Of a DNA stretch of 64,000 nucleotides, positions 1-64,000 are shown piece by piece (within the stretch, counting starts at the first letter, position 1; every line of letters begins with the position of its first letter). Both the position numbers and the translations under genes were made by a program. Source of the stretch: an uncultured Coriobacteriaceae bacterium (GTDB lineage Bacteria; Actinomycetota; Coriobacteriia; Coriobacteriales; Atopobiaceae); the NCBI GenBank assembly GCA_902790135.1, contig CADAQM010000032.1, positions 1 through 64,000 on the forward strand, written 5' to 3'. A model generated the notes under the pieces. It saw nothing but the letters and a program-made list of their open reading frames with translations, had not been told where the DNA came from and did not search any database.

Positions 1-2
1 AC

Positions 3-65
3 GAGATGCGCATGGTCGCGATGGGCCACAACATCCGCAAGATGGCCTACGCGCTTGCGGTGTAG
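3..65 (+). CDS. C-terminal end of a transposase-like protein (partial)
   Basis: Only the last 20 codons are present; the reading frame enters from the left edge and stops at TAG 63-65. The tail contains MGHNIRKMAYALA, which resembles the HN(I/L)RKMA helix that closes many DDE transposases of the IS1182/IS5 kind. That is a memory-based resemblance over a very short stretch. A small hairpin follows at 141-160, where an element's right end would be expected. It could equally be the end of an unrelated helical protein. Confidence 0.35.
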   Translation, partial: EMRMVAMGHNIRKMAYALAV

Positions 66-140
66 GGCTTGTTCCGCCCCTTGCGCACAAACGATGGCCA
101 GCAGCCACAGCCGATTCTGTGATTGCGGGCCATCTGTTCA

Positions 141-160
141 GGGGCTTTTGATACAGCCCC
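141..160. other. Small hairpin between the transposase-like end and murI
   Basis: GGGGCT and AGCCCC form a 6-bp stem around TTTGATAC. It sits between two convergent genes and could terminate either, or be part of an IS end. There is no convincing T-run. Confidence 0.3.
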
Positions 161-170
161 ACTCGAGTTG

Positions 171-959
171 TTATACGGGTTGGTTGAAGAACCAGCGGTA
201 GAGGGCGAGCTGCTCGGGCGTGTCGATGCTCGAGGCAAGCGAGACCGTACCGTCATGGCCTTCGCGCAGAAGGTCGTTTTGCGTGAGAAGGCGCCTCAGC
301 TGGCGCGCCGTGCCCTCTCCCCCGTCAAAGAAGCGCACGTCGCCCAGCACCTGGGCAATCTGTGTGCGCACGAAGGGATAGTGCGTGCACCCCAAGACCA
401 CGCGGTCCACCTCGCCACGGTAGGCGCCCACAAGCCCCTCGAGCAAATCAATCAGGTCGGGCTCGTCGAGATGCCCCTGCTCGATGCGGTCGACCAGACC
501 GACGCACGCGACGGTCTCCAGCTCGGTGTTGGCAGCCCAGCGCTCTGCCAGCCGATGGAACTTCTCCAGCGCCAGGGTCACCTGCGTGGCCATGACCAGT
601 ACCTTCTTGCTGCCCGCGGCGAGCACCGCCGGCTTGAGCGCGGGCTCCACTCCCACAATCGGCACCTCGGGATAGCGCCTGCGCAGCGTGGCAGCCGCCG
701 CACTCGTGGCCGTATTGCAGGCGATGACCAGCGCCTTTGCGCCTTCGTCCAGCATGCGCTCGGTGATGTTCGCCGACAGCTCGTACACCTCGTCGGGCGT
801 CTTTGCGCCATAGGGTGCGTTGGCTGAGTCGCCGAAGTAGCGAAAGTCCTCGCCGGGAAGCGCGCGCACGAGATGCTGCAGCACGCTTATGCCGCCAGCG
901 CCAGAGTCAAAGACCCCAACGAAGCCCTCGCTGTCCGCCCTATTGGCTATGCGCGTCAT
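171..959 (-). CDS. murI: Glutamate racemase
   Basis: Interconverts L- and D-glutamate to supply D-Glu for peptidoglycan; cytoplasmic. The 262-aa product has the usual family length. The N-terminal VFDSGAGG substrate loop is near residues 16-23. The two catalytic cysteines sit in ACNTATS (Cys81) and GCTHYP (Cys191). I chose the ATG at 957-959 because GGGGAG lies about 8 nt upstream and the racemase homology begins just after it. An in-frame ATG 21 codons further out would add an unrelated tail. It converges on the transposase-like remnant and diverges from pth2. Function is clear from the motifs. Confidence 0.93.
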   Translation of the reverse strand: MTRIANRADSEGFVGVFDSGAGGISVLQHLVRALPGEDFRYFGDSANAPYGAKTPDEVYELSANITERMLDEGAKALVIACNTATSAAAATLRRRYPEVPIVGVEPALKPAVLAAGSKKVLVMATQVTLALEKFHRLAERWAANTELETVACVGLVDRIEQGHLDEPDLIDLLEGLVGAYRGEVDRVVLGCTHYPFVRTQIAQVLGDVRFFDGGEGTARQLRRLLTQNDLLREGHDGTVSLASSIDTPEQLALYRWFFNQPV

Positions 960-1099
960 CTCGCATGCTCCCCGCTCATCAACTCGTACCGCATCCATAG
1001 GGTAGCAGCAGGCGGGCTTCATCGCGAGACTCTCACACGCGAGCGGCCACGACGCAACCTGCTATGCTGGTATGACCGTCAACCGTCCAGGAGGAGAGC

Positions 1100-1540
1100 A
1101 TGGCCGTCTCGTCATACAAGGCAAAGCAGATGATCGTCATGAGGCGCGACCTCAAGATGCGCAAGGGAAAGATCGCCGCTCAGGCGGGTCATGCCTGCGT
1201 GGAGGCCGTGCTGATGGCGCTGGCACGCGAGGGCCGTCTCAACCAGGTGCGCGTCAACGAGGCCGGCACCTGGGTGTATCTGGACGACGACGGGACCGAG
1301 CGCACGGCGCTCTCCGACTGGTTTGACGCAGGTGTGGCCAAGGTCTGCGTGTACGTGGACTCGGAGGAGGAGCTGCTCGAGCTCGCCGCACGCGGTCGCG
1401 AAGAGGGCTTCGTCTGCGCTTTGGTGCATGATGCGGGACTCACCGAATTCCATGGCGAGACGACCATCACCTGCCTCGCCTTCGAGCCGCTGCGCGCCGA
1501 CCAGATTGACCCCATCACCGGGTCGTTGCCTCTGTACTAG
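1100..1540 (+). CDS. Peptidyl-tRNA hydrolase, Pth2 (archaeal/eukaryotic type)
   Basis: Releases peptides from peptidyl-tRNA dropped by the ribosome. The 146-aa protein carries the PTH2 signature near the N-terminus (IVMRRDLKMRKGKIAAQ, then GHA, residues about 12-32), with the conserved Lys/Gly-Lys and AQ..HA positions. A later region reads VHDAGLTEF. An AGGAGG site lies a few bases before ATG. Bacteria normally use the unrelated Pth1 fold, which is also present in this window at 13401-13979, so the cell appears to hold two non-homologous enzymes for one reaction. It stands alone, 100 bp before metF. Confidence 0.85.
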   Translation: MAVSSYKAKQMIVMRRDLKMRKGKIAAQAGHACVEAVLMALAREGRLNQVRVNEAGTWVYLDDDGTERTALSDWFDAGVAKVCVYVDSEEELLELAARGREEGFVCALVHDAGLTEFHGETTITCLAFEPLRADQIDPITGSLPLY

Positions 1541-1640
1541 GGTCAATGCCCGTCTTGGCACACGCGCAACAGCCTTTTTACCTGCACGAAGGCCATAAAG
1601 CAGCTAGCATTGGTCCAACGACGTTCTGAGGGGACCCACC

Positions 1641-2504
1641 ATGAAAATCAGCGACATCCTGGCACAGCGCCAGTCCTTCTCATTTGAGATCTTTCCGCCC
1701 AAGGGTGACATGTCCGTAGAGCAGGCCGAGGCCGTGGCCACGGAGCTCTGCAAGAACAACCCCGACTGGATCAGCGTGACCTTCTCCGCAGGTGGGTCGG
1801 GCAACTCCGAGCGCACCGCCGATATCGGACGGCGCATCGAGCGCGGGGTGGGCACCACGGCGCTCGCGCACCTCACATGCCTTGGATCCTCTCGCGCCGA
1901 CGTGGACGCCTATGTGCGGCGCCTGCAGTCCGCCGGCGTCGAGAACGTGCTGGCGCTGCGTGGCGACCGCGCGCCCGGGCGCGACGTGGTCGACTTCGCC
2001 TACGCCTCCGACCTCGTGCCCTACCTCAAGGAGTCTGGTCTGTGCGTGGGCGGCGCCTGCTATCCCGAAGGCCACGTGGAGTGCGATGACCTCGCGACAG
2101 ACCTCGACAACCTCAAGAGGAAGGTCGACGCGGGCGTTGACTTTCTGGTCACGCAGCTCTTCTTTGACAACGACGACTTCTACAAGTTCCGCGAGCTGTG
2201 CGACCGCAAGCGCATCAAGGTGCCCATCGTCTGCGGCATCATGCCGTTTACCAGCGTCAAGCAGCTGCAGCGCATGACCTTCAACTGCGGCGCCTCGATT
2301 CCGGCACGCGTGGTCAAGCGCCTCGTGGCGGCCGGCGACGACCCGATCGAGCAGACAAAGGCTGGCATCATCTACGCCCAGGAGCAGATCGTCGACCTGG
2401 CCAACAACGGCGTGGACGGTATCCACATCTACAGCATGAATAAGCCGGCGATCGGCCGCGCGATGCACGACGCCCTCGTGGGCTGCGGATACCTGCCCGC
2501 CTAA
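1641..2504 (+). CDS. metF: 5,10-methylenetetrahydrofolate reductase
   Basis: FAD-dependent reduction of 5,10-methylene-THF to 5-methyl-THF, the methyl donor for MetH. At 287 aa it matches the bacterial MetF TIM barrel. FSFEIFPPKG near residues 14-23 contains the catalytic Glu, and TQLFFDNDDF and CGIMPF are typical of the C-terminal half. A GGGGA ribosome site precedes ATG. It is the first gene of a tight operon: the reactivation-domain gene begins 4 bp after its stop and metH follows, so the supplier and user of methyl-THF are made together. Confidence 0.93.
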   Translation: MKISDILAQRQSFSFEIFPPKGDMSVEQAEAVATELCKNNPDWISVTFSAGGSGNSERTADIGRRIERGVGTTALAHLTCLGSSRADVDAYVRRLQSAGVENVLALRGDRAPGRDVVDFAYASDLVPYLKESGLCVGGACYPEGHVECDDLATDLDNLKRKVDAGVDFLVTQLFFDNDDFYKFRELCDRKRIKVPIVCGIMPFTSVKQLQRMTFNCGASIPARVVKRLVAAGDDPIEQTKAGIIYAQEQIVDLANNGVDGIHIYSMNKPAIGRAMHDALVGCGYLPA

Positions 2505-2508
2505 CGCC

Positions 2509-3222
2509 ATGACCCACGGACTGCGCATCGCACGCGAGGCGCTGTCAATCGACAGCGTGAGCCGCAGCGAGGTGCTGCGCTACCTGGGCTACCAGGGTCA
2601 GCCACTGTCACCCGAGCTTGACAGGCGCATCGACGACACCGTCGCCCGCTGCATTGCGATCGCCCAGCCGCGCATGAGCCTCGCGAGCTATGCCCTGCGT
2701 GAGATTGGCGAGCAGGGTGTCGCGCTCGAGAGCTGCACGCTACGCTTGACCGGACATGACATCGTGGAACACCTGGCCGATGCGTGCGAGGTGGTGCTCT
2801 TCGCCACGACCCTCGGCGTTGGCATCGACCGCGAGCTGCGCCGCCTCTCGCTGACCGACACCCTCGAGCAGGTGATCTTTGACGCTGCCGCAACGGCGCT
2901 CGTCGAGCGTGCGGCCGATGCGGCCGAGGCGCAGGCGCGGGCTTATGCCGCCGCGGCTGGGGCCTTCACCAGCTGGCGCTTCTCCCCCGGATACGGCGAC
3001 CTGCCGCTCGACGTGCAGGGAGACTTCCTGGCAGCGCTCGATGCCACGCGTCAGCTCGGCATCACGCTCACCCCCTCCAGTCTCATGGTGCCCACCAAGA
3101 GCGTGACCGCGCTCGTGGGCATCCACCCCACTGTCCAGCCAGGACTTGTATCATCTTGTTCCATCTGCTCTCTTTCCGACTTCTGCACCATCCGTCAAAC
3201 GGGAAGGACCTGCCGTGGATAG
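2509..3222 (+). CDS. Stand-alone methionine synthase reactivation domain protein
   Basis: The 237-aa protein resembles the C-terminal AdoMet-binding activation domain of cobalamin-dependent methionine synthase, which re-methylates oxidised cob(II)alamin. Recognisable pieces are RFSPGYGDLPLDVQ (about 159-172), the MVPTKSVTALVG stretch, and a terminal CSICSLSDFC cluster. The neighbouring metH product stops after its cobalamin module and lacks this domain, so the pair seems to be one enzyme split over two genes. It starts 4 bp after metF and overlaps metH by 8 nt, suggesting translational coupling. The family call is strong; action in trans on MetH is inferred. Confidence 0.85.
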   Translation: MTHGLRIAREALSIDSVSRSEVLRYLGYQGQPLSPELDRRIDDTVARCIAIAQPRMSLASYALREIGEQGVALESCTLRLTGHDIVEHLADACEVVLFATTLGVGIDRELRRLSLTDTLEQVIFDAAATALVERAADAAEAQARAYAAAAGAFTSWRFSPGYGDLPLDVQGDFLAALDATRQLGITLTPSSLMVPTKSVTALVGIHPTVQPGLVSSCSICSLSDFCTIRQTGRTCRG

Positions 3223-5821
3223 CATCTCCGTCGCAACCATCACGCCCTTTGGCCATCAGGCGCTGCGCACACCTCGCGTGCGCGACGAGCATCTCGCGCG
3301 CGTGCTCGCGGGCAAGGACTTCCTGCTGTTTGACGGCGCCATGGGCACGCAGCTGCAGGCCCGCGGTCTGGCGGCAGGCGAGATTCCCGAGCTCCTGTGC
3401 CTGACAAACCCGCAGGAGATCACCGAGATCCACGCCGCATACGTGGCAGCAGGCTCCGAGGTGGTCACCACCAACACCTTTGGCGCCAACCGCACCAAGC
3501 TGGCTGGCCACGCGACTGTCGACGAGATCTTCGCTGCGGCCATCGGCTGCGCCCGCGCGTCTGGCGCGCGCTACGTGGCGGCCGACATCGGACCGACTGG
3601 TGCGCTTCTGCAGCCCATGGGCACGCTCTCCTTCGACGATGCCTACGAGCTCTTTGCCGAGCAGGTGCGCGCAGCCGACGCAGCCGGAGCCGACCTCTTC
3701 ATCATCGAGACGATGGCTGACCTCGCCGAGGCAAAGGCCGCGCTGCTCGCCGCCAAGGAGAACTCCGACCTGCCCATCTTTGTCACGATGACCTTCGACG
3801 AGGACGGACGCACCTTCCTGGGGACCACGCCCGAGGTAGCCGCCGCAACCCTCTCCGCCCTCGGCGCTGACGTGGTGGGCATCAACTGCTCGCTCGGTCC
3901 TGCCGACGTGGCCCCGCTGGTCAAGCGCATGATGGCATGGGCTAGCTGTCCGGTGATGGCGCAGGCCAACGCGGGCCTGCCGCACGTGCACGACGGACAG
4001 ACGCTCTACTCCATCAAGCCCGGCGAGTACTGTGAGGCAGTCAAGGGGATGCTGGACTTTGGCGTCACGATCATCGGTGGCTGCTGCGGGACCTCGCCCG
4101 ACTTCATTGCGGGCGAGAAGGCCCTGCTTGTGGGACGCGAGGTCGCGGCGCGCCGCCTCAGCACCGACTTCGCGGTGACGAGCGCCCAGCAGCTGGTCAA
4201 CATCCCCGCTGGTCACGTGGGCGTCATCGGCGAGCGCATCAACCCCACGGGCAAGAAGCGCCTGAAGGAGGCGCTGCGCTCGGGCAACCACGACTATGTA
4301 ATGGGCGAGGCGATCAGCCAGACCGACGCCGGCGCCCAGATCCTGGACGTCAACGCCGGCCTGCCCGAAATCGACGAGCGCGCCACGCTGGTGCGTCTGA
4401 TCAGCGAGCTGCAAGGAGTGACCACGCTGCCGCTGCAGATAGACTCCTCCGACCCCGCCGCCATCGAGGCTGCCGTGCGCCTCTACCCCGGCAAGCCCAT
4501 TATCAACTCGACCAATGGCAAGCAGGAGGTACTCGACGCGGTGCTTCCCATTGCCAAGCACTACGGCTGCGCCATCGTGTGCCTCACCCTCGACGAGCAG
4601 GGCATTCCCGCTACGGCAGAAGGTCGTCTCGCCGTGGCGCGACGCATCGTGTCCGCCTGCGACGAGATCGGCATCCCCCGTCAGGACGTGGTCATCGACT
4701 GCCTGGCAATGGCCGTCTCCACCGACCAGTCCGCACCGCACGCCATCCTCGAGGCCATCCGCCTGGTGAAGCGCGAGCTATCTGGCGTGCGCTGCGTGCT
4801 CGGCGTGAGCAACATCAGCTTCGGGCTGCCCTTCCGCCCGCTGGTCAATGCGACCTTCCTGTCCGCGGCCTTTGCTGCCGGGCTCGACCTCGCCATCGTC
4901 AACCCCATGAACGAGCGTCTGATGGACGTGGTCAACTCGTGGCGCGTGCTGTCGGGTGAGGACGAGAGCGCGCAGGCATACGTCAGCGCCTACGCCGGAC
5001 GCAGCGACGCTCCCTCTGCGGCCACTGGTGCCCCAGCCTTTGACACCACCACCAGCGAGGGCATCGCAAAGACGCTGGGCTCGATGGCAGACACGCTTCA
5101 GCAGATCGCCTCACGCGTGGCTGGCGCACCACTGCAACAGACGGCTTCGCAGGACGCAAAGCCGCAGGTGTCGGCCCCAGACGGCAACACCCCTGAGGGC
5201 CAGATCCGCGACCTGGTGCTTGCGGGACGCAAGGGCCCCGTGCCCGACGCCGTACGACTCATCCTCGCCGACACCGACCCTGCACACGACTCGATGTACG
5301 TGATCAACGAGGTGCTCATTCCCGCACTCGACGAAGTCGGCGCCCGCTTTGAGAAGGGCACCTTCTTCCTGCCGCAGCTCATGGCCTCGGCCGAGGCGGC
5401 CAAGGCAGGCTTCACGGTGCTGCGCGAGAGCGCGTCGGCGAGCGACGTGCCCAGCAAGGGCAAGATCGCGCTGGCTACCGTCAAGGGCGACATCCACGAC
5501 ATCGGCAAGAACATCGTGCGCATGCTGCTAGAGAACTACGGTTACGACGTCATCGACCTGGGGCGCGACGTCGATCCGCAGGCCTTTACCGACGTGGTTG
5601 TCGAGCACCACATCGAGCTGGCAGGGCTTTCGGCCCTTATGACCACCACGGTGCCTGCCATGGCCGAGACCATCGAGCTGCTGCACGACCAGGCGCCCTG
5701 GTGCAAGGTCATTGTGGGCGGCGCGGTGCTCAACCCCGAGTATGCCGAGATGGTCGGCGCGGATTTCTACGCGAAGGATGCCAACGAGAGCGCCAGAATC
5801 GCCGCCGAGGTGCTGGGATAG
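3215..5821 (+). CDS. metH: Cobalamin-dependent methionine synthase (without activation domain)
   Basis: Transfers methyl from 5-methyl-THF to homocysteine through methylcobalamin. The 868-aa order is: homocysteine/zinc domain (about 20-300; ligands in GINCSLGP near Cys224 and GGCCGTSP near 290), pterin domain (about 325-590, opening GERINPTGKK), helical cap and cobalamin domain (about 650-868) with DIHDIGKNIV carrying the cobalt-ligand His. The full-length enzyme would continue about 300 residues further; that part is encoded by the upstream gene. The start is GTG 3215, with GGAAGGA 6 nt upstream. The longer ATG at 3146 has no such site and lies deep inside the upstream gene. Confidence 0.93.
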   Translation: MDSISVATITPFGHQALRTPRVRDEHLARVLAGKDFLLFDGAMGTQLQARGLAAGEIPELLCLTNPQEITEIHAAYVAAGSEVVTTNTFGANRTKLAGHATVDEIFAAAIGCARASGARYVAADIGPTGALLQPMGTLSFDDAYELFAEQVRAADAAGADLFIIETMADLAEAKAALLAAKENSDLPIFVTMTFDEDGRTFLGTTPEVAAATLSALGADVVGINCSLGPADVAPLVKRMMAWASCPVMAQANAGLPHVHDGQTLYSIKPGEYCEAVKGMLDFGVTIIGGCCGTSPDFIAGEKALLVGREVAARRLSTDFAVTSAQQLVNIPAGHVGVIGERINPTGKKRLKEALRSGNHDYVMGEAISQTDAGAQILDVNAGLPEIDERATLVRLISELQGVTTLPLQIDSSDPAAIEAAVRLYPGKPIINSTNGKQEVLDAVLPIAKHYGCAIVCLTLDEQGIPATAEGRLAVARRIVSACDEIGIPRQDVVIDCLAMAVSTDQSAPHAILEAIRLVKRELSGVRCVLGVSNISFGLPFRPLVNATFLSAAFAAGLDLAIVNPMNERLMDVVNSWRVLSGEDESAQAYVSAYAGRSDAPSAATGAPAFDTTTSEGIAKTLGSMADTLQQIASRVAGAPLQQTASQDAKPQVSAPDGNTPEGQIRDLVLAGRKGPVPDAVRLILADTDPAHDSMYVINEVLIPALDEVGARFEKGTFFLPQLMASAEAAKAGFTVLRESASASDVPSKGKIALATVKGDIHDIGKNIVRMLLENYGYDVIDLGRDVDPQAFTDVVVEHHIELAGLSALMTTTVPAMAETIELLHDQAPWCKVIVGGAVLNPEYAEMVGADFYAKDANESARIAAEVLG

Positions 5822-5827
5822 AAACCC

Positions 5828-5900
5828 GGGTACCTCAAACTCGATTGACAGGGAGCGTTTTCCCTGTTGATGTTTTCAGATTTCCGAGTTTGAGGTACCC
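5828..5900. repeat. Nested palindrome downstream of metH
   Basis: A perfect 16-bp inverted repeat (5828-5843 against 5885-5900) flanks 41 nt that contain a second hairpin, ACAGGGA/TCCCTGT (5848-5854 and 5861-5867). It lies just after the metH stop and before the barnase gene. It could be an intergenic terminator or a small mobile palindromic unit; no T-run follows the outer stem. Confidence 0.6.
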
Positions 5901-5991
5901 GCTCAAGTACACCCACCCCCAAGCCGTGTGCGCACGCCATATTCTGCAGATTTGAGCGCCGCTACCTTCGCTTTCATGGCAAACTAAGCTC

Positions 5992-6642
5992 ATGAACACG
6001 AGAAACAAAAACACCCAACTGGACTTCCGCACGCGCCTCATCGCGTTTCTGCTGGTGCTGGCCGTCGGCTTTGTGATGGGATGGGTCAACGGTCGCGATG
6101 ACACTGCTCAGACCAGCACATCGACCGGCATCGTGGCCCAGCATGCGCAAAGCGACGAGCAGTCACAGGACGCGCAGGCCGACCACGATGACCAGAACGC
6201 CGACGAGCAGGAAGCGACCAGCGAAGAGGGTGCGCGAGGCACCTCCGAGACCAGCTCCGACGCCGGCACCTCGACCGTCGCTCCCGCGCGCGGTCCCACG
6301 GTCGAGAAGGACGGCTGGTACACCTCCAAGGAGGAGGTCGCGCTCTACATCCACACCTACGGCCGCCTGCCGGGCAACTTCATCAGCAAGACCAAGGCAC
6401 GCAACCGCGGCTGGGACGCCTCTCTCGGCAACCTCAACGAGGTGTGTCCGGGCATGAGCATTGGCGGTAGCCGCTACTACAACGACGACGGACAGCTACC
6501 CGACAAGAAGGGTCGCCAGTGGACCGAGTGCGACATCAACTATTCCGGTGGCTTCCGTGGCGCCGAGCGCATCGTCTTCTCCAACGACGGGCTCGTCTTC
6601 TATACCGCAGACCACTACGAGACCTTTGAGCAGCTCTATTAG
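5992..6642 (+). CDS. Membrane-anchored or secreted barnase-type ribonuclease
   Basis: The 216-aa product has a short basic N-terminus, one hydrophobic segment (about 14-33), a long acidic Asp/Gln/Glu/Ser/Thr linker (about 36-105) and a C-terminal microbial ribonuclease domain. The domain matches Bacillus barnase closely: GRLPGNFISK, the SIGG loop, ECDINYSGGFRGAERI and ADHYETF. The three catalytic residues are all present: Glu179, Arg193 and His208. It should cleave RNA outside the membrane or after release. The next gene encodes a barstar-like inhibitor, as expected where such an RNase would be toxic to its maker. A role in competition is inferred. Whether the hydrophobic segment is cleaved cannot be told; no clear lipobox. 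Confidence 0.88.
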   Translation: MNTRNKNTQLDFRTRLIAFLLVLAVGFVMGWVNGRDDTAQTSTSTGIVAQHAQSDEQSQDAQADHDDQNADEQEATSEEGARGTSETSSDAGTSTVAPARGPTVEKDGWYTSKEEVALYIHTYGRLPGNFISKTKARNRGWDASLGNLNEVCPGMSIGGSRYYNDDGQLPDKKGRQWTECDINYSGGFRGAERIVFSNDGLVFYTADHYETFEQLY

Positions 6643-6662
6643 CTGCGGAAACGCGAGGGATC

Positions 6663-6983
6663 ATGAGCAATCGCGTACGCATGCGCGACGTCTACGAGGT
6701 GCCGATCGACGAGCGCGACCTGCTCGACATGAGCACCATCCACGACTACCTGCGCGTGACGCTGGGCTTCCCGGAGCACTACGGCAAGAACCTCTCAGCC
6801 CTCTACGACTGCCTGGGCGACATCAGCTCGCCCACGCGCCTTTACGTGATGCGCGATGCCACCATGAAGCCGTCTGACCAGTACGCAGTCGACATGGATC
6901 ACCTCTGCATGGTGCTGCTGCGCGCCGCGCGCGAGAACCCCTTCCTCTCCGTGTCCATCAACACCGTCCGCTGGCCCGACTGA
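6663..6983 (+). CDS. Barstar-family ribonuclease inhibitor
   Basis: This 106-aa acidic cytoplasmic protein begins 21 bp after the barnase gene. The barstar family is recognised by the central pattern LGFPEHYGKNLSALYDCLGD (about 37-56), the helix-loop that carries the acidic barnase-binding residues, followed by a hydrophobic strand (TRLYVMRD). Barstar plugs the RNase active site, so this is the likely immunity partner of the gene before it. I infer pairing from adjacency; binding cannot be judged from sequence. Confidence 0.82.
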   Translation: MSNRVRMRDVYEVPIDERDLLDMSTIHDYLRVTLGFPEHYGKNLSALYDCLGDISSPTRLYVMRDATMKPSDQYAVDMDHLCMVLLRAARENPFLSVSINTVRWPD

Positions 6984-6998
6984 CCAAGGGGGGCAGCC

Positions 6999-7220
6999 AT
7001 GGCGCAAAGCAAGCTCATCAAGGACACCACCCGCGAGGAGCGCATAAGGATCGTCGCCGAGGGCCTCGACTGGTGCGGAGACGCAAGCTGCGAGCAGTGC
7101 AGCGGCTGCAGCCTTGGCGTGGAGGCCGTCGAGAAGATGTACCAGCCCTACATCGACGGAATCCTCGAGCTGAGGGAAATCAACATGCTGCACGCCGCCA
7201 CGCGCTACACGCACGGATAA
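6999..7220 (+). CDS. Small Cys-rich conserved-looking protein, function unknown
   Basis: The 73-aa product is not one I recognise. After a charged helix (TTREERIRIVAEGLDW) it has CGDASCEQCSGCSLG (residues about 26-40), four cysteines spaced C-x4-C-x2-C-x2-C, and then a helical YQPYIDGILELREIN stretch. The spacing would suit a metal or Fe-S site or a redox pair. GGGGGG a few bases before ATG is a strong ribosome site. It begins 15 bp after barstar, so it is probably co-transcribed with the RNase pair; a functional link is unproven. Confidence 0.7.
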   Translation: MAQSKLIKDTTREERIRIVAEGLDWCGDASCEQCSGCSLGVEAVEKMYQPYIDGILELREINMLHAATRYTHG

Positions 7221-7306
7221 GGGCGGCCGCACACCGCACGCGGCACATCCAGCACATATCGCACCTCTATACTATGTAGGATTGTTCATTTCACATAGGA
7301 GGCACT

Positions 7307-8362
<1,056 letters not shown>

Positions 8363-8366
8363 TCCC

Positions 8367-9413
8367 ATGGCATATGACGGCGGCAAGGCGTTTGCCACAT
8401 ACCTTGCGCAACGCAGGCCCCAGATAGAGGACTTCCTGGCGCGGTTCACGCCGCGCCCAGAGGACAGCACCGTGCATGCAGCGGCCGATCTGGCTCGCTA
8501 CCTGTACGAACCCCTCGCACGCTTTACCGCAAGTGGTGGCAAGCGCACCCGCCCGGTGCTCTGCCTCCTCGGCGCCCAGGCGGCGGGGGCAGACCCCATC
8601 TGCGCGCTTTCCACGGCAGCTGCCGTGGAGTACTTCCAGAGCGCCGCGCTCATCCACGACGACATCGCCGACAAGAGCGAGCTTCGCCGCGGGGAGCCGT
8701 GCCTGCACGTCACCGAAGGCACGGGCGTGGCCATCAACGTGGGCGACCTCGCCCTGGTGACCATGTCGGCCGATCTCCTGGCAGACTCGTCGCTGGAGAA
8801 CGACACCTGCCTGCGCGTCCTCTGCGAGCTTGCCTACATGCAGCAGCGCACGCTCGAGGGCCAAGCCCTCGACCTGGGCTGGGTGCGCGACGGACGCTGG
8901 GACGTGACGGTCGACGACTACCTGTACATGGCCTCGCACAAGACGGCCTACTACTCTGCGGCAACGCCGCTCGCTTGCGGGGCCATCTGCGCAGGCGCTT
9001 CGGACGATCTGGTGGAGGCGCTGTTCTCGTTTGGTCTCGACGCCGGCTTGGCCTTCCAGCTGCAGGACGACCTGCTCAACCTGGTGGGCGACCCAGCCGA
9101 CCAGGGCAAGGACTACCGCAGCGACATCACCGAGGGCAAGCGCACCCTGCTCGCCGTGTGGGCGCTCACGCACCTGGAGGAGGACCAGCGTGCCGAGCTG
9201 CAAGGACTTCTGGAAAGCGGCACCACCGACGAGGTCGAGCTCGCGCGTGCCGTGGAGCTCATCGAGGCCTCGGGCGCGGTCGACTACGTGCGCTCGTACG
9301 CTCACGAGCTCGCGGACCGCGCCAAGGCGCATCTCGACGGAATCGAAATTGATGCCAAAGCGAGCACGGTGCTCGAATCTATGGCAGACTTCTTTGTGGA
9401 ACGTCTGGGATAA
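8367..9413 (+). CDS. Polyprenyl (all-trans) diphosphate synthase
   Basis: Condenses isopentenyl diphosphate onto an allylic primer to make a linear prenyl diphosphate. The 348-aa, all-helical protein has both aspartate-rich motifs: HDDIAD (Asp98/99/102) and QLQDDLLNLVGD (about 231-242), and the GGKRTRP primer-binding stretch near 58-64. Chain length cannot be set with confidence; it could make geranylgeranyl to octaprenyl products for quinones or lipids. It starts 4 bp after galE and is probably co-transcribed. Confidence 0.88.
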   Translation: MAYDGGKAFATYLAQRRPQIEDFLARFTPRPEDSTVHAAADLARYLYEPLARFTASGGKRTRPVLCLLGAQAAGADPICALSTAAAVEYFQSAALIHDDIADKSELRRGEPCLHVTEGTGVAINVGDLALVTMSADLLADSSLENDTCLRVLCELAYMQQRTLEGQALDLGWVRDGRWDVTVDDYLYMASHKTAYYSAATPLACGAICAGASDDLVEALFSFGLDAGLAFQLQDDLLNLVGDPADQGKDYRSDITEGKRTLLAVWALTHLEEDQRAELQGLLESGTTDEVELARAVELIEASGAVDYVRSYAHELADRAKAHLDGIEIDAKASTVLESMADFFVERLG

Positions 9414-9465
9414 CCGGACGCAACGGTAAGGCAGGGCGCTGGGAAGGCCGCCCTTGGGGAGGGAC

Positions 9466-10374
9466 ATGAAACCGATCAAGAAGGGCGCTCAAGGCGCCGC
9501 AGTCGAGGACATTCAGATGCGCCTGGCCGCGCTGGGCTACGAGATCAGCGAGGGCGAGCGCGACAGCCAGACCTTTGGGCCCGCAACAGAGACCGCTGTG
9601 GCCCGCTTTAGGATCGATCACGGCCTACAGCTGGGCTCCGAGGTCGACACGACCACGTGGTCTACGCTGGTCGACGAGGGGTACCGCATGGGTGATCGCA
9701 CACTCTACCTGCGACTTCCCAACTTTCACGGAGCCGACGTGCGCCAGCTGCAGACCTGTCTCAACATCCTCGGCTTCTCCTGCGGAGAGGCGGACGGCTA
9801 CTATGGCGTGCACACCGAGGCAGCCGTCAAGTCGTTCCAGGAGAGCCAGGCACAACTTGCCGATGGCATGGCCTTCCCCGACACCTTTGACGCCATCGAG
9901 CGCCTGCATCACGTGTGGGGCGGCAAGCCCGCCGCGGGCCCCCACCCCATGGGCGGCATGGGCTTCGCGCGCGCAGCTGAGGTGCTCGAGCACGTGCAGA
10001 TCTCCATGGCCGCAGAGGATCCCATCTCGCGCAACGTGGCCGGACGCATCTGGAACCTCGCGTCGGCAACCAACGACAAGAGCGGTCTCGACCTCGTGGA
10101 TGACCCGCACAACGGGCGTGAGGGCGACGATCTCGTGCTGGTGCTGGCAACCTCCCCCATCAAGGCTGGGTCAAAGATGTCCAACCTCAGCACCATCGAC
10201 CTGGACACGCTGCCGCAGCGCATCCGCACGGCCTGCGAGAGCTCTCTGAGCGACCCGCCCGTAATCAGGCTGGAGATGCCCTTTGGCAGCAGCTATGACG
10301 GCACCTTCACCACGGGCGATGCCCAGACGCTCGCCGTAACCCTGCTCGACGTCATCTGCTCGGCATTCGAGTAG
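9466..10374 (+). CDS. Tandem peptidoglycan-binding domain protein
   Basis: The 302-aa protein opens with two PG_binding_1 repeats: KKGAQGAAVEDIQMRLAALG (about 4-23) and the repeat around DVRQLQTCLNILGFSCGEAD (about 92-111). The C-terminal 140 residues are unassigned. The layout recalls actinobacterial CwlM-type proteins (two PG-binding repeats then an amidase_3 fold), but I see none of the zinc His/Glu motifs, so it may be a catalytically dead, regulatory relative. No signal peptide is evident, pointing to the cytoplasm. ATG 9466 is preceded by GGGGAGG; an earlier in-frame GTG-type start is less well placed. Confidence 0.75.
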   Translation: MKPIKKGAQGAAVEDIQMRLAALGYEISEGERDSQTFGPATETAVARFRIDHGLQLGSEVDTTTWSTLVDEGYRMGDRTLYLRLPNFHGADVRQLQTCLNILGFSCGEADGYYGVHTEAAVKSFQESQAQLADGMAFPDTFDAIERLHHVWGGKPAAGPHPMGGMGFARAAEVLEHVQISMAAEDPISRNVAGRIWNLASATNDKSGLDLVDDPHNGREGDDLVLVLATSPIKAGSKMSNLSTIDLDTLPQRIRTACESSLSDPPVIRLEMPFGSSYDGTFTTGDAQTLAVTLLDVICSAFE

Positions 10375-10499
10375 CTCTCAGCCACAGCAACATACAGATT
10401 CCTGGGTGACACACCAACTCCCGGGGAGCAAATGTGTCACCTATGTTGCTCAAAGAAATACAGGCCAGACATTTAACCTGTCTGACCTGCGTAAATGCG

Positions 10500-10574
10500 T
10501 GGCTGGGGCACTAGGATTCGAACCTAGGTTGGCGGCACCAAAAACCGCAGTCCTAACCACTGGACGATGCCCCA
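10500..10574 (-). tRNA. tRNA-Gln (UUG), CCA encoded
   Basis: The reverse strand folds as a full cloverleaf. Acceptor TGGGGCA/TGCCCCA; D arm GTCC/GGAC; anticodon stem GCGGT/GCCGC with loop TTTTGGT giving anticodon TTG; T arm CTAGG-TTCGAAT-CCTAG. The discriminator is G and the 3' CCA is encoded at 10500-10502. It stands alone between the peptidoglycan-binding gene and glmU. Confidence 0.95.
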
Positions 10575-10736
10575 TTATGTACGCTCGGCAAGTGCACCGT
10601 TGAGCACACTTCAGTTTAGCATCCTTTTGCGTAAAGGACACCGACGATACCGCATCTTTGGACGCTCGCGCCACCTCGCGCCAGTACCTATGAGCAAATC
10701 CTGCAAGTGCCGGTGAGCGGTAGGGTTTCGTCGGTC

Positions 10737-10774
10737 TTGTGCGCTAATATGGAACTGTGCTTTATCTCGCACAA
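10737..10774 (+). promoter_or_regulatory. Possible promoter/operator upstream of glmU
   Basis: TTGTGCG (10737-10743) and CGCACAA (10768-10774) form a 7-bp inverted repeat. The left arm doubles as a poor -35 with TTTATC 18 bp downstream as a -10. It is placed about 30 bp before the glmU start. Only the repeat is certain. Confidence 0.3.
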
Positions 10775-10804
10775 ATTGGGACAGCTATCCATCTTGGAGG
10801 CCAC

Positions 10805-12214
10805 ATGTCAATTACCGCGATCGTCCTCGCAGCCGGCGAGGGTACGCGTATGAAGTCCCGTCATCCCAAAGTCGCACATAAGCTCCTCGACAAGCCGCTG
10901 GTTTGGTGGCCGGTCAATGCTGCCCGCGAGGCAGGCGCCGACCGCATCGTCGTCGTTGTGGGACACGGGGCCGACGAAGTCCGCGCCATTTTTGCCAACG
11001 ATCCCGACGTCGAGTGCGTCGAGCAGACCAAGCGCCTGGGTACCGGTCATGCCATGATGTGCGTGCGCGACGCCCTGGGCGACTTCCAGGGTCCGACCGT
11101 CGTGCTCTATGGCGACACGCCGCTCATGCGCGCCGAGACCATCCGTTCGCTGGTCGAAGAGACCACCTCAAACCACAATGCCTGCACGGTTCTCACCATG
11201 AGCCCCGCCGATCCCACTGGGTATGGCCGCATCAAGCGCGACGCCAACGGCGGCGTGGTGGCCATCATCGAGCACAAGGACTGCACTCCCGAGGAGCAGG
11301 CCACGCTCACCGAGTGCAACTCCGGCATCTACTGCTTCTGCGGCAAGCGCCTGTCTGCCAACATCGACAAGATCGACAACAACAACGCCCAGGGCGAGTA
11401 CTACCTCACCGATATGGTCGGCATCTATCACGAGATGGGCGAGCCCGTGGCCGCTCTGCTCGCCACCGACGACAGCGAGCTTCTGGGCGTCAACTCGCGC
11501 GTCCAGCTCGCGCAGGTGACCAAGATCATGCAGCGTCGCATCAACGAGCAGCTCATGGCCTCCGGCGTCACCATGCTCGACCCCGACCAGGTATGGGTCG
11601 GCCCCGAGGTCACCGTCGGCCAGGACAGCGAACTTCTCCCCCAGACCATGCTCTGGGGCAAGACGTCCATCGGAGAAGACTGCCTCATCGGGCCCAACAC
11701 GCGCCTCACCAACGTGACGGTCGCCGCAGGCTCGAGCGTTGAGGAGACCGTCGGCTTTGACACCGTCATCGAGAGCGGTGTGACCGTCGGCCCGCGCGCG
11801 TACCTGCGCCCGGGCACTCATCTGCTCGACGGTGCGCACGTCGGCACGCACGTGGAGATCAAGAACTCCACCATCGGCCGTGGCTCCAAGGTTCCGCACC
11901 TCTCCTACATCGGCGACACCACCATGGGCGCGGGTGTCAACATCGGCGCCGGCTCCATCACCTGCAACTATGACGGTGTCTTCAAGCACCCCACCACCAT
12001 CGGCGACAACGTCTTCATCGGTTCCGACACCATGATGGTGGCACCCGTGACCATCGGCGATGGCGCGCTGGTGGGCGCCTCGAGTTGCATCACGCGCGAC
12101 GTCCCAGCCGGCGCACTGGCCGTGGAGCGCAACGACCAAGTCATGATCGAGGGCTATGCGACAGAGCGCATGGCAAAGCTACGGGACATGAAGGCACGCA
12201 GCGAGAAGGAGTAA
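10805..12214 (+). CDS. glmU: Bifunctional N-acetylglucosamine-1-P uridyltransferase / glucosamine-1-P acetyltransferase
   Basis: Makes UDP-GlcNAc for peptidoglycan and surface glycans. The 469 aa comprise an N-terminal pyrophosphorylase (LAAGEGTRMKS at about 8-18, GTGHAMM) and a C-terminal left-handed beta-helix acetyltransferase (hexapeptide repeats about 255-445, with GAGVNIGAGSITCNYDG and GSDTMMVAP). ATG 10805 has GGAGG upstream; an in-frame ATG 16 codons earlier does not. The prs gene follows after 7 bp, a pairing widespread in Gram-positives that links sugar-nucleotide and PRPP supply. Confidence 0.95.
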   Translation: MSITAIVLAAGEGTRMKSRHPKVAHKLLDKPLVWWPVNAAREAGADRIVVVVGHGADEVRAIFANDPDVECVEQTKRLGTGHAMMCVRDALGDFQGPTVVLYGDTPLMRAETIRSLVEETTSNHNACTVLTMSPADPTGYGRIKRDANGGVVAIIEHKDCTPEEQATLTECNSGIYCFCGKRLSANIDKIDNNNAQGEYYLTDMVGIYHEMGEPVAALLATDDSELLGVNSRVQLAQVTKIMQRRINEQLMASGVTMLDPDQVWVGPEVTVGQDSELLPQTMLWGKTSIGEDCLIGPNTRLTNVTVAAGSSVEETVGFDTVIESGVTVGPRAYLRPGTHLLDGAHVGTHVEIKNSTIGRGSKVPHLSYIGDTTMGAGVNIGAGSITCNYDGVFKHPTTIGDNVFIGSDTMMVAPVTIGDGALVGASSCITRDVPAGALAVERNDQVMIEGYATERMAKLRDMKARSEKE

Positions 12215-12221
12215 AGGCAAG

Positions 12222-13217
12222 ATGTACAGAGATCTGAGCAAGCCCCTCAATGTCGAGAAGGAAATCAAGCTCTACACTGGCACCGGCAACCATGCGCTCG
12301 CTGCCAAGATTGCCGACAAGCTCGGCCTCGAGATCAGTGGCCTTGAGCTGTCCAAGTTTGCAAACGGCGAGGTCTATGCTCGCTTTGACGAGTCGGTCCG
12401 CGGCGACGAGGTCTTCATCATCCAGTCCATCGCAGGCTCCAACGTCAATGACCTGCTCATGGAGCTGCTGATTGCCGCCGACGCCGCCAAGCGCGCGAGC
12501 GCCGCCAGCATCACGGCCGTCATCCCCCACTACGCCTACGCCCGTCAGGACCGCAAGGCGGCTTCACGCGAGCCGATCACCGCACGCCTCGTGGCCAACC
12601 TGCTCGAGTGCGCTGGCATCGACCGCGTGATCACGCTCGACCTGCACCAGGGCCAGATTCAGGGCTTCTTTGACATCCCCGTCACCCACCTGACGGCCCT
12701 GTATCTCTTTGGCGACTACTTCAAGTCCAAGAACTTCGACTGGGACAACACCGTGGTCGTCTCTCCCGACGCTGGCCGCGCCAAGCACGCTAAGAAGCTG
12801 GCCGACTACCTGGGCTGCTCGCTGGCCATCGCGCACAAGGGCCGTCCGCGCCACAACGTGGCAGAGGTCATGTCGCTCATCGGCGATATCAAGGGCAAGA
12901 CCTGCATCATCAATGACGACATGATCGACACCGCGGGCACGCTCGTGGGCTCTATCAACGAGCTCAAGAAGCAGGGCGCGGGCGACATCTACGTCAGCGC
13001 AACCCACGGTATCTTCAGCGGTGCCGCCATCACACGCCTGCAGGAGGCCCCCATCGAGGAGTGCGTGGTCACCGACGCCATTCCGTGCTACATGGCCGAC
13101 CGCCCCGGCTCCAAGATCAAGACGATCAGCGTTGCTGACGAGCTGGCAGAGGCCATCCACCACGTATACGTGAACGAGCCCACCACCGCCATCTTCGGCG
13201 GCGACCTCAACCTGTAG
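12222..13217 (+). CDS. prs: Ribose-phosphate pyrophosphokinase
   Basis: Forms PRPP from ribose 5-phosphate and ATP for nucleotides, His, Trp and NAD. The 331 aa match the class I length. They include FANGEVYARFDESVRG, the flexible RQDRKA ATP loop (about 108-114), DLHQGQIQGFF and the PRPP loop DDMIDTAGT (about 232-240). It is co-transcribed with glmU. pyrE, a PRPP consumer, lies two genes downstream. Confidence 0.96.
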   Translation: MYRDLSKPLNVEKEIKLYTGTGNHALAAKIADKLGLEISGLELSKFANGEVYARFDESVRGDEVFIIQSIAGSNVNDLLMELLIAADAAKRASAASITAVIPHYAYARQDRKAASREPITARLVANLLECAGIDRVITLDLHQGQIQGFFDIPVTHLTALYLFGDYFKSKNFDWDNTVVVSPDAGRAKHAKKLADYLGCSLAIAHKGRPRHNVAEVMSLIGDIKGKTCIINDDMIDTAGTLVGSINELKKQGAGDIYVSATHGIFSGAAITRLQEAPIEECVVTDAIPCYMADRPGSKIKTISVADELAEAIHHVYVNEPTTAIFGGDLNL

Positions 13218-13400
13218 GTCACACAGACACGTATCACGGCGCTACGCCCCGCAGGACACCACCTGTGGGGCGTAGCCTTCTGAGAACGCGCGGGACCCTT
13301 GCTTAGCAGAAAGGTTCCTGCGCAAACGCAGGCAGAGGCACGGGCAAATGCCGCGGTGCCTTATGCTTAAGAGGACGAGCAGATCGTGCAAGGAGGACCG

Positions 13401-13979
13401 ATGGCAGCTGTTCCCAAAGAGGTCCGCATCGTGTGCGGACTGGGAAACCCCGGCAAGGACTACGAGCTCACGCGGCACAACGCGGGCTTTGCCACGATTG
13501 ATGCCCTGGCCGAGCGCTTTGGCGTGCGCTACTGGAAGAGCGAGGGCGGCTGCGATGTGGCCATTGTCAAAACCCATTACGGGCTCGAGACCCACGAGGT
13601 CATTCTCGCCAAGCCGCAGAGCTACATGAACACAAGCGGCGGCCCGCTCTCCAAGCTGGCACGTGCCCACAAGGTCAGCCCAGCCGAGATCCTGGTCGTC
13701 CACGACGAGGTGGACCTGCCACAGGGTCGCATCCAGGTCAAATGGGGCGGTGGGCTCAACGCGCACAATGGCCTGCGTTCGATTGCCGACAAGCTCGGTA
13801 CGCGCGACTTCTCCCGCGTGCGCTGCGGCATCGGTCGTCCGCCCGGAAAGATGAGCGTGGCCGACTATGCTCTGCGCAAGCTCAAGGGCAACTTCGCCGA
13901 CGAGTTTCTCGTCATGGCTCAGGAGGCGGCCGACGCGGTCGAGAAGTGCCTAGCCGAGGGCGTGGAGAGCCAGCTGTAG
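13401..13979 (+). CDS. pth: Peptidyl-tRNA hydrolase (bacterial Pth1)
   Basis: Hydrolyses peptidyl-tRNA to recycle tRNA. The 192-aa product has the family marks GLGNPGKDYELTRHNAGF with catalytic His26, KPQSYMNTSGG, HDEVDLPQG with the catalytic Asp, and the AHNGLRSI helix. ATG 13401 is spaced properly from AGGAGG at 13391-13396; an ATG 5 codons earlier would overlap that site. It is not homologous to the Pth2 at 1100-1540. Confidence 0.94.
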   Translation: MAAVPKEVRIVCGLGNPGKDYELTRHNAGFATIDALAERFGVRYWKSEGGCDVAIVKTHYGLETHEVILAKPQSYMNTSGGPLSKLARAHKVSPAEILVVHDEVDLPQGRIQVKWGGGLNAHNGLRSIADKLGTRDFSRVRCGIGRPPGKMSVADYALRKLKGNFADEFLVMAQEAADAVEKCLAEGVESQL

Positions 13980-14055
13980 ACGTCCGCGCCAACCACGACA
14001 TGCAAGCTCCGCTAAGATGTCCTTGGCGAGCAGAACCATCCGGAAAGGAGGGCCC

Positions 14056-14718
14056 ATGGAGGCCTACAAGCAGGAGTTCATCGAGTTCATGGTGGAGAGC
14101 AACGTGCTCAAGTTCGGTGACTTCACCCTCAAGAGCGGGCGCAAGTCCCCCTTCTTCATGAACGCGGGCGCCTATGTGACGGGCGGTCAGCTCGAGCGTC
14201 TGGGCCGCGCCTACGCGCAGGCAATCCACCAGACCTTCGGCGACGACTTCGACGTGGTGTTTGGCCCCGCCTACAAGGGCATTCCCCTGTCGGTCATCAC
14301 GGCCATCGCCTACCATGACCTCTATGGCAAGGAGATTCGCTACTGCTCCGACCGCAAGGAGGCCAAGGACCACGGTGCCGACAAGGGCCAGCTGCTGGGC
14401 GCCACGCTCGCCGACGGCGACCGCGTGGTGATCGTGGAGGACGTGACCACCTCAGGCAAGTCGATCGACGAGACCTATCCCAAGCTCAAGGCCGCCGCGG
14501 ACGTCGAGGTCGTGGGCCTGATGGTCTCCCTCAACCGCCAGGAGGTCGGCAAGAGCGGCACCATGGCCGCCATCGACGAGGTCTCCGAGAAGTACGGCTT
14601 CCCCACCGCAGCCATCGTTACGATGTCCGAGGTCGTCGAGGCGCTTGACGGAACCGTAATCACGCCGGAGCTCAAGGCAGCCATCGACGCATACTACGAG
14701 CAGTACGGCGTAAAGTAA
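14056..14718 (+). CDS. pyrE: Orotate phosphoribosyltransferase
   Basis: Converts orotate and PRPP to OMP in pyrimidine synthesis. The 220-aa product carries FTLKSGRKSPFFMNAG (substrate loop, about 22-37), GPAYKGIPL and the PRPP motif VIVEDVTTSGKS (about 125-136). ATG 14056 follows GGAGG; the ATG 13 codons upstream reads through the ribosome site. A hairpin terminator lies just past the stop. Other pyr genes are not in the window. Confidence 0.94.
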   Translation: MEAYKQEFIEFMVESNVLKFGDFTLKSGRKSPFFMNAGAYVTGGQLERLGRAYAQAIHQTFGDDFDVVFGPAYKGIPLSVITAIAYHDLYGKEIRYCSDRKEAKDHGADKGQLLGATLADGDRVVIVEDVTTSGKSIDETYPKLKAAADVEVVGLMVSLNRQEVGKSGTMAAIDEVSEKYGFPTAAIVTMSEVVEALDGTVITPELKAAIDAYYEQYGVK

Positions 14719-14743
14719 TAGCCGCTGATTGGTGTCCTTGCTG

Positions 14744-14778
14744 GAGGGCCATCCCGCGCGACGCGAGGGATGGCCCTC
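14744..14778 (+). terminator. Hairpin between convergent pyrE and GT2 genes
   Basis: GAGGGCCATCCC (14744-14755) pairs with GGGATGGCCCTC (14767-14778), a 12-bp stem with an 11-nt loop. It lies 25 bp after pyrE and 23 bp from the opposing gene's stop, so it may serve both. No strong T-run. Confidence 0.6.
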
Positions 14779-14800
14779 TCGTCATATGCATGCAGCGCGC

Positions 14801-15871
14801 CTAACGGTCGACCACGAGCGCGACAAAGACCTTGGGGTTATGGCGCCTGGCAAGGGCAATCAGACGCCCCTCCTGATAGGCGAGGAAGGCGTTTCTGGCC
14901 TTGATGGGCACGAGCATGGTCCGCGTGATGGGAGCGCGCGGACGAACCGTCTCCACGGCGAGCTGTGCGCGGTCGCTGCCTATCATCTTCTTGATCTGTG
15001 CGACACGCTCGCGCCTGGAAAGCGTGCACTGCGGGCTGCAGACGTTCTCGATGCAGCCGACCAGACGATCGATGTAGCGCCGATTGATCATCTCGCTGCT
15101 GGCGGCGTCGCCGATAAGGCCCCAATGCCGATACAGGTCGAGCATCCACTCGTGTTCCTGCTCACGCATCTCGTAGAGCCCCTTGCGCCAGCGCATCGCC
15201 TCCGAGCTCACGTGACCGCAGACGTAGTGGTAGTACGGGTGCTCGACGTTGCCCACGCGCTCGACGTCCTTGATGTAGGAGAGCACGAACGGGAAGGTGA
15301 CCGAGGGGGAATCGTCAAAGCGCAGCCCCAGGTCTTCGATGCGGGAGCGCAGGAAGAGCTTGTTCCAGAGGCTGTAGAAGAGGTTCTGGTCGAACATCTG
15401 CCATGCGGCCGCCCTGAACTCCTGCTGGGTGGGATAGAGGGCGTCTGGACGGCATCTGACCTCGGTTACGTGCTCGCCTGCGTCGCCGAAGAGCGCATCG
15501 ATGTAGTAGCCCGACATCACCAAGTCGAGCAGGGAGTCCTCGGCAAGCTGGACCATATCCTCCAGCATGGTGGGCTCCGCCCAGTCGTCAGCCTCTGCAA
15601 AGTAGACGTAGCGGCCTCGCGCATGGTCGAGGGCATAGTTGCGCGCCTCGGCAGCACCCACGTGGACGAGATGATAGACGCTGATGCGGTAGTCGCGCTC
15701 GGCCATGGAGTCGAGCATCTGACCCGTTCTATCGGTAGACCCGTCGTCCACAATCAGCAGCTCGAAGTCGCGTAGAGACTGGTTGAGTAGGCACTCCACG
15801 GCCCTGCGCACACACCAATCCACATTGTAGGCTGGCATGATCACAGTGACCTGTGGCTGCTTTGGGTTCAT
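14801..15871 (-). CDS. Family 2 glycosyltransferase
   Basis: The 356-aa protein has a GT-A fold start typical of GT2 enzymes: VTVIMPAYNVD, LLIVDDGSTDRTG (Asp42-Asp43) and AEADDW as the metal-binding acidic motif (about 92-97). It would transfer a nucleotide-sugar residue onto a surface glycan or teichoic-acid-like acceptor on the inner membrane face. Donor and acceptor are not predictable. No membrane segment is evident. I took ATG at 15871; a TTG five codons upstream is the alternative. It is a lone gene facing pyrE. Confidence 0.82.
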   Translation of the reverse strand: MNPKQPQVTVIMPAYNVDWCVRRAVECLLNQSLRDFELLIVDDGSTDRTGQMLDSMAERDYRISVYHLVHVGAAEARNYALDHARGRYVYFAEADDWAEPTMLEDMVQLAEDSLLDLVMSGYYIDALFGDAGEHVTEVRCRPDALYPTQQEFRAAAWQMFDQNLFYSLWNKLFLRSRIEDLGLRFDDSPSVTFPFVLSYIKDVERVGNVEHPYYHYVCGHVSSEAMRWRKGLYEMREQEHEWMLDLYRHWGLIGDAASSEMINRRYIDRLVGCIENVCSPQCTLSRRERVAQIKKMIGSDRAQLAVETVRPRAPITRTMLVPIKARNAFLAYQEGRLIALARRHNPKVFVALVVDR

Positions 15872-16038
15872 ACCAGCGGGCTCCAAACTGCCTGAACGAT
15901 TACTGGTGGACGATATGCGTCACACAACACGATTGTTCATTATCCGTTAGACATTTGGATGCCTTATGTTGACCTCGTGCAGTCAGGGGGAATCCAACAG
16001 AATCACAGAGTTGTCTCGGCTGGTAACTCCTTGGTGCG
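15872..16038. other. Intergenic region, promoter side of the GT2 gene
   Basis: This 167-bp gap is less GC-rich than its surroundings and must hold the promoter of the GT2 gene and the 3' end of the metal exporter transcript. I see no convincing -35/-10 pair, terminator or ORF. Confidence 0.4.
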
Positions 16039-17025
16039 CTAGAGCACTACACCCAGAGCGCTTGCCGCAAGGCCGCACGCAACGCCCACCAGATAGACGA
16101 AGACCGCGATCTCCACGTTCTGCCTCGTATCGGCGTTGGTCCTGAAGAGCACGAGCAATCCCATGCCACCAGAGACCAGAAGACCCGCGAGCATGGGTCC
16201 CGTTGCAAGCGCTCCGTCGAGGAAGAGCTGAGCCAGGGCGACCGAGGCGCCGCAATTGGGAATGAGGCCGATCAGAGCCGCAAGGAAGACGGCGCGCACC
16301 GGATGGATGTGCAGCACCGTTGCCATCGTCTCCTGCCCCACCATCTCGATGGCAAGGCCGAAGCACAGCGTGATGGCAAAGATGAAGACCGACACCTCGG
16401 CCGTGTGGATGCAGGCACTGCGCAGGATATGCCACCAGCGTCCGTGAGCGCCATGCGAATGATCGTGGCCGTGCGCATGTCCATGGGAATGATCGTGACC
16501 GTGGTGGTCGTGGCCATGGTCGTCGTGAGAAGTCTGCGCGTCGTCCTCTTCGATGACGCCGCAGTGGCAGTGCGCGCGCTCGCAGAGCTCGGCAATATGC
16601 GGGTGACCGTCGCCGGCGCGGTGCAAGGCGCGCAGGATGACGTCGACGATCAGACCGATAATCAGTCCTATGGCCACCTTGATGCCGATAATGGCTCCCA
16701 GGCGCCCCACGTTGGCCTGGTTGGCCATAAAGACCGGAATCAGCTCGTCAGAGGTCGAGAGAATGACGGCCACGAGCGTACCGCAGGTAATGACGCGGCC
16801 GGCATAGAGCGTTGCCGCCATGGCCGAAAAGCCGCACTGCGGCAGGGCCCCCAGAAGGGCACCCACAACAGGGCCGCTCTTGTCAGCGCGCGCGATGATG
16901 CGCTCCGAGCTGCCTGCAAAGCCATGCTCGATGGCTTCCATAACGACATACGTTATCAATAAGAAGGGAACAAGTTTTACGTTATCGAGTACACTATCAA
17001 CCAACACGTCAACAAGCATGTTCAC
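16039..17025 (-). CDS. Putative heavy-metal (manganese/arsenic-type) exporter with His-rich loop
   Basis: The 328-aa polytopic membrane protein resembles the 10-TM ArsP_2/putative manganese transporter family. Two similar halves each carry a Gly/Pro/Cys signature: LGALPQCGFSA (about 58-68) and LIGLIPNCGASVALAQ (about 253-268), suggesting an internal duplication. Between them is a cytoplasmic-looking loop extremely rich in His and Asp (about 167-193, repeats of HDHSHGHAHG type), preceded by CHC. Such loops bind divalent metals. Metal identity is not shown by sequence. It is divergent from the transglutaminase-like gene, 80 bp apart. No yybP-ykoY riboswitch was found. Confidence 0.75.
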   Translation of the reverse strand: MNMLVDVLVDSVLDNVKLVPFLLITYVVMEAIEHGFAGSSERIIARADKSGPVVGALLGALPQCGFSAMAATLYAGRVITCGTLVAVILSTSDELIPVFMANQANVGRLGAIIGIKVAIGLIIGLIVDVILRALHRAGDGHPHIAELCERAHCHCGVIEEDDAQTSHDDHGHDHHGHDHSHGHAHGHDHSHGAHGRWWHILRSACIHTAEVSVFIFAITLCFGLAIEMVGQETMATVLHIHPVRAVFLAALIGLIPNCGASVALAQLFLDGALATGPMLAGLLVSGGMGLLVLFRTNADTRQNVEIAVFVYLVGVACGLAASALGVVL

Positions 17026-17105
17026 GTAGGGCCCCTCTCGTCTTCGAGTGAACTGTATAAGAATACTCGACCCCGTGCTCTACCTGCCCATTTTGGAGGT
17101 TTTCC

Positions 17106-18590
17106 ATGAAAGATAGCGAGTTGAGCAGCGATTCTAGCGCAATCGACGAACCCGAAGCCGCGCCAATGCCAGCCGAAGGGGAATGCTCTGAAGCCGTCTC
17201 CGCTCTCCACAACGACGCCCCGCAAAGCACTGCTGCACCAGCACCCAAGAAGAATCGGCGACCGCTCCTGATCGCGGCCCTCTTGGTTGTTCTTGCGTTA
17301 GCCTTCCTCATTATTTACCGGTCTCAATCGACGAGAATTTCAGATGAGGACCAATTCGCCTCTAACATCACGCTGACTCTTGACGAGGGATTGCCTGACG
17401 CAAGCGAGGCAGCAGATCTTTCTGCCAAAGTATGGCCGGCAGACGACATGGGGTTCTGGCACGCTCAGCTGAGCGACGATGAGCGCGCGATGTATGACGA
17501 GATTTATCCGCACTTCATGGCGCACGACGAGGCATTTCACCTATCGGGGGCCTTCGTACGCTGCGATGTCGAAACTGAAGGTCTCGCCTATTCCCATGTT
17601 GAGGAAGCCATTCTCAACGATCACCCTGAATTGTTTTGGATCAATCCGTGGATGTCATCGGTCGATAGTTACTACTTCCACTACCCCTATTACGAAGACA
17701 ATCTGGACTGGGGCGCCGACTGCACGATTACCTACCCCGTCTCCGCTGAAGACGCCGAACAGATACGCGCCCAGATGGATGAGGTCGTTGACGGCTTCTT
17801 GCAGACGGTGCCCGAGGATGCCTCAGACTACGAAAAGGCCTTGAGAGCCTATCTGTGGCTTGCCGATCACGTGACCTATGATCAAGAGGCAGGTACGGTC
17901 GATAGTGACGCGGCGGCCGAGCCCAACGCAAAGAAAGCCGATCGAATGGCGCTTGCGCGACTGAACCACGACCAACTAGCCGACTCCGCCCTTGTTGACC
18001 AGCTGTCGGTCTGCGCTGGCTATGCCCGCGCCTACCAGCTCTTGCTCACCCGTATGGGTATCCCCTGCACAATAGTGACAGGTGACTGCCAAGATGGCAC
18101 CAAGGAAGAGCCCTTTGGCGAAAAGGGACCCCACGCGTGGGTCCTCCTCTGTCTCAGCGGCCGTCTGGGCTACTGTGACCCTACTGCGGGGGACAGCGAT
18201 TTTGCCGTTCGGGCGGAAACCATGGACGATTTGGTGTCCGAGGACGAGCTTGAGGGCTTGTCGCCCTCTGAGCAGGCGAAGCTCAAGCTCGAAAGGTACT
18301 ACGAGACCACAGACACCTCAAGACCCGTGGGCGTACACGTTTTGATTGACGACGCGAGCCTCGATTGGCATGGTGAGAGGCTCGAGTACTTCTTTATGAA
18401 CGATGCGCGACTTGACTACACCAACCACTGGCTTGGCGAAAGCGCCCAAGGCGCGATGCCTGTCTGCGAAAAGCCACTCATCGTGGGCATCAGTGGCAAC
18501 CGTTACAACGATTGGCAGTGGAAGGATGAGGACGGCTCGTACCGGTACTACGACTGGAACGTACAAACGGAAGAGCCCTACGGCGCTTAG
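17106..18590 (+). CDS. Membrane-anchored transglutaminase-like protein
   Basis: The 494-aa protein has an acidic/Ala-Pro-rich cytoplasmic N-terminus (1-50), one membrane helix (about 53-70) and a large extracellular part. The transglutaminase-like protease core is seen in SVCAGYARAYQLLL (Cys303), GPHAWVLL (His343) and YCDPTAGD (Asp358), the expected Cys-His-Asp order. Such domains act as peptidases or cross-linkers at the cell surface; the substrate is unknown. GGAGG precedes ATG. Its codons are less GC-biased than the housekeeping genes nearby, as in other surface genes here. A 29-bp hairpin follows the stop. Confidence 0.8.
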   Translation: MKDSELSSDSSAIDEPEAAPMPAEGECSEAVSALHNDAPQSTAAPAPKKNRRPLLIAALLVVLALAFLIIYRSQSTRISDEDQFASNITLTLDEGLPDASEAADLSAKVWPADDMGFWHAQLSDDERAMYDEIYPHFMAHDEAFHLSGAFVRCDVETEGLAYSHVEEAILNDHPELFWINPWMSSVDSYYFHYPYYEDNLDWGADCTITYPVSAEDAEQIRAQMDEVVDGFLQTVPEDASDYEKALRAYLWLADHVTYDQEAGTVDSDAAAEPNAKKADRMALARLNHDQLADSALVDQLSVCAGYARAYQLLLTRMGIPCTIVTGDCQDGTKEEPFGEKGPHAWVLLCLSGRLGYCDPTAGDSDFAVRAETMDDLVSEDELEGLSPSEQAKLKLERYYETTDTSRPVGVHVLIDDASLDWHGERLEYFFMNDARLDYTNHWLGESAQGAMPVCEKPLIVGISGNRYNDWQWKDEDGSYRYYDWNVQTEEPYGA

Positions 18591-18597
18591 CCTCAGG

Positions 18598-18659
18598 CGG
18601 CAACCAAGGGACACGCCCTTTCTTGCCGCAGCAAGAAAGGGCGTGTCCCTTGGTTGCCG
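18598..18659. repeat. Perfect 29-bp-arm hairpin between convergent genes
   Basis: 18598-18626 is the exact reverse complement of 18631-18659, with only CGCA between. It starts 8 bp after the transglutaminase-like stop and ends 6 bp before the truA stop. It could act as a bidirectional terminator, but the arm is much longer than terminators need. It shares geometry (29-bp arms, 4-nt loop) but not sequence with 46440-46501. Confidence 0.85.
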
Positions 18660-18664
18660 GCATA

Positions 18665-19495
18665 TCACACTTCCCAGGGCTCAAGCAGGCCAGCGGGGTA
18701 ATCGACGCCGGTAAACGTGAGCCCCTGAGGCGGTGCCGTCTGGCCAGCTGCCGTGCGGTCGCGCGCCGCAAGCACCTCAGCGACCCACGAGGGTTCGCGG
18801 TGGGAACGACCCACTTCCACAAGGGTGCCCGTTATGATGCGCACCATGTTGTGAAGGAAGGCATTGCCCTCAACATCGATGGCCACGAGGGGTTCGCCGA
18901 GCTCCTCCGCGGCGCTCACGCGCACCGTTTGCAGGTTGCGACTCAACGAGCGCCCGTCTTCCTTTAGCATTCGCGCCGACGAGACCTTACAGAAGCTCGT
19001 AAAGTCATGTTCCCCCACCAGATAGGCAGCCGCTTCGTTCATGGCTGCAACGTCGAGCGACGCCGCCGGACGCAGCCACCAGGTGTGGCCAAAGAGCAAC
19101 ATGGGGCGCGGTCGTCCACACGAGATGCGATAGCGGTATCTCCGGGCCGTCGCATCAAAGCGAGCCGAGAAGCCGGAGCCTCCCCGAAGCACCTCGCGCA
19201 CCGAGAGGTCATCAGGCACGAGTGCGGTCAGCGACGCCAGCAGGCGGCGCCCTGAGAGCGCGAGCTCGTCTCCTTCCACCGGCACGCTAACGTACTGCGC
19301 AACCGCATGGACGCCCGCATCGGTCCTGCCCGCGCAGACAAGCTCGACCTCGCGATGGAGCACGGTCTCAAGGGCCTGGCGCAGCTCACCGGCTACGGTA
19401 CGACAGCCCTCCTGCTCGGCAAAGCCCGAGAAGTCGCCCCCTCGATAGCCCAGCTTAAGTACCAGTGTTGCTCTGTCAAGCTCTGTCGAAGCCAT
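18665..19495 (-). CDS. truA: tRNA pseudouridine(38-40) synthase
   Basis: Isomerises uridines in the anticodon arm. The 276-aa product has the catalytic Asp59 in CAGRTDAGVHA and the TruA marks RRYRYRI, HDFTSFCK and FLHNMVRIITGTLVEVG. ATG at 19493-19495 has AAGGAA upstream; the ATG 15 codons earlier gives an unrelated tail. It lies 120 bp after rplQ in the same direction, as in many actinobacteria, so it may be read from the alpha operon. Confidence 0.93.
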   Translation of the reverse strand: MASTELDRATLVLKLGYRGGDFSGFAEQEGCRTVAGELRQALETVLHREVELVCAGRTDAGVHAVAQYVSVPVEGDELALSGRRLLASLTALVPDDLSVREVLRGGSGFSARFDATARRYRYRISCGRPRPMLLFGHTWWLRPAASLDVAAMNEAAAYLVGEHDFTSFCKVSSARMLKEDGRSLSRNLQTVRVSAAEELGEPLVAIDVEGNAFLHNMVRIITGTLVEVGRSHREPSWVAEVLAARDRTAAGQTAPPQGLTFTGVDYPAGLLEPWEV

Positions 19496-19615
19496 GCTGC
19501 GTTCCTTGCCTGTTCGCAGGCCAGCTGCCGCATGGCCCACTTTGCCTTCTTATGGAAAGGGAGGCCCAGCACATGCCAGACCTCCCTCATCACATCTGTG
19601 TCAGATGGATGCTGC

Positions 19616-20029
19616 CTACTCGGCAGCCTCCTCGACCTTGGTCACGCCGGACTTCTTGGGCGTGCAGGGCTCGGTGACGAGCTCGATGATGACGACCTCA
19701 GCGGCGTCGCCCTTGCGGGGACCGAGCTTCATGATGCGGGTGTAGCCACCGTTGCGGTCGGCCCACATGCCCTGAGCGGCCTTCTCGAAGACCTCGCGCA
19801 CGAGCTCCTTGTCGCCCACCTTGGCGAGGGCCAGACGGCGAGAAGCAAGGTCGCCCTTCTTGGCCCAGGTGATGACACGGTCAACCTCGGGACGAATGGC
19901 CTTGGCGCGCACGTCGAGGGTCTTGATGCGGTCGTTGGCAAGAATCGCCTGAAGCAGGCTCTTCTTCATTGCCTTGGTATGAGAGGCGTCGGTGCCGAGC
20001 TTCATGCCCCTCTTCTTGTTGTGCCTCAT
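19616..20029 (-). CDS. rplQ: 50S ribosomal protein L17
   Basis: The 137-aa product begins MRHNKKRGMKLGTDASHTKA, the family signature, and has NGGYTRIMKLGPRKGDAAE near the C-terminus, then a short acidic tail. It binds 23S rRNA near the exit tunnel. It is the last gene of the infA-rpmJ-rpsM-rpsK-rpsD-rpoA-rplQ unit, 31 bp after rpoA. A weak GGGAGG/CCTCCC hairpin follows at about 19560-19588. Confidence 0.96.
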   Translation of the reverse strand: MRHNKKRGMKLGTDASHTKAMKKSLLQAILANDRIKTLDVRAKAIRPEVDRVITWAKKGDLASRRLALAKVGDKELVREVFEKAAQGMWADRNGGYTRIMKLGPRKGDAAEVVIIELVTEPCTPKKSGVTKVEEAAE

Positions 20030-20060
20030 GGTCTATCTACTCCTAATTACGTGCGAGTGT

Positions 20061-21002
20061 CTAGGCCTTGAGCCCAAGGCCCATGGCCTCGAGCTTGTCC
20101 TTGACTTCCTCGATGGACTTCACGCCAAAGTTGCGGATGTTGAGCAGGTCGTTCTCGGAGAACTCCACCAGCTGACGCACGGAGTGGATGCCCGCACGCT
20201 TGAGGCAGTTGTAGGAGCGGACCGAGAGGTCCAGGTCCTCAATCTGCTTGTCAAGCTCGGTGTTATCCTCCTCGACGCCCACGGCGAAGATCGAGGTGTC
20301 CTCCTGGGGCTCCTCCTCGTCGGCCAGGCCCATGAACGCGGTCATGTGCTGGTTGACGATGTTGGCTGCCTCGACCACGGCATCGCGCGGGGAGACGGAG
20401 CCGTCGGTCTCGACCTCGAGGATCAGGCGGTCGTAGTTGGTGTGCTGACCCACGCGGCAGGGCTCGACGACCTTGGCGCAGCGGCGCACAGGCGAGTAGA
20501 GCGAGTCGACGTGGATGAGCCCGATGGGATCGCCGTCGCGCTCGTTGTCGTCGCCGGAGACGTAGCCGCGGCCGGTGCCGATGCGCATCTGCATGGTGAG
20601 ATGGGCATCCTCGCCGAGCGTGCAGATGACGTGGTCGGCGTTGACCAGCTCGAAGTCGGACGGAATGGAGAAGTCGCCACCCGTGACGGTGCAGGGACCC
20701 TCGACGTTGATGGTGGCAACGCCCTCGTCGGCCGTGCCGTTGGAGCGGAACACCAGACCCTTGACGTTGAGGACGATGTCGGTGACATCGTCGTACACGC
20801 CGGGGACGGTGGTGAACTCGTGCTGGACGCCATCGATCTGGATGGCCTGCACGGCTGCACCCTCGAGAGAGGAGAGCAGCACACGGCGCAGCGAGTTGCC
20901 GAGCGTGTCGCCATAGCCGCGCTCAAGCGGCTCTGCGCTCACGCGCGCGAGGTTCTCGTTGACCTCCTCTACCGACACCTGCGGTCGGATGAATTCGGAC
21001 AT
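20061..21002 (-). CDS. rpoA: RNA polymerase alpha subunit
   Basis: The 313-aa protein has the two-domain layout. The N-terminal assembly domain holds EPLERGYGDTLGNSLRRVLL (about 24-43). After an acidic linker (EEEPQEDTS, about 229-237), the C-terminal domain (about 250-313) carries the helix-hairpin-helix SVRSYNCLKRAGIHSVRQL and NIRNFGVKSIEEVKDKL that contacts UP elements and activators. The gene looks intact. It is co-transcribed with rpsD and rplQ. Confidence 0.97.
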   Translation of the reverse strand: MSEFIRPQVSVEEVNENLARVSAEPLERGYGDTLGNSLRRVLLSSLEGAAVQAIQIDGVQHEFTTVPGVYDDVTDIVLNVKGLVFRSNGTADEGVATINVEGPCTVTGGDFSIPSDFELVNADHVICTLGEDAHLTMQMRIGTGRGYVSGDDNERDGDPIGLIHVDSLYSPVRRCAKVVEPCRVGQHTNYDRLILEVETDGSVSPRDAVVEAANIVNQHMTAFMGLADEEEPQEDTSIFAVGVEEDNTELDKQIEDLDLSVRSYNCLKRAGIHSVRQLVEFSENDLLNIRNFGVKSIEEVKDKLEAMGLGLKA

Positions 21003-21025
21003 GAATACCTCCTACCGGTTCAAGC

Positions 21026-21631
21026 TTACTTGGAGTAGAGCTCGACGATGAGCTGGGGGTCGATGGTGCCGTCCGAGATCAGGTCGATCTGGTCGTGCGT
21101 GGGGAGCTGCAGGATGGTGCCACGCAGCTTCTCGATGTCAACCTCGAGCCAGGCCGGAACGGCCACGTGCTCGGAGGAGATCAGGGCCTCCTTGATGGGG
21201 AGAAGGTCCTTGGCCTTGTTGGAGACGGCCACGACGTCGCCGGCCTTCACGCGGTAGGACGGGATGTCGACGCGCTTGCCGTTGACGGTGATGTGACCGT
21301 GACGGACGGTCTGACGGGCTTCCTTGCGGGTGCGAGCAAAGCCCAGACGGAACACCACGTTGTCGAGACGGCTCTCGAGGATGATCATGAGGTTGGTGCC
21401 GGTGATGCCGGACATCTTCTTAGCGGAGTCGTAGTAGCCACGGAACTGCTTCTCGAGAACGCCGTAGACGAACTTGGCCTTCTGCTTCTCGCGCAGCTGC
21501 ATGCCGTACTCGCTCTCCTGGCGGCGACGGCGGCGCGGCTGACGGTTGGACTTCTTGTTGATGCCCAGAACGATCGGGTCGATGTCAAGGGACCTGCACC
21601 TCTTGAGGACAGGAGTCCTATCAACTGCCAT
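21026..21631 (-). CDS. rpsD: 30S ribosomal protein S4
   Basis: The 201-aa product has an S4 RNA-binding domain (about 93-155): ESRLDNVVFRLGFARTRKEA and RQTVRHGHITVNGKRV. It nucleates 30S assembly on 16S rRNA. The N-terminal part lacks the four-cysteine zinc knuckle found in some S4 proteins. In many bacteria S4 represses the alpha operon; I did not identify its leader. Confidence 0.96.
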   Translation of the reverse strand: MAVDRTPVLKRCRSLDIDPIVLGINKKSNRQPRRRRRQESEYGMQLREKQKAKFVYGVLEKQFRGYYDSAKKMSGITGTNLMIILESRLDNVVFRLGFARTRKEARQTVRHGHITVNGKRVDIPSYRVKAGDVVAVSNKAKDLLPIKEALISSEHVAVPAWLEVDIEKLRGTILQLPTHDQIDLISDGTIDPQLIVELYSK

Positions 21632-21652
21632 AGTAATGAGTCCTTCCTACTG

Positions 21653-22054
21653 CTACACGCGACGGCGCTTCTTGGGGCGGCAGCCGTTGTGCGGAATGGG
21701 GGTCTTGTCCTGGATGCCGGAGACCTCGAGGCCAGCGGCCTGGAGGGAGCGGATAGCCGTCTCGCGGCCCGAGCCGGGGCCCTTGACGAAGACGGTGACC
21801 TTCTTCAGGCCGTGATCCATGGCGGCCTTGGCGGCAGCCTCGGCAGCAAGCTGAGCGGCGAACGGCGTGGACTTACGGGAGCCCTTGAAGCCGACGGTGC
21901 CGCCCGACTGCCAGGAGATGACGTTGCCCTGGGGATCGGTGATGGTCACGATCGTGTTGTTGAACGTGGACTTGATGTGGGCCTGGCCCACCGCGATGTT
22001 CTTGCGCTCGCTACGACGCACGCGCTGAACGCGCTGGTTCTTCTTCTGTGCCAT
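21653..22054 (-). CDS. rpsK: 30S ribosomal protein S11
   Basis: A 133-aa platform protein. Diagnostic stretches are [31 protein letters not shown] and [19 protein letters not shown], ending in a basic RPKKRRRV tail. It looks intact and sits between rpsM and rpsD in the canonical alpha-operon order. Confidence 0.97.
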
Positions 22055-22064
22055 GGTCTACTCC

Positions 22065-22436
22065 CTAGCCCCTCTTCTTTGCACCGATCTGGCGACGCTT
22101 GCCCTTGCGGGTGCGCGCGTTGGTGTGGGTGCGCTGGCCATGGACAGGAAGGCCCTTGCGGTGACGGAGGCCACGGTAGCAACCGATCTCCATCAGGCGG
22201 GCAGTGTTCTGGCGAACCTCACGGCGGAGGTCACCCTCGGTGGTGTAGTTCTCGTGGATGTAGTCACGAAGACGGGTGACTTCGTCCTCGGAGAGGTCCT
22301 TGGACTTGACTGCAGGGTCGACACCGCAAGCCTCGCAGATCTTGGTGGCGGTGGTGCGACCGATGCCGTAAATGTAAGTGAGTGCGATCTCCGTGCGCTT
22401 CTCACGCGGAAGATCGACGCCATTGATACGGGCCAA
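22065..22436 (-). CDS. rpsM: 30S ribosomal protein S13
   Basis: The 123-aa head protein has the [17 protein letters not shown] helix-turn-helix segment (about 18-34), RRDxx-type [18 protein letters not shown], and a basic C-terminal tail ([15 protein letters not shown]) that reaches P-site tRNA. The gene looks intact, 10 bp before rpsK. Confidence 0.97.
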
Positions 22437-22451
22437 CTTGGGTCTCCTTCC

Positions 22452-22565
22452 TTAGCCCTGACGCTGCTTGTGGCGCGGGTTCTCGCAGATGACGTAAACC
22501 TTGCCATGGCGACGGATAACCTTGCACTTGTCGCACATCTTCTTGACCGAAGGACGTACCTTCAT
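22452..22565 (-). CDS. rpmJ: 50S ribosomal protein L36
   Basis: This short 37-aa ORF begins [19 protein letters not shown] and ends with KQRQG. It has the zinc-binding C-x2-C...C...H pattern (CDKCK, then [10 protein letters not shown]) of C+ type L36. GGAAGGA precedes ATG 22565. Its place between infA and rpsM is canonical. Confidence 0.95.
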
Positions 22566-22724
22566 CTGTCTTTCCTTCCGGTAGTGCTGATACGTACTGG
22601 TAGTACGGGTGGCGAACCAGGTGGAGCTAGTTCGCGCTATGTCTTCGCCCAGCCGCAGGCGTGATATCCATACTTAAGGCCGCACGGAAGGACCGCGCGG
22701 GTCGAACAAGTGATGCGTGCGTGA

Positions 22725-22943
22725 TTACTTGTAGCGGTAGGTGATGCGACCACGCGTGAGGTCGTACGGGGAGATCTCGACGACGACGCGATCGCCCGGG
22801 AGGATGCGGATGTAGTTCATCCGAATCTTGCCGGAGATGGTGCAGAGGATGGTCTTGCCATTCTCGAGCTCGACGTTGAACATGGCGTTGGGCAGCGGCT
22901 CGACTACCTTGCCCTCAAGCTCAATTGCATCCTGCTTGCTCAC
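22725..22943 (-). CDS. infA: Translation initiation factor IF-1
   Basis: The 72-aa OB-fold protein is near-canonical: [19 protein letters not shown], then [23 protein letters not shown] at the C-terminus. It blocks the A site during initiation. It heads the alpha-operon segment; a promoter-like sequence lies about 45 bp upstream. The 160 bp to rpmJ hold no further gene that I can see. Confidence 0.96.
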
Positions 22944-22982
22944 ACATACCTGCCTTCTACGTGCATTTCACAGCGACCATTA

Positions 22983-23011
22983 ATCTTACCAAAAGTTCAA
23001 CACAAGTCCAA
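22983..23011 (-). promoter_or_regulatory. Candidate sigma-70 promoter for infA-rplQ
   Basis: On the reverse strand TTGGAC (23006-23011) and TAAGAT (22983-22988) are separated by 17 bp and point at infA, 40 bp away. It sits just after the hairpin that would end the map transcript. Confidence 0.5.
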
Positions 23012-23048
23012 CATGCACCAGATGTTCACATGTCGAACCTCATACGAA

Positions 23049-23081
23049 CGGTGGCAGCGACGTTTTGCGCCTCTGCCACCG
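23049..23081 (-). terminator. Hairpin after map
   Basis: CGGTGGCAG pairs with CTGCCACCG around a 15-nt loop, about 30 bp past the map stop. It precedes the infA promoter candidate. T-run weak. Confidence 0.5.
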
Positions 23082-23111
23082 CAGTCGATACCCTTTTGGG
23101 CTTGTGAGTGC

Positions 23112-23897
23112 CTACTCCCCACCCTGCATGTTGCACCAAGGACCTTGATCGTCGGCGGTCAGAATCACCGGGCCATCCTTGGTGATGGCGACGGAGTTCT
23201 CGTAGTGGGCCGCAGGAAGCCCGTCGTTGGTGACGACCGTCCAGCCGTTGGCCAGCGTGTGGTTCTTGTAGGTGCCGAGCGTGATCATCGGCTCGATGGC
23301 GATGGTCATACCCACCTGCAGCTTGACGCCGCGGCCGCGCTTGCCGTAGTTGGGGACGTTGGGATCCTCGTGCATCACGCGCCCCACGCCATGTCCGACG
23401 TACTCGCGCACGACACCGTAGCCGTTGCTCTCGGCCAGATGCTGCACCGCGTATCCGATGTCACCCAGGTGGTTGCCCGGCTTGGCTTGCTCAATGGCCA
23501 CCTTCAGGCAGTCGCGCGTGCACTCGCACAAGCCCTTGACCTCGTCGGACACTTCGCCGACGTAGAAGGTCCAGGCGTTGTCGCCCACCCAGCCATCGAC
23601 GGTGGCGCCGGTGTCGATGGAGATGACGTCACCCTCGTTGAGAAAGCGCATGGGCGAGGGAATACCGTGCACGATCTCCTCGTTGACCGACGCGCAGATC
23701 GATCCGGGGAACCCATAGAGTCCCTTGAAGGCAGGAGTGCCGCCGTGCAGACGGATGAACGCCTCGACGGCCGCGTCGATCTCCTTGGTCGAAACGCCTG
23801 GACGCACCAGCGAACCCGCTAGCCTCAGCGCTTCCTTGGACAGAGCGTCGCAACGCCTGAACTCCTCGATCTCTTCGGGTGACTTGATGTGAATCAT
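23112..23897 (-). CDS. map: Methionine aminopeptidase, type I
   Basis: Removes the initiator Met from new proteins. The 261-aa pita-bread fold shows GDVISIDTGATVDGWVGDNAWTF in two parts: the first metal Asp in DTGA and the second in GDNAW. It also has GHGVGRVMHEDPNVPNYG with the metal His, and IEPM for the metal Glu. It follows adk, as is common, but a 13-bp hairpin lies between them, so it may have its own promoter. Confidence 0.95.
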   Translation of the reverse strand: MIHIKSPEEIEEFRRCDALSKEALRLAGSLVRPGVSTKEIDAAVEAFIRLHGGTPAFKGLYGFPGSICASVNEEIVHGIPSPMRFLNEGDVISIDTGATVDGWVGDNAWTFYVGEVSDEVKGLCECTRDCLKVAIEQAKPGNHLGDIGYAVQHLAESNGYGVVREYVGHGVGRVMHEDPNVPNYGKRGRGVKLQVGMTIAIEPMITLGTYKNHTLANGWTVVTNDGLPAAHYENSVAITKDGPVILTADDQGPWCNMQGGE

Positions 23898-23960
23898 GGT
23901 GCCTTGGTTCTTTCTCTCTCCTGAGGATTGGCAGACGGGATGGCCCCCACCATCCCACGT

Positions 23961-23993
23961 GCGTGCGCCCCAGACTCATGCTGGGGCGCACGC
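23961..23993 (-). terminator. Strong hairpin between adk and map
   Basis: GCGTGCGCCCCAG (23961-23973) pairs exactly with CTGGGGCGCACGC (23981-23993), loop 7 nt. It follows the adk stop by about 20 bp on the reverse strand. No clear T-run, so partial read-through is possible. Confidence 0.6.
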
Positions 23994-24015
23994 GGTAGTC
24001 CTTGCCGAGCCGTGC

Positions 24016-24642
24016 CTAGAGGCCGAGCTCCTTCTTGACGTCGACGTAGACCTCGTCGACCGGGCGGTCGCCGTCGACCTTAATCAGGATGCCCTTGCCA
24101 CCGTAGTACTCGATGAGCGGGGCGGTCTGGGCCTGATAGGTGTCGAGGCGCTTCTGGATGGTCTCGGGCTTGTCGTCGTCACGCTGGTACATCTCGCCGC
24201 CGCAGCGCGGGCAGGTCTCGGTGCCGGCCGGAGCGGTGTAGCTGCAGTCACGGCAGGTGCGACGGGAGGAGAGACGCTCGATGATGACGGGGAAGGCCAC
24301 GTCGACGAGCAGGGCACCGTCGAGCTTGACACCCATGCCCTCGAGCTCGGAGTCGAGCGTGACTGCCTGGGCAGTGTTGCGCGGGAAGCCGTCGAGGATG
24401 AAGCCCTTCTTGGCGTCATCCTGCTGCAGGCGCTCCTTGACGAGGTCGATAACCAGCTGATCGGGAACGAGCTTGCCCTCGTTCATGTAGGCCTGGGCCT
24501 GCTTGCCGAGCTCGGACTGAGCTTTGACGGCTGCGCGCAGAAGGTCGCCGGTGGAGATGTGGGCGACGCCGTAGTCTGCGACGAGCTTCTGGGCCTGGGT
24601 GCCCTTGCCAGCGCCGGGGGCGCCGAGGAGAACGAGATTCAT
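24016..24642 (-). CDS. adk: Adenylate kinase (zinc-lid type)
   Basis: Phosphoryl transfer between ATP and AMP. The 208-aa product has the P-loop GAPGAGKGT (8-16), the AMP-binding GFPRN (about 85-89) and a LID domain with four cysteines (130, 133, 144, 147) forming the structural zinc site of Gram-positive-type enzymes. It lies between secY and map as in the standard spc operon, but the secY terminator separates it from the genes upstream. Confidence 0.96.
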   Translation of the reverse strand: MNLVLLGAPGAGKGTQAQKLVADYGVAHISTGDLLRAAVKAQSELGKQAQAYMNEGKLVPDQLVIDLVKERLQQDDAKKGFILDGFPRNTAQAVTLDSELEGMGVKLDGALLVDVAFPVIIERLSSRRTCRDCSYTAPAGTETCPRCGGEMYQRDDDKPETIQKRLDTYQAQTAPLIEYYGGKGILIKVDGDRPVDEVYVDVKKELGL

Positions 24643-24789
24643 GGGAAACCGCCTTTCGATGGTGGATGACGTACTCCCATCAGTCTACTCGCTCGCATGC
24701 CCTTGTAAGCGCAGCACCAAAAAACACCACCCAACGCATCGGTGAGTTGTCTACCCCGGCTCACCATTTCGCCGAGTTTGCGCCAAAGA

Positions 24790-24815
24790 AGACGGGGACC
24801 CGAAGGTCCCCGTCT
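24790..24815 (-). terminator. Intrinsic terminator after secY
   Basis: An 11-bp stem AGACGGGGACC/GGTCCCCGTCT (24790-24800 and 24805-24815) closes a 4-nt loop that reads TTCG in the transcript, a stable tetraloop. TTCTTTGG follows on the reverse strand. It lies 23 bp beyond the secY stop. Confidence 0.8.
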
Positions 24816-24838
24816 GACGTGCGCTATGAGATGCCCTC

Positions 24839-26119
24839 TTACTTGAAGAAGCCCTCGTAGTTGTGCATCTTGAGCTGGCTCTCCAGCGAGGAGATGGTGT
24901 CCATCGCAACACCCACCATGATCAGGATCGAAGTGCCACCAAACGCCTGGATAAGCTGGTTGTTGGTGAAAGCAAAGATGATGGAGGGGATCACGGCAAG
25001 GGCGGCCATGAAGACGGCGCCCGGGAGCGTGATGTGGTTGAGAACGCTCTGGATGTAGTCTGCCGTGGCACGACCGGGACGGACACCCGGAATGAAGCCA
25101 CCAGACTTCTTGAGCTGATCGGCCGTCTCCTCGGGATTGAACACCATGGCAGTGTAGAAGTACGCGAAGAAGACGATCAGGAGCACCGAGAGGATCCAGT
25201 TGAGCCAGCCGGTGGAGATAGCGTTGGCGAACATCTGAATCCAGACGACACGCGGGAAGAACACGGCCAGCTGTGCCGGGAGGTACAGGATGGCGCTAGC
25301 AAAGATGATGGGCACGACGCCGGCGGTGTTGACCTTGATCGGCAGGTAGGTGGACTGACCACCCATCATGCGACGGCCAACCACACGCTTGGCGTACTGC
25401 ACCGGGATACGGCGCTGACCACGCTCGATGTAAACGATGAGCGGGATGATGGCGATCATGACCACCAAGGTGATGATCGACATGATCAGGCCGTTGCTGG
25501 AGGTGGTCACCGCGGAGATGAGCGCAGTGGGAAGGCCGCTCATGATGTTGCAGAAGATGATGAGCGACATGCCGTTGCCGATACCGCGCTGCGTGATGAC
25601 CTCACCCAGCCACATGATGATGATTGCGCCGACGACCAGCACGAACACGATGATGATGTTCTCCAGGATCTCGGGGAACCCCATGCCGGAGAAGGTGATG
25701 CCATAGCTCTTGAACAGGAAGAGGTAGCCAATCGCGTTAATGGTGGCAAGCAGCACCGTGACGTAGCGCGTGTACTGCGTGATCTTGCGCTGACCAGCCT
25801 CCCCCTCATGGGCGAGCTCGCCCAGTGAGGGGATGACGGTCTGCATCATCTGCATGATGATCTGAGAGGTGATGTAGGGCATAATGCCCAGGCTGAACAC
25901 CGATACGCGCGAAAGAGCGCCACCGGAGAACAGGTTGAGCACCGCGAGCGCACCGCTCGAAGAGGCGGCATTCTGGTAGGCCGAGAGCATGTCCGAGAAC
26001 GGGATGCCCGGGGCAGGCAGATAGGCACCAAAGCGATACAGAAGAAGGATCGCCAGGGTGAAGAGGATTTTGTTCCTCAACTCGGGGATGCGGAATGCGT
26101 TTGCGAGACCCTTAAACAC
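24839..26119 (-). CDS. secY: Protein translocase subunit SecY
   Basis: The channel subunit of the Sec translocon, 426 aa with about ten membrane helices. It begins LANAFRIPELRNKILFTL. Further marks are the plug/TM2 region SRVSVFSLGIMPYITSQIIMQ in two parts (about 74-93), GQRKITQYTRY, and the cytoplasmic loop ERGQRRIPVQYAKRVVGRR that binds SecA and ribosomes. The gene is intact. It is the last member of the rplE-to-secY unit, 3 bp from rplO. Confidence 0.96.
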   Translation of the reverse strand: MFKGLANAFRIPELRNKILFTLAILLLYRFGAYLPAPGIPFSDMLSAYQNAASSSGALAVLNLFSGGALSRVSVFSLGIMPYITSQIIMQMMQTVIPSLGELAHEGEAGQRKITQYTRYVTVLLATINAIGYLFLFKSYGITFSGMGFPEILENIIIVFVLVVGAIIIMWLGEVITQRGIGNGMSLIIFCNIMSGLPTALISAVTTSSNGLIMSIITLVVMIAIIPLIVYIERGQRRIPVQYAKRVVGRRMMGGQSTYLPIKVNTAGVVPIIFASAILYLPAQLAVFFPRVVWIQMFANAISTGWLNWILSVLLIVFFAYFYTAMVFNPEETADQLKKSGGFIPGVRPGRATADYIQSVLNHITLPGAVFMAALAVIPSIIFAFTNNQLIQAFGGTSILIMVGVAMDTISSLESQLKMHNYEGFFK

Positions 26120-26122
26120 GGT

Positions 26123-26563
26123 TTACTCGACCTTTCCTCCGGCCGCCTCAATCTTGGCCTTGGCAGAGGCGGAGACCTTGTCCACGCGCACGGTCAGGCT
26201 CTTGGTGAGCTCGCCGTCGCCGAGGACCTTGACGGGGATGTAGTCGTGCTTGATGACGCCCTTGGCAACCAGAGCCTCGGTGTCGACGGTCTCGCCGTTC
26301 TCGAAGAGGGTCTCGAGACGGGCGACGTTGACCGGCGCGTACTCGACGCGGCTGTGGTTCTTGAAGCCGGGGAGCTTAGGCAGACGCATGGCGAGCGGCT
26401 GCTGACCGCCCTCGAAGCCCTTGCCCTTGCCGCCGCCGGAACGAGAGAGCTGACCCTTGGTGCCGCGCCCGGCAGTAGTGCCGTGGCCGGACGAGTTGCC
26501 GCGGCCGATGCGCTTGCGGGCCTTGGTCGAGCCCTCCGCGGGACGAAGATCGTTGAGCTGCAT
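26123..26563 (-). CDS. rplO: 50S ribosomal protein L15
   Basis: 146 aa: the N-terminal extension is Gly/Arg-rich ([21 protein letters not shown], shown here in part) and threads into 23S r[19 protein letters not shown] and [15 protein letters not shown] are typical. The gene is intact and lies 12 bp after rpmD. Confidence 0.95.
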
Positions 26564-26575
26564 GATGGGTGACTC

Positions 26576-26761
26576 CTAAATCTCTTCCACTTCGACGAGA
26601 TGCTTGATCTTGAAGATCATCCCGCGAATGCTGGGGTTGTCCGGCTGCTCGACGACGCTGTTGACCTTGTGAAGGCCGAGCGCGCGTGCAGTGGCCGTCT
26701 GGTCCTTCTTGGTGCTGGTGGTAGCACTACGCACGAGCTTGATCCTGAGCTTGTCAGCCAT
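26576..26761 (-). CDS. rpmD: 50S ribosomal protein L30
   Basis: The 61-aa product [20 protein letters not shown]... has the L30 pattern of strand, helix with [20 protein letters not shown], and a final strand. It stands between rpsE and rplO, the standard order, and starts 3 bp after rpsE's stop. Confidence 0.94.
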
Positions 26762-26764
26762 CGT

Positions 26765-27204
26765 TTAGGCCTCCTTCCCGCAGAACATCTCGGCGACGGT
26801 GAGGCCACGGCGCTCGGCCGCCTCCTCGGGGCTGGAGAGCTCCTTGAGGCCCTCGGCGGCCGCCTTGATGATGTTGAGCGCGTTGTTGGTGCCCAGCGAC
26901 TTGGAAAGCACGTTGGTGATGCCAGCGAGCTCGAACAGCGGACGGACGGGGCCGCCGGCGATAACGCCAGTACCCTCGACAGCCGGCTTGATGAGCACGC
27001 GACCAGCACCAAAGTGACCCTCGACCGTGTGAGGAATCGAGCCACTCTCGGTGACGGGCACATGGAACATGTTCTTCTTGGCGTCGTCGACACCCTTCTG
27101 GATGGCCAGGGGCACCTCGGTGGACTTGCCCATGCCGAGGCCGACGTTGCCCTTGCCGTCGCCAACGGCGACGAGGGCGACGAGGCTCATGGATCACGTG
27201 GCAT
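26765..27204 (-). pseudogene. rpsE: 30S ribosomal protein S5, frame broken near the 5' end (probable assembly loss)
   Basis: The S5 body is present and reads MSLVALVAVGDGKGNVGLG onward for 141 aa, including the second domain. The N-terminal part of the double-stranded RNA-binding domain is missing. The natural start appears to be ATG 27204 with AGGAGG upstream, reading MPRDP and then stopping, because at about 27191 the sequence jumps into the middle of S5 in another frame. The missing segment (about 30 residues, normally ending in KGGRR) is strongly conserved. S5 is essential, so I read this as lost sequence rather than a dead gene. Confidence 0.85.
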
Positions 27205-27216
27205 GAAACTATCCTC

Positions 27217-27585
27217 CTAGAACTTCAGACCCGCGGCGCGGGCACCGTCAGCGAGAGCCTTAACACGGCCATGGTAGAGGTGGCCACCGCGGTCGAACTT
27301 GACCTCGGTGATGCCCTTCTCCAGGGCGCGCTCGGCGACGAGCTTGCCCACGAACTCGGCGGCGTCCTTGTTGGAGCCGACCTTGCCAGTAGCCTTGAAC
27401 GACTCATCGAGCGTGGAGGCCGAACACAGGGTGCGGCCAGCAACGTCGTCGATGACGGCGGCATAGATGTTTGCGTTGGTGCGACGCACGTTGAGACGCG
27501 GACGCTCGGCGGTACCGGAGATCTTGGCACGAACGCGACGCTTGCGGCGCTCGAGCGACTCCTTCTTTGCCTTGAACTTGTTCAT
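27217..27585 (-). CDS. rplR: 50S ribosomal protein L18
   Basis: 122 aa: [20 protein letters not shown] and [19 protein letters not shown] identify L18, which binds 5S rRNA with L5. The gene is intact and precedes rpsE by 12 bp. Confidence 0.96.
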
Positions 27586-27647
27586 CCTTACTCCTTAGAC
27601 AGTGCCACCACCTGACGGGGTGATGGTCTTTTATGTGGCTAGCGAGG

Positions 27648-28232
27648 CTACTTGGCAGCCTTGCCGAGCTTCCTACGGATGTGCTCACCGACGTAGTGGA
27701 CACCCTTGCCCTTGTAGGGCTCGGGCGGACGCTTGGCGCGAATCTCGGCCGCAACCTGGCCGACCTGCTCCTTGGAGATGCCCTTGATGTTGATGTGGGT
27801 GTTGTCAGGCACCTCGAAGGTGATGTTCTCGGGGCACTTGTAGAGGATGGGGTGAGAGTAGCCGAGGGAGAGCTCGATGTCGGAGCCCTTGAGGGCGGCA
27901 CGGTAGCCGACGCCGGTCATCTCGAGCTTCTTCTCGAAGCCCTCGGAAACGCCCACGACCATGTTGTGGATGAGCGTACGGGTCAGGCCCTGCATGGCGT
28001 TGGCAGCCTTGTAGGCCTTGGTCTGCTTGAAGTCCTCGTGGGAGAGGTCCTCGGTCTCAGGGGTGCGCGGGACCTTGACCAGGATCTCCTCGCCCTCCTG
28101 CTCGATGACGAGCAGCTCAGAGAAAGTACGGTCGAGCTCGCCCTTGGGGCCCTTGACCGCCACGTGAGTCCCATCGATGGTCACGGTGACCCCTGCGGGA
28201 ATCTGAACAGGCTTCTTGCCAATACGAGACAT
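27648..28232 (-). CDS. rplF: 50S ribosomal protein L6
   Basis: 194 aa in two similar domains. It begins MSRIGKKPVQIPAGV and has GYSHPILYKCPENI, then the signature region PPEPYKGKGVHYVGEHIRRK near the C-terminus. It is somewhat longer than the 178-180 aa usual for the family because of a loop around 55-75. It binds the sarcin-ricin region base. Confidence 0.96.
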   Translation of the reverse strand: MSRIGKKPVQIPAGVTVTIDGTHVAVKGPKGELDRTFSELLVIEQEGEEILVKVPRTPETEDLSHEDFKQTKAYKAANAMQGLTRTLIHNMVVGVSEGFEKKLEMTGVGYRAALKGSDIELSLGYSHPILYKCPENITFEVPDNTHINIKGISKEQVGQVAAEIRAKRPPEPYKGKGVHYVGEHIRRKLGKAAK

Positions 28233-28262
28233 TGTCTCCTCCTATCTAATTCCTGCCGCGGG

Positions 28263-28661
28263 TTACCAGATGTAGCAAATGACCTCGCCGCCGATGCCCA
28301 GCTTGCGGGCGTCGCGGTCGCACATCATGCCCTTGGAAGTGGAGATGACGGCGGTGCCCAGGCCATCAAGGACGCGGGGCAGGTCTGCGGCGGAAGAGTA
28401 GATGCGAAGTCCCAGCTTGGAGATGCGACGGATGCCACGGATGGCCTTGCTGCGCTTGGGACCGTACTTCAGGGTGATGTGGAGGGTCTTCTGGGGCTTG
28501 GTGTCCTCGACATCGTAGCCCGCGATGTAACCCTCCTCGTAGATGACGCGCGCGATCTCGGCGAGGACCTTGCTCGAGGGCATGGAGACCTCGGACTTGC
28601 CTGCTGAGCTAGCGTTGCGGATGCGCGTCAGCATGTCAGCGATGGGATCGGTAACCTTCAT
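28263..28661 (-). CDS. rpsH: 30S ribosomal protein S8
   Basis: 132 aa: MKVTDPIADMLTRIRNASSA at the N-terminus and the C-terminal signature STSKGMMCDRDARKLGIGGE. It binds central-domain 16S rRNA and, in E. coli, represses the spc operon. The gene is intact. Confidence 0.96.
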   Translation of the reverse strand: MKVTDPIADMLTRIRNASSAGKSEVSMPSSKVLAEIARVIYEEGYIAGYDVEDTKPQKTLHITLKYGPKRSKAIRGIRRISKLGLRIYSSAADLPRVLDGLGTAVISTSKGMMCDRDARKLGIGGEVICYIW

Positions 28662-28748
28662 ACCTTGCTTCTCCTTAGTTCGTGATGAATCTGCGTGCCT
28701 GGTTCGGATGCGCCCTTAGCGCAAACGCCTAGGTACGTGTGCCCTGAC

Positions 28749-28934
28749 TTACCAGCTTGCCTTGGTGACGCCAGGAAGCTCGCCCCTGCTGGCCAGCTCG
28801 CGGAAGCACACACGGCACAGACCGAACTTGCGATAGACGGAGTGGGGACGCCCACAACGCTGGCAGCGGTTCTGCTTGCGCGTGCTGTACTTCGGCTCGC
28901 GGTTAGCCTTGACGATCATCGATGTCTTAGCCAC
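28749..28934 (-). CDS. rpsN: 30S ribosomal protein S14, zinc type
   Basis: 61-aa, type Z S14 with four cysteines (CQRCGR and CRVCFR). I start it at GTG 28934, which follows GGAGGAA and gives the canonical (M)[11 protein letters not shown]; the ATG 18 codons upstream adds an odd Gly-rich tail. It lies between rplE and rpsH as expected. Confidence 0.95.
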
Positions 28935-28997
28935 ACTTCCTCCTTCATATATGTGGCCCCCGCCACCTCGACGGGGGCTACTTACCAAATGGATTGC

Positions 28998-29558
28998 TTA
29001 CTTGCGCTTGAACGGGAAGTGGAAGGCGTCGAGCAATGCCTTGCCCTCCTCGTCGGTGGTAGCGGTGGTGACGATGGTGATGTCCATGCCACGGGTGCGG
29101 TCGATCTTGTCATAGTCGATCTCGGGGAAGATCAGCTGCTCGGTGACACCCATGGAGAAGTTGCCGTGACCGTCAAAGCTGGTGGCCTTGACACCGCGGA
29201 AGTCGCGGATGCGAGGGATTGCGGTGGCGATCAGGCGATCGAGGAACTCGTACATGCGGTCGCCGCGAAGGGTGACCTTGGCGCCGATGGCCATGCCCTG
29301 ACGAAGCTTGAAGGTAGCGATGGACTTGCGGGCATGGGTGACCAGGGGCTGCTGGCCGGTGATGGTGCGCAGGTCAGCGACAGCGCCGTCGATGGCCTTG
29401 GCGTCCTGAGCGGCCTCACCAACACCCATGTTGACGACGATCTTCTCGATCTTCGGGATCTGCATGACGTTCTTGTACTCGAACTTCTTCTGCATCTCGT
29501 CGCGGATGGTGGAGATGTAATACTCCTTGAGGCGCGGAACGTACTTCTCTTCTGCCAT
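28998..29558 (-). CDS. rplE: 50S ribosomal protein L5
   Basis: 186 aa, starting [14 protein letters not shown] with GGAG upstream. [31 protein letters not shown] and [13 protein letters not shown] are diagnostic. It binds 5S rRNA and P-site tRNA. In the standard order rplX lies immediately upstream; here that place is taken by a dehydrogenase and a giant adhesin, so this unit needs its own promoter within 29559-29804. No consensus pair stands out there. Confidence 0.96.
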
Positions 29559-29804
29559 AGTTACTCCTTTGGATCGTGGTGGTTTACGTGCGGGGTCTTT
29601 GCCTCGCACCACCTGGGTTGGCGGCCCAGGAGCCATTTCATGCGCTATAGGCAGAACTATCCCTACCTAAAGACGCAAGAATTAACTATATGCCTTTGGT
29701 CAACGAAATGCCAGTTTGGACGATAAGCACACAATTGCCATGACTTCCAGGGCGAAGCGCGTCGCTTGTACCCGTTCCACCTGTAGGGAGCGCATGCCCG
29801 ATGC

Positions 29805-30770
29805 CTATCTGTAGACCTCATTCACGAGCGGCTCGCCCGCCATGAAGGCCTCCAGGTTGTCCCTGCAGAGCGCAACCGTGCAGGCAGTCTGCTCGGGCAG
29901 GTGCCAGAAGCCCGAGATGTGCGGCGTGATCAGCGCGTTGGGCTCCGCCCAGAGCGCATGATCTGCCGGAAGCGGCTCAGGATTGGTGACGTCGAGCGCC
30001 GCTCCTGCCAGATGGCCCTCCCTGAGCGCCTTTGCCAACGCGTCACTGTCCACCAGGTCTCCCCTGCCGCCGTTCACAAAGTAGCTGTCCGCACGCATCG
30101 TGGCGAAGAAGCACTCGCCCGCAAGCCCTCGCGTCTCCGGCGTGCTCGGCAGTGCCGACGCAACCACGTCCATCTCGCCCAGCACGTCAAAGATCTGATC
30201 CATCGTAATCATCCGCTCGAAGGGAGCCCTCGCCTCGACGACGGTTCGGCGAGCGCCGGTCACGTGTGCCCCCATGGCTGCGCAGAGCTGCGCGAACCCG
30301 GAGCCAATGCTGCCCGCGCCAAGCACCAGCACGTTGGCATCCGCCAGGGTTCGCACGGTGCCCTCGTCACGCCAGAGGGCCTTGCTCTGGTTGTCGCGAT
30401 ACAGGTGGAGCTTCTTCATGAGACAGAGCAACTGGGCAAACATGTGCTCAGAGACCGCTTGGGCGTAGGTTCCCGCCGCGGAGCTGAGGCGCGTCTGCGG
30501 GGCAAGCAGCCCCTCCTTCAGATAGTGGTCGTAGCCCGCCGACGAGGTCTGAAGCCACAGCAGCCCCTCAGGCGCGCGGAGCTTGGCTGCTGGAACGTTG
30601 CCCACGATGAGCGTCGCATCGTCTATGTCATGCTCCTTGACGTTCGGCTCGCGTATGAAGGTCGCCTTGGCACCTGCGCCTTCGATGAGCTCGACAAACG
30701 CCTGCCGCTCCGTATCAGTGAGCGGAAGAGTGACCAGCACCTTCTTGCCCTCCAGATCGATGCCCGCCAT
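29805..30770 (-). CDS. D-2-hydroxyacid dehydrogenase family protein
   Basis: NAD(P)H-linked reduction of a 2-keto acid to a D-2-hydroxy acid. The 321-aa protein has the Rossmann motif GAGSIGSGFA (about 148-157), NGGRGDLVD, ALDVTNPEPLP and the catalytic TPHISG near the C-terminus. ATG 30770 follows GGGGAGG; the longer reading adds 60 unlikely residues. Substrate unknown (phosphoglycerate, lactate and ketopantoate-like relatives all share these motifs). It stands between the adhesin and rplE with its own promoter candidate, so it was probably placed here with or after the adhesin. Confidence 0.85.
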   Translation of the reverse strand: MAGIDLEGKKVLVTLPLTDTERQAFVELIEGAGAKATFIREPNVKEHDIDDATLIVGNVPAAKLRAPEGLLWLQTSSAGYDHYLKEGLLAPQTRLSSAAGTYAQAVSEHMFAQLLCLMKKLHLYRDNQSKALWRDEGTVRTLADANVLVLGAGSIGSGFAQLCAAMGAHVTGARRTVVEARAPFERMITMDQIFDVLGEMDVVASALPSTPETRGLAGECFFATMRADSYFVNGGRGDLVDSDALAKALREGHLAGAALDVTNPEPLPADHALWAEPNALITPHISGFWHLPEQTACTVALCRDNLEAFMAGEPLVNEVYR

Positions 30771-30845
30771 AGCACCCTCCCCTTCTTGCTCCTTCGTCCA
30801 TGCTGCGCGACTTGACCTGTCAGCTCGTAAGACACGCCTCACCCA

Positions 30846-30874
30846 ATTATGGGACAGCGCCTGCGGTGCCGCAA
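30846..30874 (-). promoter_or_regulatory. Candidate promoter of the hydroxyacid dehydrogenase gene
   Basis: On the reverse strand TTGCGG (30869-30874), 17 bp, CATAAT (30846-30851), about 75 bp before the start codon and just after the adhesin terminator. Confidence 0.5.
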
Positions 30875-30901
30875 ACAATCCGCCCCACGGCCCAAACGAC
30901 A

Positions 30902-30933
30902 CTGCCCCCTCCAGCGGCAGCCAGAGGGGGCAG
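30902..30933 (-). terminator. Terminator of the adhesin gene
   Basis: CTGCCCCCTC (30902-30911) pairs with GAGGGGGCAG (30924-30933), loop 12 nt, 30 bp past the adhesin stop. A short T-containing tail (TGTCGTTTGG) follows in the transcript. Confidence 0.65.
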
Positions 30934-30962
30934 ACGGCGTGTTGCACCAATGTCAGGCTTGC

Positions 30963-33900
30963 CTACCTCAGGACGTCAATGCGCCTGCGCAAGCCGCGCA
31001 GACCGAGGGCGACAAGGCACAAGCCGACCGTCGCCATCGAGTACACGAGTGCCAAGGTTGTGGGGTCGCCCGTCTTCGGAAGCACGGTGATGCTGTTCGT
31101 GATCACGAATCCGTCGGCAGCCCTACCGGACACCGTCGTGTTGTACTTCTCGGACACGCCGCTCACGTGGACCTCGGCCACCGTGTAGGTGATCTTGGCG
31201 CCGTCATCGGTTACCTTGGGTAGCTTGGCAAACGTGTGTGAAGGCGCACCTGCGGTCAGCGTGCACTCGTCCACCTTGGTTCCGTCAGCCATGAGGGCGA
31301 CCGTCACCTTGGCGCCAGACGGCCACGCCGCGACCTTACCGCGCCTCGTCCAGACCTTCTTGACGGAGATGGACGTCTCGTCGGGCTTATCGGAAGTGTA
31401 GGTGTTGGTGATGGTAAAGCCCTTTGCAGCGTTGCCGGTAGCCTTCGACGTAAAGCCGGCAATGCCCTTCTCCTCGACCGTGTAGGAGATCTCAGTGGTT
31501 CCGTTGGCCTTGTACTTGGGCAGGTTGGCAAACTCGCCAGACGGCGCATCGGCGCTCAGCTTCACGGTCTTGTGCGTATCGACACCGTCGGCCAGAAGCT
31601 TCACGGTGACGCTCTCGATGTCGGCCGGCCACGTGGTGGAGCCGTCGGCGTTCTTCCACGCCTTGGTGACGGGCACCTTCGTGGTCTCGTAGTTGTTGGT
31701 TATGGTGGCAATAACGGCCTGGTCGCCGGTCTTGCCTGCCTCGACGGCCACCTTTACCGGGTTATCACCACTGACACGCGTCGCGTTGTTGGGCGCGGTC
31801 TCCTTGACCCAGTAGTTGCCCACAGGCAGCTTCTCGATCTCTGCGCTCGTGACAGGCGCCCCGTCGTCGGCAACGGTAAGCGTGACAACGATGTTGTGAC
31901 CAGCGGCGTCCTTTGCAGGCTTCTTGCAAGCCGCATCGGTATAGACCTTGAATTCGTAGTCGCCGGCTAGGGCGGATTTGGCGGCGGACGAAGTGGGCTC
32001 GGCGCCGTTCTCCTGGACCACCTTCCGAATCTTCAGCGATCCGAGAATACGCTTGTTGGTGAAGACGTGAACTGCGGCCTCGGAAGTGATACTCGATTCG
32101 ATCTTTCCCATTGAGGGGTTGACGTCAAAGGCGGAATCGCTCGTCTCCTGCACCCTGTACTTCGTGCCCTCGGGTATGCCGGTTGCGGTCTTCCTCTGGT
32201 TGTGGCGCAGGGTAAACGTGCACTTCCCGTTTACGAAGGTCATGTCACCAAACGTCTTGTTGCAGCCCGTGTCGACGGAGCCGTCATCCTTCAGAAGCGA
32301 CACCGTGAAGGAGAAGTCTATGTTCTTGTCCGCACCGTAGGGGGAATCCACCTTCTTGAGAACGGTCAGACCACCGGACGGAGACTCGTAGTTGTTAGTG
32401 AACTCAACCGTCTTGATCTTGGCGGTAGCGCCCCCTTCGACGCCGACCTCGATGCCGTTGTTGCCAACCAGGCTCACGCCGCTCGGGTTCTCGGACGTGT
32501 CCTCGGATACGGTATAGGTGCCAGGGACGAGGCCGTTGATCGTCGCGGTGTTGGATTGGCCGCCATCGATGGTGATCGTGGGCTCTGCCACAACCTTGCC
32601 GTTCGAGTCCTTCACTGTGAACGAGTAGGTGCCATCTGCGAGCGCGCCGCTGGTTGAACTGCCATCCACCGTGACGTGCTTCTTGATCTCGAGGCTTCCG
32701 GTATCCAAGTTGTTGGTGAACTTGGCAATGACCGCATCCTCGCCGGTTTTGTCTGCCTCGACGGTAACTTTGACCTTTTGAGCAACGGGTGTGGAGCCGT
32801 TGGCGGGAGCCGTCTCCTTAATCCAGTAGTCACCGATGGGCAGGTCCGTGACCTCCTCACTCTCGGCAGGAGCACCAGTCTCGGGAACGGTGACCGTGAT
32901 GGTCTTGGGTGCCCCGTTGACCTGGTACGGCTTGGTGCAGGCCTCGTCAGTGTAGAGCGTGAAGCTGTAGTCTCCCTTGAGTATGGCCTTGGCCGTATCA
33001 GAAAGCTGCGTCGAGCCATTCTCGGTAACGGTCTTCTTGACCTTCAGGCTGCCGTACTTCTGTTGCTTCTTTGTGTTGGTGAAGACGATGACCTCGTCGT
33101 CCTGGGTCAGCTCACCGGTATGCGAGATCGCCTCCTCCGTCTTGTGCTGGGTGACGTTGCCGTCCTCATCAAAGACGTCGTAACCCACTTCGACCGTGAA
33201 CTTCTTGCCGTCGGCACTCGCCAGGACCTCCTCGACCTTGTACTTGGTCCCCTTGGGGAAGTCCCAGAACATCTTCTGCTCTTTGTCCTTGAGCTGGAAC
33301 TCGCACACGCCGTTCACGAACTCGTAGTCATCATTGCTCTCGTTAAAGTCGGTGTCGACGCTGCCGTCGTCCTTGAGGACGGAAATCTTGAAATCGTAGG
33401 ATCTCTCGAGGTCATCCTGGTCGTCACTCTCTACCCGCTTTTCGATGACGAGGCCCTCGAGTGGCCAGTTCTTTATCTGCATCACGTCGTTGTAGTAGTA
33501 GACGTACTCGCCGCCTTCGCCGTAGTTGACCTCATCCATCTTGTTGGTGAGCGTAACCGAGTAGTTGATGTCGACCGTGGCGTAGTTCTCGGGCGCTTCC
33601 ACCTCTTGGACGATATACTGCTGGCCGAAATAGAAGTCGTAAACGGCACCGTCAAACTCTATCTCACCGTTCTCGTCGGTCGTCAGGACGATTTCATTGG
33701 CATGGTTTGCCTTCTCCCCGAAGTCCAAGTCGGGGTTCTCGCAGAAGACCCTGAACGGCACCCCGCTGAGCTTCTTGTTGGCATCATAGCCGTCGACCTT
33801 GACGATCTTGAAGCTCACGATCGAGGCCTCGCCTCCGCTATCGCTGACGTACTCATTCTTGTTCTGGGAGACCTTGGTCCTGTCCTTGACACTGACCGTA

Positions 33901-36900
33901 TTGACGATCGTCTGCTCCCCGTTTCCTCTGACGTCGGCGTCATACGTGATGACCACCTTGGTCGAGTCGGGAACGGTAAAGGTTGCGACGGTCGTTCCGT
34001 CGGTCCGCCCATCTGGGCCGACGCCGCCCTTCAGGTTATACGGCACCGCCATGCCAGCTGGATCCGTCGTTATCTGAATGGAGCTGTAGTCAACGCTCAG
34101 GTTCTTGCTGAGGACGTCGGTCATGGTCATGGGCTCGCCCTCGTTGAGCGCAGCCTTGGCGGAGTTGAAGGTGATCCGATAATGAGCCTTGCGATTCTTC
34201 CCACCCAGTTCGCCCTCGTTCAGAAGCTCCTTGGTGAGGTACTCGTATTTGGTCTCGTAGTCGCAATCGTCCTCGTGACCACCCCACCTGACCGTGTTGA
34301 TGAGGTGATGCTCACCGCCATTGGCAATGGCCAGCTGGTTGAGGTCAACCCCGTCCTTGAGGCGGAGGTAGTAGCAGATTCGGTAATACGGATAGTAGCT
34401 TCCATCGGACTGCATCGGCACCGAGTTTGCCGTGAGGATGACGCCGTTGCTGGTCTCGGAATACGAGATGTCCGTCTTGCCGGCAACCTGGCTGTACTGG
34501 GTGCCGCCCCAGATCTTCATGTGGTCACCCCAAGAACCCACCTGCGAATCGTCGAGCTCGAGCAGGCTCGTATCGAAGGTATCCTCGATGCTTATGGGCG
34601 TATCGGAAACACCGGAGAGCAGGAGGGTATACAGGAAGGAGCCATCGGGCTGACGCTCGACGGCCTTTTCGATTCCCGGCTTGCCAAAGATGGCCGTTGC
34701 GGTATCAGTCGTACCGTTCAGCCCAATCGTGTTGGTGTGATTCTGTACGCGGCCGCCAGTCTTGTAGCCCTCCTGTAGCCAATCCTGATTCACCTTGGTG
34801 GTCAGCCTGACCGTAATGGTGTGGCCACCCGGTGTTCCCTGCAGGCCCGTCTGCTCCTGTTTGCTGTCCTTGTAGAAGGTGATGACTATCGACCCGGTGG
34901 TTTCTGTCGAGGGGTCCGGGGAAACGGTGTAGCTCTCGCCTGGCAGCAGGCCCGTGATCTCGAGCGAACCAGCCTTGTACGTGTCCCTATAGACCGTCGT
35001 GCCGTCATCCAGCCGAATAATCGGCAGCGTATCCGTGACGACCGCCTGAGCCAGTCCGTCTTCTGGAATCGACAGCGTGGTTACCCAGTTGATTTCCTCG
35101 GTCGTAAAGGACTCTACTTCCTTGATCACGCCGACCTTTTCCGTGGGTGTGACGTTCACGCCACCATAGCTCCCGTTGCCCTCATTGGAGAGGCTTACGG
35201 TTGCGCCTGCCTGTTTGACCTTATCCATGTCAACCACGGTCTGGTAGGTGATGTGATAGCTGTACGGAGTCGTATCAGTCTCCGGTATGGTGTACGTCCA
35301 GCTGGAGGCACTGTGACTCGTCAGCTCGTCGTAGCCAACGTTGCGAGCGTCGACCAGATGGCCGTCGTGGTCGTAGACCTCAACCTTGATGCCATCACCG
35401 TAGTACTTCATGTACTCGGTGGAGTTGGCGGCAATGGTGTCCTTTATCGTGTCGCCACCGACCGCCACGAGGGACAACATGTTGTAGTCGATCGTCCACT
35501 CGATGATCTTGTCACCGGTCTCCGTGGTGCCTGCTTCGGTACCGTCACTCTTGCGCGTGGACTTGTACGTAATCTCGCGAGAGTACTCGCTCTTGTGAGG
35601 GTCGCCCCCTTCAGGCTTAACTGTCACGGTGTTCTTGGTCTGATCGACGGTAAGCTTGCCGTCATTGTCGAAGTCCTTGCAGAAGTCGGCGTTGGCAGAG
35701 TAGCTGATGGTAATGACCTCGCCATCCGCCATGGAGGCAAAGGTGTAGTCAAAGCCATTGTTGCTGCCTTTATCCGTGTATCCGCTTGAGTTCCCACTGA
35801 CCTGCACGTCGTTATTGAAGATGAGCGCATTGCCAGAGATAGTGTCCTTGACGTTGACGTTGGTCAGGTCACCCATCGCGGTCACCGTGATGGTGTAGTA
35901 GAACCTGCCCGTGCGCTCGTCGAAGGTTGCCGTCTTCTCGGCAAAGGCCTGGGCAGGCTCCGGATCATCAAAGACGATATCGCGTTTGATCTCTTCGCTG
36001 AATTTGATGATCTCCTCCGAGCTCTCAAACTCGGCGCTAAAGCTGAATCGGAAGGTGACATTGGTGGACGACACGAGCTTTTGATAGTTGGGGTCACTCT
36101 CATCAAACTTGACCTTCAGGTTGCCGCTGGTGTCAAGCTCGTAGTGTGCTTTTACCTTATAGGTTCTGTTGCGGTACCCGACGTTGATCTCGGTGGTGTC
36201 GTTTATGGTTTCGGACACCGTGATACCCTCGGGGATTGTGTACGTGAGCTCTGCGTCGTTGTCAAACTGGCAGGCCGCGCCTTCGGCAAAGCTGAGGACG
36301 ATTCCGTAGTCCTTGCCCTCTTCGACGTGATAGCGACCCTGCTCGTCCTGTGTCGCACCGGTAATGACTGCATTGACAAGGAAGTCGGTCAGATTGCTAC
36401 TTTCGCGCACATCGGTGATCGTGATCACGTGCATGCTGTTGCCGGATTTGACCCTGAGCTCATAAGTGCTGGTAAAGGGAACGTCGGAGCTGATGTGCCA
36501 TACGCCATCGGGCTGCGTGAGGTACAGGTCGCCCTCGATGGTAGTGCCATCGACAAGCTCCAGCGTCGCGTCGTCGATCGCACCCTCGATACCAAGGGCG
36601 GCGAGCACGTCCGTAAGCGCATAGCTACCCTGGCCGGGGAAGCGATACGTATGGCCCTCGTACGTGAAGTCGACGGTGTAGCTGAACGAGAACACCGAGA
36701 AGCTGTCCGTAGCCACCGTAATGCTGTTACTACCGCTGGCGCTGGTGTCCAGAGGTTCAGCCTCGATAGCGCCATTGACCTCGGTCAGATGCGCAACTGC
36801 GACATCTTCCGCACGCTCAGCCGCGATATCCTGCGTCAGTTGCTGCTTCTTGAACTCAAACTTCACCTCTACAGAGCCTGCGGCCGGCTCGACCTCGACG

Positions 36901-37601
36901 GTCTTGCCGTCTTCGGTCATCACGAACGCCACATCGTAGAGTAGGGTGTTGCCCTCGTTGTAAGGGCTGTCGCTAACGGAATCGTTCAGCGCGGCCAAAT
37001 AGGCATCGTACTTGCTGTTCCCCCGGGCGACAGCCTTGACGCGCAGCTTCGCATCATCGGGCACGGCGGTCGGATCTTCCAACGTTGCCGTTACCTTGAT
37101 TGAGCCATCCGCATAGGTATAGGTGGTCTTGGTGGCTGCCTCCTCGTCGGATGGATCAGCGTCGGGCACCTTCTCGTCGGACGTCGGCGCGTTCTCCTCA
37201 TCTTGAGAGCCCGTGGCCTCAACAGGCTGCTCAGTCTCGGCCGGCGCCGCAGCCTCAGTCGGTTCCTCGTTCTCGGCGGGTTCCACGTTCTCGACGGGCT
37301 GCTCGTCCTCTGTGGGAGTTACCGCTGTAGCGGCTTCTCCAGCATCTACCGACACGGACTCGTCAGATGACTCCACATCCACAGCCTCATTGCGTATAGC
37401 ATCGAGATTCGAGGCAGTCCCCTCTTGAGTCTCCTGCTCGCCCGTGGCAACAATGGCCTCCCCGTCCTCATCTAGCGCGAACGCCAGATGAATGGGAGAT
37501 GATTGCATCACCATGCATAGGGTGAGTAGTAACGAAAGGAATGTGCTACCAGAGTTCTTCAGCGCCTTCTTCCGTGCATTGCTGAACCTCATACCGCTCA
37601 T
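30963..37601 (-). CDS. Giant LPKTG cell-wall-anchored adhesin with repeated Cna/SpaA-type domains
   Basis: About 2212 aa. A signal peptide (hydrophobic about 20-42, ending AFA) leads into a Glu/Ser/Thr-rich acidic stretch (about 45-165), then an adhesive region of repeated beta-rich modules (about 300-1260). A SpaA-like module lies near 1267. At least five related modules open with K-rich strands (VIEKRV ~1384, VKKTV ~1520, IKKHV ~1637, VLKKV ~1745, IRKVV ~1855), and two Cna_B repeats follow (VTKAW ~1975, VKKVW ~2074). Most end in FTNN/ITN, so Lys-Asn isopeptide cross-links with a central Glu are expected. LPKTG (~2173), a hydrophobic helix and an RRR tail mark it for sortase. No sortase gene is in the window. 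I start at the second ATG, after GGGGGA. It splits rplX from rplE. Confidence 0.88.
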   Translation of the reverse strand: MSGMRFSNARKKALKNSGSTFLSLLLTLCMVMQSSPIHLAFALDEDGEAIVATGEQETQEGTASNLDAIRNEAVDVESSDESVSVDAGEAATAVTPTEDEQPVENVEPAENEEPTEAAAPAETEQPVEATGSQDEENAPTSDEKVPDADPSDEEAATKTTYTYADGSIKVTATLEDPTAVPDDAKLRVKAVARGNSKYDAYLAALNDSVSDSPYNEGNTLLYDVAFVMTEDGKTVEVEPAAGSVEVKFEFKKQQLTQDIAAERAEDVAVAHLTEVNGAIEAEPLDTSASGSNSITVATDSFSVFSFSYTVDFTYEGHTYRFPGQGSYALTDVLAALGIEGAIDDATLELVDGTTIEGDLYLTQPDGVWHISSDVPFTSTYELRVKSGNSMHVITITDVRESSNLTDFLVNAVITGATQDEQGRYHVEEGKDYGIVLSFAEGAACQFDNDAELTYTIPEGITVSETINDTTEINVGYRNRTYKVKAHYELDTSGNLKVKFDESDPNYQKLVSSTNVTFRFSFSAEFESSEEIIKFSEEIKRDIVFDDPEPAQAFAEKTATFDERTGRFYYTITVTAMGDLTNVNVKDTISGNALIFNNDVQVSGNSSGYTDKGSNNGFDYTFASMADGEVITISYSANADFCKDFDNDGKLTVDQTKNTVTVKPEGGDPHKSEYSREITYKSTRKSDGTEAGTTETGDKIIEWTIDYNMLSLVAVGGDTIKDTIAANSTEYMKYYGDGIKVEVYDHDGHLVDARNVGYDELTSHSASSWTYTIPETDTTPYSYHITYQTVVDMDKVKQAGATVSLSNEGNGSYGGVNVTPTEKVGVIKEVESFTTEEINWVTTLSIPEDGLAQAVVTDTLPIIRLDDGTTVYRDTYKAGSLEITGLLPGESYTVSPDPSTETTGSIVITFYKDSKQEQTGLQGTPGGHTITVRLTTKVNQDWLQEGYKTGGRVQNHTNTIGLNGTTDTATAIFGKPGIEKAVERQPDGSFLYTLLLSGVSDTPISIEDTFDTSLLELDDSQVGSWGDHMKIWGGTQYSQVAGKTDISYSETSNGVILTANSVPMQSDGSYYPYYRICYYLRLKDGVDLNQLAIANGGEHHLINTVRWGGHEDDCDYETKYEYLTKELLNEGELGGKNRKAHYRITFNSAKAALNEGEPMTMTDVLSKNLSVDYSSIQITTDPAGMAVPYNLKGGVGPDGRTDGTTVATFTVPDSTKVVITYDADVRGNGEQTIVNTVSVKDRTKVSQNKNEYVSDSGGEASIVSFKIVKVDGYDANKKLSGVPFRVFCENPDLDFGEKANHANEIVLTTDENGEIEFDGAVYDFYFGQQYIVQEVEAPENYATVDINYSVTLTNKMDEVNYGEGGEYVYYYNDVMQIKNWPLEGLVIEKRVESDDQDDLERSYDFKISVLKDDGSVDTDFNESNDDYEFVNGVCEFQLKDKEQKMFWDFPKGTKYKVEEVLASADGKKFTVEVGYDVFDEDGNVTQHKTEEAISHTGELTQDDEVIVFTNTKKQQKYGSLKVKKTVTENGSTQLSDTAKAILKGDYSFTLYTDEACTKPYQVNGAPKTITVTVPETGAPAESEEVTDLPIGDYWIKETAPANGSTPVAQKVKVTVEADKTGEDAVIAKFTNNLDTGSLEIKKHVTVDGSSTSGALADGTYSFTVKDSNGKVVAEPTITIDGGQSNTATINGLVPGTYTVSEDTSENPSGVSLVGNNGIEVGVEGGATAKIKTVEFTNNYESPSGGLTVLKKVDSPYGADKNIDFSFTVSLLKDDGSVDTGCNKTFGDMTFVNGKCTFTLRHNQRKTATGIPEGTKYRVQETSDSAFDVNPSMGKIESSITSEAAVHVFTNKRILGSLKIRKVVQENGAEPTSSAAKSALAGDYEFKVYTDAACKKPAKDAAGHNIVVTLTVADDGAPVTSAEIEKLPVGNYWVKETAPNNATRVSGDNPVKVAVEAGKTGDQAVIATITNNYETTKVPVTKAWKNADGSTTWPADIESVTVKLLADGVDTHKTVKLSADAPSGEFANLPKYKANGTTEISYTVEEKGIAGFTSKATGNAAKGFTITNTYTSDKPDETSISVKKVWTRRGKVAAWPSGAKVTVALMADGTKVDECTLTAGAPSHTFAKLPKVTDDGAKITYTVAEVHVSGVSEKYNTTVSGRAADGFVITNSITVLPKTGDPTTLALVYSMATVGLCLVALGLRGLRRRIDVLR

Positions 37602-37879
37602 GTCTTCCCCCATATCCATGGGCGCGAATAGCCCTATACGTTTTTAGCTCGTTCTATCTGCGTTTAGTCTGAGTGCCCTTGTTGCCCAGGCGTACGCAAG
37701 GCAGTACATCTGGACATATATGTTGTCATCGTAACCCATATATATAGCCTATGCATACATATGTGTTCTATAAGCAGCAATAGTGCCCCTTTTGGGCTTG
37801 TTTTCGCAGGTGAGTGGCCACCTAAACGCCCGCATCGAGCTAGGAAAACCCTCGAGTCACTAAGGATGTGGACAAAAAA
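37602..37879. other. AT-rich region upstream of the adhesin
   Basis: About 280 bp, clearly richer in A+T than its surroundings, with runs such as CATATATATAG and several overlapping TATA-like hexamers. It must hold the adhesin promoter and possibly control sites. No single -35/-10 pair is convincing and no ORF is supported. Confidence 0.5.
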
Positions 37880-37909
37880 GGACCCCCGAGTCCTGCGACT
37901 CGGGGGTCC
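37880..37909 (-). terminator. Strong intrinsic terminator after rplX
   Basis: A perfect 13-bp stem GGACCCCCGAGTC/GACTCGGGGGTCC (37880-37892, 37897-37909) with a 4-nt loop, followed in the transcript by six U residues. It lies 24 bp past the rplX stop and ends the rplC-to-rplX unit before the adhesin region. Confidence 0.92.
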
Positions 37910-37932
37910 TCACACCTTCTATGGGTGCAGAT

Positions 37933-38250
37933 TTAGAACTCGGCACCGCACTTCTTGCAGATGCGGACCTTCTTGCCTTCGGCGTTCTTGCCGTGACCCA
38001 CGCGGGTCGGCTTGCCGCAGGCCGGGCAGACGAGCATCACGTTGGAGACGTCGATGGCCGCCTCCTGCTCGATGATGCCACCCTGCTGGTTGGTCGGGGT
38101 CGGACGCTGGGCCTTCTTGACGATGGCAACGCCCTCGACAATGACCTTGCCCTCGGCGGGCTTGGCAACCAGGACCTCGCCCTGCTTGCCCTTGTCCTTG
38201 CCAGAGAGGACCTGGACCTTGTCGCCCTTCTTCACGTTCATCTTAGGCAT
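37933..38250 (-). CDS. rplX: 50S ribosomal protein L24
   Basis: 105 aa with the KOW motif near the start ([20 protein letters not shown]) and two CxxC pairs (CPACGK, CKKCGA) in the C-terminal part. It is an assembly initiator on 23S rRNA. ATG 38250 follows AAGGAGG at about 10 nt. It is the last gene of its unit here; rplE should follow but lies 8.7 kb away. Confidence 0.95.
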
Positions 38251-38265
38251 TCGTCTCACGCCTCC

Positions 38266-38634
38266 TTACAGCGTCTCGGGAGCGAGCGAGACGATCTTCA
38301 TGTAGCGGTGGTCGCGCAGCTCGCGTGCGACGGGCCCGAAGATACGGGTGCCACGCGGCTCGCCGTCCTTGTTGACCAGGACGCAGGCGTTCTGGTCGAA
38401 CTTGATGTAGCTGCCGTCCTTGCGACGGTTCTCCTTGGCGGTGCGAACGATGACGCAACGCACGATGTCGCCCTTCTTCACCTGTCCGCCAGGAGTGGCC
38501 TCCTGCACGGCGCCGATGATGACGTCGGCGAGACCAGCGTAGCGACGCTTGGAGCCACCAAGGACCTTGATGCACTTCACACGCTTGGCGCCGCTGTTGT
38601 CAGCGACGTTGAGCATGGTCTCCATCTGAATCAT
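38266..38634 (-). CDS. rplN: 50S ribosomal protein L14
   Basis: 122 aa: [30 protein letters not shown] and the C-terminal [20 protein letters not shown]. It looks intact. ATG 38634 follows AAGGA; upstream in-frame codons overlap rpsQ. It contacts 16S rRNA in bridge B5/B8. Confidence 0.96.
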
Positions 38635-38642
38635 GTCCTTAC

Positions 38643-38909
38643 TTACTTGGCACGCTCCACGATCTCGACGAGACGCCAACGCTTGGTCTTGGACAGCGGG
38701 CGAGTCTCCATGACGCGAACGGTATCGCCGAGGCCGGCCTCGTTCTTCTCGTCATGGCAATGGAGCTTCTTGTGGATGGTCATCATCTTGCCGTACTTGG
38801 GATGATGCTTGCGGTACTCGATCTGAACCGTGATCGTCTTGTCACCAGAGAGGGAGATGACGGTCCCGGTGCGCACCTTACGCGCGTTCCTGATTTCGGT
38901 GTCAGCCAT
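38643..38909 (-). CDS. rpsQ: 30S ribosomal protein S17
   Basis: 88-aa OB-fold protein: [39 protein letters not shown] and the C-terminal [16 protein letters not shown]. The gene is intact and lies between rpmC and rplN. Confidence 0.96.
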
Positions 38910-38924
38910 TTCTTACTCTCCGGT

Positions 38925-39100
38925 CTACTTCTCGGCCGCGTTCTTGGCGGCGGCAATCTCACGGGCACGCATCTCGGTCTGGATACGTGCGATGTCACGC
39001 TTGACGTTGGTCACGCGAGCGGTGTTGTCGAGCTGGCTGGTTCCTCGAGCTTCTTGGCCAGCTCCTCGTCAGTGAGCTCGCGAATCTCGTTGTACTTCAT
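38925..39100 (-). pseudogene. rpmC: 50S ribosomal protein L29, internally shortened and frameshifted (probable assembly loss)
   Basis: The start reads MKYNEIRELTDEELAKKLEE. At about 39038-39043 the sequence jumps to the second helix in another frame (QLDNTARVTNVKRDIARIQT, then EMRAREIAAAKN), which runs to TAG 38925. The stretch normally between them (roughly LKAELFNLRFQLATG) is missing, and 176 nt is not a multiple of three. Both halves are otherwise perfect L29, which argues for missing bases in the assembly. Confidence 0.85.
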
Positions 39101-39103
39101 TTA

Positions 39104-39492
39104 CTACTCCTCCCCGTCCTGATCGGCGCGGGAGACGATCTTGGTCTTGATCGGCAGCTTGTGCTGGGCCAGACGCAGGGCCTCGCGGGCGACTTCCTCG
39201 CTCACGCCATCAATCTCGAACATGATGCGGCCCGGCTTGACGACGGCCACCCACTCCTCGGGGTTGCCCTTACCGGAACCCATGCGGGTCTCGGCCGGCT
39301 TCTTGGTGATGCCACGGCGCATGCGACGGGTCATGGCCACACGGGCGGCCTCGATCTGGCGGTTGGTGATCCAGTGGGCCTCCTCGGCACGCAGGGCGAA
39401 GGAGCCGAAGGTAATCTTGGTGCCACCCTTGGCCTGGCCCTTCATGGAGCCGCGCTGCACCTTGCGGTGGAGGACACGCTTAGGAGCGAGCA

Positions 39493-39493
<1 letters not shown>
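39104..39493 (-). CDS. rplP: 50S ribosomal protein L16, with in-frame internal deletion
   Basis: The 129 aa include [39 protein letters not shown] and [20 protein letters not shown]. Between the last two, the family has about 12 more residues (GGKVWI..FPDKP type), and they are absent here at about 39311. The frame survives, so a gene finder would report a normal gene. The missing loop is among the most conserved parts of L16, so I suspect the same collapse seen in its neighbours. ATG overlaps the rpsC stop (TAATG). Confidence 0.9.
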
Positions 39494-40174
<681 letters not shown>

Positions 40175-40176
40175 CC

Positions 40177-40536
40177 TTACGCCTCCTTTCGCGGTGCGAC
40201 GATAACGGTGATGTGGCTGGTGCGCTTGTTGATGCGCGACGCGGAGCCCTTGGCGCGAGGACGGATGCGCTTCAGCGTGGGGCCCTCGTCGACGTACGCA
40301 GCGGCAATCACGAGGTTGTCGGAGCGCAGGTTGTTGTTGTTCTCGGCGTTGGCCACGGCAGAGCGGACCACCTTGGCGACCGGCTCAGCGGCGGCGCGAG
40401 TGGAGAACTGCAGGACCTCGAGGGCCTGCTCGACGCTCTTGTTGCGGATCTGGTCAACGACCATGCGGACCTTACGAGGTGCCATGCGGACGTACTTGGC
40501 CGTCGCACGCACCTGGTTGTCGGTGTTGTTAGCCAT
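40177..40536 (-). CDS. rplV: 50S ribosomal protein L22
   Basis: 119 aa: [20 protein letters not shown] near the N-terminus, the tunnel-lining hairpin region, and [20 protein letters not shown] at the end. The gene is intact, 2 bp before rpsC. Confidence 0.96.
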
Positions 40537-40552
40537 TTAGTTCCTATCCCCC

Positions 40553-40750
40553 CTACTTGACCTTGTGGCCGATGAACTTGCGCGTAGGGGCGAACTCGCC
40601 CAGCTTGTGGCCGACCATCGACTCGGTGACGTACACGGGGACATGCTTGCGGCCATCGTGGACAGCGATCGTGTGACCAACCATCTCGGGGAAGATGGTC
40701 GAGGAACGCGACCAGGTCTTGATGACCTCCTTCTTGCCAGACTCGTTCAT
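40553..40750 (-). CDS. rpsS: 30S ribosomal protein S19, N-terminally truncated in this sequence
   Basis: The 65 aa cover S19 from [20 protein letters not shown] to [17 protein letters not shown]. The family normally has about 25 more N-terminal residues (RSLKKGPFV type), absent here. The ATG used at 40750 is normally an internal codon, and the bases upstream look like the ordinary spacer after rplB. Loss between two ATG triplets would give exactly this. The remaining frame is open, so the defect is easy to miss. Confidence 0.88.
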
Positions 40751-40773
40751 AGCCCTACTACTCGTGTTTCAGG

Positions 40774-41616
<843 letters not shown>

Positions 41617-41760
41617 TACGTACCTTTCCCTTCTTCTTCCGTTGGCCGTCCCGCTTAAGGGTGTGGACGGGACGACACCGGATTACCACGGTACCGCGCG
41701 TATCCATCACACGCGGCATACGAGCCTTGGCCCCCTTTGGGACCAAGGCGAAATACCTGC

Positions 41761-42063
41761 TTACTCCTCAGCAGCCTGCTGGGGAGCGAAGACCTCGATC
41801 TGCTCGCCGGCGGCGATGGTGACGATGGCCTTCTTCCAAGTGCGGGTCTTGCCGTACTGGTAGCGGACGCGCTTGTTCTTGGCCTTTGCCCACATGGTGT
41901 TGACCTTGATGACGTGCACGCCGAAGAGCTTCTCGACGGCGGCGGCGATCTCCTCCTTGGGAGCGGTGCGGGCAACCTCGAAGGTGTACTTGCCCTGCTC
42001 CATGAGGTCGAACGAACGCTCGGTCACGATCGGGCGGATGATGACATCGTATGCGGTCTGCAT
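41761..42063 (-). CDS. rplW: 50S ribosomal protein L23
   Basis: 100 aa starting MQTAYDVIIRPIVTERSFDL, with the loop VIKVNTMWAKAKNKRVRYQYG. It lies at the tunnel exit and docks SRP and trigger factor. The ATG overlaps the rplD stop (TAATG), implying translational coupling. Confidence 0.95.
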   Translation of the reverse strand: MQTAYDVIIRPIVTERSFDLMEQGKYTFEVARTAPKEEIAAAVEKLFGVHVIKVNTMWAKAKNKRVRYQYGKTRTWKKAIVTIAAGEQIEVFAPQQAAEE

Positions 42064-42689
42064 TACGCGAGCACCTCCTCGAGCTGCTTGGCAACCTCGG
42101 TGGTCATGACCAGGCAAGCGTTGTCGATGAGATAGCGGGTGTTGGCCTCGGAGATGCCGATGACCTCGACCTTGGGGATGTTGCGGAACGACAGGTAGGT
42201 GATGACATCGTCGTCGGGGACAACGATGGTCACGCGCTTGCCGTCGATGCCGAGCGCCTTGAGGATGGCGACGGCCTTCTTGGTGGCGGGCTCGTCGAAG
42301 GAGAGCGAGTCGAGCAGGATGAGCTCGGCGTCAGCCAGCTTGCCGGAGAGCACGGAGCGCATGGCGAGCTTCTTCTCCTTGTTGTTGGCGCGCTTGGCGT
42401 GGCTGCGGGGGGTAGGCCCGAAGATCACGCCGCCGCCAGTCCACTGACCGGCACGCGTGGAGCCCTGGCGGGCACGGCCGGTGCCCTTCTGGCGATAGGG
42501 CTTCTTGCCGCCACCGGAGACGTCGTGACGGTTCTTGACGGAATGGGTGCCCTGACGCAGGCTGGCCTCGTAGGCGACGACCACCTGATGCACCACGGGG
42601 ATGTTCGGCTCGATGCCGAACACGTCAGAGGAGAGCTCGACGGTACCGACCGCCTGTCCCTCGACGTTCTTGACTTCGATGTTGGACAT
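42063..42689 (-). CDS. rplD: 50S ribosomal protein L4
   Basis: 208 aa: RQGTHSVKNRHDVSGGGKKP, YRQKGTGRARQGSTRAGQW, then GPTPRSHAKRANNKEKKLAM. Its extended loop lines the exit tunnel; in E. coli L4 also represses the S10 operon. Intact by inspection. Confidence 0.96.
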   Translation of the reverse strand: MSNIEVKNVEGQAVGTVELSSDVFGIEPNIPVVHQVVVAYEASLRQGTHSVKNRHDVSGGGKKPYRQKGTGRARQGSTRAGQWTGGGVIFGPTPRSHAKRANNKEKKLAMRSVLSGKLADAELILLDSLSFDEPATKKAVAILKALGIDGKRVTIVVPDDDVITYLSFRNIPKVEVIGISEANTRYLIDNACLVMTTEVAKQLEEVLA

Positions 42690-42733
42690 CTCTTGTCCTC
42701 CTTGGGAGCCTAAAGGCTACTAACGTGGGGCCC

Positions 42734-43339
42734 TTAGGCCATGCGAATCTGGACGAGGGCGTTCTTGCCACCGGGCACGGCACCCTTGACGAGCATGAGG
42801 TTCTGCTCCTCATCGATGCGGACGAGCTTGAGGTTCTTGACCGTAACGCGCTCGTCGCCCATGTGGCCGGCCATGTGGAGACCCTTGCGGACGCGCGCGG
42901 GGTAGGCGCACTGGCCGATGGAGCCCGGCTTGCGCTGGTTGCGGGAGCCGTGGGTCATGGGTCCACGATGGAAGTTCCAGCGCTTGATGGTGCCCTGGAA
43001 GCCCTTGCCCTTGGAGGTACCGGTAACGTCGACTGCCTTGACGTCAGCAAAGGCGGCAACGGTGACCTGGTCGCCGGTGCTGTACTCGCTTGCGTCCTCG
43101 ACACGAACCTCGCGCAGGTAGCGCATCGGCTCGACGCCCTGGGCGGCGAAGTGGCCAGCGAGCGGCTTGTTGACATGCTTGGACTTGATGTCGCCAAAGC
43201 CGATCTGGACGGCCTCGTAGCCGTCAGTCGCCTTGGTCTTTACCTGCGACACCGTGCAGGGGCCAGCCTGGATGACGGTGACGGGCACGACGTTGTCGTC
43301 CTCATCCCACACCTGAGTCATCCCGATCTTGCGGCCGAG
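42734..43339 (-). CDS. rplC: 50S ribosomal protein L3, 5' end abnormal
   Basis: L3 homology runs from LGRKIGMTQVWDEDDNVVPV to the stop, with the glutamine-methylation loop region GTIKRWNFHRGPMTHGSRNQ and GHMGDERVTVKN intact. Upstream of LGRKIG there is no in-frame ATG, GTG or TTG until TTG 43471, far outside L3. The family normally has five or so residues before this point. The ATG at 43319-43321 (MTQV) would cut off the first strand. A GGGGAAGG site lies nearby, so the start codon may have been lost at a junction around 43340, or a CTG is used. Confidence 0.85.
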   Translation of the reverse strand, partial: LGRKIGMTQVWDEDDNVVPVTVIQAGPCTVSQVKTKATDGYEAVQIGFGDIKSKHVNKPLAGHFAAQGVEPMRYLREVRVEDASEYSTGDQVTVAAFADVKAVDVTGTSKGKGFQGTIKRWNFHRGPMTHGSRNQRKPGSIGQCAYPARVRKGLHMAGHMGDERVTVKNLKLVRIDEEQNLMLVKGAVPGGKNALVQIRMA

Positions 43340-43550
43340 ACACCCTTGCGCCTTCCCCAGCGGACCGCATCCGACGTATGGCTGCGTCCTTGTCTTTTTG
43401 TACGGCCACGACCGCGAGCAGGTGCCCCTACACAGGTTGGGGCATGCAGCCGAGACAGAACAATCCCACAATTCAGCAGCTTTTCTATCTTAGCGGAGGC
43501 TTTTGGGGATACGCCCGGTTGTGGGGTTTCCACAATCTCTCCACCCGATG
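43340..43550. other. Intergenic region between the VanZ-like gene and rplC
   Basis: About 210 bp that should hold the promoter and leader of the rplC-rplX unit. A short TTGTGG/CCACAA stem at 43519-43535 may end the VanZ transcript. TAAGAT lies on the reverse strand as a possible -10, without a clear -35. No ORF is supported. Confidence 0.4.
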
Positions 43551-44207
43551 TCAGGCACGCATCGCCTTGATCTTGGCATAGAGGCAGAAGAGGAGGGCTC
43601 CGAAGGCGCCGCCCGCAGAATTGTAGAACAGGTCGGCTAGCTGGAACGTCCCGACGTACAGCATCACCTGCAGGCACTCTATGGACAGGGAGAAGACGGC
43701 AGAAGCCAAGGCGGCGCGCCTGAGCACCCAGGCATCTACGCTTCGGCTCTCCAGTTGCTCAGTCTTGTGCAGCACGCTGGAAAGCAACAGCCCAAACGGG
43801 ATGAATAGGATGAAGTTCTCGACGGCTTCGAGCGTGAAGCCCCCACTGAGGTCGTAGAAGTCCCATCCCCCAAGCATGTCCGAGAGGGGATATGGATGCG
43901 TTGGCCTGAAGAGCAGCGTTCTGGACATTACCAGCATGACGTAGAACACGAAGAGAAACTCGGTTCTGAACACCGCCGAGCCCGTGAACGCGCTCTTCCA
44001 TGCCCTTGCCGCCTGAGCCGCAGAGTCACGGGCCGTCCAACCGTGCTCGCGAGCGTACATCGAGGCGAACATCACGACCATCGAGAACGGAAGGACCAGC
44101 GGCAGAGGCCTGAGCACGGCAACAAGAACATCCCAAATAAACCCTTTGAAGAGAAACCAGAGGGGGCTATAGGAGAAGAGAGCATCCACGTCCATGTCGT
44201 TTGCCAA
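43551..44207 (-). CDS. VanZ-like family membrane protein
   Basis: The 218-aa protein has about five hydrophobic segments and the VanZ-like signature: a NFILFIPFGLLL helix, the SLSIECLQ motif (Glu and Gln conserved, about 173-180) and LADLFYNSAGGAFGALL (about 189-205). VanZ-like proteins are linked to glycopeptide tolerance and envelope functions, but their biochemistry is unsettled. It is the last gene of a three-gene polysaccharide cassette, 5 bp after the glycosyltransferase. Confidence 0.8.
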   Translation of the reverse strand: MANDMDVDALFSYSPLWFLFKGFIWDVLVAVLRPLPLVLPFSMVVMFASMYAREHGWTARDSAAQAARAWKSAFTGSAVFRTEFLFVFYVMLVMSRTLLFRPTHPYPLSDMLGGWDFYDLSGGFTLEAVENFILFIPFGLLLSSVLHKTEQLESRSVDAWVLRRAALASAVFSLSIECLQVMLYVGTFQLADLFYNSAGGAFGALLFCLYAKIKAMRA

Positions 44208-44212
44208 GGTGC

Positions 44213-45331
44213 CTAGTTATGGCGATAGAGCTCGAGTGTTCTCTCGACGACGGTGTCCCAGCCAAAGTCGTTCACGACGCGCGCACGGGCCTTTGTCCCA
44301 TACACGTGACGCAACCGATCGTCAGCCAACAACTTCTTAAGTGCGTCGTGAAGCGCCTCCACCGAACTGCGCCGAAAGGTGACACCCGTCTCCCCGAGAA
44401 CCTCGGCGCACTCGGGTATGTCACTCGTCAAACAGCAGCGGCCGTATGACATCGCCTCGAGGAGGCTTATGGGCATGCCCTCAAGGTCGGAGGGGAGCAC
44501 GTACAGGCAGGCATTGCTGAAGAGCTCTTGGAGGACGCGACCCTGCACGAAGTCCGTGAAGACGACCTTGGAGTTGTCGCCCGCAAGCCCCTTCACGCGG
44601 TCAAAGTAGTCCCGCGAGTCAGAGGAACCACCCGCAATCACCAGGGTCTTGTCCGTTTCGAGACCTTGCCACGCCTCAATGAGATGGTGGATGCCCTTCT
44701 CGGGGACGATGCGTCCGCAAAAGAGGACGTAGGATTCGGACGCAAGACCATACGCTGACGCGATGGCCTCGACGGGAACGGGGTCATTGACTGTCACGCC
44801 ATTGGGGATATAGCTCGTCTCCCGCCCGTAGGTCTCGCGGAAGTAGTTCTGCGTGTTCTTGCTGAGCACGATAAGCTCGTCGGCTTTGGCGGCAGCAACG
44901 CGCTCGCCGTGCTTCAGATAACTTGTGGCGAACCTTCCCCACTTGGCGCGCTGCCAGTCGAGGCCGTGAATCGTCGCAACCGAGCGCACGCCCGCAAGCT
45001 TGGCCAGGGGAATCATGGCGCAGGGTCCTTCGGCATGGAAGTGGATGACGTCGGGCTTATCGCGCAGCGCGGCAAGCGTCGCAAAGAACGAGGAGCTCAG
45101 AGCGGCAAGACCTCGCGCCTCGACTGTGGGGACGGTCTTGATGCGCACTCCCCGATACTCGGTTAGCTCCTGAGCATCGTAGCTTGCCCCAGCCACATTG
45201 TGACCGCGACGGCTATAGACCGTTACCTCATGACCGAGGGCGACGAGCCTCGTAGAGAGCTCCTCTACGACGATCTCGACGCCCCCCTCGCGCGAGGGCA
45301 TGCGCTTATGCCCAAGCATGGCAATTTTCAT
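44213..45331 (-). CDS. Family 4 glycosyltransferase
   Basis: The 372-aa GT-B protein opens MKIAMLGHKRMPSREGGVEI with the Gly-rich loop. It carries VLFCGRIVPEKGIHHLIEAW and the EGMPISLLEAMSYGRC donor-binding motif (E-x7-E type). This retaining GT4 class includes rhamnosyl-, galactosyl- and glucosyltransferases acting on lipid-linked intermediates; the sugar is not predictable. It sits 15 bp after the priming sugar transferase, so it probably adds the second residue of a surface polysaccharide. Confidence 0.87.
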   Translation of the reverse strand: MKIAMLGHKRMPSREGGVEIVVEELSTRLVALGHEVTVYSRRGHNVAGASYDAQELTEYRGVRIKTVPTVEARGLAALSSSFFATLAALRDKPDVIHFHAEGPCAMIPLAKLAGVRSVATIHGLDWQRAKWGRFATSYLKHGERVAAAKADELIVLSKNTQNYFRETYGRETSYIPNGVTVNDPVPVEAIASAYGLASESYVLFCGRIVPEKGIHHLIEAWQGLETDKTLVIAGGSSDSRDYFDRVKGLAGDNSKVVFTDFVQGRVLQELFSNACLYVLPSDLEGMPISLLEAMSYGRCCLTSDIPECAEVLGETGVTFRRSSVEALHDALKKLLADDRLRHVYGTKARARVVNDFGWDTVVERTLELYRHN

Positions 45332-45346
45332 GGTGGAGACTCTCGC

Positions 45347-46018
45347 CTAGCTGCCCTGAGCCGTCAGAACCACACCGACCGTCTGGAAGATCAGCTTGAG
45401 GTCCGTGAGAAGCGACCGGTTCCTCACATAGGCGAGGTCGAGGTCAACCCACTCGTCGAAAGAGAGGCTGTCTCGGTTCCTCTGAACCTGCCAGAAGCTC
45501 GTGATGCCGGCATGGCAGTTGAGGCGCTGGCTCTGATAGGCCGTGTACTGTGCAACCTCGTTCGGAAGTGCGGGACGAGGGCCAACGACCGACATCTCGC
45601 CAAAGAGCACGTTGATGAACTGGGGGAGCTCGTCGAGGGAGGTCTTGCGGATGAAGCGGCCGACGCGCGTGATGCGGGGGTCATCCTTCATCTTGAACAC
45701 CGGGCCATCCTTCTCATTGAACTGCATGAGCTCGGCCAGACGATCCTCGGCGTCCGCGTACATGGAGCGGAACTTCCACATGTGGAACAGTCTGCCGTTT
45801 TTGCCCACGCGAACCTGCTTGAAGATGACGGGGCCTGCGCTGTCGTCCAACTTGATCGCAAGGGCAATCAATAGGAAGAGCCAACCGAAGGCCACCAGAA
45901 CCATGAGCGAGAAGACAATGTCGAAGGCACGCTTGACAAACATATAGCCACTGAACTGCCAGCCGTTCTCAACAGCAATCGAATCCTCCATCGGGACCAT
46001 GGCGATCGTCGTATTCAA
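45347..46018 (-). CDS. Undecaprenyl-phosphate sugar phosphotransferase (priming enzyme)
   Basis: The 223-aa protein has one hydrophobic segment (about 32-54) and a bacterial sugar transferase domain: KRAFDIVFSL, MWKFRSMYADAEDRL, RVGRFIRKTSLDELPQF and SVVGPRPALPNEV. It transfers hexose- or HexNAc-1-P to undecaprenyl phosphate, beginning a repeat unit on the inner membrane. It lacks the large N-terminal membrane region of WbaP-type enzymes and matches the short form. No polymerase or flippase is in the window, so the rest of the pathway must be elsewhere. Confidence 0.9.
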   Translation of the reverse strand: MNTTIAMVPMEDSIAVENGWQFSGYMFVKRAFDIVFSLMVLVAFGWLFLLIALAIKLDDSAGPVIFKQVRVGKNGRLFHMWKFRSMYADAEDRLAELMQFNEKDGPVFKMKDDPRITRVGRFIRKTSLDELPQFINVLFGEMSVVGPRPALPNEVAQYTAYQSQRLNCHAGITSFWQVQRNRDSLSFDEWVDLDLAYVRNRSLLTDLKLIFQTVGVVLTAQGS

Positions 46019-46439
46019 GTTGCCCCCTTACTAATAACGATACCCGCATTTGTTGGTACTGGGCGATAGCCCAAGACAGCCCACATTGCATTCCATATCT
46101 GATCGTGTTGGCGGTTTACACACAAATTGACATGCCACCAGATCAGCAAATCCAGCTATTCAGTGGTTGATACTCGTCGATTGATGGGAAGATTGCCTGA
46201 TAAATCGCTTAGTTTGTGCACTCGATTTTTCGTTCGCTAAGGAGAAAGTTTACGTGCACATTGCTTTCACCAGTAGTATTCGGCAATCTAATCCACGAGT
46301 CTTACATAGTTTTATTGCTTCTTTTTTGCAACATATACCATTTTGGTCACGTATCTCAGTCTTTTATATGCATATTTCTAACTGCATATTGAAGCTACAC
46401 TGTCTCGATTATCTGCTGCATGTGCAATAACATTTATAT
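46019..46439. other. Long AT-rich non-coding region upstream of the polysaccharide cassette
   Basis: About 420 bp of strikingly AT-rich sequence in a GC-rich genome, with T tracts (e.g. near 46320) and many TATA-like hexamers. It likely carries the promoter and regulatory sites of the sugar-transferase operon, or it marks recently acquired DNA. No ORF on either strand is credible. Confidence 0.5.
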
Positions 46440-46501
46440 TGCTGTTTGGGGATACTCCCCCATCCGCACCCTTGCGGATGGGGGAGTATCCCCAAACAGC
46501 A
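46440..46501. repeat. Perfect 29-bp-arm hairpin in the rpsJ/polysaccharide gap
   Basis: 46440-46468 is the exact reverse complement of 46473-46501, separated by CCCT. The core CTCCCCCATCCGCA recurs, slightly changed, in the terminator 90 bp away (46590-46625), so the two hairpins appear related. The geometry is the same as at 18598-18659. Confidence 0.85.
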
Positions 46502-46589
46502 CTTCACAATATTTAACAAGTATGGTGATAAAACCAGTCGGTGTACGGCCCCTCAGTTTCACGCGCGACTGACCGCATTTCACAAAAGA

Positions 46590-46625
46590 ACGCTCCCCCA
46601 CCCGCACTGGCGGATGAGGGAGCGT
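46590..46625 (-). terminator. Intrinsic terminator after rpsJ
   Basis: 16-nt arms (46590-46605, 46610-46625) with a 4-nt loop. On the reverse-strand transcript the stem pairs fully, using two G-U pairs; on the forward strand these are C/A mismatches. It therefore serves the rpsJ direction. TTCTTTTGTG follows. It ends the rpsL-rpsG-fusA-rpsJ unit. Confidence 0.85.
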
Positions 46626-46654
46626 GCTATCGCTTCTATGAGCTCAGATCTCGC

Positions 46655-46963
46655 TTAGAGCTTGATCTCGATGTCCACGCCGGCGGGCAGGTCGAGGCGC
46701 ATCAGGCTGTCGACCGTGCTGGAGCTCGGGTCGAGGATGTCGATGAGGCGCTTGTGGGTGCGCATCTCGAACTCCTCGCGGCTGTCCTTGTCCTTGTGCG
46801 GCGAGCGGATGACCGTGTAGAGGTTGCGCTCGGTGGGCAGGGGGATGGGGCCGGAAACGCGAGCACCGGTGTTCTGGGCGGTCTCGACGATCTTCTTGGC
46901 CGACTGGTCAACGACCTCGTGATCGTAGCCCTTGAGGCGGATCCTGATCTTCTGGCTTGACAC
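46655..46963 (-). CDS. rpsJ: 30S ribosomal protein S10
   Basis: 102 aa, starting at GTG 46963 (S-S-Q-K-I-R-I-R-L) with GGAGGT 6-7 nt upstream; the ATG five codons earlier overlaps that site. [19 protein letters not shown] and [10 protein letters not shown] are diagnostic. Also the NusE antitermination factor. Normally rplC follows directly; here a terminator and a polysaccharide cassette do. Confidence 0.96.
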
Positions 46964-47007
46964 TTTGGTTACCTCCATTAAGAGCGAAAGGCTCGTTGAC
47001 TAGTGAC

Positions 47008-48990
<1,983 letters not shown>

Positions 48991-49008
48991 TTACTCCTGG
49001 ATTCAGGT

Positions 49009-49442
49009 TTAGAAGCGGTAGTGCGCGAAGGCGCGGTTGGACTCGGCCATCTTGAAGAGGTCCTCACGACGCTTGACGGAAGCGCCAACGCCGTTGGAGG
49101 CGTCGAGGATCTCGTTGGCCAGGCGCTCGGCCATGGTCTTCTCCTTGCGAGCACGCGAGAAGTTGACCATCCAACGGATGGCGAGCTGGTTGGCACGACG
49201 GGAGTTGACCTCCATGGGCACCTGGTAGGTGGGCGGATGTTGTCCATGGCCTTCTTGAAGACGGAGAGGGCATCCTCGCCAGACTTGGCGGCGACCATGT
49301 CAAAGGCGCCATAGACGATCTTCTCAGCGGTGGCCTTCTTGCCATCGAGGAGGACCTTGTTGATGAGCTGGGTCACGAGACGGTTGTTGTACTTGACGTC
49401 CGGCATGACCTCACGACGGACTGCTGCTGCACGACGCGGCAT
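49009..49442 (-). pseudogene. rpsG: 30S ribosomal protein S7, internal loss and frameshift (probable assembly loss)
   Basis: The N-terminal half reads [20 protein letters not shown] to [10 protein letters not shown]. At about 49230 the sequence jumps to [20 protein letters not shown], in another frame, and continues normally to AHYRF. The segment between (about 12 residues, normally containing EVK.RRVGGA) is missing. 434 nt is 37 short of a 156-residue S7 gene. S7 organises the 30S head and cannot be lost, so I treat this as a sequence artefact. Confidence 0.9.
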
Positions 49443-49492
49443 TTGATTCTCCTTAGGTACGAGATCTTACGTGGTGGGTATGCTCCGACGAC

Positions 49493-49864
49493 TTACTTGG
49501 GGCGCTTGGCGCCGTAGCGGGAGCGAGCGCGCTTGCGGTTCTGGACCGCTGCGCAGTCATACGCGCCACGGATGATCTTGTAACGCACGCCAGGGAGGTC
49601 GCGCACGCGGCCGCCGCGGATGAGCACGATGGAGTGCTCCTGCAGGTTGTGGCCCTCACCCGGGATGTAGGCCGTGACCTCGATGCCGTTGACGAGGCGC
49701 ACACGGGCGACCTTGCGCAGGGCGGAGTTCGGCTTCTTGGGGGTGGTGGTGAAGACGCGGGTGCAGACGCCGCGCTTCTGCGGGTTGTGCTGGAGAGCAG
49801 CGTTCTTGGACTTGGACGCAACAGTCTTGCGACCCTGACGGACGAGCTGGTTGATGGTAGGCAA
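49493..49864 (-). CDS. rpsL: 30S ribosomal protein S12
   Basis: 123 aa. The start is TTG 49864, giving (M)[12 protein letters not shown], with AGAAGGAG upstream; the longer ATG reading translates that site. [38 protein letters not shown] and [17 protein letters not shown] cover the decoding-centre and streptomycin-determining loops. Position 43 keeps the sensitive-type Lys within TPKKPNS. First gene of the str unit. Confidence 0.96.
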
Positions 49865-49948
49865 AGCTTTCTCCTTCTGAACTATCATCTACAACGTATG
49901 CGGAAAGGGCAGCGCAGCACCACTACCCTGGATTGGCACAGCTAGAAC

Positions 49949-49977
49949 ACTCTACGCAGCCGAGGGCGTATTGTCAA
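49949..49977 (-). promoter_or_regulatory. Promoter of rpsL-rpsG-fusA-rpsJ
   Basis: Reverse strand: a perfect TTGACA -35 (49972-49977), 17-bp spacer, TAGAGT -10 (49949-49954), about 85 bp before the rpsL start. Confidence 0.75.
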
Positions 49978-50035
49978 AAGTCCACGGCACCGGGCGTATC
50001 CACACATCACATAGTTAGCACAACTCGCGAAGCAA

Positions 50036-50070
50036 AGACGTGCCTGACCTTGTTACGGTCAGGCACGTCT
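50036..50070 (-). terminator. Terminator of the cyclase-family gene
   Basis: AGACGTGCCTGACC (50036-50049) pairs with GGTCAGGCACGTCT (50057-50070), a 14-bp stem with a 7-nt loop; TTTGCTTCG follows on the reverse strand. It lies 55 bp past the stop. Confidence 0.8.
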
Positions 50071-50124
50071 CTCCGACTGCTGAATGTCTTGCTTCCTCGC
50101 CTTTTGGCGGGACTCCCTTACTCG

Positions 50125-50874
50125 TTACTCGTAGATCGCCCAAGCGCGCACGGGCAGACCAGAGGCGCCCTCCACGCGCGGATAGGCGATGAAGATGATT
50201 GCGCCCGTGGCGGGAAGCTGGTCGAGATTGTCCATGAGCTCGACCTGGAAGCGACCGGCGGCGAGGATCAGGCGCTCGCAGGCGAGGTCATCCTCCTTCA
50301 CGGCCTCGGGGGAGGCGTCGGTGTCGAAGGTCTCGTGACCGATGGCCGCCACGTCGCGCTCGTCGATGAGGAACTGCACCACGGGCAGGCTCCAGCCAGG
50401 CGCGTGCTCGCCGCCCTCCTCGTCAAAGTTGTTGAGGGCGTCGTTGTCCGGCCAGCGGTGGCACCAGCCGGTGCAGAGCGCAACAAAGCTGCCGGTGGGA
50501 ATGGTGCCATGCTCGGCCTCGAAGGCCTCAATGTCGGCCAGGGTCATGGCGTACTCGGGGTTCTCGGCGACCTTGTCGCGGATGTCGACGACCACGAGGG
50601 GAAGGACGTGATTCTCGATGGTGAAGCCCTCGGGACCAGGCGCACCCTCGACGAAGTGGAGGGGGAAGTCGATGTGCGTGCCAAACTGCCCTGGGAACTT
50701 GAAGGTGTGGATACGGCAGCTCAGCATGGGGTTGTCGTAGTCGAAGACGGTCTTGCAGAGCTCGACCGAGTCCTCAGGGATGCCGTTCCAGAAGGGGCTA
50801 TCGTTGTTGAGCGTGTGCGAGAGCTCCACCCAGTGGCAGGATTTGAGCTGCTCAAGCGTGTTCCAGAGACCCAT
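50125..50874 (-). CDS. Cyclase-family metal-dependent hydrolase (kynurenine formamidase-like)
   Basis: The 249-aa protein has the cyclase/KynB signature FGTHIDFPLHF (about 65-75; metal-binding His and Asp), preceded by VELSHTLNNDSPFWNG, with a later His/Glu in AIGHETFDTD. Family members hydrolyse formyl-kynurenine, isatin or related amides, or act on bacteriochlorophyll-type substrates. The real substrate is unknown. AGGAGG precedes ATG. It is probably a single-gene unit. Confidence 0.82.
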   Translation of the reverse strand: MGLWNTLEQLKSCHWVELSHTLNNDSPFWNGIPEDSVELCKTVFDYDNPMLSCRIHTFKFPGQFGTHIDFPLHFVEGAPGPEGFTIENHVLPLVVVDIRDKVAENPEYAMTLADIEAFEAEHGTIPTGSFVALCTGWCHRWPDNDALNNFDEEGGEHAPGWSLPVVQFLIDERDVAAIGHETFDTDASPEAVKEDDLACERLILAAGRFQVELMDNLDQLPATGAIIFIAYPRVEGASGLPVRAWAIYE

Positions 50875-50992
50875 TCCCGTTCCTCCTTAACCATGGCATA
50901 CAGACATGAGTTCCTTTTAGCACACAGTGTTGCGCTGTTTGTGCCCGAGCCAGCATAGGCACAACGGAGACCAGACTTAGCCTCACTCGTAG

Positions 50993-51841
50993 CTACCCTT
51001 GCGGGGCAAAGTATGTTGCGCAGGCCCGCCCGAAGTGCTCGCAGAATCGCTGGCGAGCAAGCTGGGACTCGGGCAAATCCGGCTCCATCATGTCAAACGC
51101 GTGGTAGAGACCCTCGTAGACATCCACCTCGGCAGGCACACCCGCGAATCGCAGCGCCTCCACATACGCAAGCGTCTCGGCATAGAAGGGCTCGCCGGTG
51201 CACACGAAGGTATAGGCCGGCGGAAGACCTGCGAGGTCAGTTGCGCGAGCTGCCGCCGCATAGGGCGACACCTGCGGTGACTGCGCGTCCTTACGCAGGT
51301 ACAGCCACCACGCCTGATGGTTGCGCCGCGTGTTCCAGATCTTGTTGTGGTTGTCTGCCGAGCTTGCGGTATCCAGATTGTCGATCATGGGATAGAGCGG
51401 CATCTGATAGGCCACCGCCACCTCGCCGCGGTCGCGGGCGATAAGGCAGAGCGAGGCCGTGAGACCCCCTCCGGCACTCTCGCCGCCCACCATGAGCTGT
51501 GCGGGGTTAACGCCCAGCTCCACTGCATGGTCGCGCATCCAGAGCAGCGCAGCATAGCAGTCATCGAGTGCAGCCGGATACGGCGCCCGCCACGAGAGCC
51601 GATATGCGGGCGAGACCACCACGGCGCCGTAGCGCTCGACGAGGTCCACCGCCCGCGACATGAAGACCATCTCCTTCATGCCCGTTGCATAGCCGCCTCC
51701 GTGAATCCACAGCACACCCGGTGCGTCGGCCCGTGGGCGGGTCGGCTTCAGCACGAGTGCGGACATGCGGCGCCTGCCTGCGACAATGCGCACGCGCTCG
51801 GCGCACAGATCTAGCCCTCGTGCCGTCAGTCTCACCCGCAT
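50993..51841 (-). CDS. Alpha/beta hydrolase, hormone-sensitive lipase (esterase) family
   Basis: The 282-aa product has the HSL oxyanion motif IHGGGYATG, the nucleophile GESAGGGL, and a C-terminal YHAFDMMEP with the catalytic His, after the acidic residue region PAEVDVYEG. It hydrolyses short-chain esters of unknown identity. ATG 51841 follows GGGGAGG; the longer reading adds 69 Arg-rich residues that look like shadow sequence. It lies 61 bp downstream of the GH3 gene and may share its transcript, for instance to remove acyl groups from a plant or mucin glycan (inference). Confidence 0.85.
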   Translation of the reverse strand: MRVRLTARGLDLCAERVRIVAGRRRMSALVLKPTRPRADAPGVLWIHGGGYATGMKEMVFMSRAVDLVERYGAVVVSPAYRLSWRAPYPAALDDCYAALLWMRDHAVELGVNPAQLMVGGESAGGGLTASLCLIARDRGEVAVAYQMPLYPMIDNLDTASSADNHNKIWNTRRNHQAWWLYLRKDAQSPQVSPYAAAARATDLAGLPPAYTFVCTGEPFYAETLAYVEALRFAGVPAEVDVYEGLYHAFDMMEPDLPESQLARQRFCEHFGRACATYFAPQG

Positions 51842-51902
51842 GACACCCTCCCCGGCCAAACGTCGCCCAGACTTACAACCACGACTCTCGATACGCGTCG
51901 CC

Positions 51903-54485
51903 CTACTTAAGCCGTCGAGACTCGTCTGCCACCCTGAGTGCCTTCGAGCTGCGTAGGTTCTCAAGGGAGTTGACCGCAGCCGCAAGGAGCCAAGGACCAA
52001 AGACCCACAGCAGACAGAGCAGGATTGCCAGACCAATGCCCCGGCCAAAGGCGATCGCCAGCACCATCAGAACGAGACCACCCAGCCCCCAGCCCTTAGC
52101 CTCGCGCACGATGGCATGGACAAGACCGCTGTCGGTGATTCCTCCAGTCATCTGCCCGATGGCTCGCAGGGGCATGTTGTAGACGAACTCAACATTGATG
52201 TTAGGCGCACCCGCCTTGAACGCCTCGCGCTCCGCCACCCCTAGCCCCGCGCTGATGGCCATGAGCATCGGGCTTCTGCTGCGCGTGAGGTCGCGGAAGG
52301 TCATGCACTCGTCGATGGTCACCTCGGAATCGGGCAGCGGACGACCGAGCAGCTCGGCAAACTGCGCGTCGCTCACGCAACCGCCAGCAACCCGGCCGGT
52401 CTCATAAGGCGCGAGGTCGAGGCCCTGATAGGGATTCGGAGCATTGGTGCCCGCCAAGTCGACCGTACCAACAAGGCGCACATCCTCGCTGCTTGCCGCC
52501 ACGCGTAGCTCGTAGGTGCCTCCCTCGACCTCCCAGGCATCGGTTGCCACGTTCCAGTAGCGGAAGGCGGTCTCGCCGAGAGTGAAGGTCACGTCGCACG
52601 ACTCGCCCGGCTGTAGCATCACCTTTGCGAAGGCCTTGAGCTCCTGCTCGGGACGGAAGACCTGATGCTCGGGCTTTGCCACGTACAGTTGGACGACTTC
52701 GGCACCAGCCGCGTCACCGGTGTTGGCCACGGTGACGGTGATTCTAGTCCCCGTGCCCCGTTCCGCATCGCCCTGATAAACGCGCAGGTTAGCGTACGTG
52801 AAGGACGTATAGGAGAGACCGTAGCCAAAGGGGTAGGCCGGGCGCACGCCCGCTGTCTGGCAGTAGCGGTAGCCCACAAAGAGGCCCTCTCGATACTCGG
52901 CGGTCTTCTCGTAGCTGGGGAAGTTGCCGGCTGTGGGGCTATCGGAAAGATGCTGGTACCAGGTCTCGGCGGTCTTGCCCGAGGGGTTGACGCGGCCCAT
53001 CAGAGCATCGATTGCCGCAGCCGCACCGGCTTGCCCACCGAGGGCGAGGTGCACCAGAGCTCGGGCATCTGCCGCCCAGTCGGTCTCCACGGACGCGCCT
53101 GCCGAGAGCAGGACGACCGTATTCGGGTTCGCTGCAGCCACCGCCTTGAGCAGGGCAATCTGCGCGTCGGGAATACACATGTCCAAGCGATCGAAGCCCT
53201 CGGACTCGGCGGACTCGGGCAAACCCATGCACACGAGGGCCACATCGGCTTGCCGGGCGAGGGCCACAGCCTCCTGCCGCAACTCGACGTTCTCATGGCC
53301 ATCCCGCTCAAACCCACGTGCAGCTCCCACGACCTGCAGGTCTTCCTGGTCAATGAGCCCGGCAAGCGTGTCGAGCTGCGTACAGTTAACCAGCGACGAG
53401 CCAGCCCCCTGGTAGCGCGGCGTTATCGCGAAATCGCCCAGCAGCGCCACCTTGGTGCCAGGCGCGAGCGGCAGCAGCGGACGGCCATCGGCAGCCGAAC
53501 CGCATGCCTCGGCCTTCTCGTTCTTGAGCAGGACGATCGACTGCGCGGCAATCTCGCGCGCAAGCCAATGGTGGGCTTCCCGGTCGAACTCCTTGCCCTG
53601 ATTGGCCTCCACCGCAGCACGCGTGCGGAGCATGAGGTGAAGGGCCTCTTCCACGCGGACATCCAGCGTGGCCTCCGAGATGCGACCGTCGCGCACGGCC
53701 ACGGCCAGCGTGCGAGCCTCGCCGAGGCCGGGCGCGGGCATCTCGAAGGTCGACCCCGCGGCGACGCCCGCCACGTGGTCGTTGCTGCCTCCCCAGTCGG
53801 TCACCACCGCTCCGCCAAAGCCCCAGCTATCGCGCAGAATCTCCTGCAGCAGGTGCCCGGACTCATTGGCGTAGGTGCCATTGATCATGTTGTAGCTCGT
53901 CATGATGCACCATGGGTCGCCCTCGCGCACCACGGTCTCAAAGCCCGTGAGGTAGATCTCGCGCAGAGTCCGCTCGTCCAGGACGGAGTCGGACGCCTGG
54001 CGGCGCGTCTCCTGGCTGTTGACGGCAAAGTGCTTGGGGCAGGCAGCCACACCCTGGCTCTGAATGCCACGCACGTAGGCGGCAGCCATCTTGCCAGCAA
54101 GGAGCGGATCCTCGGAAAAGTACTCGAAGTTGCGACCGGTCAACGGGCTGCGCTTGATGTTGAGACCCGGGCCCAGCACGCATCCCACACCTTGGCAGGC
54201 AGCCTCCTCACCAAGTGCCGTGCCAAGACGCTCGCCCAACGAGGGGTCCCAGCTCTGTGCCACCGTCGCCGCCGTCGGAAAGCACGTGGCCGGCAGGCTT
54301 CCCCCGATACCCAAGTGGTTGCTTGTGGTGGGATCCTGGTGGCGCATACCGTGCGGTCCGTCGGAAAACTGCAGCTTCGGTATGCCGAGGCTGGGGATGG
54401 CAAAGGTACCGAAGGCGCTGGCCCCCTGCAGCAAGGCGCACTTCTCCTCGAGGGTGAGCTGGGCGATGATGTCCTCGTATGCCAT
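51903..54485 (-). CDS. Family 3 glycoside hydrolase (beta-glucosidase type) with C-terminal membrane hairpin
   Basis: 860 aa. The (beta/alpha)8 domain contains LQFSDGPHGMRHQD, GPGLNIKRSPLTGRNFEYFS, CPKHFAVNSQETRR and the nucleophile Asp in GGAVVTDWGGSNDH (about 225-238). The alpha/beta sandwich (about 330-540) and a fibronectin-III-like domain (about 590-690) follow. The last 190 residues include MPLRAIGQMTGG and then two strongly hydrophobic segments (about 795-840). There is no signal peptide, so it is probably cytoplasmic and tethered to the inner membrane face. It likely removes terminal beta-linked glucose or related sugars. Confidence 0.9.
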   Translation of the reverse strand: MAYEDIIAQLTLEEKCALLQGASAFGTFAIPSLGIPKLQFSDGPHGMRHQDPTTSNHLGIGGSLPATCFPTAATVAQSWDPSLGERLGTALGEEAACQGVGCVLGPGLNIKRSPLTGRNFEYFSEDPLLAGKMAAAYVRGIQSQGVAACPKHFAVNSQETRRQASDSVLDERTLREIYLTGFETVVREGDPWCIMTSYNMINGTYANESGHLLQEILRDSWGFGGAVVTDWGGSNDHVAGVAAGSTFEMPAPGLGEARTLAVAVRDGRISEATLDVRVEEALHLMLRTRAAVEANQGKEFDREAHHWLAREIAAQSIVLLKNEKAEACGSAADGRPLLPLAPGTKVALLGDFAITPRYQGAGSSLVNCTQLDTLAGLIDQEDLQVVGAARGFERDGHENVELRQEAVALARQADVALVCMGLPESAESEGFDRLDMCIPDAQIALLKAVAAANPNTVVLLSAGASVETDWAADARALVHLALGGQAGAAAAIDALMGRVNPSGKTAETWYQHLSDSPTAGNFPSYEKTAEYREGLFVGYRYCQTAGVRPAYPFGYGLSYTSFTYANLRVYQGDAERGTGTRITVTVANTGDAAGAEVVQLYVAKPEHQVFRPEQELKAFAKVMLQPGESCDVTFTLGETAFRYWNVATDAWEVEGGTYELRVAASSEDVRLVGTVDLAGTNAPNPYQGLDLAPYETGRVAGGCVSDAQFAELLGRPLPDSEVTIDECMTFRDLTRSRSPMLMAISAGLGVAEREAFKAGAPNINVEFVYNMPLRAIGQMTGGITDSGLVHAIVREAKGWGLGGLVLMVLAIAFGRGIGLAILLCLLWVFGPWLLAAAVNSLENLRSSKALRVADESRRLK

Positions 54486-54623
54486 AGGCGGTCCCTCCGG
54501 CCGTTGTTTTGCTACCCTGAGACTACGCCAGGAACGAGGCCGCAGGGGCCACGTGTCGAAATCGATTGGTCTGGCGTCATGTATTTGCGAAGGGCTCTTC
54601 GAAGTCGGGGCCCCGCGGGACCT

Positions 54624-55775
54624 TTACCCCATCACGACGCAGCGCAGGGCAAAGGCCTTGGCAAAACGGCCGTAGGGCTGCACGAGGGTGAGGTCGTAGC
54701 CATGCAGGTCGGCAATCCGCTTGCAGATGGAGAGGCCCAAGCCACTGCCACCCGATGACACGCGGGCCGCATCGCCGCGCGTGAAGGGCTGGAAGAGGGC
54801 ATCGGGGTCGTCGGCGATAGGAGCTCCCGTGTCCGCCACGATCGTGTAGGCCACGCCCGCCTCGCGCACCAGCAGAAGCGCAATCTCGGTTCCGGCCTCG
54901 TTGTGACGAACCGCATTGGTGAGCAGATTTGCCACCACACGTCCCAGCTGCACCTCGTCGGCAAAGACCGAGCACGGGTCCTCCGGCACCTCGACCGAGA
55001 AGTGCATGCCCGCCTCCTCGATGTCCTCATACGCAACCGCCGCCTCACGCAAAAGCAGCTGCGGCAGGTCGACAGGCGCACGGTCGAGCGCGTAGGCGCC
55101 ACTTCCCAGCTTGGTGTACTCGAAGACGGATGACACCAGACCACTCAGCTTGTCGGTCTTGTCGCAGATAGATTGCAGATACTCGTCGCGCTGCGCGTCG
55201 TCACGCACCACGCCGTCGGAGATGGCATGCGCCATGCCCGATATGGCCATGAGCGGCGTGCGCAGGTCGTGGGCTATGTCGGTCATAAACTGGCTGCGCT
55301 GCTGGTCGATCTGCGCAAGCTCGCGCTCGCGACGCTCTTGGAGCTCTCGCACGCGACGCACCACCATGCGCGCATACGTCAGCGCCCCGTAGAGGGGCGG
55401 GAGCACGAGCATTGCCAGCATGAGAAGCGAGAGCAGCACCAGAAGCGAGCCGCGTGCCAGGCCGAGGGCCTGCAGGTAATTGCCTTGTACGATAGAGCCG
55501 ATAAGCAGGCCAAACCAGCGGAGAAGCGTCCCGAGGGAGCTTGCGTTCTGCGGTATCGACACGTTGATGCCACTTGCCATTCCCCGCAGCAAGGGCAGCA
55601 GACAGCGACCCTCGAACCACACCACCAGCGACTCTGCCAGCATGACCGCCAGCATCACCAGCACGAAGCGCACGACCAGATACGAGATCAGCTCGTTGGT
55701 TCCTTCGGAAGTGGAGAGGTCCATCTCCGGCTGCTTTGACCCAGCCGAGGCGCGGGTTCGGTTTAGGATGCCCAT
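54624..55775 (-). CDS. Sensor histidine kinase
   Basis: 383 aa: two membrane segments (about 30-52 and 108-132) frame a roughly 55-residue external loop. A helical linker, HisKA with the phospho-acceptor His169 in FMTDIAHDLRTPL, and an HATPase domain (NLLTNAVRHNEAG, GSGLGLSICKRI) follow. The signal is unknown; the short sensor loop suggests an envelope or membrane cue. It starts 4 bp after the response regulator stop and is clearly one operon with it. Confidence 0.92.
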   Translation of the reverse strand: MGILNRTRASAGSKQPEMDLSTSEGTNELISYLVVRFVLVMLAVMLAESLVVWFEGRCLLPLLRGMASGINVSIPQNASSLGTLLRWFGLLIGSIVQGNYLQALGLARGSLLVLLSLLMLAMLVLPPLYGALTYARMVVRRVRELQERRERELAQIDQQRSQFMTDIAHDLRTPLMAISGMAHAISDGVVRDDAQRDEYLQSICDKTDKLSGLVSSVFEYTKLGSGAYALDRAPVDLPQLLLREAAVAYEDIEEAGMHFSVEVPEDPCSVFADEVQLGRVVANLLTNAVRHNEAGTEIALLLVREAGVAYTIVADTGAPIADDPDALFQPFTRGDAARVSSGGSGLGLSICKRIADLHGYDLTLVQPYGRFAKAFALRCVVMG

Positions 55776-55779
55776 GCGC

Positions 55780-56475
55780 TCACTTCTCCAGCCGATAGCC
55801 GAGACCTCTGATGGTCTTGATGTATGCCTGCGGATCGTCCGAAAGCTTGGAGCGCAGCTTGCTCATGCAGACCATCACGCTGTTCTCAGCTGCCACGTAC
55901 TCATCTCCCCAACCGCACTCGTAGAGCTGCTGCTTGGTGAAGACGCGCCCGGGATGCTCCATGAGCAGCGTCATGATGCGCAGCTCCATCGGCGTCAGGT
56001 CCACAGGGGCACCGCCGCAGGTGAGCGCGCAGGCATCCCGGTCCAGCTCGAGGTCACGGACGCGCAGCACGTCAGCGGGCTTCGGCTGCCCCTGCTGGCG
56101 GGCCATGAGTCCCTTGGCGCGGCGCAGGGTCGCGCCCACGCGCGCCACCGCCTCGAGCGGATTGAAGGGTTTGACCAGGTAGTCGTCCGCACCGAGGTTG
56201 AGGCCCAGGATCTTGTCGGGGTCCTGTCCCTTGGCAGAAATCACAATCACCGGCACGTCGCTCGTCTCGCGGATCCGCTTGAGCACGTGGTAGCCGTCGA
56301 GCACGGGCATCATGATGTCGAGTAGGCAGAGGTCGATGTGCTCGCTCAGCAGCGTCTCGAGCGCAGCCCCGCCGTCGGCGGCCTCCAGCACCTCGTACCC
56401 GGCATTCTCCAGGTACAGCACGAGGACGCTGCGAATGTCCGGCTCGTCGTCGGCAATCAGGATCCTATCCGCCAC
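55780..56475 (-). CDS. OmpR/PhoB-family response regulator
   Basis: 231 aa. The receiver domain has ILIADDEPD, phospho-acceptor Asp53 in LLDIMMPVLDG and the conserved Lys in VISAKG. The winged-helix DNA-binding domain (about 130-231) has LTPMELRIMTLLMEHPGRVF and the C-terminal IKTIRGLGYRLEK. GTG 56475 is the start, with GAGGGGAG upstream; the ATG 13 codons earlier reads through it. The next gene downstream after the kinase is the GH3 hydrolase, a possible target by proximity only. Confidence 0.93.
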   Translation of the reverse strand: MADRILIADDEPDIRSVLVLYLENAGYEVLEAADGGAALETLLSEHIDLCLLDIMMPVLDGYHVLKRIRETSDVPVIVISAKGQDPDKILGLNLGADDYLVKPFNPLEAVARVGATLRRAKGLMARQQGQPKPADVLRVRDLELDRDACALTCGGAPVDLTPMELRIMTLLMEHPGRVFTKQQLYECGWGDEYVAAENSVMVCMSKLRSKLSDDPQAYIKTIRGLGYRLEK

Positions 56476-56564
56476 GGTCTCTCCCCTCTTACGCTCTCGT
56501 GGTGCAAGGGCCATCCGAGCCGAAGCTCGGATGGCTTGGTACGTGACCTGCTCGTTTGTTGATA

Positions 56565-57602
56565 CTACGCCTGCAGGTCGTGTGCGGCAACGGAGTCGTC
56601 CTGCGCCTCGTCGGAGTCAGCGGTCTCGTCATCCCACACCGGCGCGGGGGCATCCTCAGCGGCGAACGGAGGCACGGGCACGGCAGCCACGGAAGTCGGG
56701 GCGGGAGCAGGGAGCGGCGCGTTGTCCTGGAGGTCCAGCTGGCCATAGCGCAGCTTCTCGTACAACGCGGCATCGGTCATCTTCTTGTACGGCGAGGCGT
56801 AGAAGACGGTGACGAGACCCAGCGTGGGAAGGGCCAGCAGGTACCAGCCGATGAAGGACAGGTCGAGCACGAAGGCGCGCCACTTGTTGCCGGTCATCAT
56901 GCGCTTGCTCTCCGCGAAGGCGCGGTCCTTGGTCATGGTGGGGTCGTCAGCCAGCAGGTACGGGATCATGCGGTACTCGTAGGCCTTCACGATGCCAGGG
57001 ACGATGAGCAGCAGGCCCCAAAGGATGGTGTAGATGTCGCGCCAGAACATGGTCTTGACCGTCTCGCGATAGTTGTTGTCAAAACCGAAGGCGACCTCCT
57101 TGACCTCGGCCTTCTGGTTGAGGTTGCGTGTAAAGAAGCGATAGGTGCCCACCTCGAGCGGATTGGCGAGAAACGCCTCGATAGTGAGGGCGATAGCAAG
57201 CACCACGACGGCAATCACGAAGACGACACCCGCGACCGCAAAGACCTCGGCAGGCGAGAGGCTGAGGTGCACTGGACTGTTCTCCTCGACGATGCTCTCG
57301 GACTCGTTGTAGTCATTGACGAGCCCCGTAATCTCGTCGATGGGAGGGTTGTCCGGATCGGTCATATCGATCTCGTCGAAGTCCTCGAGCATCTGATCGA
57401 CCTCGGTTGGGCTCAGCTCGTGCTCATAGGTAGTCATTTCGGGCTGATAGGCATAGTCGGATGCGCGATTCCCCCCGGCCGTTCCTACGACGCCGGCCCC
57501 ACTGCAGACGATCGTGAACACCAACGCAACGAGCACCGTCTTCCAGTAGTTGAGGTGCAGGGTTTCCTTGGCCTTGGCCTTGAGCTCTTTTCTGGTCCAC
57601 AT
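56565..57602 (-). CDS. DUF975-family integral membrane protein
   Basis: The 345-aa protein starts MWTRKELKAKAKETLHLNYW, the typical amphipathic opening of DUF975 proteins. About five membrane helices follow, with the family stretch NPLEVGTYRFF and later IVPGIVKAYEYRMIPYLLAD. A long acidic segment after the first helix (about 45-110) and an Ala/Pro/Asp-rich tail are extra. ATG 57602 follows AAGGAGG. The function of the family is unknown. It lies upstream of the two-component genes (90 bp), possibly in one transcript. Confidence 0.82.
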   Translation of the reverse strand: MWTRKELKAKAKETLHLNYWKTVLVALVFTIVCSGAGVVGTAGGNRASDYAYQPEMTTYEHELSPTEVDQMLEDFDEIDMTDPDNPPIDEITGLVNDYNESESIVEENSPVHLSLSPAEVFAVAGVVFVIAVVVLAIALTIEAFLANPLEVGTYRFFTRNLNQKAEVKEVAFGFDNNYRETVKTMFWRDIYTILWGLLLIVPGIVKAYEYRMIPYLLADDPTMTKDRAFAESKRMMTGNKWRAFVLDLSFIGWYLLALPTLGLVTVFYASPYKKMTDAALYEKLRYGQLDLQDNAPLPAPAPTSVAAVPVPPFAAEDAPAPVWDDETADSDEAQDDSVAAHDLQA

Positions 57603-57729
57603 GATATCCTCCTTGATGTGCAGACCACACTTGCTTTGCATGGCATCAAGGATAGGAGGGCTACCTTTCGGTGGGCCCACAGCTAACCTTTCGGTTTCCT
57701 TAACCTTTTGCGAGTCGGGCGAGACCCTC

Positions 57730-58323
57730 TCAGAGCTCGAACTCGTGCCAGCCAAAGGCATTGATCAGTCGCGTATCGCTGGGATGCATTCGCACGCGCT
57801 CGATCATCCCGTAGTCGAGATGCACGTGCCCGTGCAGCATGACCTTGGGATGCAGCCAGTCGAGAAGTCCGTTGAACGCGTCGAAGCCCTGATGCGGGCC
57901 GTCCGGGAGGTCGCCATGGCCCCGCGGCGGCGTGTGGGTCACCAAAACGTCGATACCACCGGTCAGGTACGCCCGCAGGCCCAGAGACACCGCCTTGTGC
58001 CGCATCTCGGCCTGGCTGTAGCCCACGATTCCCTCGCGGTAGTCGAGCGAACCCTCGAGCCCTGCGATTCGCAGGCCGCCTATGCGCTCAACCCGTCCAT
58101 CGAGGTCGGTGCCGCCCAGATGCGGGTCGTCCTCGTAACCCACGTCGTGGTTGCCGCGCACGTACAGCAGCGGGGCATTGGCAAGCGTGGCCACGCAGTC
58201 GAGATAGGACATCCCCAGGTCTCCGCACGAGATGACCAGGTCGTACCTGCTTGCCCTGTCGGGCCGCTTCAGCCGCTCGAGCAGCAGGCTGTCCTCCACG
58301 TCCGCGATGGCCAGAATCCGCAT
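57730..58323 (-). CDS. Metallophosphoesterase (YfcE/MJ0936-like)
   Basis: The 197-aa calcineurin-like protein has ILAIADVEDS, SCGDLGMSYL, YVRGNHDVGY, VLVTHTPPRGHGD and HGHVHLDYG, the full set of metal ligands except that the usual DxH at the N-terminus reads ADVED (Asp-Val-Glu). That substitution may alter metal use. Substrate unknown. It follows the BMP-like gene by 12 bp and is probably co-transcribed with it. Confidence 0.85.
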   Translation of the reverse strand: MRILAIADVEDSLLLERLKRPDRASRYDLVISCGDLGMSYLDCVATLANAPLLYVRGNHDVGYEDDPHLGGTDLDGRVERIGGLRIAGLEGSLDYREGIVGYSQAEMRHKAVSLGLRAYLTGGIDVLVTHTPPRGHGDLPDGPHQGFDAFNGLLDWLHPKVMLHGHVHLDYGMIERVRMHPSDTRLINAFGWHEFEL

Positions 58324-58335
58324 GACGCCTCCGTC

Positions 58336-60282
58336 TTAGCTTTCCTCGGCGTCGGTTGCAGCCGAGATGACGCCCGAGGCGGCCACGGCGTCCGCACCAT
58401 CGCGCGACAGCTCCCAGCTCTTGGGCAGCCTCCCCACCACGTTCTCGTTGAGCCAGCGCATCGAGGCAATCTCCTCGTTGGCAAGGCGCTGCGACCCCTC
58501 CTCGCGCACGACCTCGCCGCGCTGGGCCACCATCAGCCCCTCGAAGGGATGGATGCGCCCCTCGGAGACCTCACGCTCCAGCAGCTGGATGAGGCGCCGC
58601 TGCCCCGTGGCGATGCCCTCGCCCAGCTCGAGACGCACGACGCCGGCCGACATCCCCCACCAGTAGTTGAGCGCCCGGTCGCTGTGCGCGGCACCCTCCT
58701 TCCGCCAGCGGTCGTCCTGCAGCGAGCGCACGATGAGCTCGTAGTAGCGGCCCCAGTCCCACACTGGCGTAGCGACGCGCTCCGGCGTGGCGCTACGGTG
58801 CAGGCAGCAGAGCCCCCAGGGCTCGCCCGGGTCGAGCGGGTTGGGATAGTCGCGCCCCGCCAGCACGTGCACGTCGTCTTCCTCCAGCTCGCGACGCCAG
58901 TCGTAGCGCTCCGCAGAGCTCCACTTGAGATGCACGGTGCAATACGGGTCCACCATCGCGGCCCCAATGGCAAAGGCATTGATCTCGGCCACACTGCCAA
59001 AGATGGGCGAGATGGCCAGGTAGCCCACGCGATGGTTCTCGGCCATGCCGGCCGCCAACGCCCCCATCAGGAACTTGACCTCGTACATGCGCGCATAGAA
59101 GGTGCGCACCATGCTCGAGGAGAGGTTGATGGAGCAGTTGATGAACATCGTACCCGGATGCGCCACGGCAGCCCGTCGCGTCTGTTCCATCTGGCGGGGC
59201 GAGGCGGTGACGATGACATCGGCCTTGTCGGCCACCGACGCGCGCACCGCCTGGTCGAAGTCCTCGTCGGAGCTCTTTTTGCAGTACGCGACGGTCTCGA
59301 CGGCGCTGCCCAGACGCTGCTGCAGACTCAGGCGCCCCTGCTCGTGCTGGGCCGTCCAGCCAGAGATGCCCGGGTCGCGGTCGTACACGAAGGCCAAGCG
59401 CAGGGGCTTTGTCGCGCGCAGGCTCCGGGAGACGCTCTTGACCTTGCTCACGAGACGCCCCCGACGCTCGGAGGGTGCCTCGAGGTAGGCGATGGAGTCG
59501 TCCTGGGCGGCTACCACGAGCTCGCCCCAGAGGCGTGCCACACGGCGGTCCATCTCGGCGCTCGAGATCCCCAGTGGCCCCGACGTCGCATAGGAGCGCA
59601 CGTACAGAAGGAACGCGTCCGCAACGGTCTGCGCGAGCATGTCGCCGCCGCGCGCGCGATACGACCGCGTGAACTGGTAGAGCGTGGACGTAAGAGAGCG
59701 GACCTTGTCCTCGGGCCACGGATCGTCGAGGTTCTGCCCCAAGAGCCTGGCCAGCTGCTCGCATGAGCCCTCCTCGGAGAAGCGCAGCCCGTAGACCGGG
59801 GCCACCCGGTAGAGCCGCACGAACTCGTGGTAGCAGCGGATGGCCTGATCGTCGGAAGGCGCCGGCATGATGCGGGTGATGCTCGCCGTGATGGTGGGCA
59901 CGTCCAGCGAGCGCAGCACGCTCACGCGCTTGTTGCCCTCCTGCACGTAGAAGCGCTGGAGGTACTCGTAGACCACCACGGGGTCGCGAATTCCCTCGCT
60001 CACCTGCGCGTCATAGAGGCGGCTCCACTTGGCGGCAAACTCCGAGCCCTCGTCGGCAATGGGCAGGAAGCCGCACGAGAAGGTGTTCGCACGGGCACGG
60101 GTCTTGGTGCCCACCACGAGCTCCATGGGTATCTCGCGCACGCCCACCGGCACCTCGCCTGACCCGCGCGTATCGCCCAGAATGTCATCAAGCACCGGCA
60201 GGTAGGGATAGCGTCCGTGCGATACGGCGTCGCTCACCTCGCGCCGCCCGCGCTTGCACGCCTTGCGATAGTCCTCAATCAT
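58336..60282 (-). CDS. Cytoplasmic BMP/PnrA-like protein with N-terminal ParB-like domain
   Basis: About 648 aa in two parts. The N-terminal portion (about 1-280) starts IEDYRKACKRGRREVSDAV and contains FYVQEGNKRVSVLRSLDV, like ParB/sulfiredoxin nucleotide-binding loops (EGN.R). The C-terminal portion (about 300-620) resembles BMP/PnrA nucleoside-binding proteins (LAFVYDRDPGISGWTAQHE, VIVTASPRQMEQT, HPGTMFINCS, RVGYLAISP). Such receptors are normally exported lipoproteins, but no signal peptide or lipobox is present. I recall similar long proteins in Clostridia without an assigned role. A cytosolic nucleoside or nucleotide sensor is one possibility. Confidence 0.72.
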   Translation of the reverse strand: MIEDYRKACKRGRREVSDAVSHGRYPYLPVLDDILGDTRGSGEVPVGVREIPMELVVGTKTRARANTFSCGFLPIADEGSEFAAKWSRLYDAQVSEGIRDPVVVYEYLQRFYVQEGNKRVSVLRSLDVPTITASITRIMPAPSDDQAIRCYHEFVRLYRVAPVYGLRFSEEGSCEQLARLLGQNLDDPWPEDKVRSLTSTLYQFTRSYRARGGDMLAQTVADAFLLYVRSYATSGPLGISSAEMDRRVARLWGELVVAAQDDSIAYLEAPSERRGRLVSKVKSVSRSLRATKPLRLAFVYDRDPGISGWTAQHEQGRLSLQQRLGSAVETVAYCKKSSDEDFDQAVRASVADKADVIVTASPRQMEQTRRAAVAHPGTMFINCSINLSSSMVRTFYARMYEVKFLMGALAAGMAENHRVGYLAISPIFGSVAEINAFAIGAAMVDPYCTVHLKWSSAERYDWRRELEEDDVHVLAGRDYPNPLDPGEPWGLCCLHRSATPERVATPVWDWGRYYELIVRSLQDDRWRKEGAAHSDRALNYWWGMSAGVVRLELGEGIATGQRRLIQLLEREVSEGRIHPFEGLMVAQRGEVVREEGSQRLANEEIASMRWLNENVVGRLPKSWELSRDGADAVAASGVISAATDAEES

Positions 60283-60539
60283 GGGCTTTCGTCTTTCTCT
60301 CGTCGCGTCTCCGGAAGTCCGGGACATCCCCGGGCTGCCGGTGCGTCAGTCTGGCCGACCTTGGGTGGTTTGTGATGCCTCCTCGACGATACCCATCATA
60401 TCGCCACACGGGAGCTTGGGCCCTTCCCCTGCGGCAGCTATCGGCCAAGGCACAGGGCGCCCGTGCTGCGAATTCGCCGTGGAGACGGCAGCCCCCGTGA
60501 GTGGCGCAAGCAGAACTCAAAGCTCATCTAGAGAATGCA

Positions 60540-60559
60540 AGGCCGGACAAAGCCGGCCT
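60540..60559 (-). terminator. Possible terminator after the TIM-barrel/ligase gene
   Basis: AGGCCGG/CCGGCCT (60540-60546, 60553-60559) around a 6-nt loop, about 30 bp past the stop on the reverse strand. The remaining 250 bp up to the BMP-like gene should contain that gene's promoter; I see no clear one. Confidence 0.5.
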
Positions 60560-60591
60560 CGCCTGATACCACTGATAGCAGATCTACGCGA

Positions 60592-63196
60592 CTACGCGGT
60601 CTCGATGCTGGCCGCATCCTGCAGGCCGAGCAGCTCCACGGCCTCTTCGCGCATCTTGTACTTCTGGATCTTGCCCGCCTCGTTCATCGGGAAGCCCTCG
60701 ACGAAGCGCACGTACTCGGGCACCTTCTCCTTGGCGATGCGGGCGCGGCAGAAGTCCTTGACCTCCTCCTCGGTGGCCGTCTCGCCGTCCGCCAGGATGA
60801 TCTCGGCCAGCACGACCTCGCCGTAGACCTTGTCCGGCACGCCGATGACCTGCACGTCCTTGGTCTTGGGGAAGGTGTAGAGGAAGTCCTCGATCTCTTT
60901 GGGGTACACGTTCTCGCCGCCGCGGATGATCATGTCCTTGACGCGGCCAGTCACGCGGAAGTAGCCGTCTGGCTGGCGCAGCAGGATGTCGCCGGAGTGC
61001 AGCCAGCCGTCCGCATCGATGGTGGCCGCCGTCGCCTCGGGCATCTTGTAGTAGCCCTTCATCGTGTTGTAGCCACGGCTGCAGAACTCGCCGGGCTCGT
61101 CGTCGCCCAGCTCGACGCCGGTCTCGGGATCGATGATCTTGCACTCGACGCCAAAGATGGGCAGGCCGACGGTCGCCACGCGCTGCTCAAGGGTGTCGGT
61201 GGTCTTGGACATCGTGGTTGCCGGGCTTGCCTCGGTCTGGCCGTAGGTGATGCAGATGTCGCGCATGTTCATCTTCTCCACCACCTCGCGCATCTTCTCG
61301 ATGGGGCAGGGGCTGCCCGCCATGATGCCAGTACGCATGTGGGAGAAGTCCGTCTCCTCGAAAGCCGGGTGCGTATTCATCATGGCGATGAACATCGTCG
61401 GCACGCCGTGGAAGCAAGTGATCTTCTCGCGCGTGATGCACGCCAGCGACTTGCGCGGAGAGAAGATGGGGATGGGGCTCATGGTGGTGCCGTGCGTCAC
61501 CGACGCCGTCATGGCCAGCACCATGCCGAAGCAGTGGAACATGGGCACCTGGATCATCATGCGCTCGCCCGTGGAGAGGTCCATGCAGTCGCCGATGGCC
61601 GAGCATGACGCCCTTGGGGAAGCCGGTGGTGCCGGAGGTGTACTGCATGTTGCAGACGTCGTGCTTGTCGAGGGCGGCGCTGCGGCGCTCGACCTCGGCC
61701 TGCAGGGCGGGGGTGCCCAGCGCCAGCGCCTCGCCCCAGCTGTAGCAGCCCTGGTGCGGGCCGTCGATGGTGACGATGTTCTTGAGGAAGGGCAGCTTCT
61801 TGCAGGTCCACTCGCCCGCCTTGGCGCCGTTGATCTGCGGGATGAGCTCGTCGATGATGTCGAGGTAGCTCGTGCCCTTGTACGCGTCGATCATGACCAG
61901 CGTGTGGGTGTCGGACTGGCGCAGCAGGTACTCGAGCTCGTGGATCTTGTAGCCAGTGTTGACCGTGACCAGCACCGCGCCGATCTTGACCGCGGCCCAG
62001 AAGGTGAGGTACCACTGCGGCACGTTGGAGGCCCAAATGGCCACCTTGTCGCCGGGCTTGACGCCCATTGCGATGAGCGAGCGAGCGAACTCGTCCACGT
62101 CGGCACGGAACTGCGGGTAGGTGCGCACGTAGTACTCGCCCATGACGTCGGGGTCGGGGTTGTACCAGCTGTCCGGCTCGGTGAAGCGGAAGGCGTACTG
62201 GCGCGGGTACAGCTCGCAGATGCGGTCAAGGAGCTGCGGGAAGGTCTCGTCGATGAGGTGCTCCTTGGGCCAGGGATAGGTGCCGTCGTTGGTAAGCGAG
62301 TGCTGCAGCTCGAACTCGACCGCCGGCGCCACGGCCGTACGGTGCGGCTCGTGGACCACGGGCTGGGCTGCGGGGGCCTCCACGCCGGACTGGTAGTCGA
62401 GCATGTAGCCCAGGAACTGCGGGAAGACGATGCCCGCCTCGCCCACGGCGATGTCGCGCGCCCACTTGGTGACCCACTCGAAGCTCATGTAGCCGTCGTA
62501 GCCCGCGTCACGCAGCGCGTCGAACATGGCATGCAGGGGCAGGTCGCCGTCGCCCATCATGCGGTACTCGAAGTGGTCGCCCACCTGCACGGAGTCCTTC
62601 ACCTGGCAGTAATGCAGGTGATGGCCCAGGTTGGCCACGCTCACGGACGGGTCCTCGCCAAACACGCGGTAGGGATGGTGGAGGTCCCACAGCGCGCCCA
62701 CGCTGTCCATGCCCACCCGGTCGAGCACGCGGGCCAGACGAGCGGTGTCGGCGTACTCGGCGATGGTCTCCACCAGAAGCGTCACGTCGTAGACGCCAGC
62801 ATAGCCACCCAGCTGGGTCAGCACGTCCACGATGTCGTCATCGTCGACCTCGCCCGCAGGATGGATGCTACGCGAGACCAGCACGCGAACGTAGGGGGTG
62901 CCCATGTCGCTCGCGAGCTCGACGTAGTTCATAATCTCGGTGATGCTCTCCTCGCGGCGGCTGACGTCGGACAGCTCGCAGTTGGACGAGAAGCAGGGGA
63001 TCTCCAAGCCCATGCGCTCGAGCTGCACGCGCGTGCGCTCGCGGCGGTTGGGCAGGAAGGGCGCGGTACCGGGCGCATAGGCGCGGCCCTGAATGCCACG
63101 AATCTCAATGCCGTCAAAGCCGAGGTCCTTGGCGATGGGATAGATGTCAGTCCACGAGTACGAGGGGCAGCCGAGGGTAGAAAAGGCGAGCTTCAT
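60592..63196 (-). pseudogene. TIM-barrel isomerase / AMP-dependent acyl-CoA synthetase fusion, frameshifted once
   Basis: Residues 1-270 are an AP-endonuclease-2/xylose-isomerase-like barrel (MKLAFSTLGCPSYSW, GIEIRGIQGR, LLVETIAEYADTARL, SFEWVTKW). A linker leads without a stop into an adenylate-forming ligase (about 300 on): AIWASNVPQWYLTFWAAVKI, the P-loop YTSGTTGFPKGVML, then in another frame QVPMFHCFGMVLAM, GYNTMKGYYK, GWLHSGDI and the C-terminal Lys in MNEAGKIQKYK. Between them, at about 61600, a short piece is missing and the frame changes (2605 nt in total). The fusion precedes the lesion, so it is real in this sequence. The ligase should activate a short or branched acid; the barrel's substrate is unknown. 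Confidence 0.82.
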
Positions 63197-63317
63197 GTGG
63201 GGTCTTCTCTCTCATTGATGTCGCGCGCGACGCAGGGAAAGGTGGGTGCCGATAGGCGATGCCGCATAAGCGGGCTGCAGAAGGGTTATGGGCGCAACCG
63301 CTTGCTCGCGGAAGCGC

Positions 63318-63380
63318 CTAGAGAAGCAGCAGGAGCGCCAAAGACAGGAGGGGGCTGCCGGAAGCGGCACGATCGTGCAT
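63318..63380 (-). CDS. Leu-rich short ORF, possible leader peptide
   Basis: This 20-codon ORF (MHDRAASGSPLLSLALLLLL, then TAG) has AGGAGG 8 nt before ATG, a better ribosome site than many genes here. Eight of its last ten codons are Leu. It lies 122 bp upstream of the TIM-barrel/ligase gene, and the bases after its stop can fold (GCGC..CCGC/GCGG..GCGC). That is the layout of a leucine attenuator. It could also be an incidental small membrane peptide. Confidence 0.45.
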   Translation of the reverse strand: MHDRAASGSPLLSLALLLLL

Positions 63381-63659
63381 GGGGCAGTCCTCCTCTCCTG
63401 AGCTTTCGACAGAGTGCTTTTCGTTATATACCATCTCGGGGCGCCGTCACGCGCCGTCAACAGAAGGTAGATACGTGGGCGAAACATCCAGCGCACATAG
63501 GAGCGAGACAAGGGACCTTGGGGTCTGCACCTTGTGTGCAAGGACGGGAAGGGGCGGCCCCCTTGCGACCCAAAGGACGATAAGTGCTACCGTTGTGCCT
63601 GCCACGTGGGACGATACCTGCAGATTCTATCGTCCGCGGCAATGACGAAAGGAGCGGCA
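63381..63659. other. Divergent intergenic region
   Basis: Holds the promoters for the reverse-strand ligase gene and the forward ATPase. GGACGATA and TATCGTCC form a spaced 8-bp inverted repeat just before the ATPase, and AAGGGG/CCCCTT is a small hairpin near 63550. GTTATATACC near 63423 is AT-rich and may be a promoter core. No ORF supported. Confidence 0.4.
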
Positions 63660-64000
63660 ATGCGAACCGCATCCCTGGCAGAGGTGTTTGACTCCCCCAT
63701 CACCGTACTGGTGGGCCACGCCGGCGTCGGCAAGACCAACATCGCGTTGGGCCTTGCCGTGGCACTGGCAGAGGAGGGCTTTGAGGTCACGCTGGCCGAC
63801 CTCGACGTGGTCAACCCCTACTTCCGCTCGAGCGACTACCCCGAGCTCCTGGAGGCATCCGGCATCCGCCTGATCGCGCCGGTGCTGGCGCGCACCACGC
63901 TCGATACCCCAAGCCTGACCGGCGAGCTCGACGCCGTCATCGAGCAGACCGCGGGGTCGGCGACCAAGCGCCTGATCATCGACGTGGGCGGAGACGACGA
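63660..64000 (+). CDS. P-loop ATPase of the MinD/ParA/CobQ type (partial, runs off the edge)
   Basis: The first 113 residues are visible. GHAGVGKTNIALGLAVALAE (about 19-38) is a Walker A loop followed by the usual helix, and VTLADLDVVNPYFRSSDYP is the DxD/switch region of MinD/NubP-like ATPases that load or sort proteins or metal clusters. IIDVGGDD at the edge resembles Walker B. AGGAG precedes ATG. The C-terminus and any partner genes are outside the window, so a specific role cannot be given. Confidence 0.8.
   Translation, partial: MRTASLAEVFDSPITVLVGHAGVGKTNIALGLAVALAEEGFEVTLADLDVVNPYFRSSDYPELLEASGIRLIAPVLARTTLDTPSLTGELDAVIEQTAGSATKRLIIDVGGDD

Follow-up and report, generated by a model that had tools for sequence, protein, structure and literature searches.

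Few gene orders in bacteria are as conserved as that of the S10-spc cluster of ribosomal protein genes (PMC8046335, in the portion of that article available), and in the available portion of a study of Gammaproteobacteria and Bacilli, 75 of 115 rearrangements broke the joins between operons and left the operons intact. The spc operon of E. coli carries an S8 operator in the initiation region of rplE, its third cistron (PMC10931766, excerpts). Ribosomal leader RNAs have been recognised by a covarying structure found consistently upstream of a ribosomal gene (PMC7247131, excerpts); none of the 20 new leaders in that text precedes rplE, and its only Coriobacteria entry is that of L31. Among surface proteins, LPXTG fibrillar adhesins and MSCRAMM-like proteins (Cna, PrgB, AgI/II and TIE proteins; PMC9210967, excerpts) combine an N-terminal adhesive region, a repetitive Ig-like stalk and a sorting signal; isopeptide modules of the Cna_B/SpaA type are represented by 1d2o, by 2xi9 and 4bug, and by 3kpt.

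These two subjects meet in the window, the whole 64,000-nucleotide stretch analysed here, where within the S10-spc cluster an adhesin gene separates rplX (L24) from rplE (L5). The protein itself is an ordinary LPXTG fibrillar adhesin; the position of its gene is the more unusual fact, and one absent from the earlier note made on this DNA. As in the study of Gammaproteobacteria and Bacilli (the portion available), insertions loosen the ribosomal cluster, but in the window's family the break falls inside spc and has been refilled repeatedly. Because the S10-spc order is so conserved, the repeated uptake of surface proteins at one joint, in some cases with class C sortases, is unexpected, and why operons stay together could be tested simply by comparing relatives whose joint is open with those whose joint is closed.

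The insert between rplX and rplE

The features are given below in the direction of transcription.

37933..38259, minus strand: rplX (ribosomal protein L24), the last gene before the insert (TIGR01079, 127 bits, cut-off 53.7)
37878..37911, minus strand: intrinsic-terminator-like hairpin directly after rplX, a 15-bp stem followed by a T-run (terminator scan, with no more sites in the region overall than in shuffles; separate hairpin scan)
30963..37619, minus strand: LPXTG adhesin gene, 2218 aa (open frame; Pfam)
33840..37142, minus strand: N-terminal region, residues 160-1260, all-beta, Ig-like and probably adhesive (low-confidence model, Foldseek)
31074..33836, minus strand: eight Cna_B/SpaA/DUF7601/DUF5979-type modules, residues 1262-2182, with a Lys/Glu/Asn pattern (Pfam, sequence and fold matches, pattern)
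31068..31082, minus strand: LPKTG sorting motif, residues 2180-2184 (sequence)
30902..30933, minus strand: terminator-like hairpin directly after the adhesin stop (terminator scan, whose total site count in the region was not above that of shuffles)
29805..30770, minus strand: D-2-hydroxyacid dehydrogenase (PF02826, 160 bits)
29685..29714, minus strand: promoter-like site of rplE, CTGGCA-18-TATAGT (promoter scan)
29571..29643, minus strand: rplE leader RNA, two covarying helices (covariation; R1 match with E 1.7e-25, the window being a training sequence)
28998..29558, minus strand: rplE (ribosomal protein L5), the first gene after the insert (NF000585, 301 bits, cut-off 186)

The insert thus holds two genes, the adhesin and the dehydrogenase. 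We read the locus, with a probability of roughly 0.68, as encoding a sortase-anchored fibrillar adhesin at a cargo-exchange site between two self-contained transcription units. In this lineage the ribosomal cluster would be cut between rplX and rplE, the first unit ending at the terminator-like hairpin after rplX and the second beginning with the promoter-like site and structured leader before rplE. Because rplE keeps this site and a covarying leader of its own, the two units may be self-contained and transcribed separately, and DNA could be gained, lost or swapped between them without breaking ribosomal regulation. Such tolerance may make the joint a hotspot, with recombination in the conserved flanks as the main route of cargo exchange. 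Four elements of this reading, namely the position, the lineage pattern, the variable cargo, and the conservation and covariation of the leader, are established at the level of sequence.

A metagenome misassembly could place an adhesin beside ribosomal genes artificially, and a comparison with the sister genome G010 does show gaps in the window contig: seven, of 29-82 nt each, fall within or next to ribosomal genes, and an eighth, of 28 nt, is close to where the compared DNA ends. These missing stretches of 28-82 nt are probably assembly errors. However, L005, a MAG contig from a public assembly (length and layout as in G006:C223), has a homologue of the adhesin directly upstream of rplE, and a misassembled adhesin was judged unlikely, with only a slight chance of being correct. 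G005, G010 and G012 also share the order of dehydrogenase, leader and rplE, and large inserts occur in assemblies of one to a few contigs (G053, G062, G069, G076).

The joint across lineages

The rplX-rplE gap was measured from the end of the L24 HMM to the start of the L5 HMM, with gaps over 1 kb counted as open. Of the 102 genomes in the window's family (f1), 45 had an open joint, against none of the 57 genomes of other orders or the 15 of a second family (f2). All 18 genomes of a third family (f3) had either an open joint (7) or rplX and rplE on different contigs (11), and their cargo differed from that of f1. None of nine other ribosomal joints (39-50 loci each) exceeded its own median by 1 kb. 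Among 36 gaps that were read, 14, from eight genera, held ORFs of at least 1000 aa; the open f1 gaps left unread number ten out of 45 (G057, G070, G115, G118, G133-G137, G139).

The joint is a core interval with different cargo in close relatives. Within one genus it contained the adhesin and dehydrogenase (G000), the dehydrogenase with a sulfatase (G010), the dehydrogenase with two other ORFs (G005), pilus-type genes with a class C sortase (G007), or a zinc-ribbon protein (G001). Present at this joint in relatives too, the dehydrogenase made up 5 of the 57 cargo ORFs, the G005 case being recognised by translation. The sister genome G010 has no adhesin though its flanks are mostly 98-100% identical to those of the window; between these flanks the two dehydrogenases are 83% identical, a difference that is suggestive only. 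Divergence of the dehydrogenase could simply reflect faster evolution than that of ribosomal genes.

This variation bears on an older history, in which a single break, ancestral to f1 and f3 together, was followed by the drifting in of genes and by re-closure in several lineages, the joint not being especially receptive and its surface proteins being there by chance. That all 18 f3 genomes are open or divided between contigs, with other cargo in place, is compatible with such a history, and large surface proteins akin to one another (clusters A and C) turn up at this joint in separate genera, which is what an old island undergoing losses predicts. Insertions are also described as relaxing selection for synteny (PMC8046335, portion available). 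The differing cargo of the five genomes of one genus argues against it, as does a 58-genome ribosomal tree, on which the distribution of large surface proteins, scored as present or absent, requires at least 11 changes, and we consider an old split unlikely while giving it some weight. Repeated loss from an old island would yield a pattern similar to that of cargo exchange.

The joint is always the same one and the insert boundaries fall between rplX and the leader, which might point to a mobile element integrating site-specifically beside the rplX hairpin or the leader. Neither of the two genes of the window insert is an integrase, however, and no integrase or transposase was present among the 25 Pfam families shown for the 57 cargo ORFs (48 further families are not shown). 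No flanking direct repeats were found around the insert, and with neither repeats nor an integrase a site-specific element was left without support and appears highly improbable. Comparison with plasmids returned no similar DNA, and viral contigs no relative.

The rplE leader and the proposed unit boundaries

Covariation in the leader was scored on an alignment (A1) whose loci had been chosen by eye, those with a long insert or a doubtful rplE start being left out. The two helices comprised 11 pairs, with 96.3% of cells paired and double changes in eight of the 11, and the score was 0.342 against 0.181 for shuffled alignments (0 of 500 shuffles as good). A third helix (GGTGG with CCACC), seen by eye on A1, was dropped since it fails in other genera. 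All 119 strong R1 matches in whole genomes of the family were directly upstream of rplE, as were all 46 R2 matches; R1 and R2 partly recover their own training sequences, the genomes outside training numbering 88 of 116 for R1 and 26 of 46 for R2. Nine weak R1 matches (E 0.001-0.01) were all located elsewhere, and an R1 match was missing in eight of 124 genomes having rplE. The leader had no Rfam match, and we found no description of it in the open-access literature.

The rplE leader resembles the described ribosomal leaders by the criteria of PMC7247131 (excerpts), in that its structure covaries and stands consistently before a ribosomal gene. It also occupies the same place as the S8 operator of E. 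coli (PMC10931766, excerpts). The leader may act as an autogenous regulator. A wider proposal, to which we give even odds, is that it represents a new class controlling rplE and the rest of spc across Coriobacteriia, and that the joint became a harbour for exchanging giant adhesins and pilus genes beside highly expressed ribosomal genes because the leader makes rplE autonomous.

The boundaries were surveyed in the same lineages. In the separate hairpin scan a hairpin followed rplX in 28 of 50 f1 loci, seven of eight f3 loci, seven of 15 f2 loci (five of these seven being the leader hairpin itself) and none of five loci of other orders; the leader-hairpin pattern missed one of eight f3 loci (L082). 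The rplE promoter pattern was present in six of eight f3 loci and in 15 of 49 f1 loci, and with these f1 counts for hairpin and promoter the insulation is supported at only part of the loci.

All 16 ORFs of at least 1000 aa in the 36 gaps read, and the one in L005, are on the ribosomal strand, as would be the case if read-through from ribosomal promoters were the purpose of the position and coupled adhesin level to growth rate. Terminator-like hairpins after both rplX and the adhesin speak against this, and the region upstream of the adhesin and its counterpart in L005 share a weak, marginal similarity (local score 57 against a shuffled maximum of 50), which hints that the adhesin has a promoter of its own. 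We consider read-through as purpose rather improbable.

Architecture and anchoring of the adhesin

The 2218-aa frame is uninterrupted in the translated window. The earlier note had correctly recognised this ORF but ended it at 37601, an in-frame downstream Met (MSGMRF), and the frame reaches 37619. Its picture of a large surface adhesin of serial isopeptide-type modules agrees with both the LPXTG end and the module matches. The N-terminus has basic and then hydrophobic residues by eye, and the C-terminus (LPKTGD...LRGLRRRIDVLR) consists of the sorting motif, a hydrophobic stretch and an Arg-rich positive tail, though the Pfam anchor model PF00746, which matches three other genes of the genome, did not match it. 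Judging from this architecture the protein would function as an adhesin, anchored by a sortase and presenting an all-beta N-terminal adhesive region atop a stalk of eight modules.

The structure predicted for residues 160-1260 had a mean pLDDT of 53.5, and as a definition of the adhesive domain this model was dropped on that account. For this N-terminal region one module aligned with the pilin 4hss_B (Z 10.0, rmsd 2.7, 114 aligned residues). Foldseek matches of the low-confidence model were to PrgB Ig-like domains, AgI/II C-terminal domains, Cna and MSCRAMM folds, adding to the likeness with LPXTG and MSCRAMM-like adhesins, from which the window protein differs in its gene's place inside a ribosomal cluster and in having no adhesive domain among the Pfam matches listed. 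Those matches were to Cna_B (two stretches), SpaA (three), DUF7601 (two) and DUF5979 (two), the best stretch of each family lying beyond residue 1268.

At least seven C-terminal isopeptide-type modules had been proposed, and we found eight. The Lys/Glu/Asn pattern (a first-strand Lys, a Glu within a Y/K-x-V/I-x-E strand and an Asn in the terminal F/I/L-T-N), by which the triads were judged from sequence alone, gave eight non-overlapping matches in residues 1201-2218, against a mean of 0.001 and a maximum of 1 in 1000 shuffles; the Lys of module 8 was caught by the whole-module pattern and missed by a narrower Lys pattern. Modules matched 1d2o, 2xi9 and 4bug in sequence (E about 2.6e-5 to 2.8e-5), and fold matches included 3kpt. 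The C-terminal predicted structure, with a mean pLDDT of 64 that rises to about 80 in its middle part, supports modules of the pilin, Cna and TIE types. The eight modules probably carry Lys-Asn isopeptide bonds.

Compared with the Cna_B/SpaA systems, in which sequence and fold matches and the Lys/Glu/Asn pattern are shared, the window adhesin mixes several module families in one protein and its bonds are predicted. The divergence of the modules had been attributed to old duplication; since the modules span several Pfam families and the closest homologue, 74% identical in the N-terminal region, has different C-terminal modules, both duplication and swapping are likely.

The genome (96.6% complete) contains four sortase genes by NCBIfam, three of class C and one of class B, with no class D or E match above cut-off and no class A model listed. 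These lie on contigs C14, C14, C1 and C12, and the window is C32, so that no sortase is near the adhesin, as first noted; the dependence on a housekeeping sortase proposed alongside is not borne out by this set of class C and B enzymes on other contigs. A class C sortase was also present in three rplX-rplE gaps of relatives.

Position of the adhesin gene and survey of the joint

What sets this locus apart is the location of the adhesin gene together with a structured leader RNA before rplE; the protein itself is of a known kind. The two features lie in the window as follows.

30963-37619, minus strand: adhesin gene (2218-aa LPXTG surface protein), between rplX (L24) and rplE (L5)
29571-29643, minus strand: leader RNA before rplE

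Upstream of the adhesin on the same strand were rplX, rplN, rpsQ and the remaining S10 side, and downstream a D-2-hydroxyacid dehydrogenase gene followed by rplE, rpsH, rplF and secY (some names assigned by eye from translations). We surveyed 140 genomes of the window's family, with L24 found in 126 and L5 in 124. In 102 genomes the two genes shared a contig and a strand, and in 19 more they were on different contigs. With the gap measured from the L24 HMM end to the L5 HMM start, 45 of these 102 were above 1 kb, including 37 above 2 kb and 19 above 5 kb, the widest reaching 32 kb. Of 109 genomes drawn from across the class, 90 fell outside the family; among these 90, the joint was 92-237 nt in 57 of 57 from other orders and 182-394 nt in all 15 from a second family (f2), while it was open or split in 18 of 18 from a third (f3; 7 open by 4.7-61 kb, 11 on different contigs). 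None of nine other cluster joints was more than 1 kb above its own median in the fetched loci (39-50 per joint; n = 41 for L24-L5).

G010, the sister of the window's genome on the ribosomal tree, was 98-100% identical to it in most of the 150-nt windows taken from the near flanks, but lacked the adhesin. Its near-empty site ran from rplX and a hairpin through a dehydrogenase gene (83% identical) and an oppositely oriented sulfatase gene to the leader and rplE. The G005 joint held two other ORFs and a dehydrogenase, with an end sequence common to its two contigs. In G006, a 1295-aa ORF after rplX ran off the contig, and a 2950-aa homologue stood immediately before rplE on another contig.

Eight stretches present in G010 were missing from the window contig: seven, of 57, 71, 29, 36, 40, 53 and 82 nt, lie within ribosomal genes or at their edges, and one of 28 nt lies close to where the compared stretch ends.

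43340, 40753, 39563, 39311, 39041, 38634, 27191, 23865: missing stretches (28-82 nt, most in ribosomal genes)
46908-49442, minus strand: 844-aa fusion ORF, part S7 and then part EF-G (Pfam)

The missing stretches are probable assembly deletions, and the S7/EF-G ORF is probably the product of one. The adhesin ORF is real, and may carry in-frame losses though its frame is open throughout.

Adhesin modules, relatives and cargo at the joint

Pfam placed Cna_B, SpaA, DUF7601 and DUF5979 stretches on the adhesin, the top stretch of each beyond residue 1268. Two regions matched solved isopeptide-type structures by sequence, residues 1751-1848 to ancillary protein 1 (2xi9, 4bug) and residues 1979-2176 to the Cna B region (1d2o), and T-antigen, TIE, PitA, Cna B and Cpa structures were among the top Foldseek ranks for the C-terminal model. 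The serial isopeptide-type modules proposed in the earlier note were borne out, with the Lys/Glu/Asn pattern in eight modules, whereas none of 1000 shuffles gave more than one; we infer that the pattern would represent real isopeptide bonds. A low-confidence model predicted residues 160-1260 as all-beta, and this N-terminal region resembled PrgB Ig-like domains, AgI/II C-terminal domains and Cna/MSCRAMM folds.

The same note saw no sortase nearby, and indeed none of the four sortase genes in the genome was on the adhesin contig. Its proposed dependence on a housekeeping enzyme was unsupported, because NCBIfam assigned three of the four to class C and the other to class B, although the genome is only 96.6% complete.

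N-terminal relatives were found at 62% and 55% identity in L006 and L007, loci from MAGs titled Clostridiales and Clostridia. Because these are closer than the same-genus copy in G005 (43%), transfer of this region between phyla is suggested, provided the MAG labels are correct. An alignment search of 60 relatives found the region in 6, all of the window's genus, with most of its length in three only.

Cargo was surveyed in 36 gaps of the family (35 of the 45 above 1 kb, plus G077). Sixteen ORFs of at least 1000 aa occurred in 14 of these gaps across 8 genera, always on the ribosomal strand. Nine of the 15 outside the window were scanned, and all nine matched SpaA, Cna_B, FctA, DUF7601 or List_Bact repeat models. 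Grouped by shared coverage, the large ORFs formed separate clusters, and at least 11 changes between having and lacking large surface proteins were needed on a ribosomal tree built from 58 genomes. A class C sortase was inside the gap in G007, G079 and G091, and remaining cargo included dehydrogenase, sulfatase, zinc-ribbon proteins, ABC transporters and Fic proteins. The f3 gaps held other genes, with no LPXTG-type protein seen by eye.

Several individual loci were also observed. In L021, L048 and L055 the ribosomal cluster housed pilus-type genes together with a sortase of class C. The G083 gap (L052, L053) contained an ORF of 7929 aa in the same orientation as the ribosomal genes. Sulfatase genes at the joint in L022 and L024 were on opposite strands between G010 and G015. 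Among f3 loci (L080-L090), several gaps shared an 830-950-aa ORF ending SGCLFVGVD or similar, and some had an aminotransferase-like ORF (both by eye).

Leader RNA before rplE

The window has a hairpin and T-run after rplX, a second such hairpin after the adhesin, and a promoter-like site before rplE. Totals of such sites did not exceed shuffles, and therefore the argument rests on their positions. Across 42 family sequences the leader formed two helices of 11 pairs (96.3% paired), with double changes at 8 of the 11, as good in 0 of 500 shuffles; pairing was lost when helix partners were slid. A first model (28 sequences) gave 119 strong matches in the 140 genomes, every one immediately upstream of rplE and together covering 116 of 124 rplE-bearing genomes, plus nine weak matches elsewhere. 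A second (20 sequences from f2 and other orders) gave 46 matches in the 109 genomes, all upstream of rplE, including five genomes of the window's family at the same place as the first model. The hairpin pattern was present in 49 of 49 family loci, behind long inserts too. Rfam gave no match for this leader, conserved across Coriobacteriia. The hairpins, promoter-like site and conserved leader could be a reason the insertion is tolerated.

The E. coli spc operon is repressed by S8 bound at the rplE start (PMC10931766), and the cluster break in the window's lineage falls at the site of that operator. That review states that spc regulation is unknown outside E. coli, and none of the 20 new leaders of PMC7247131 stands before rplE. 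The leader RNA, for which S8 and L5 are candidate binding partners, provides a direct way to test a question that is still open.

As a separate observation, G061 (L037) had two rplE copies within about 1 kb, each with its own leader matched by the first model.
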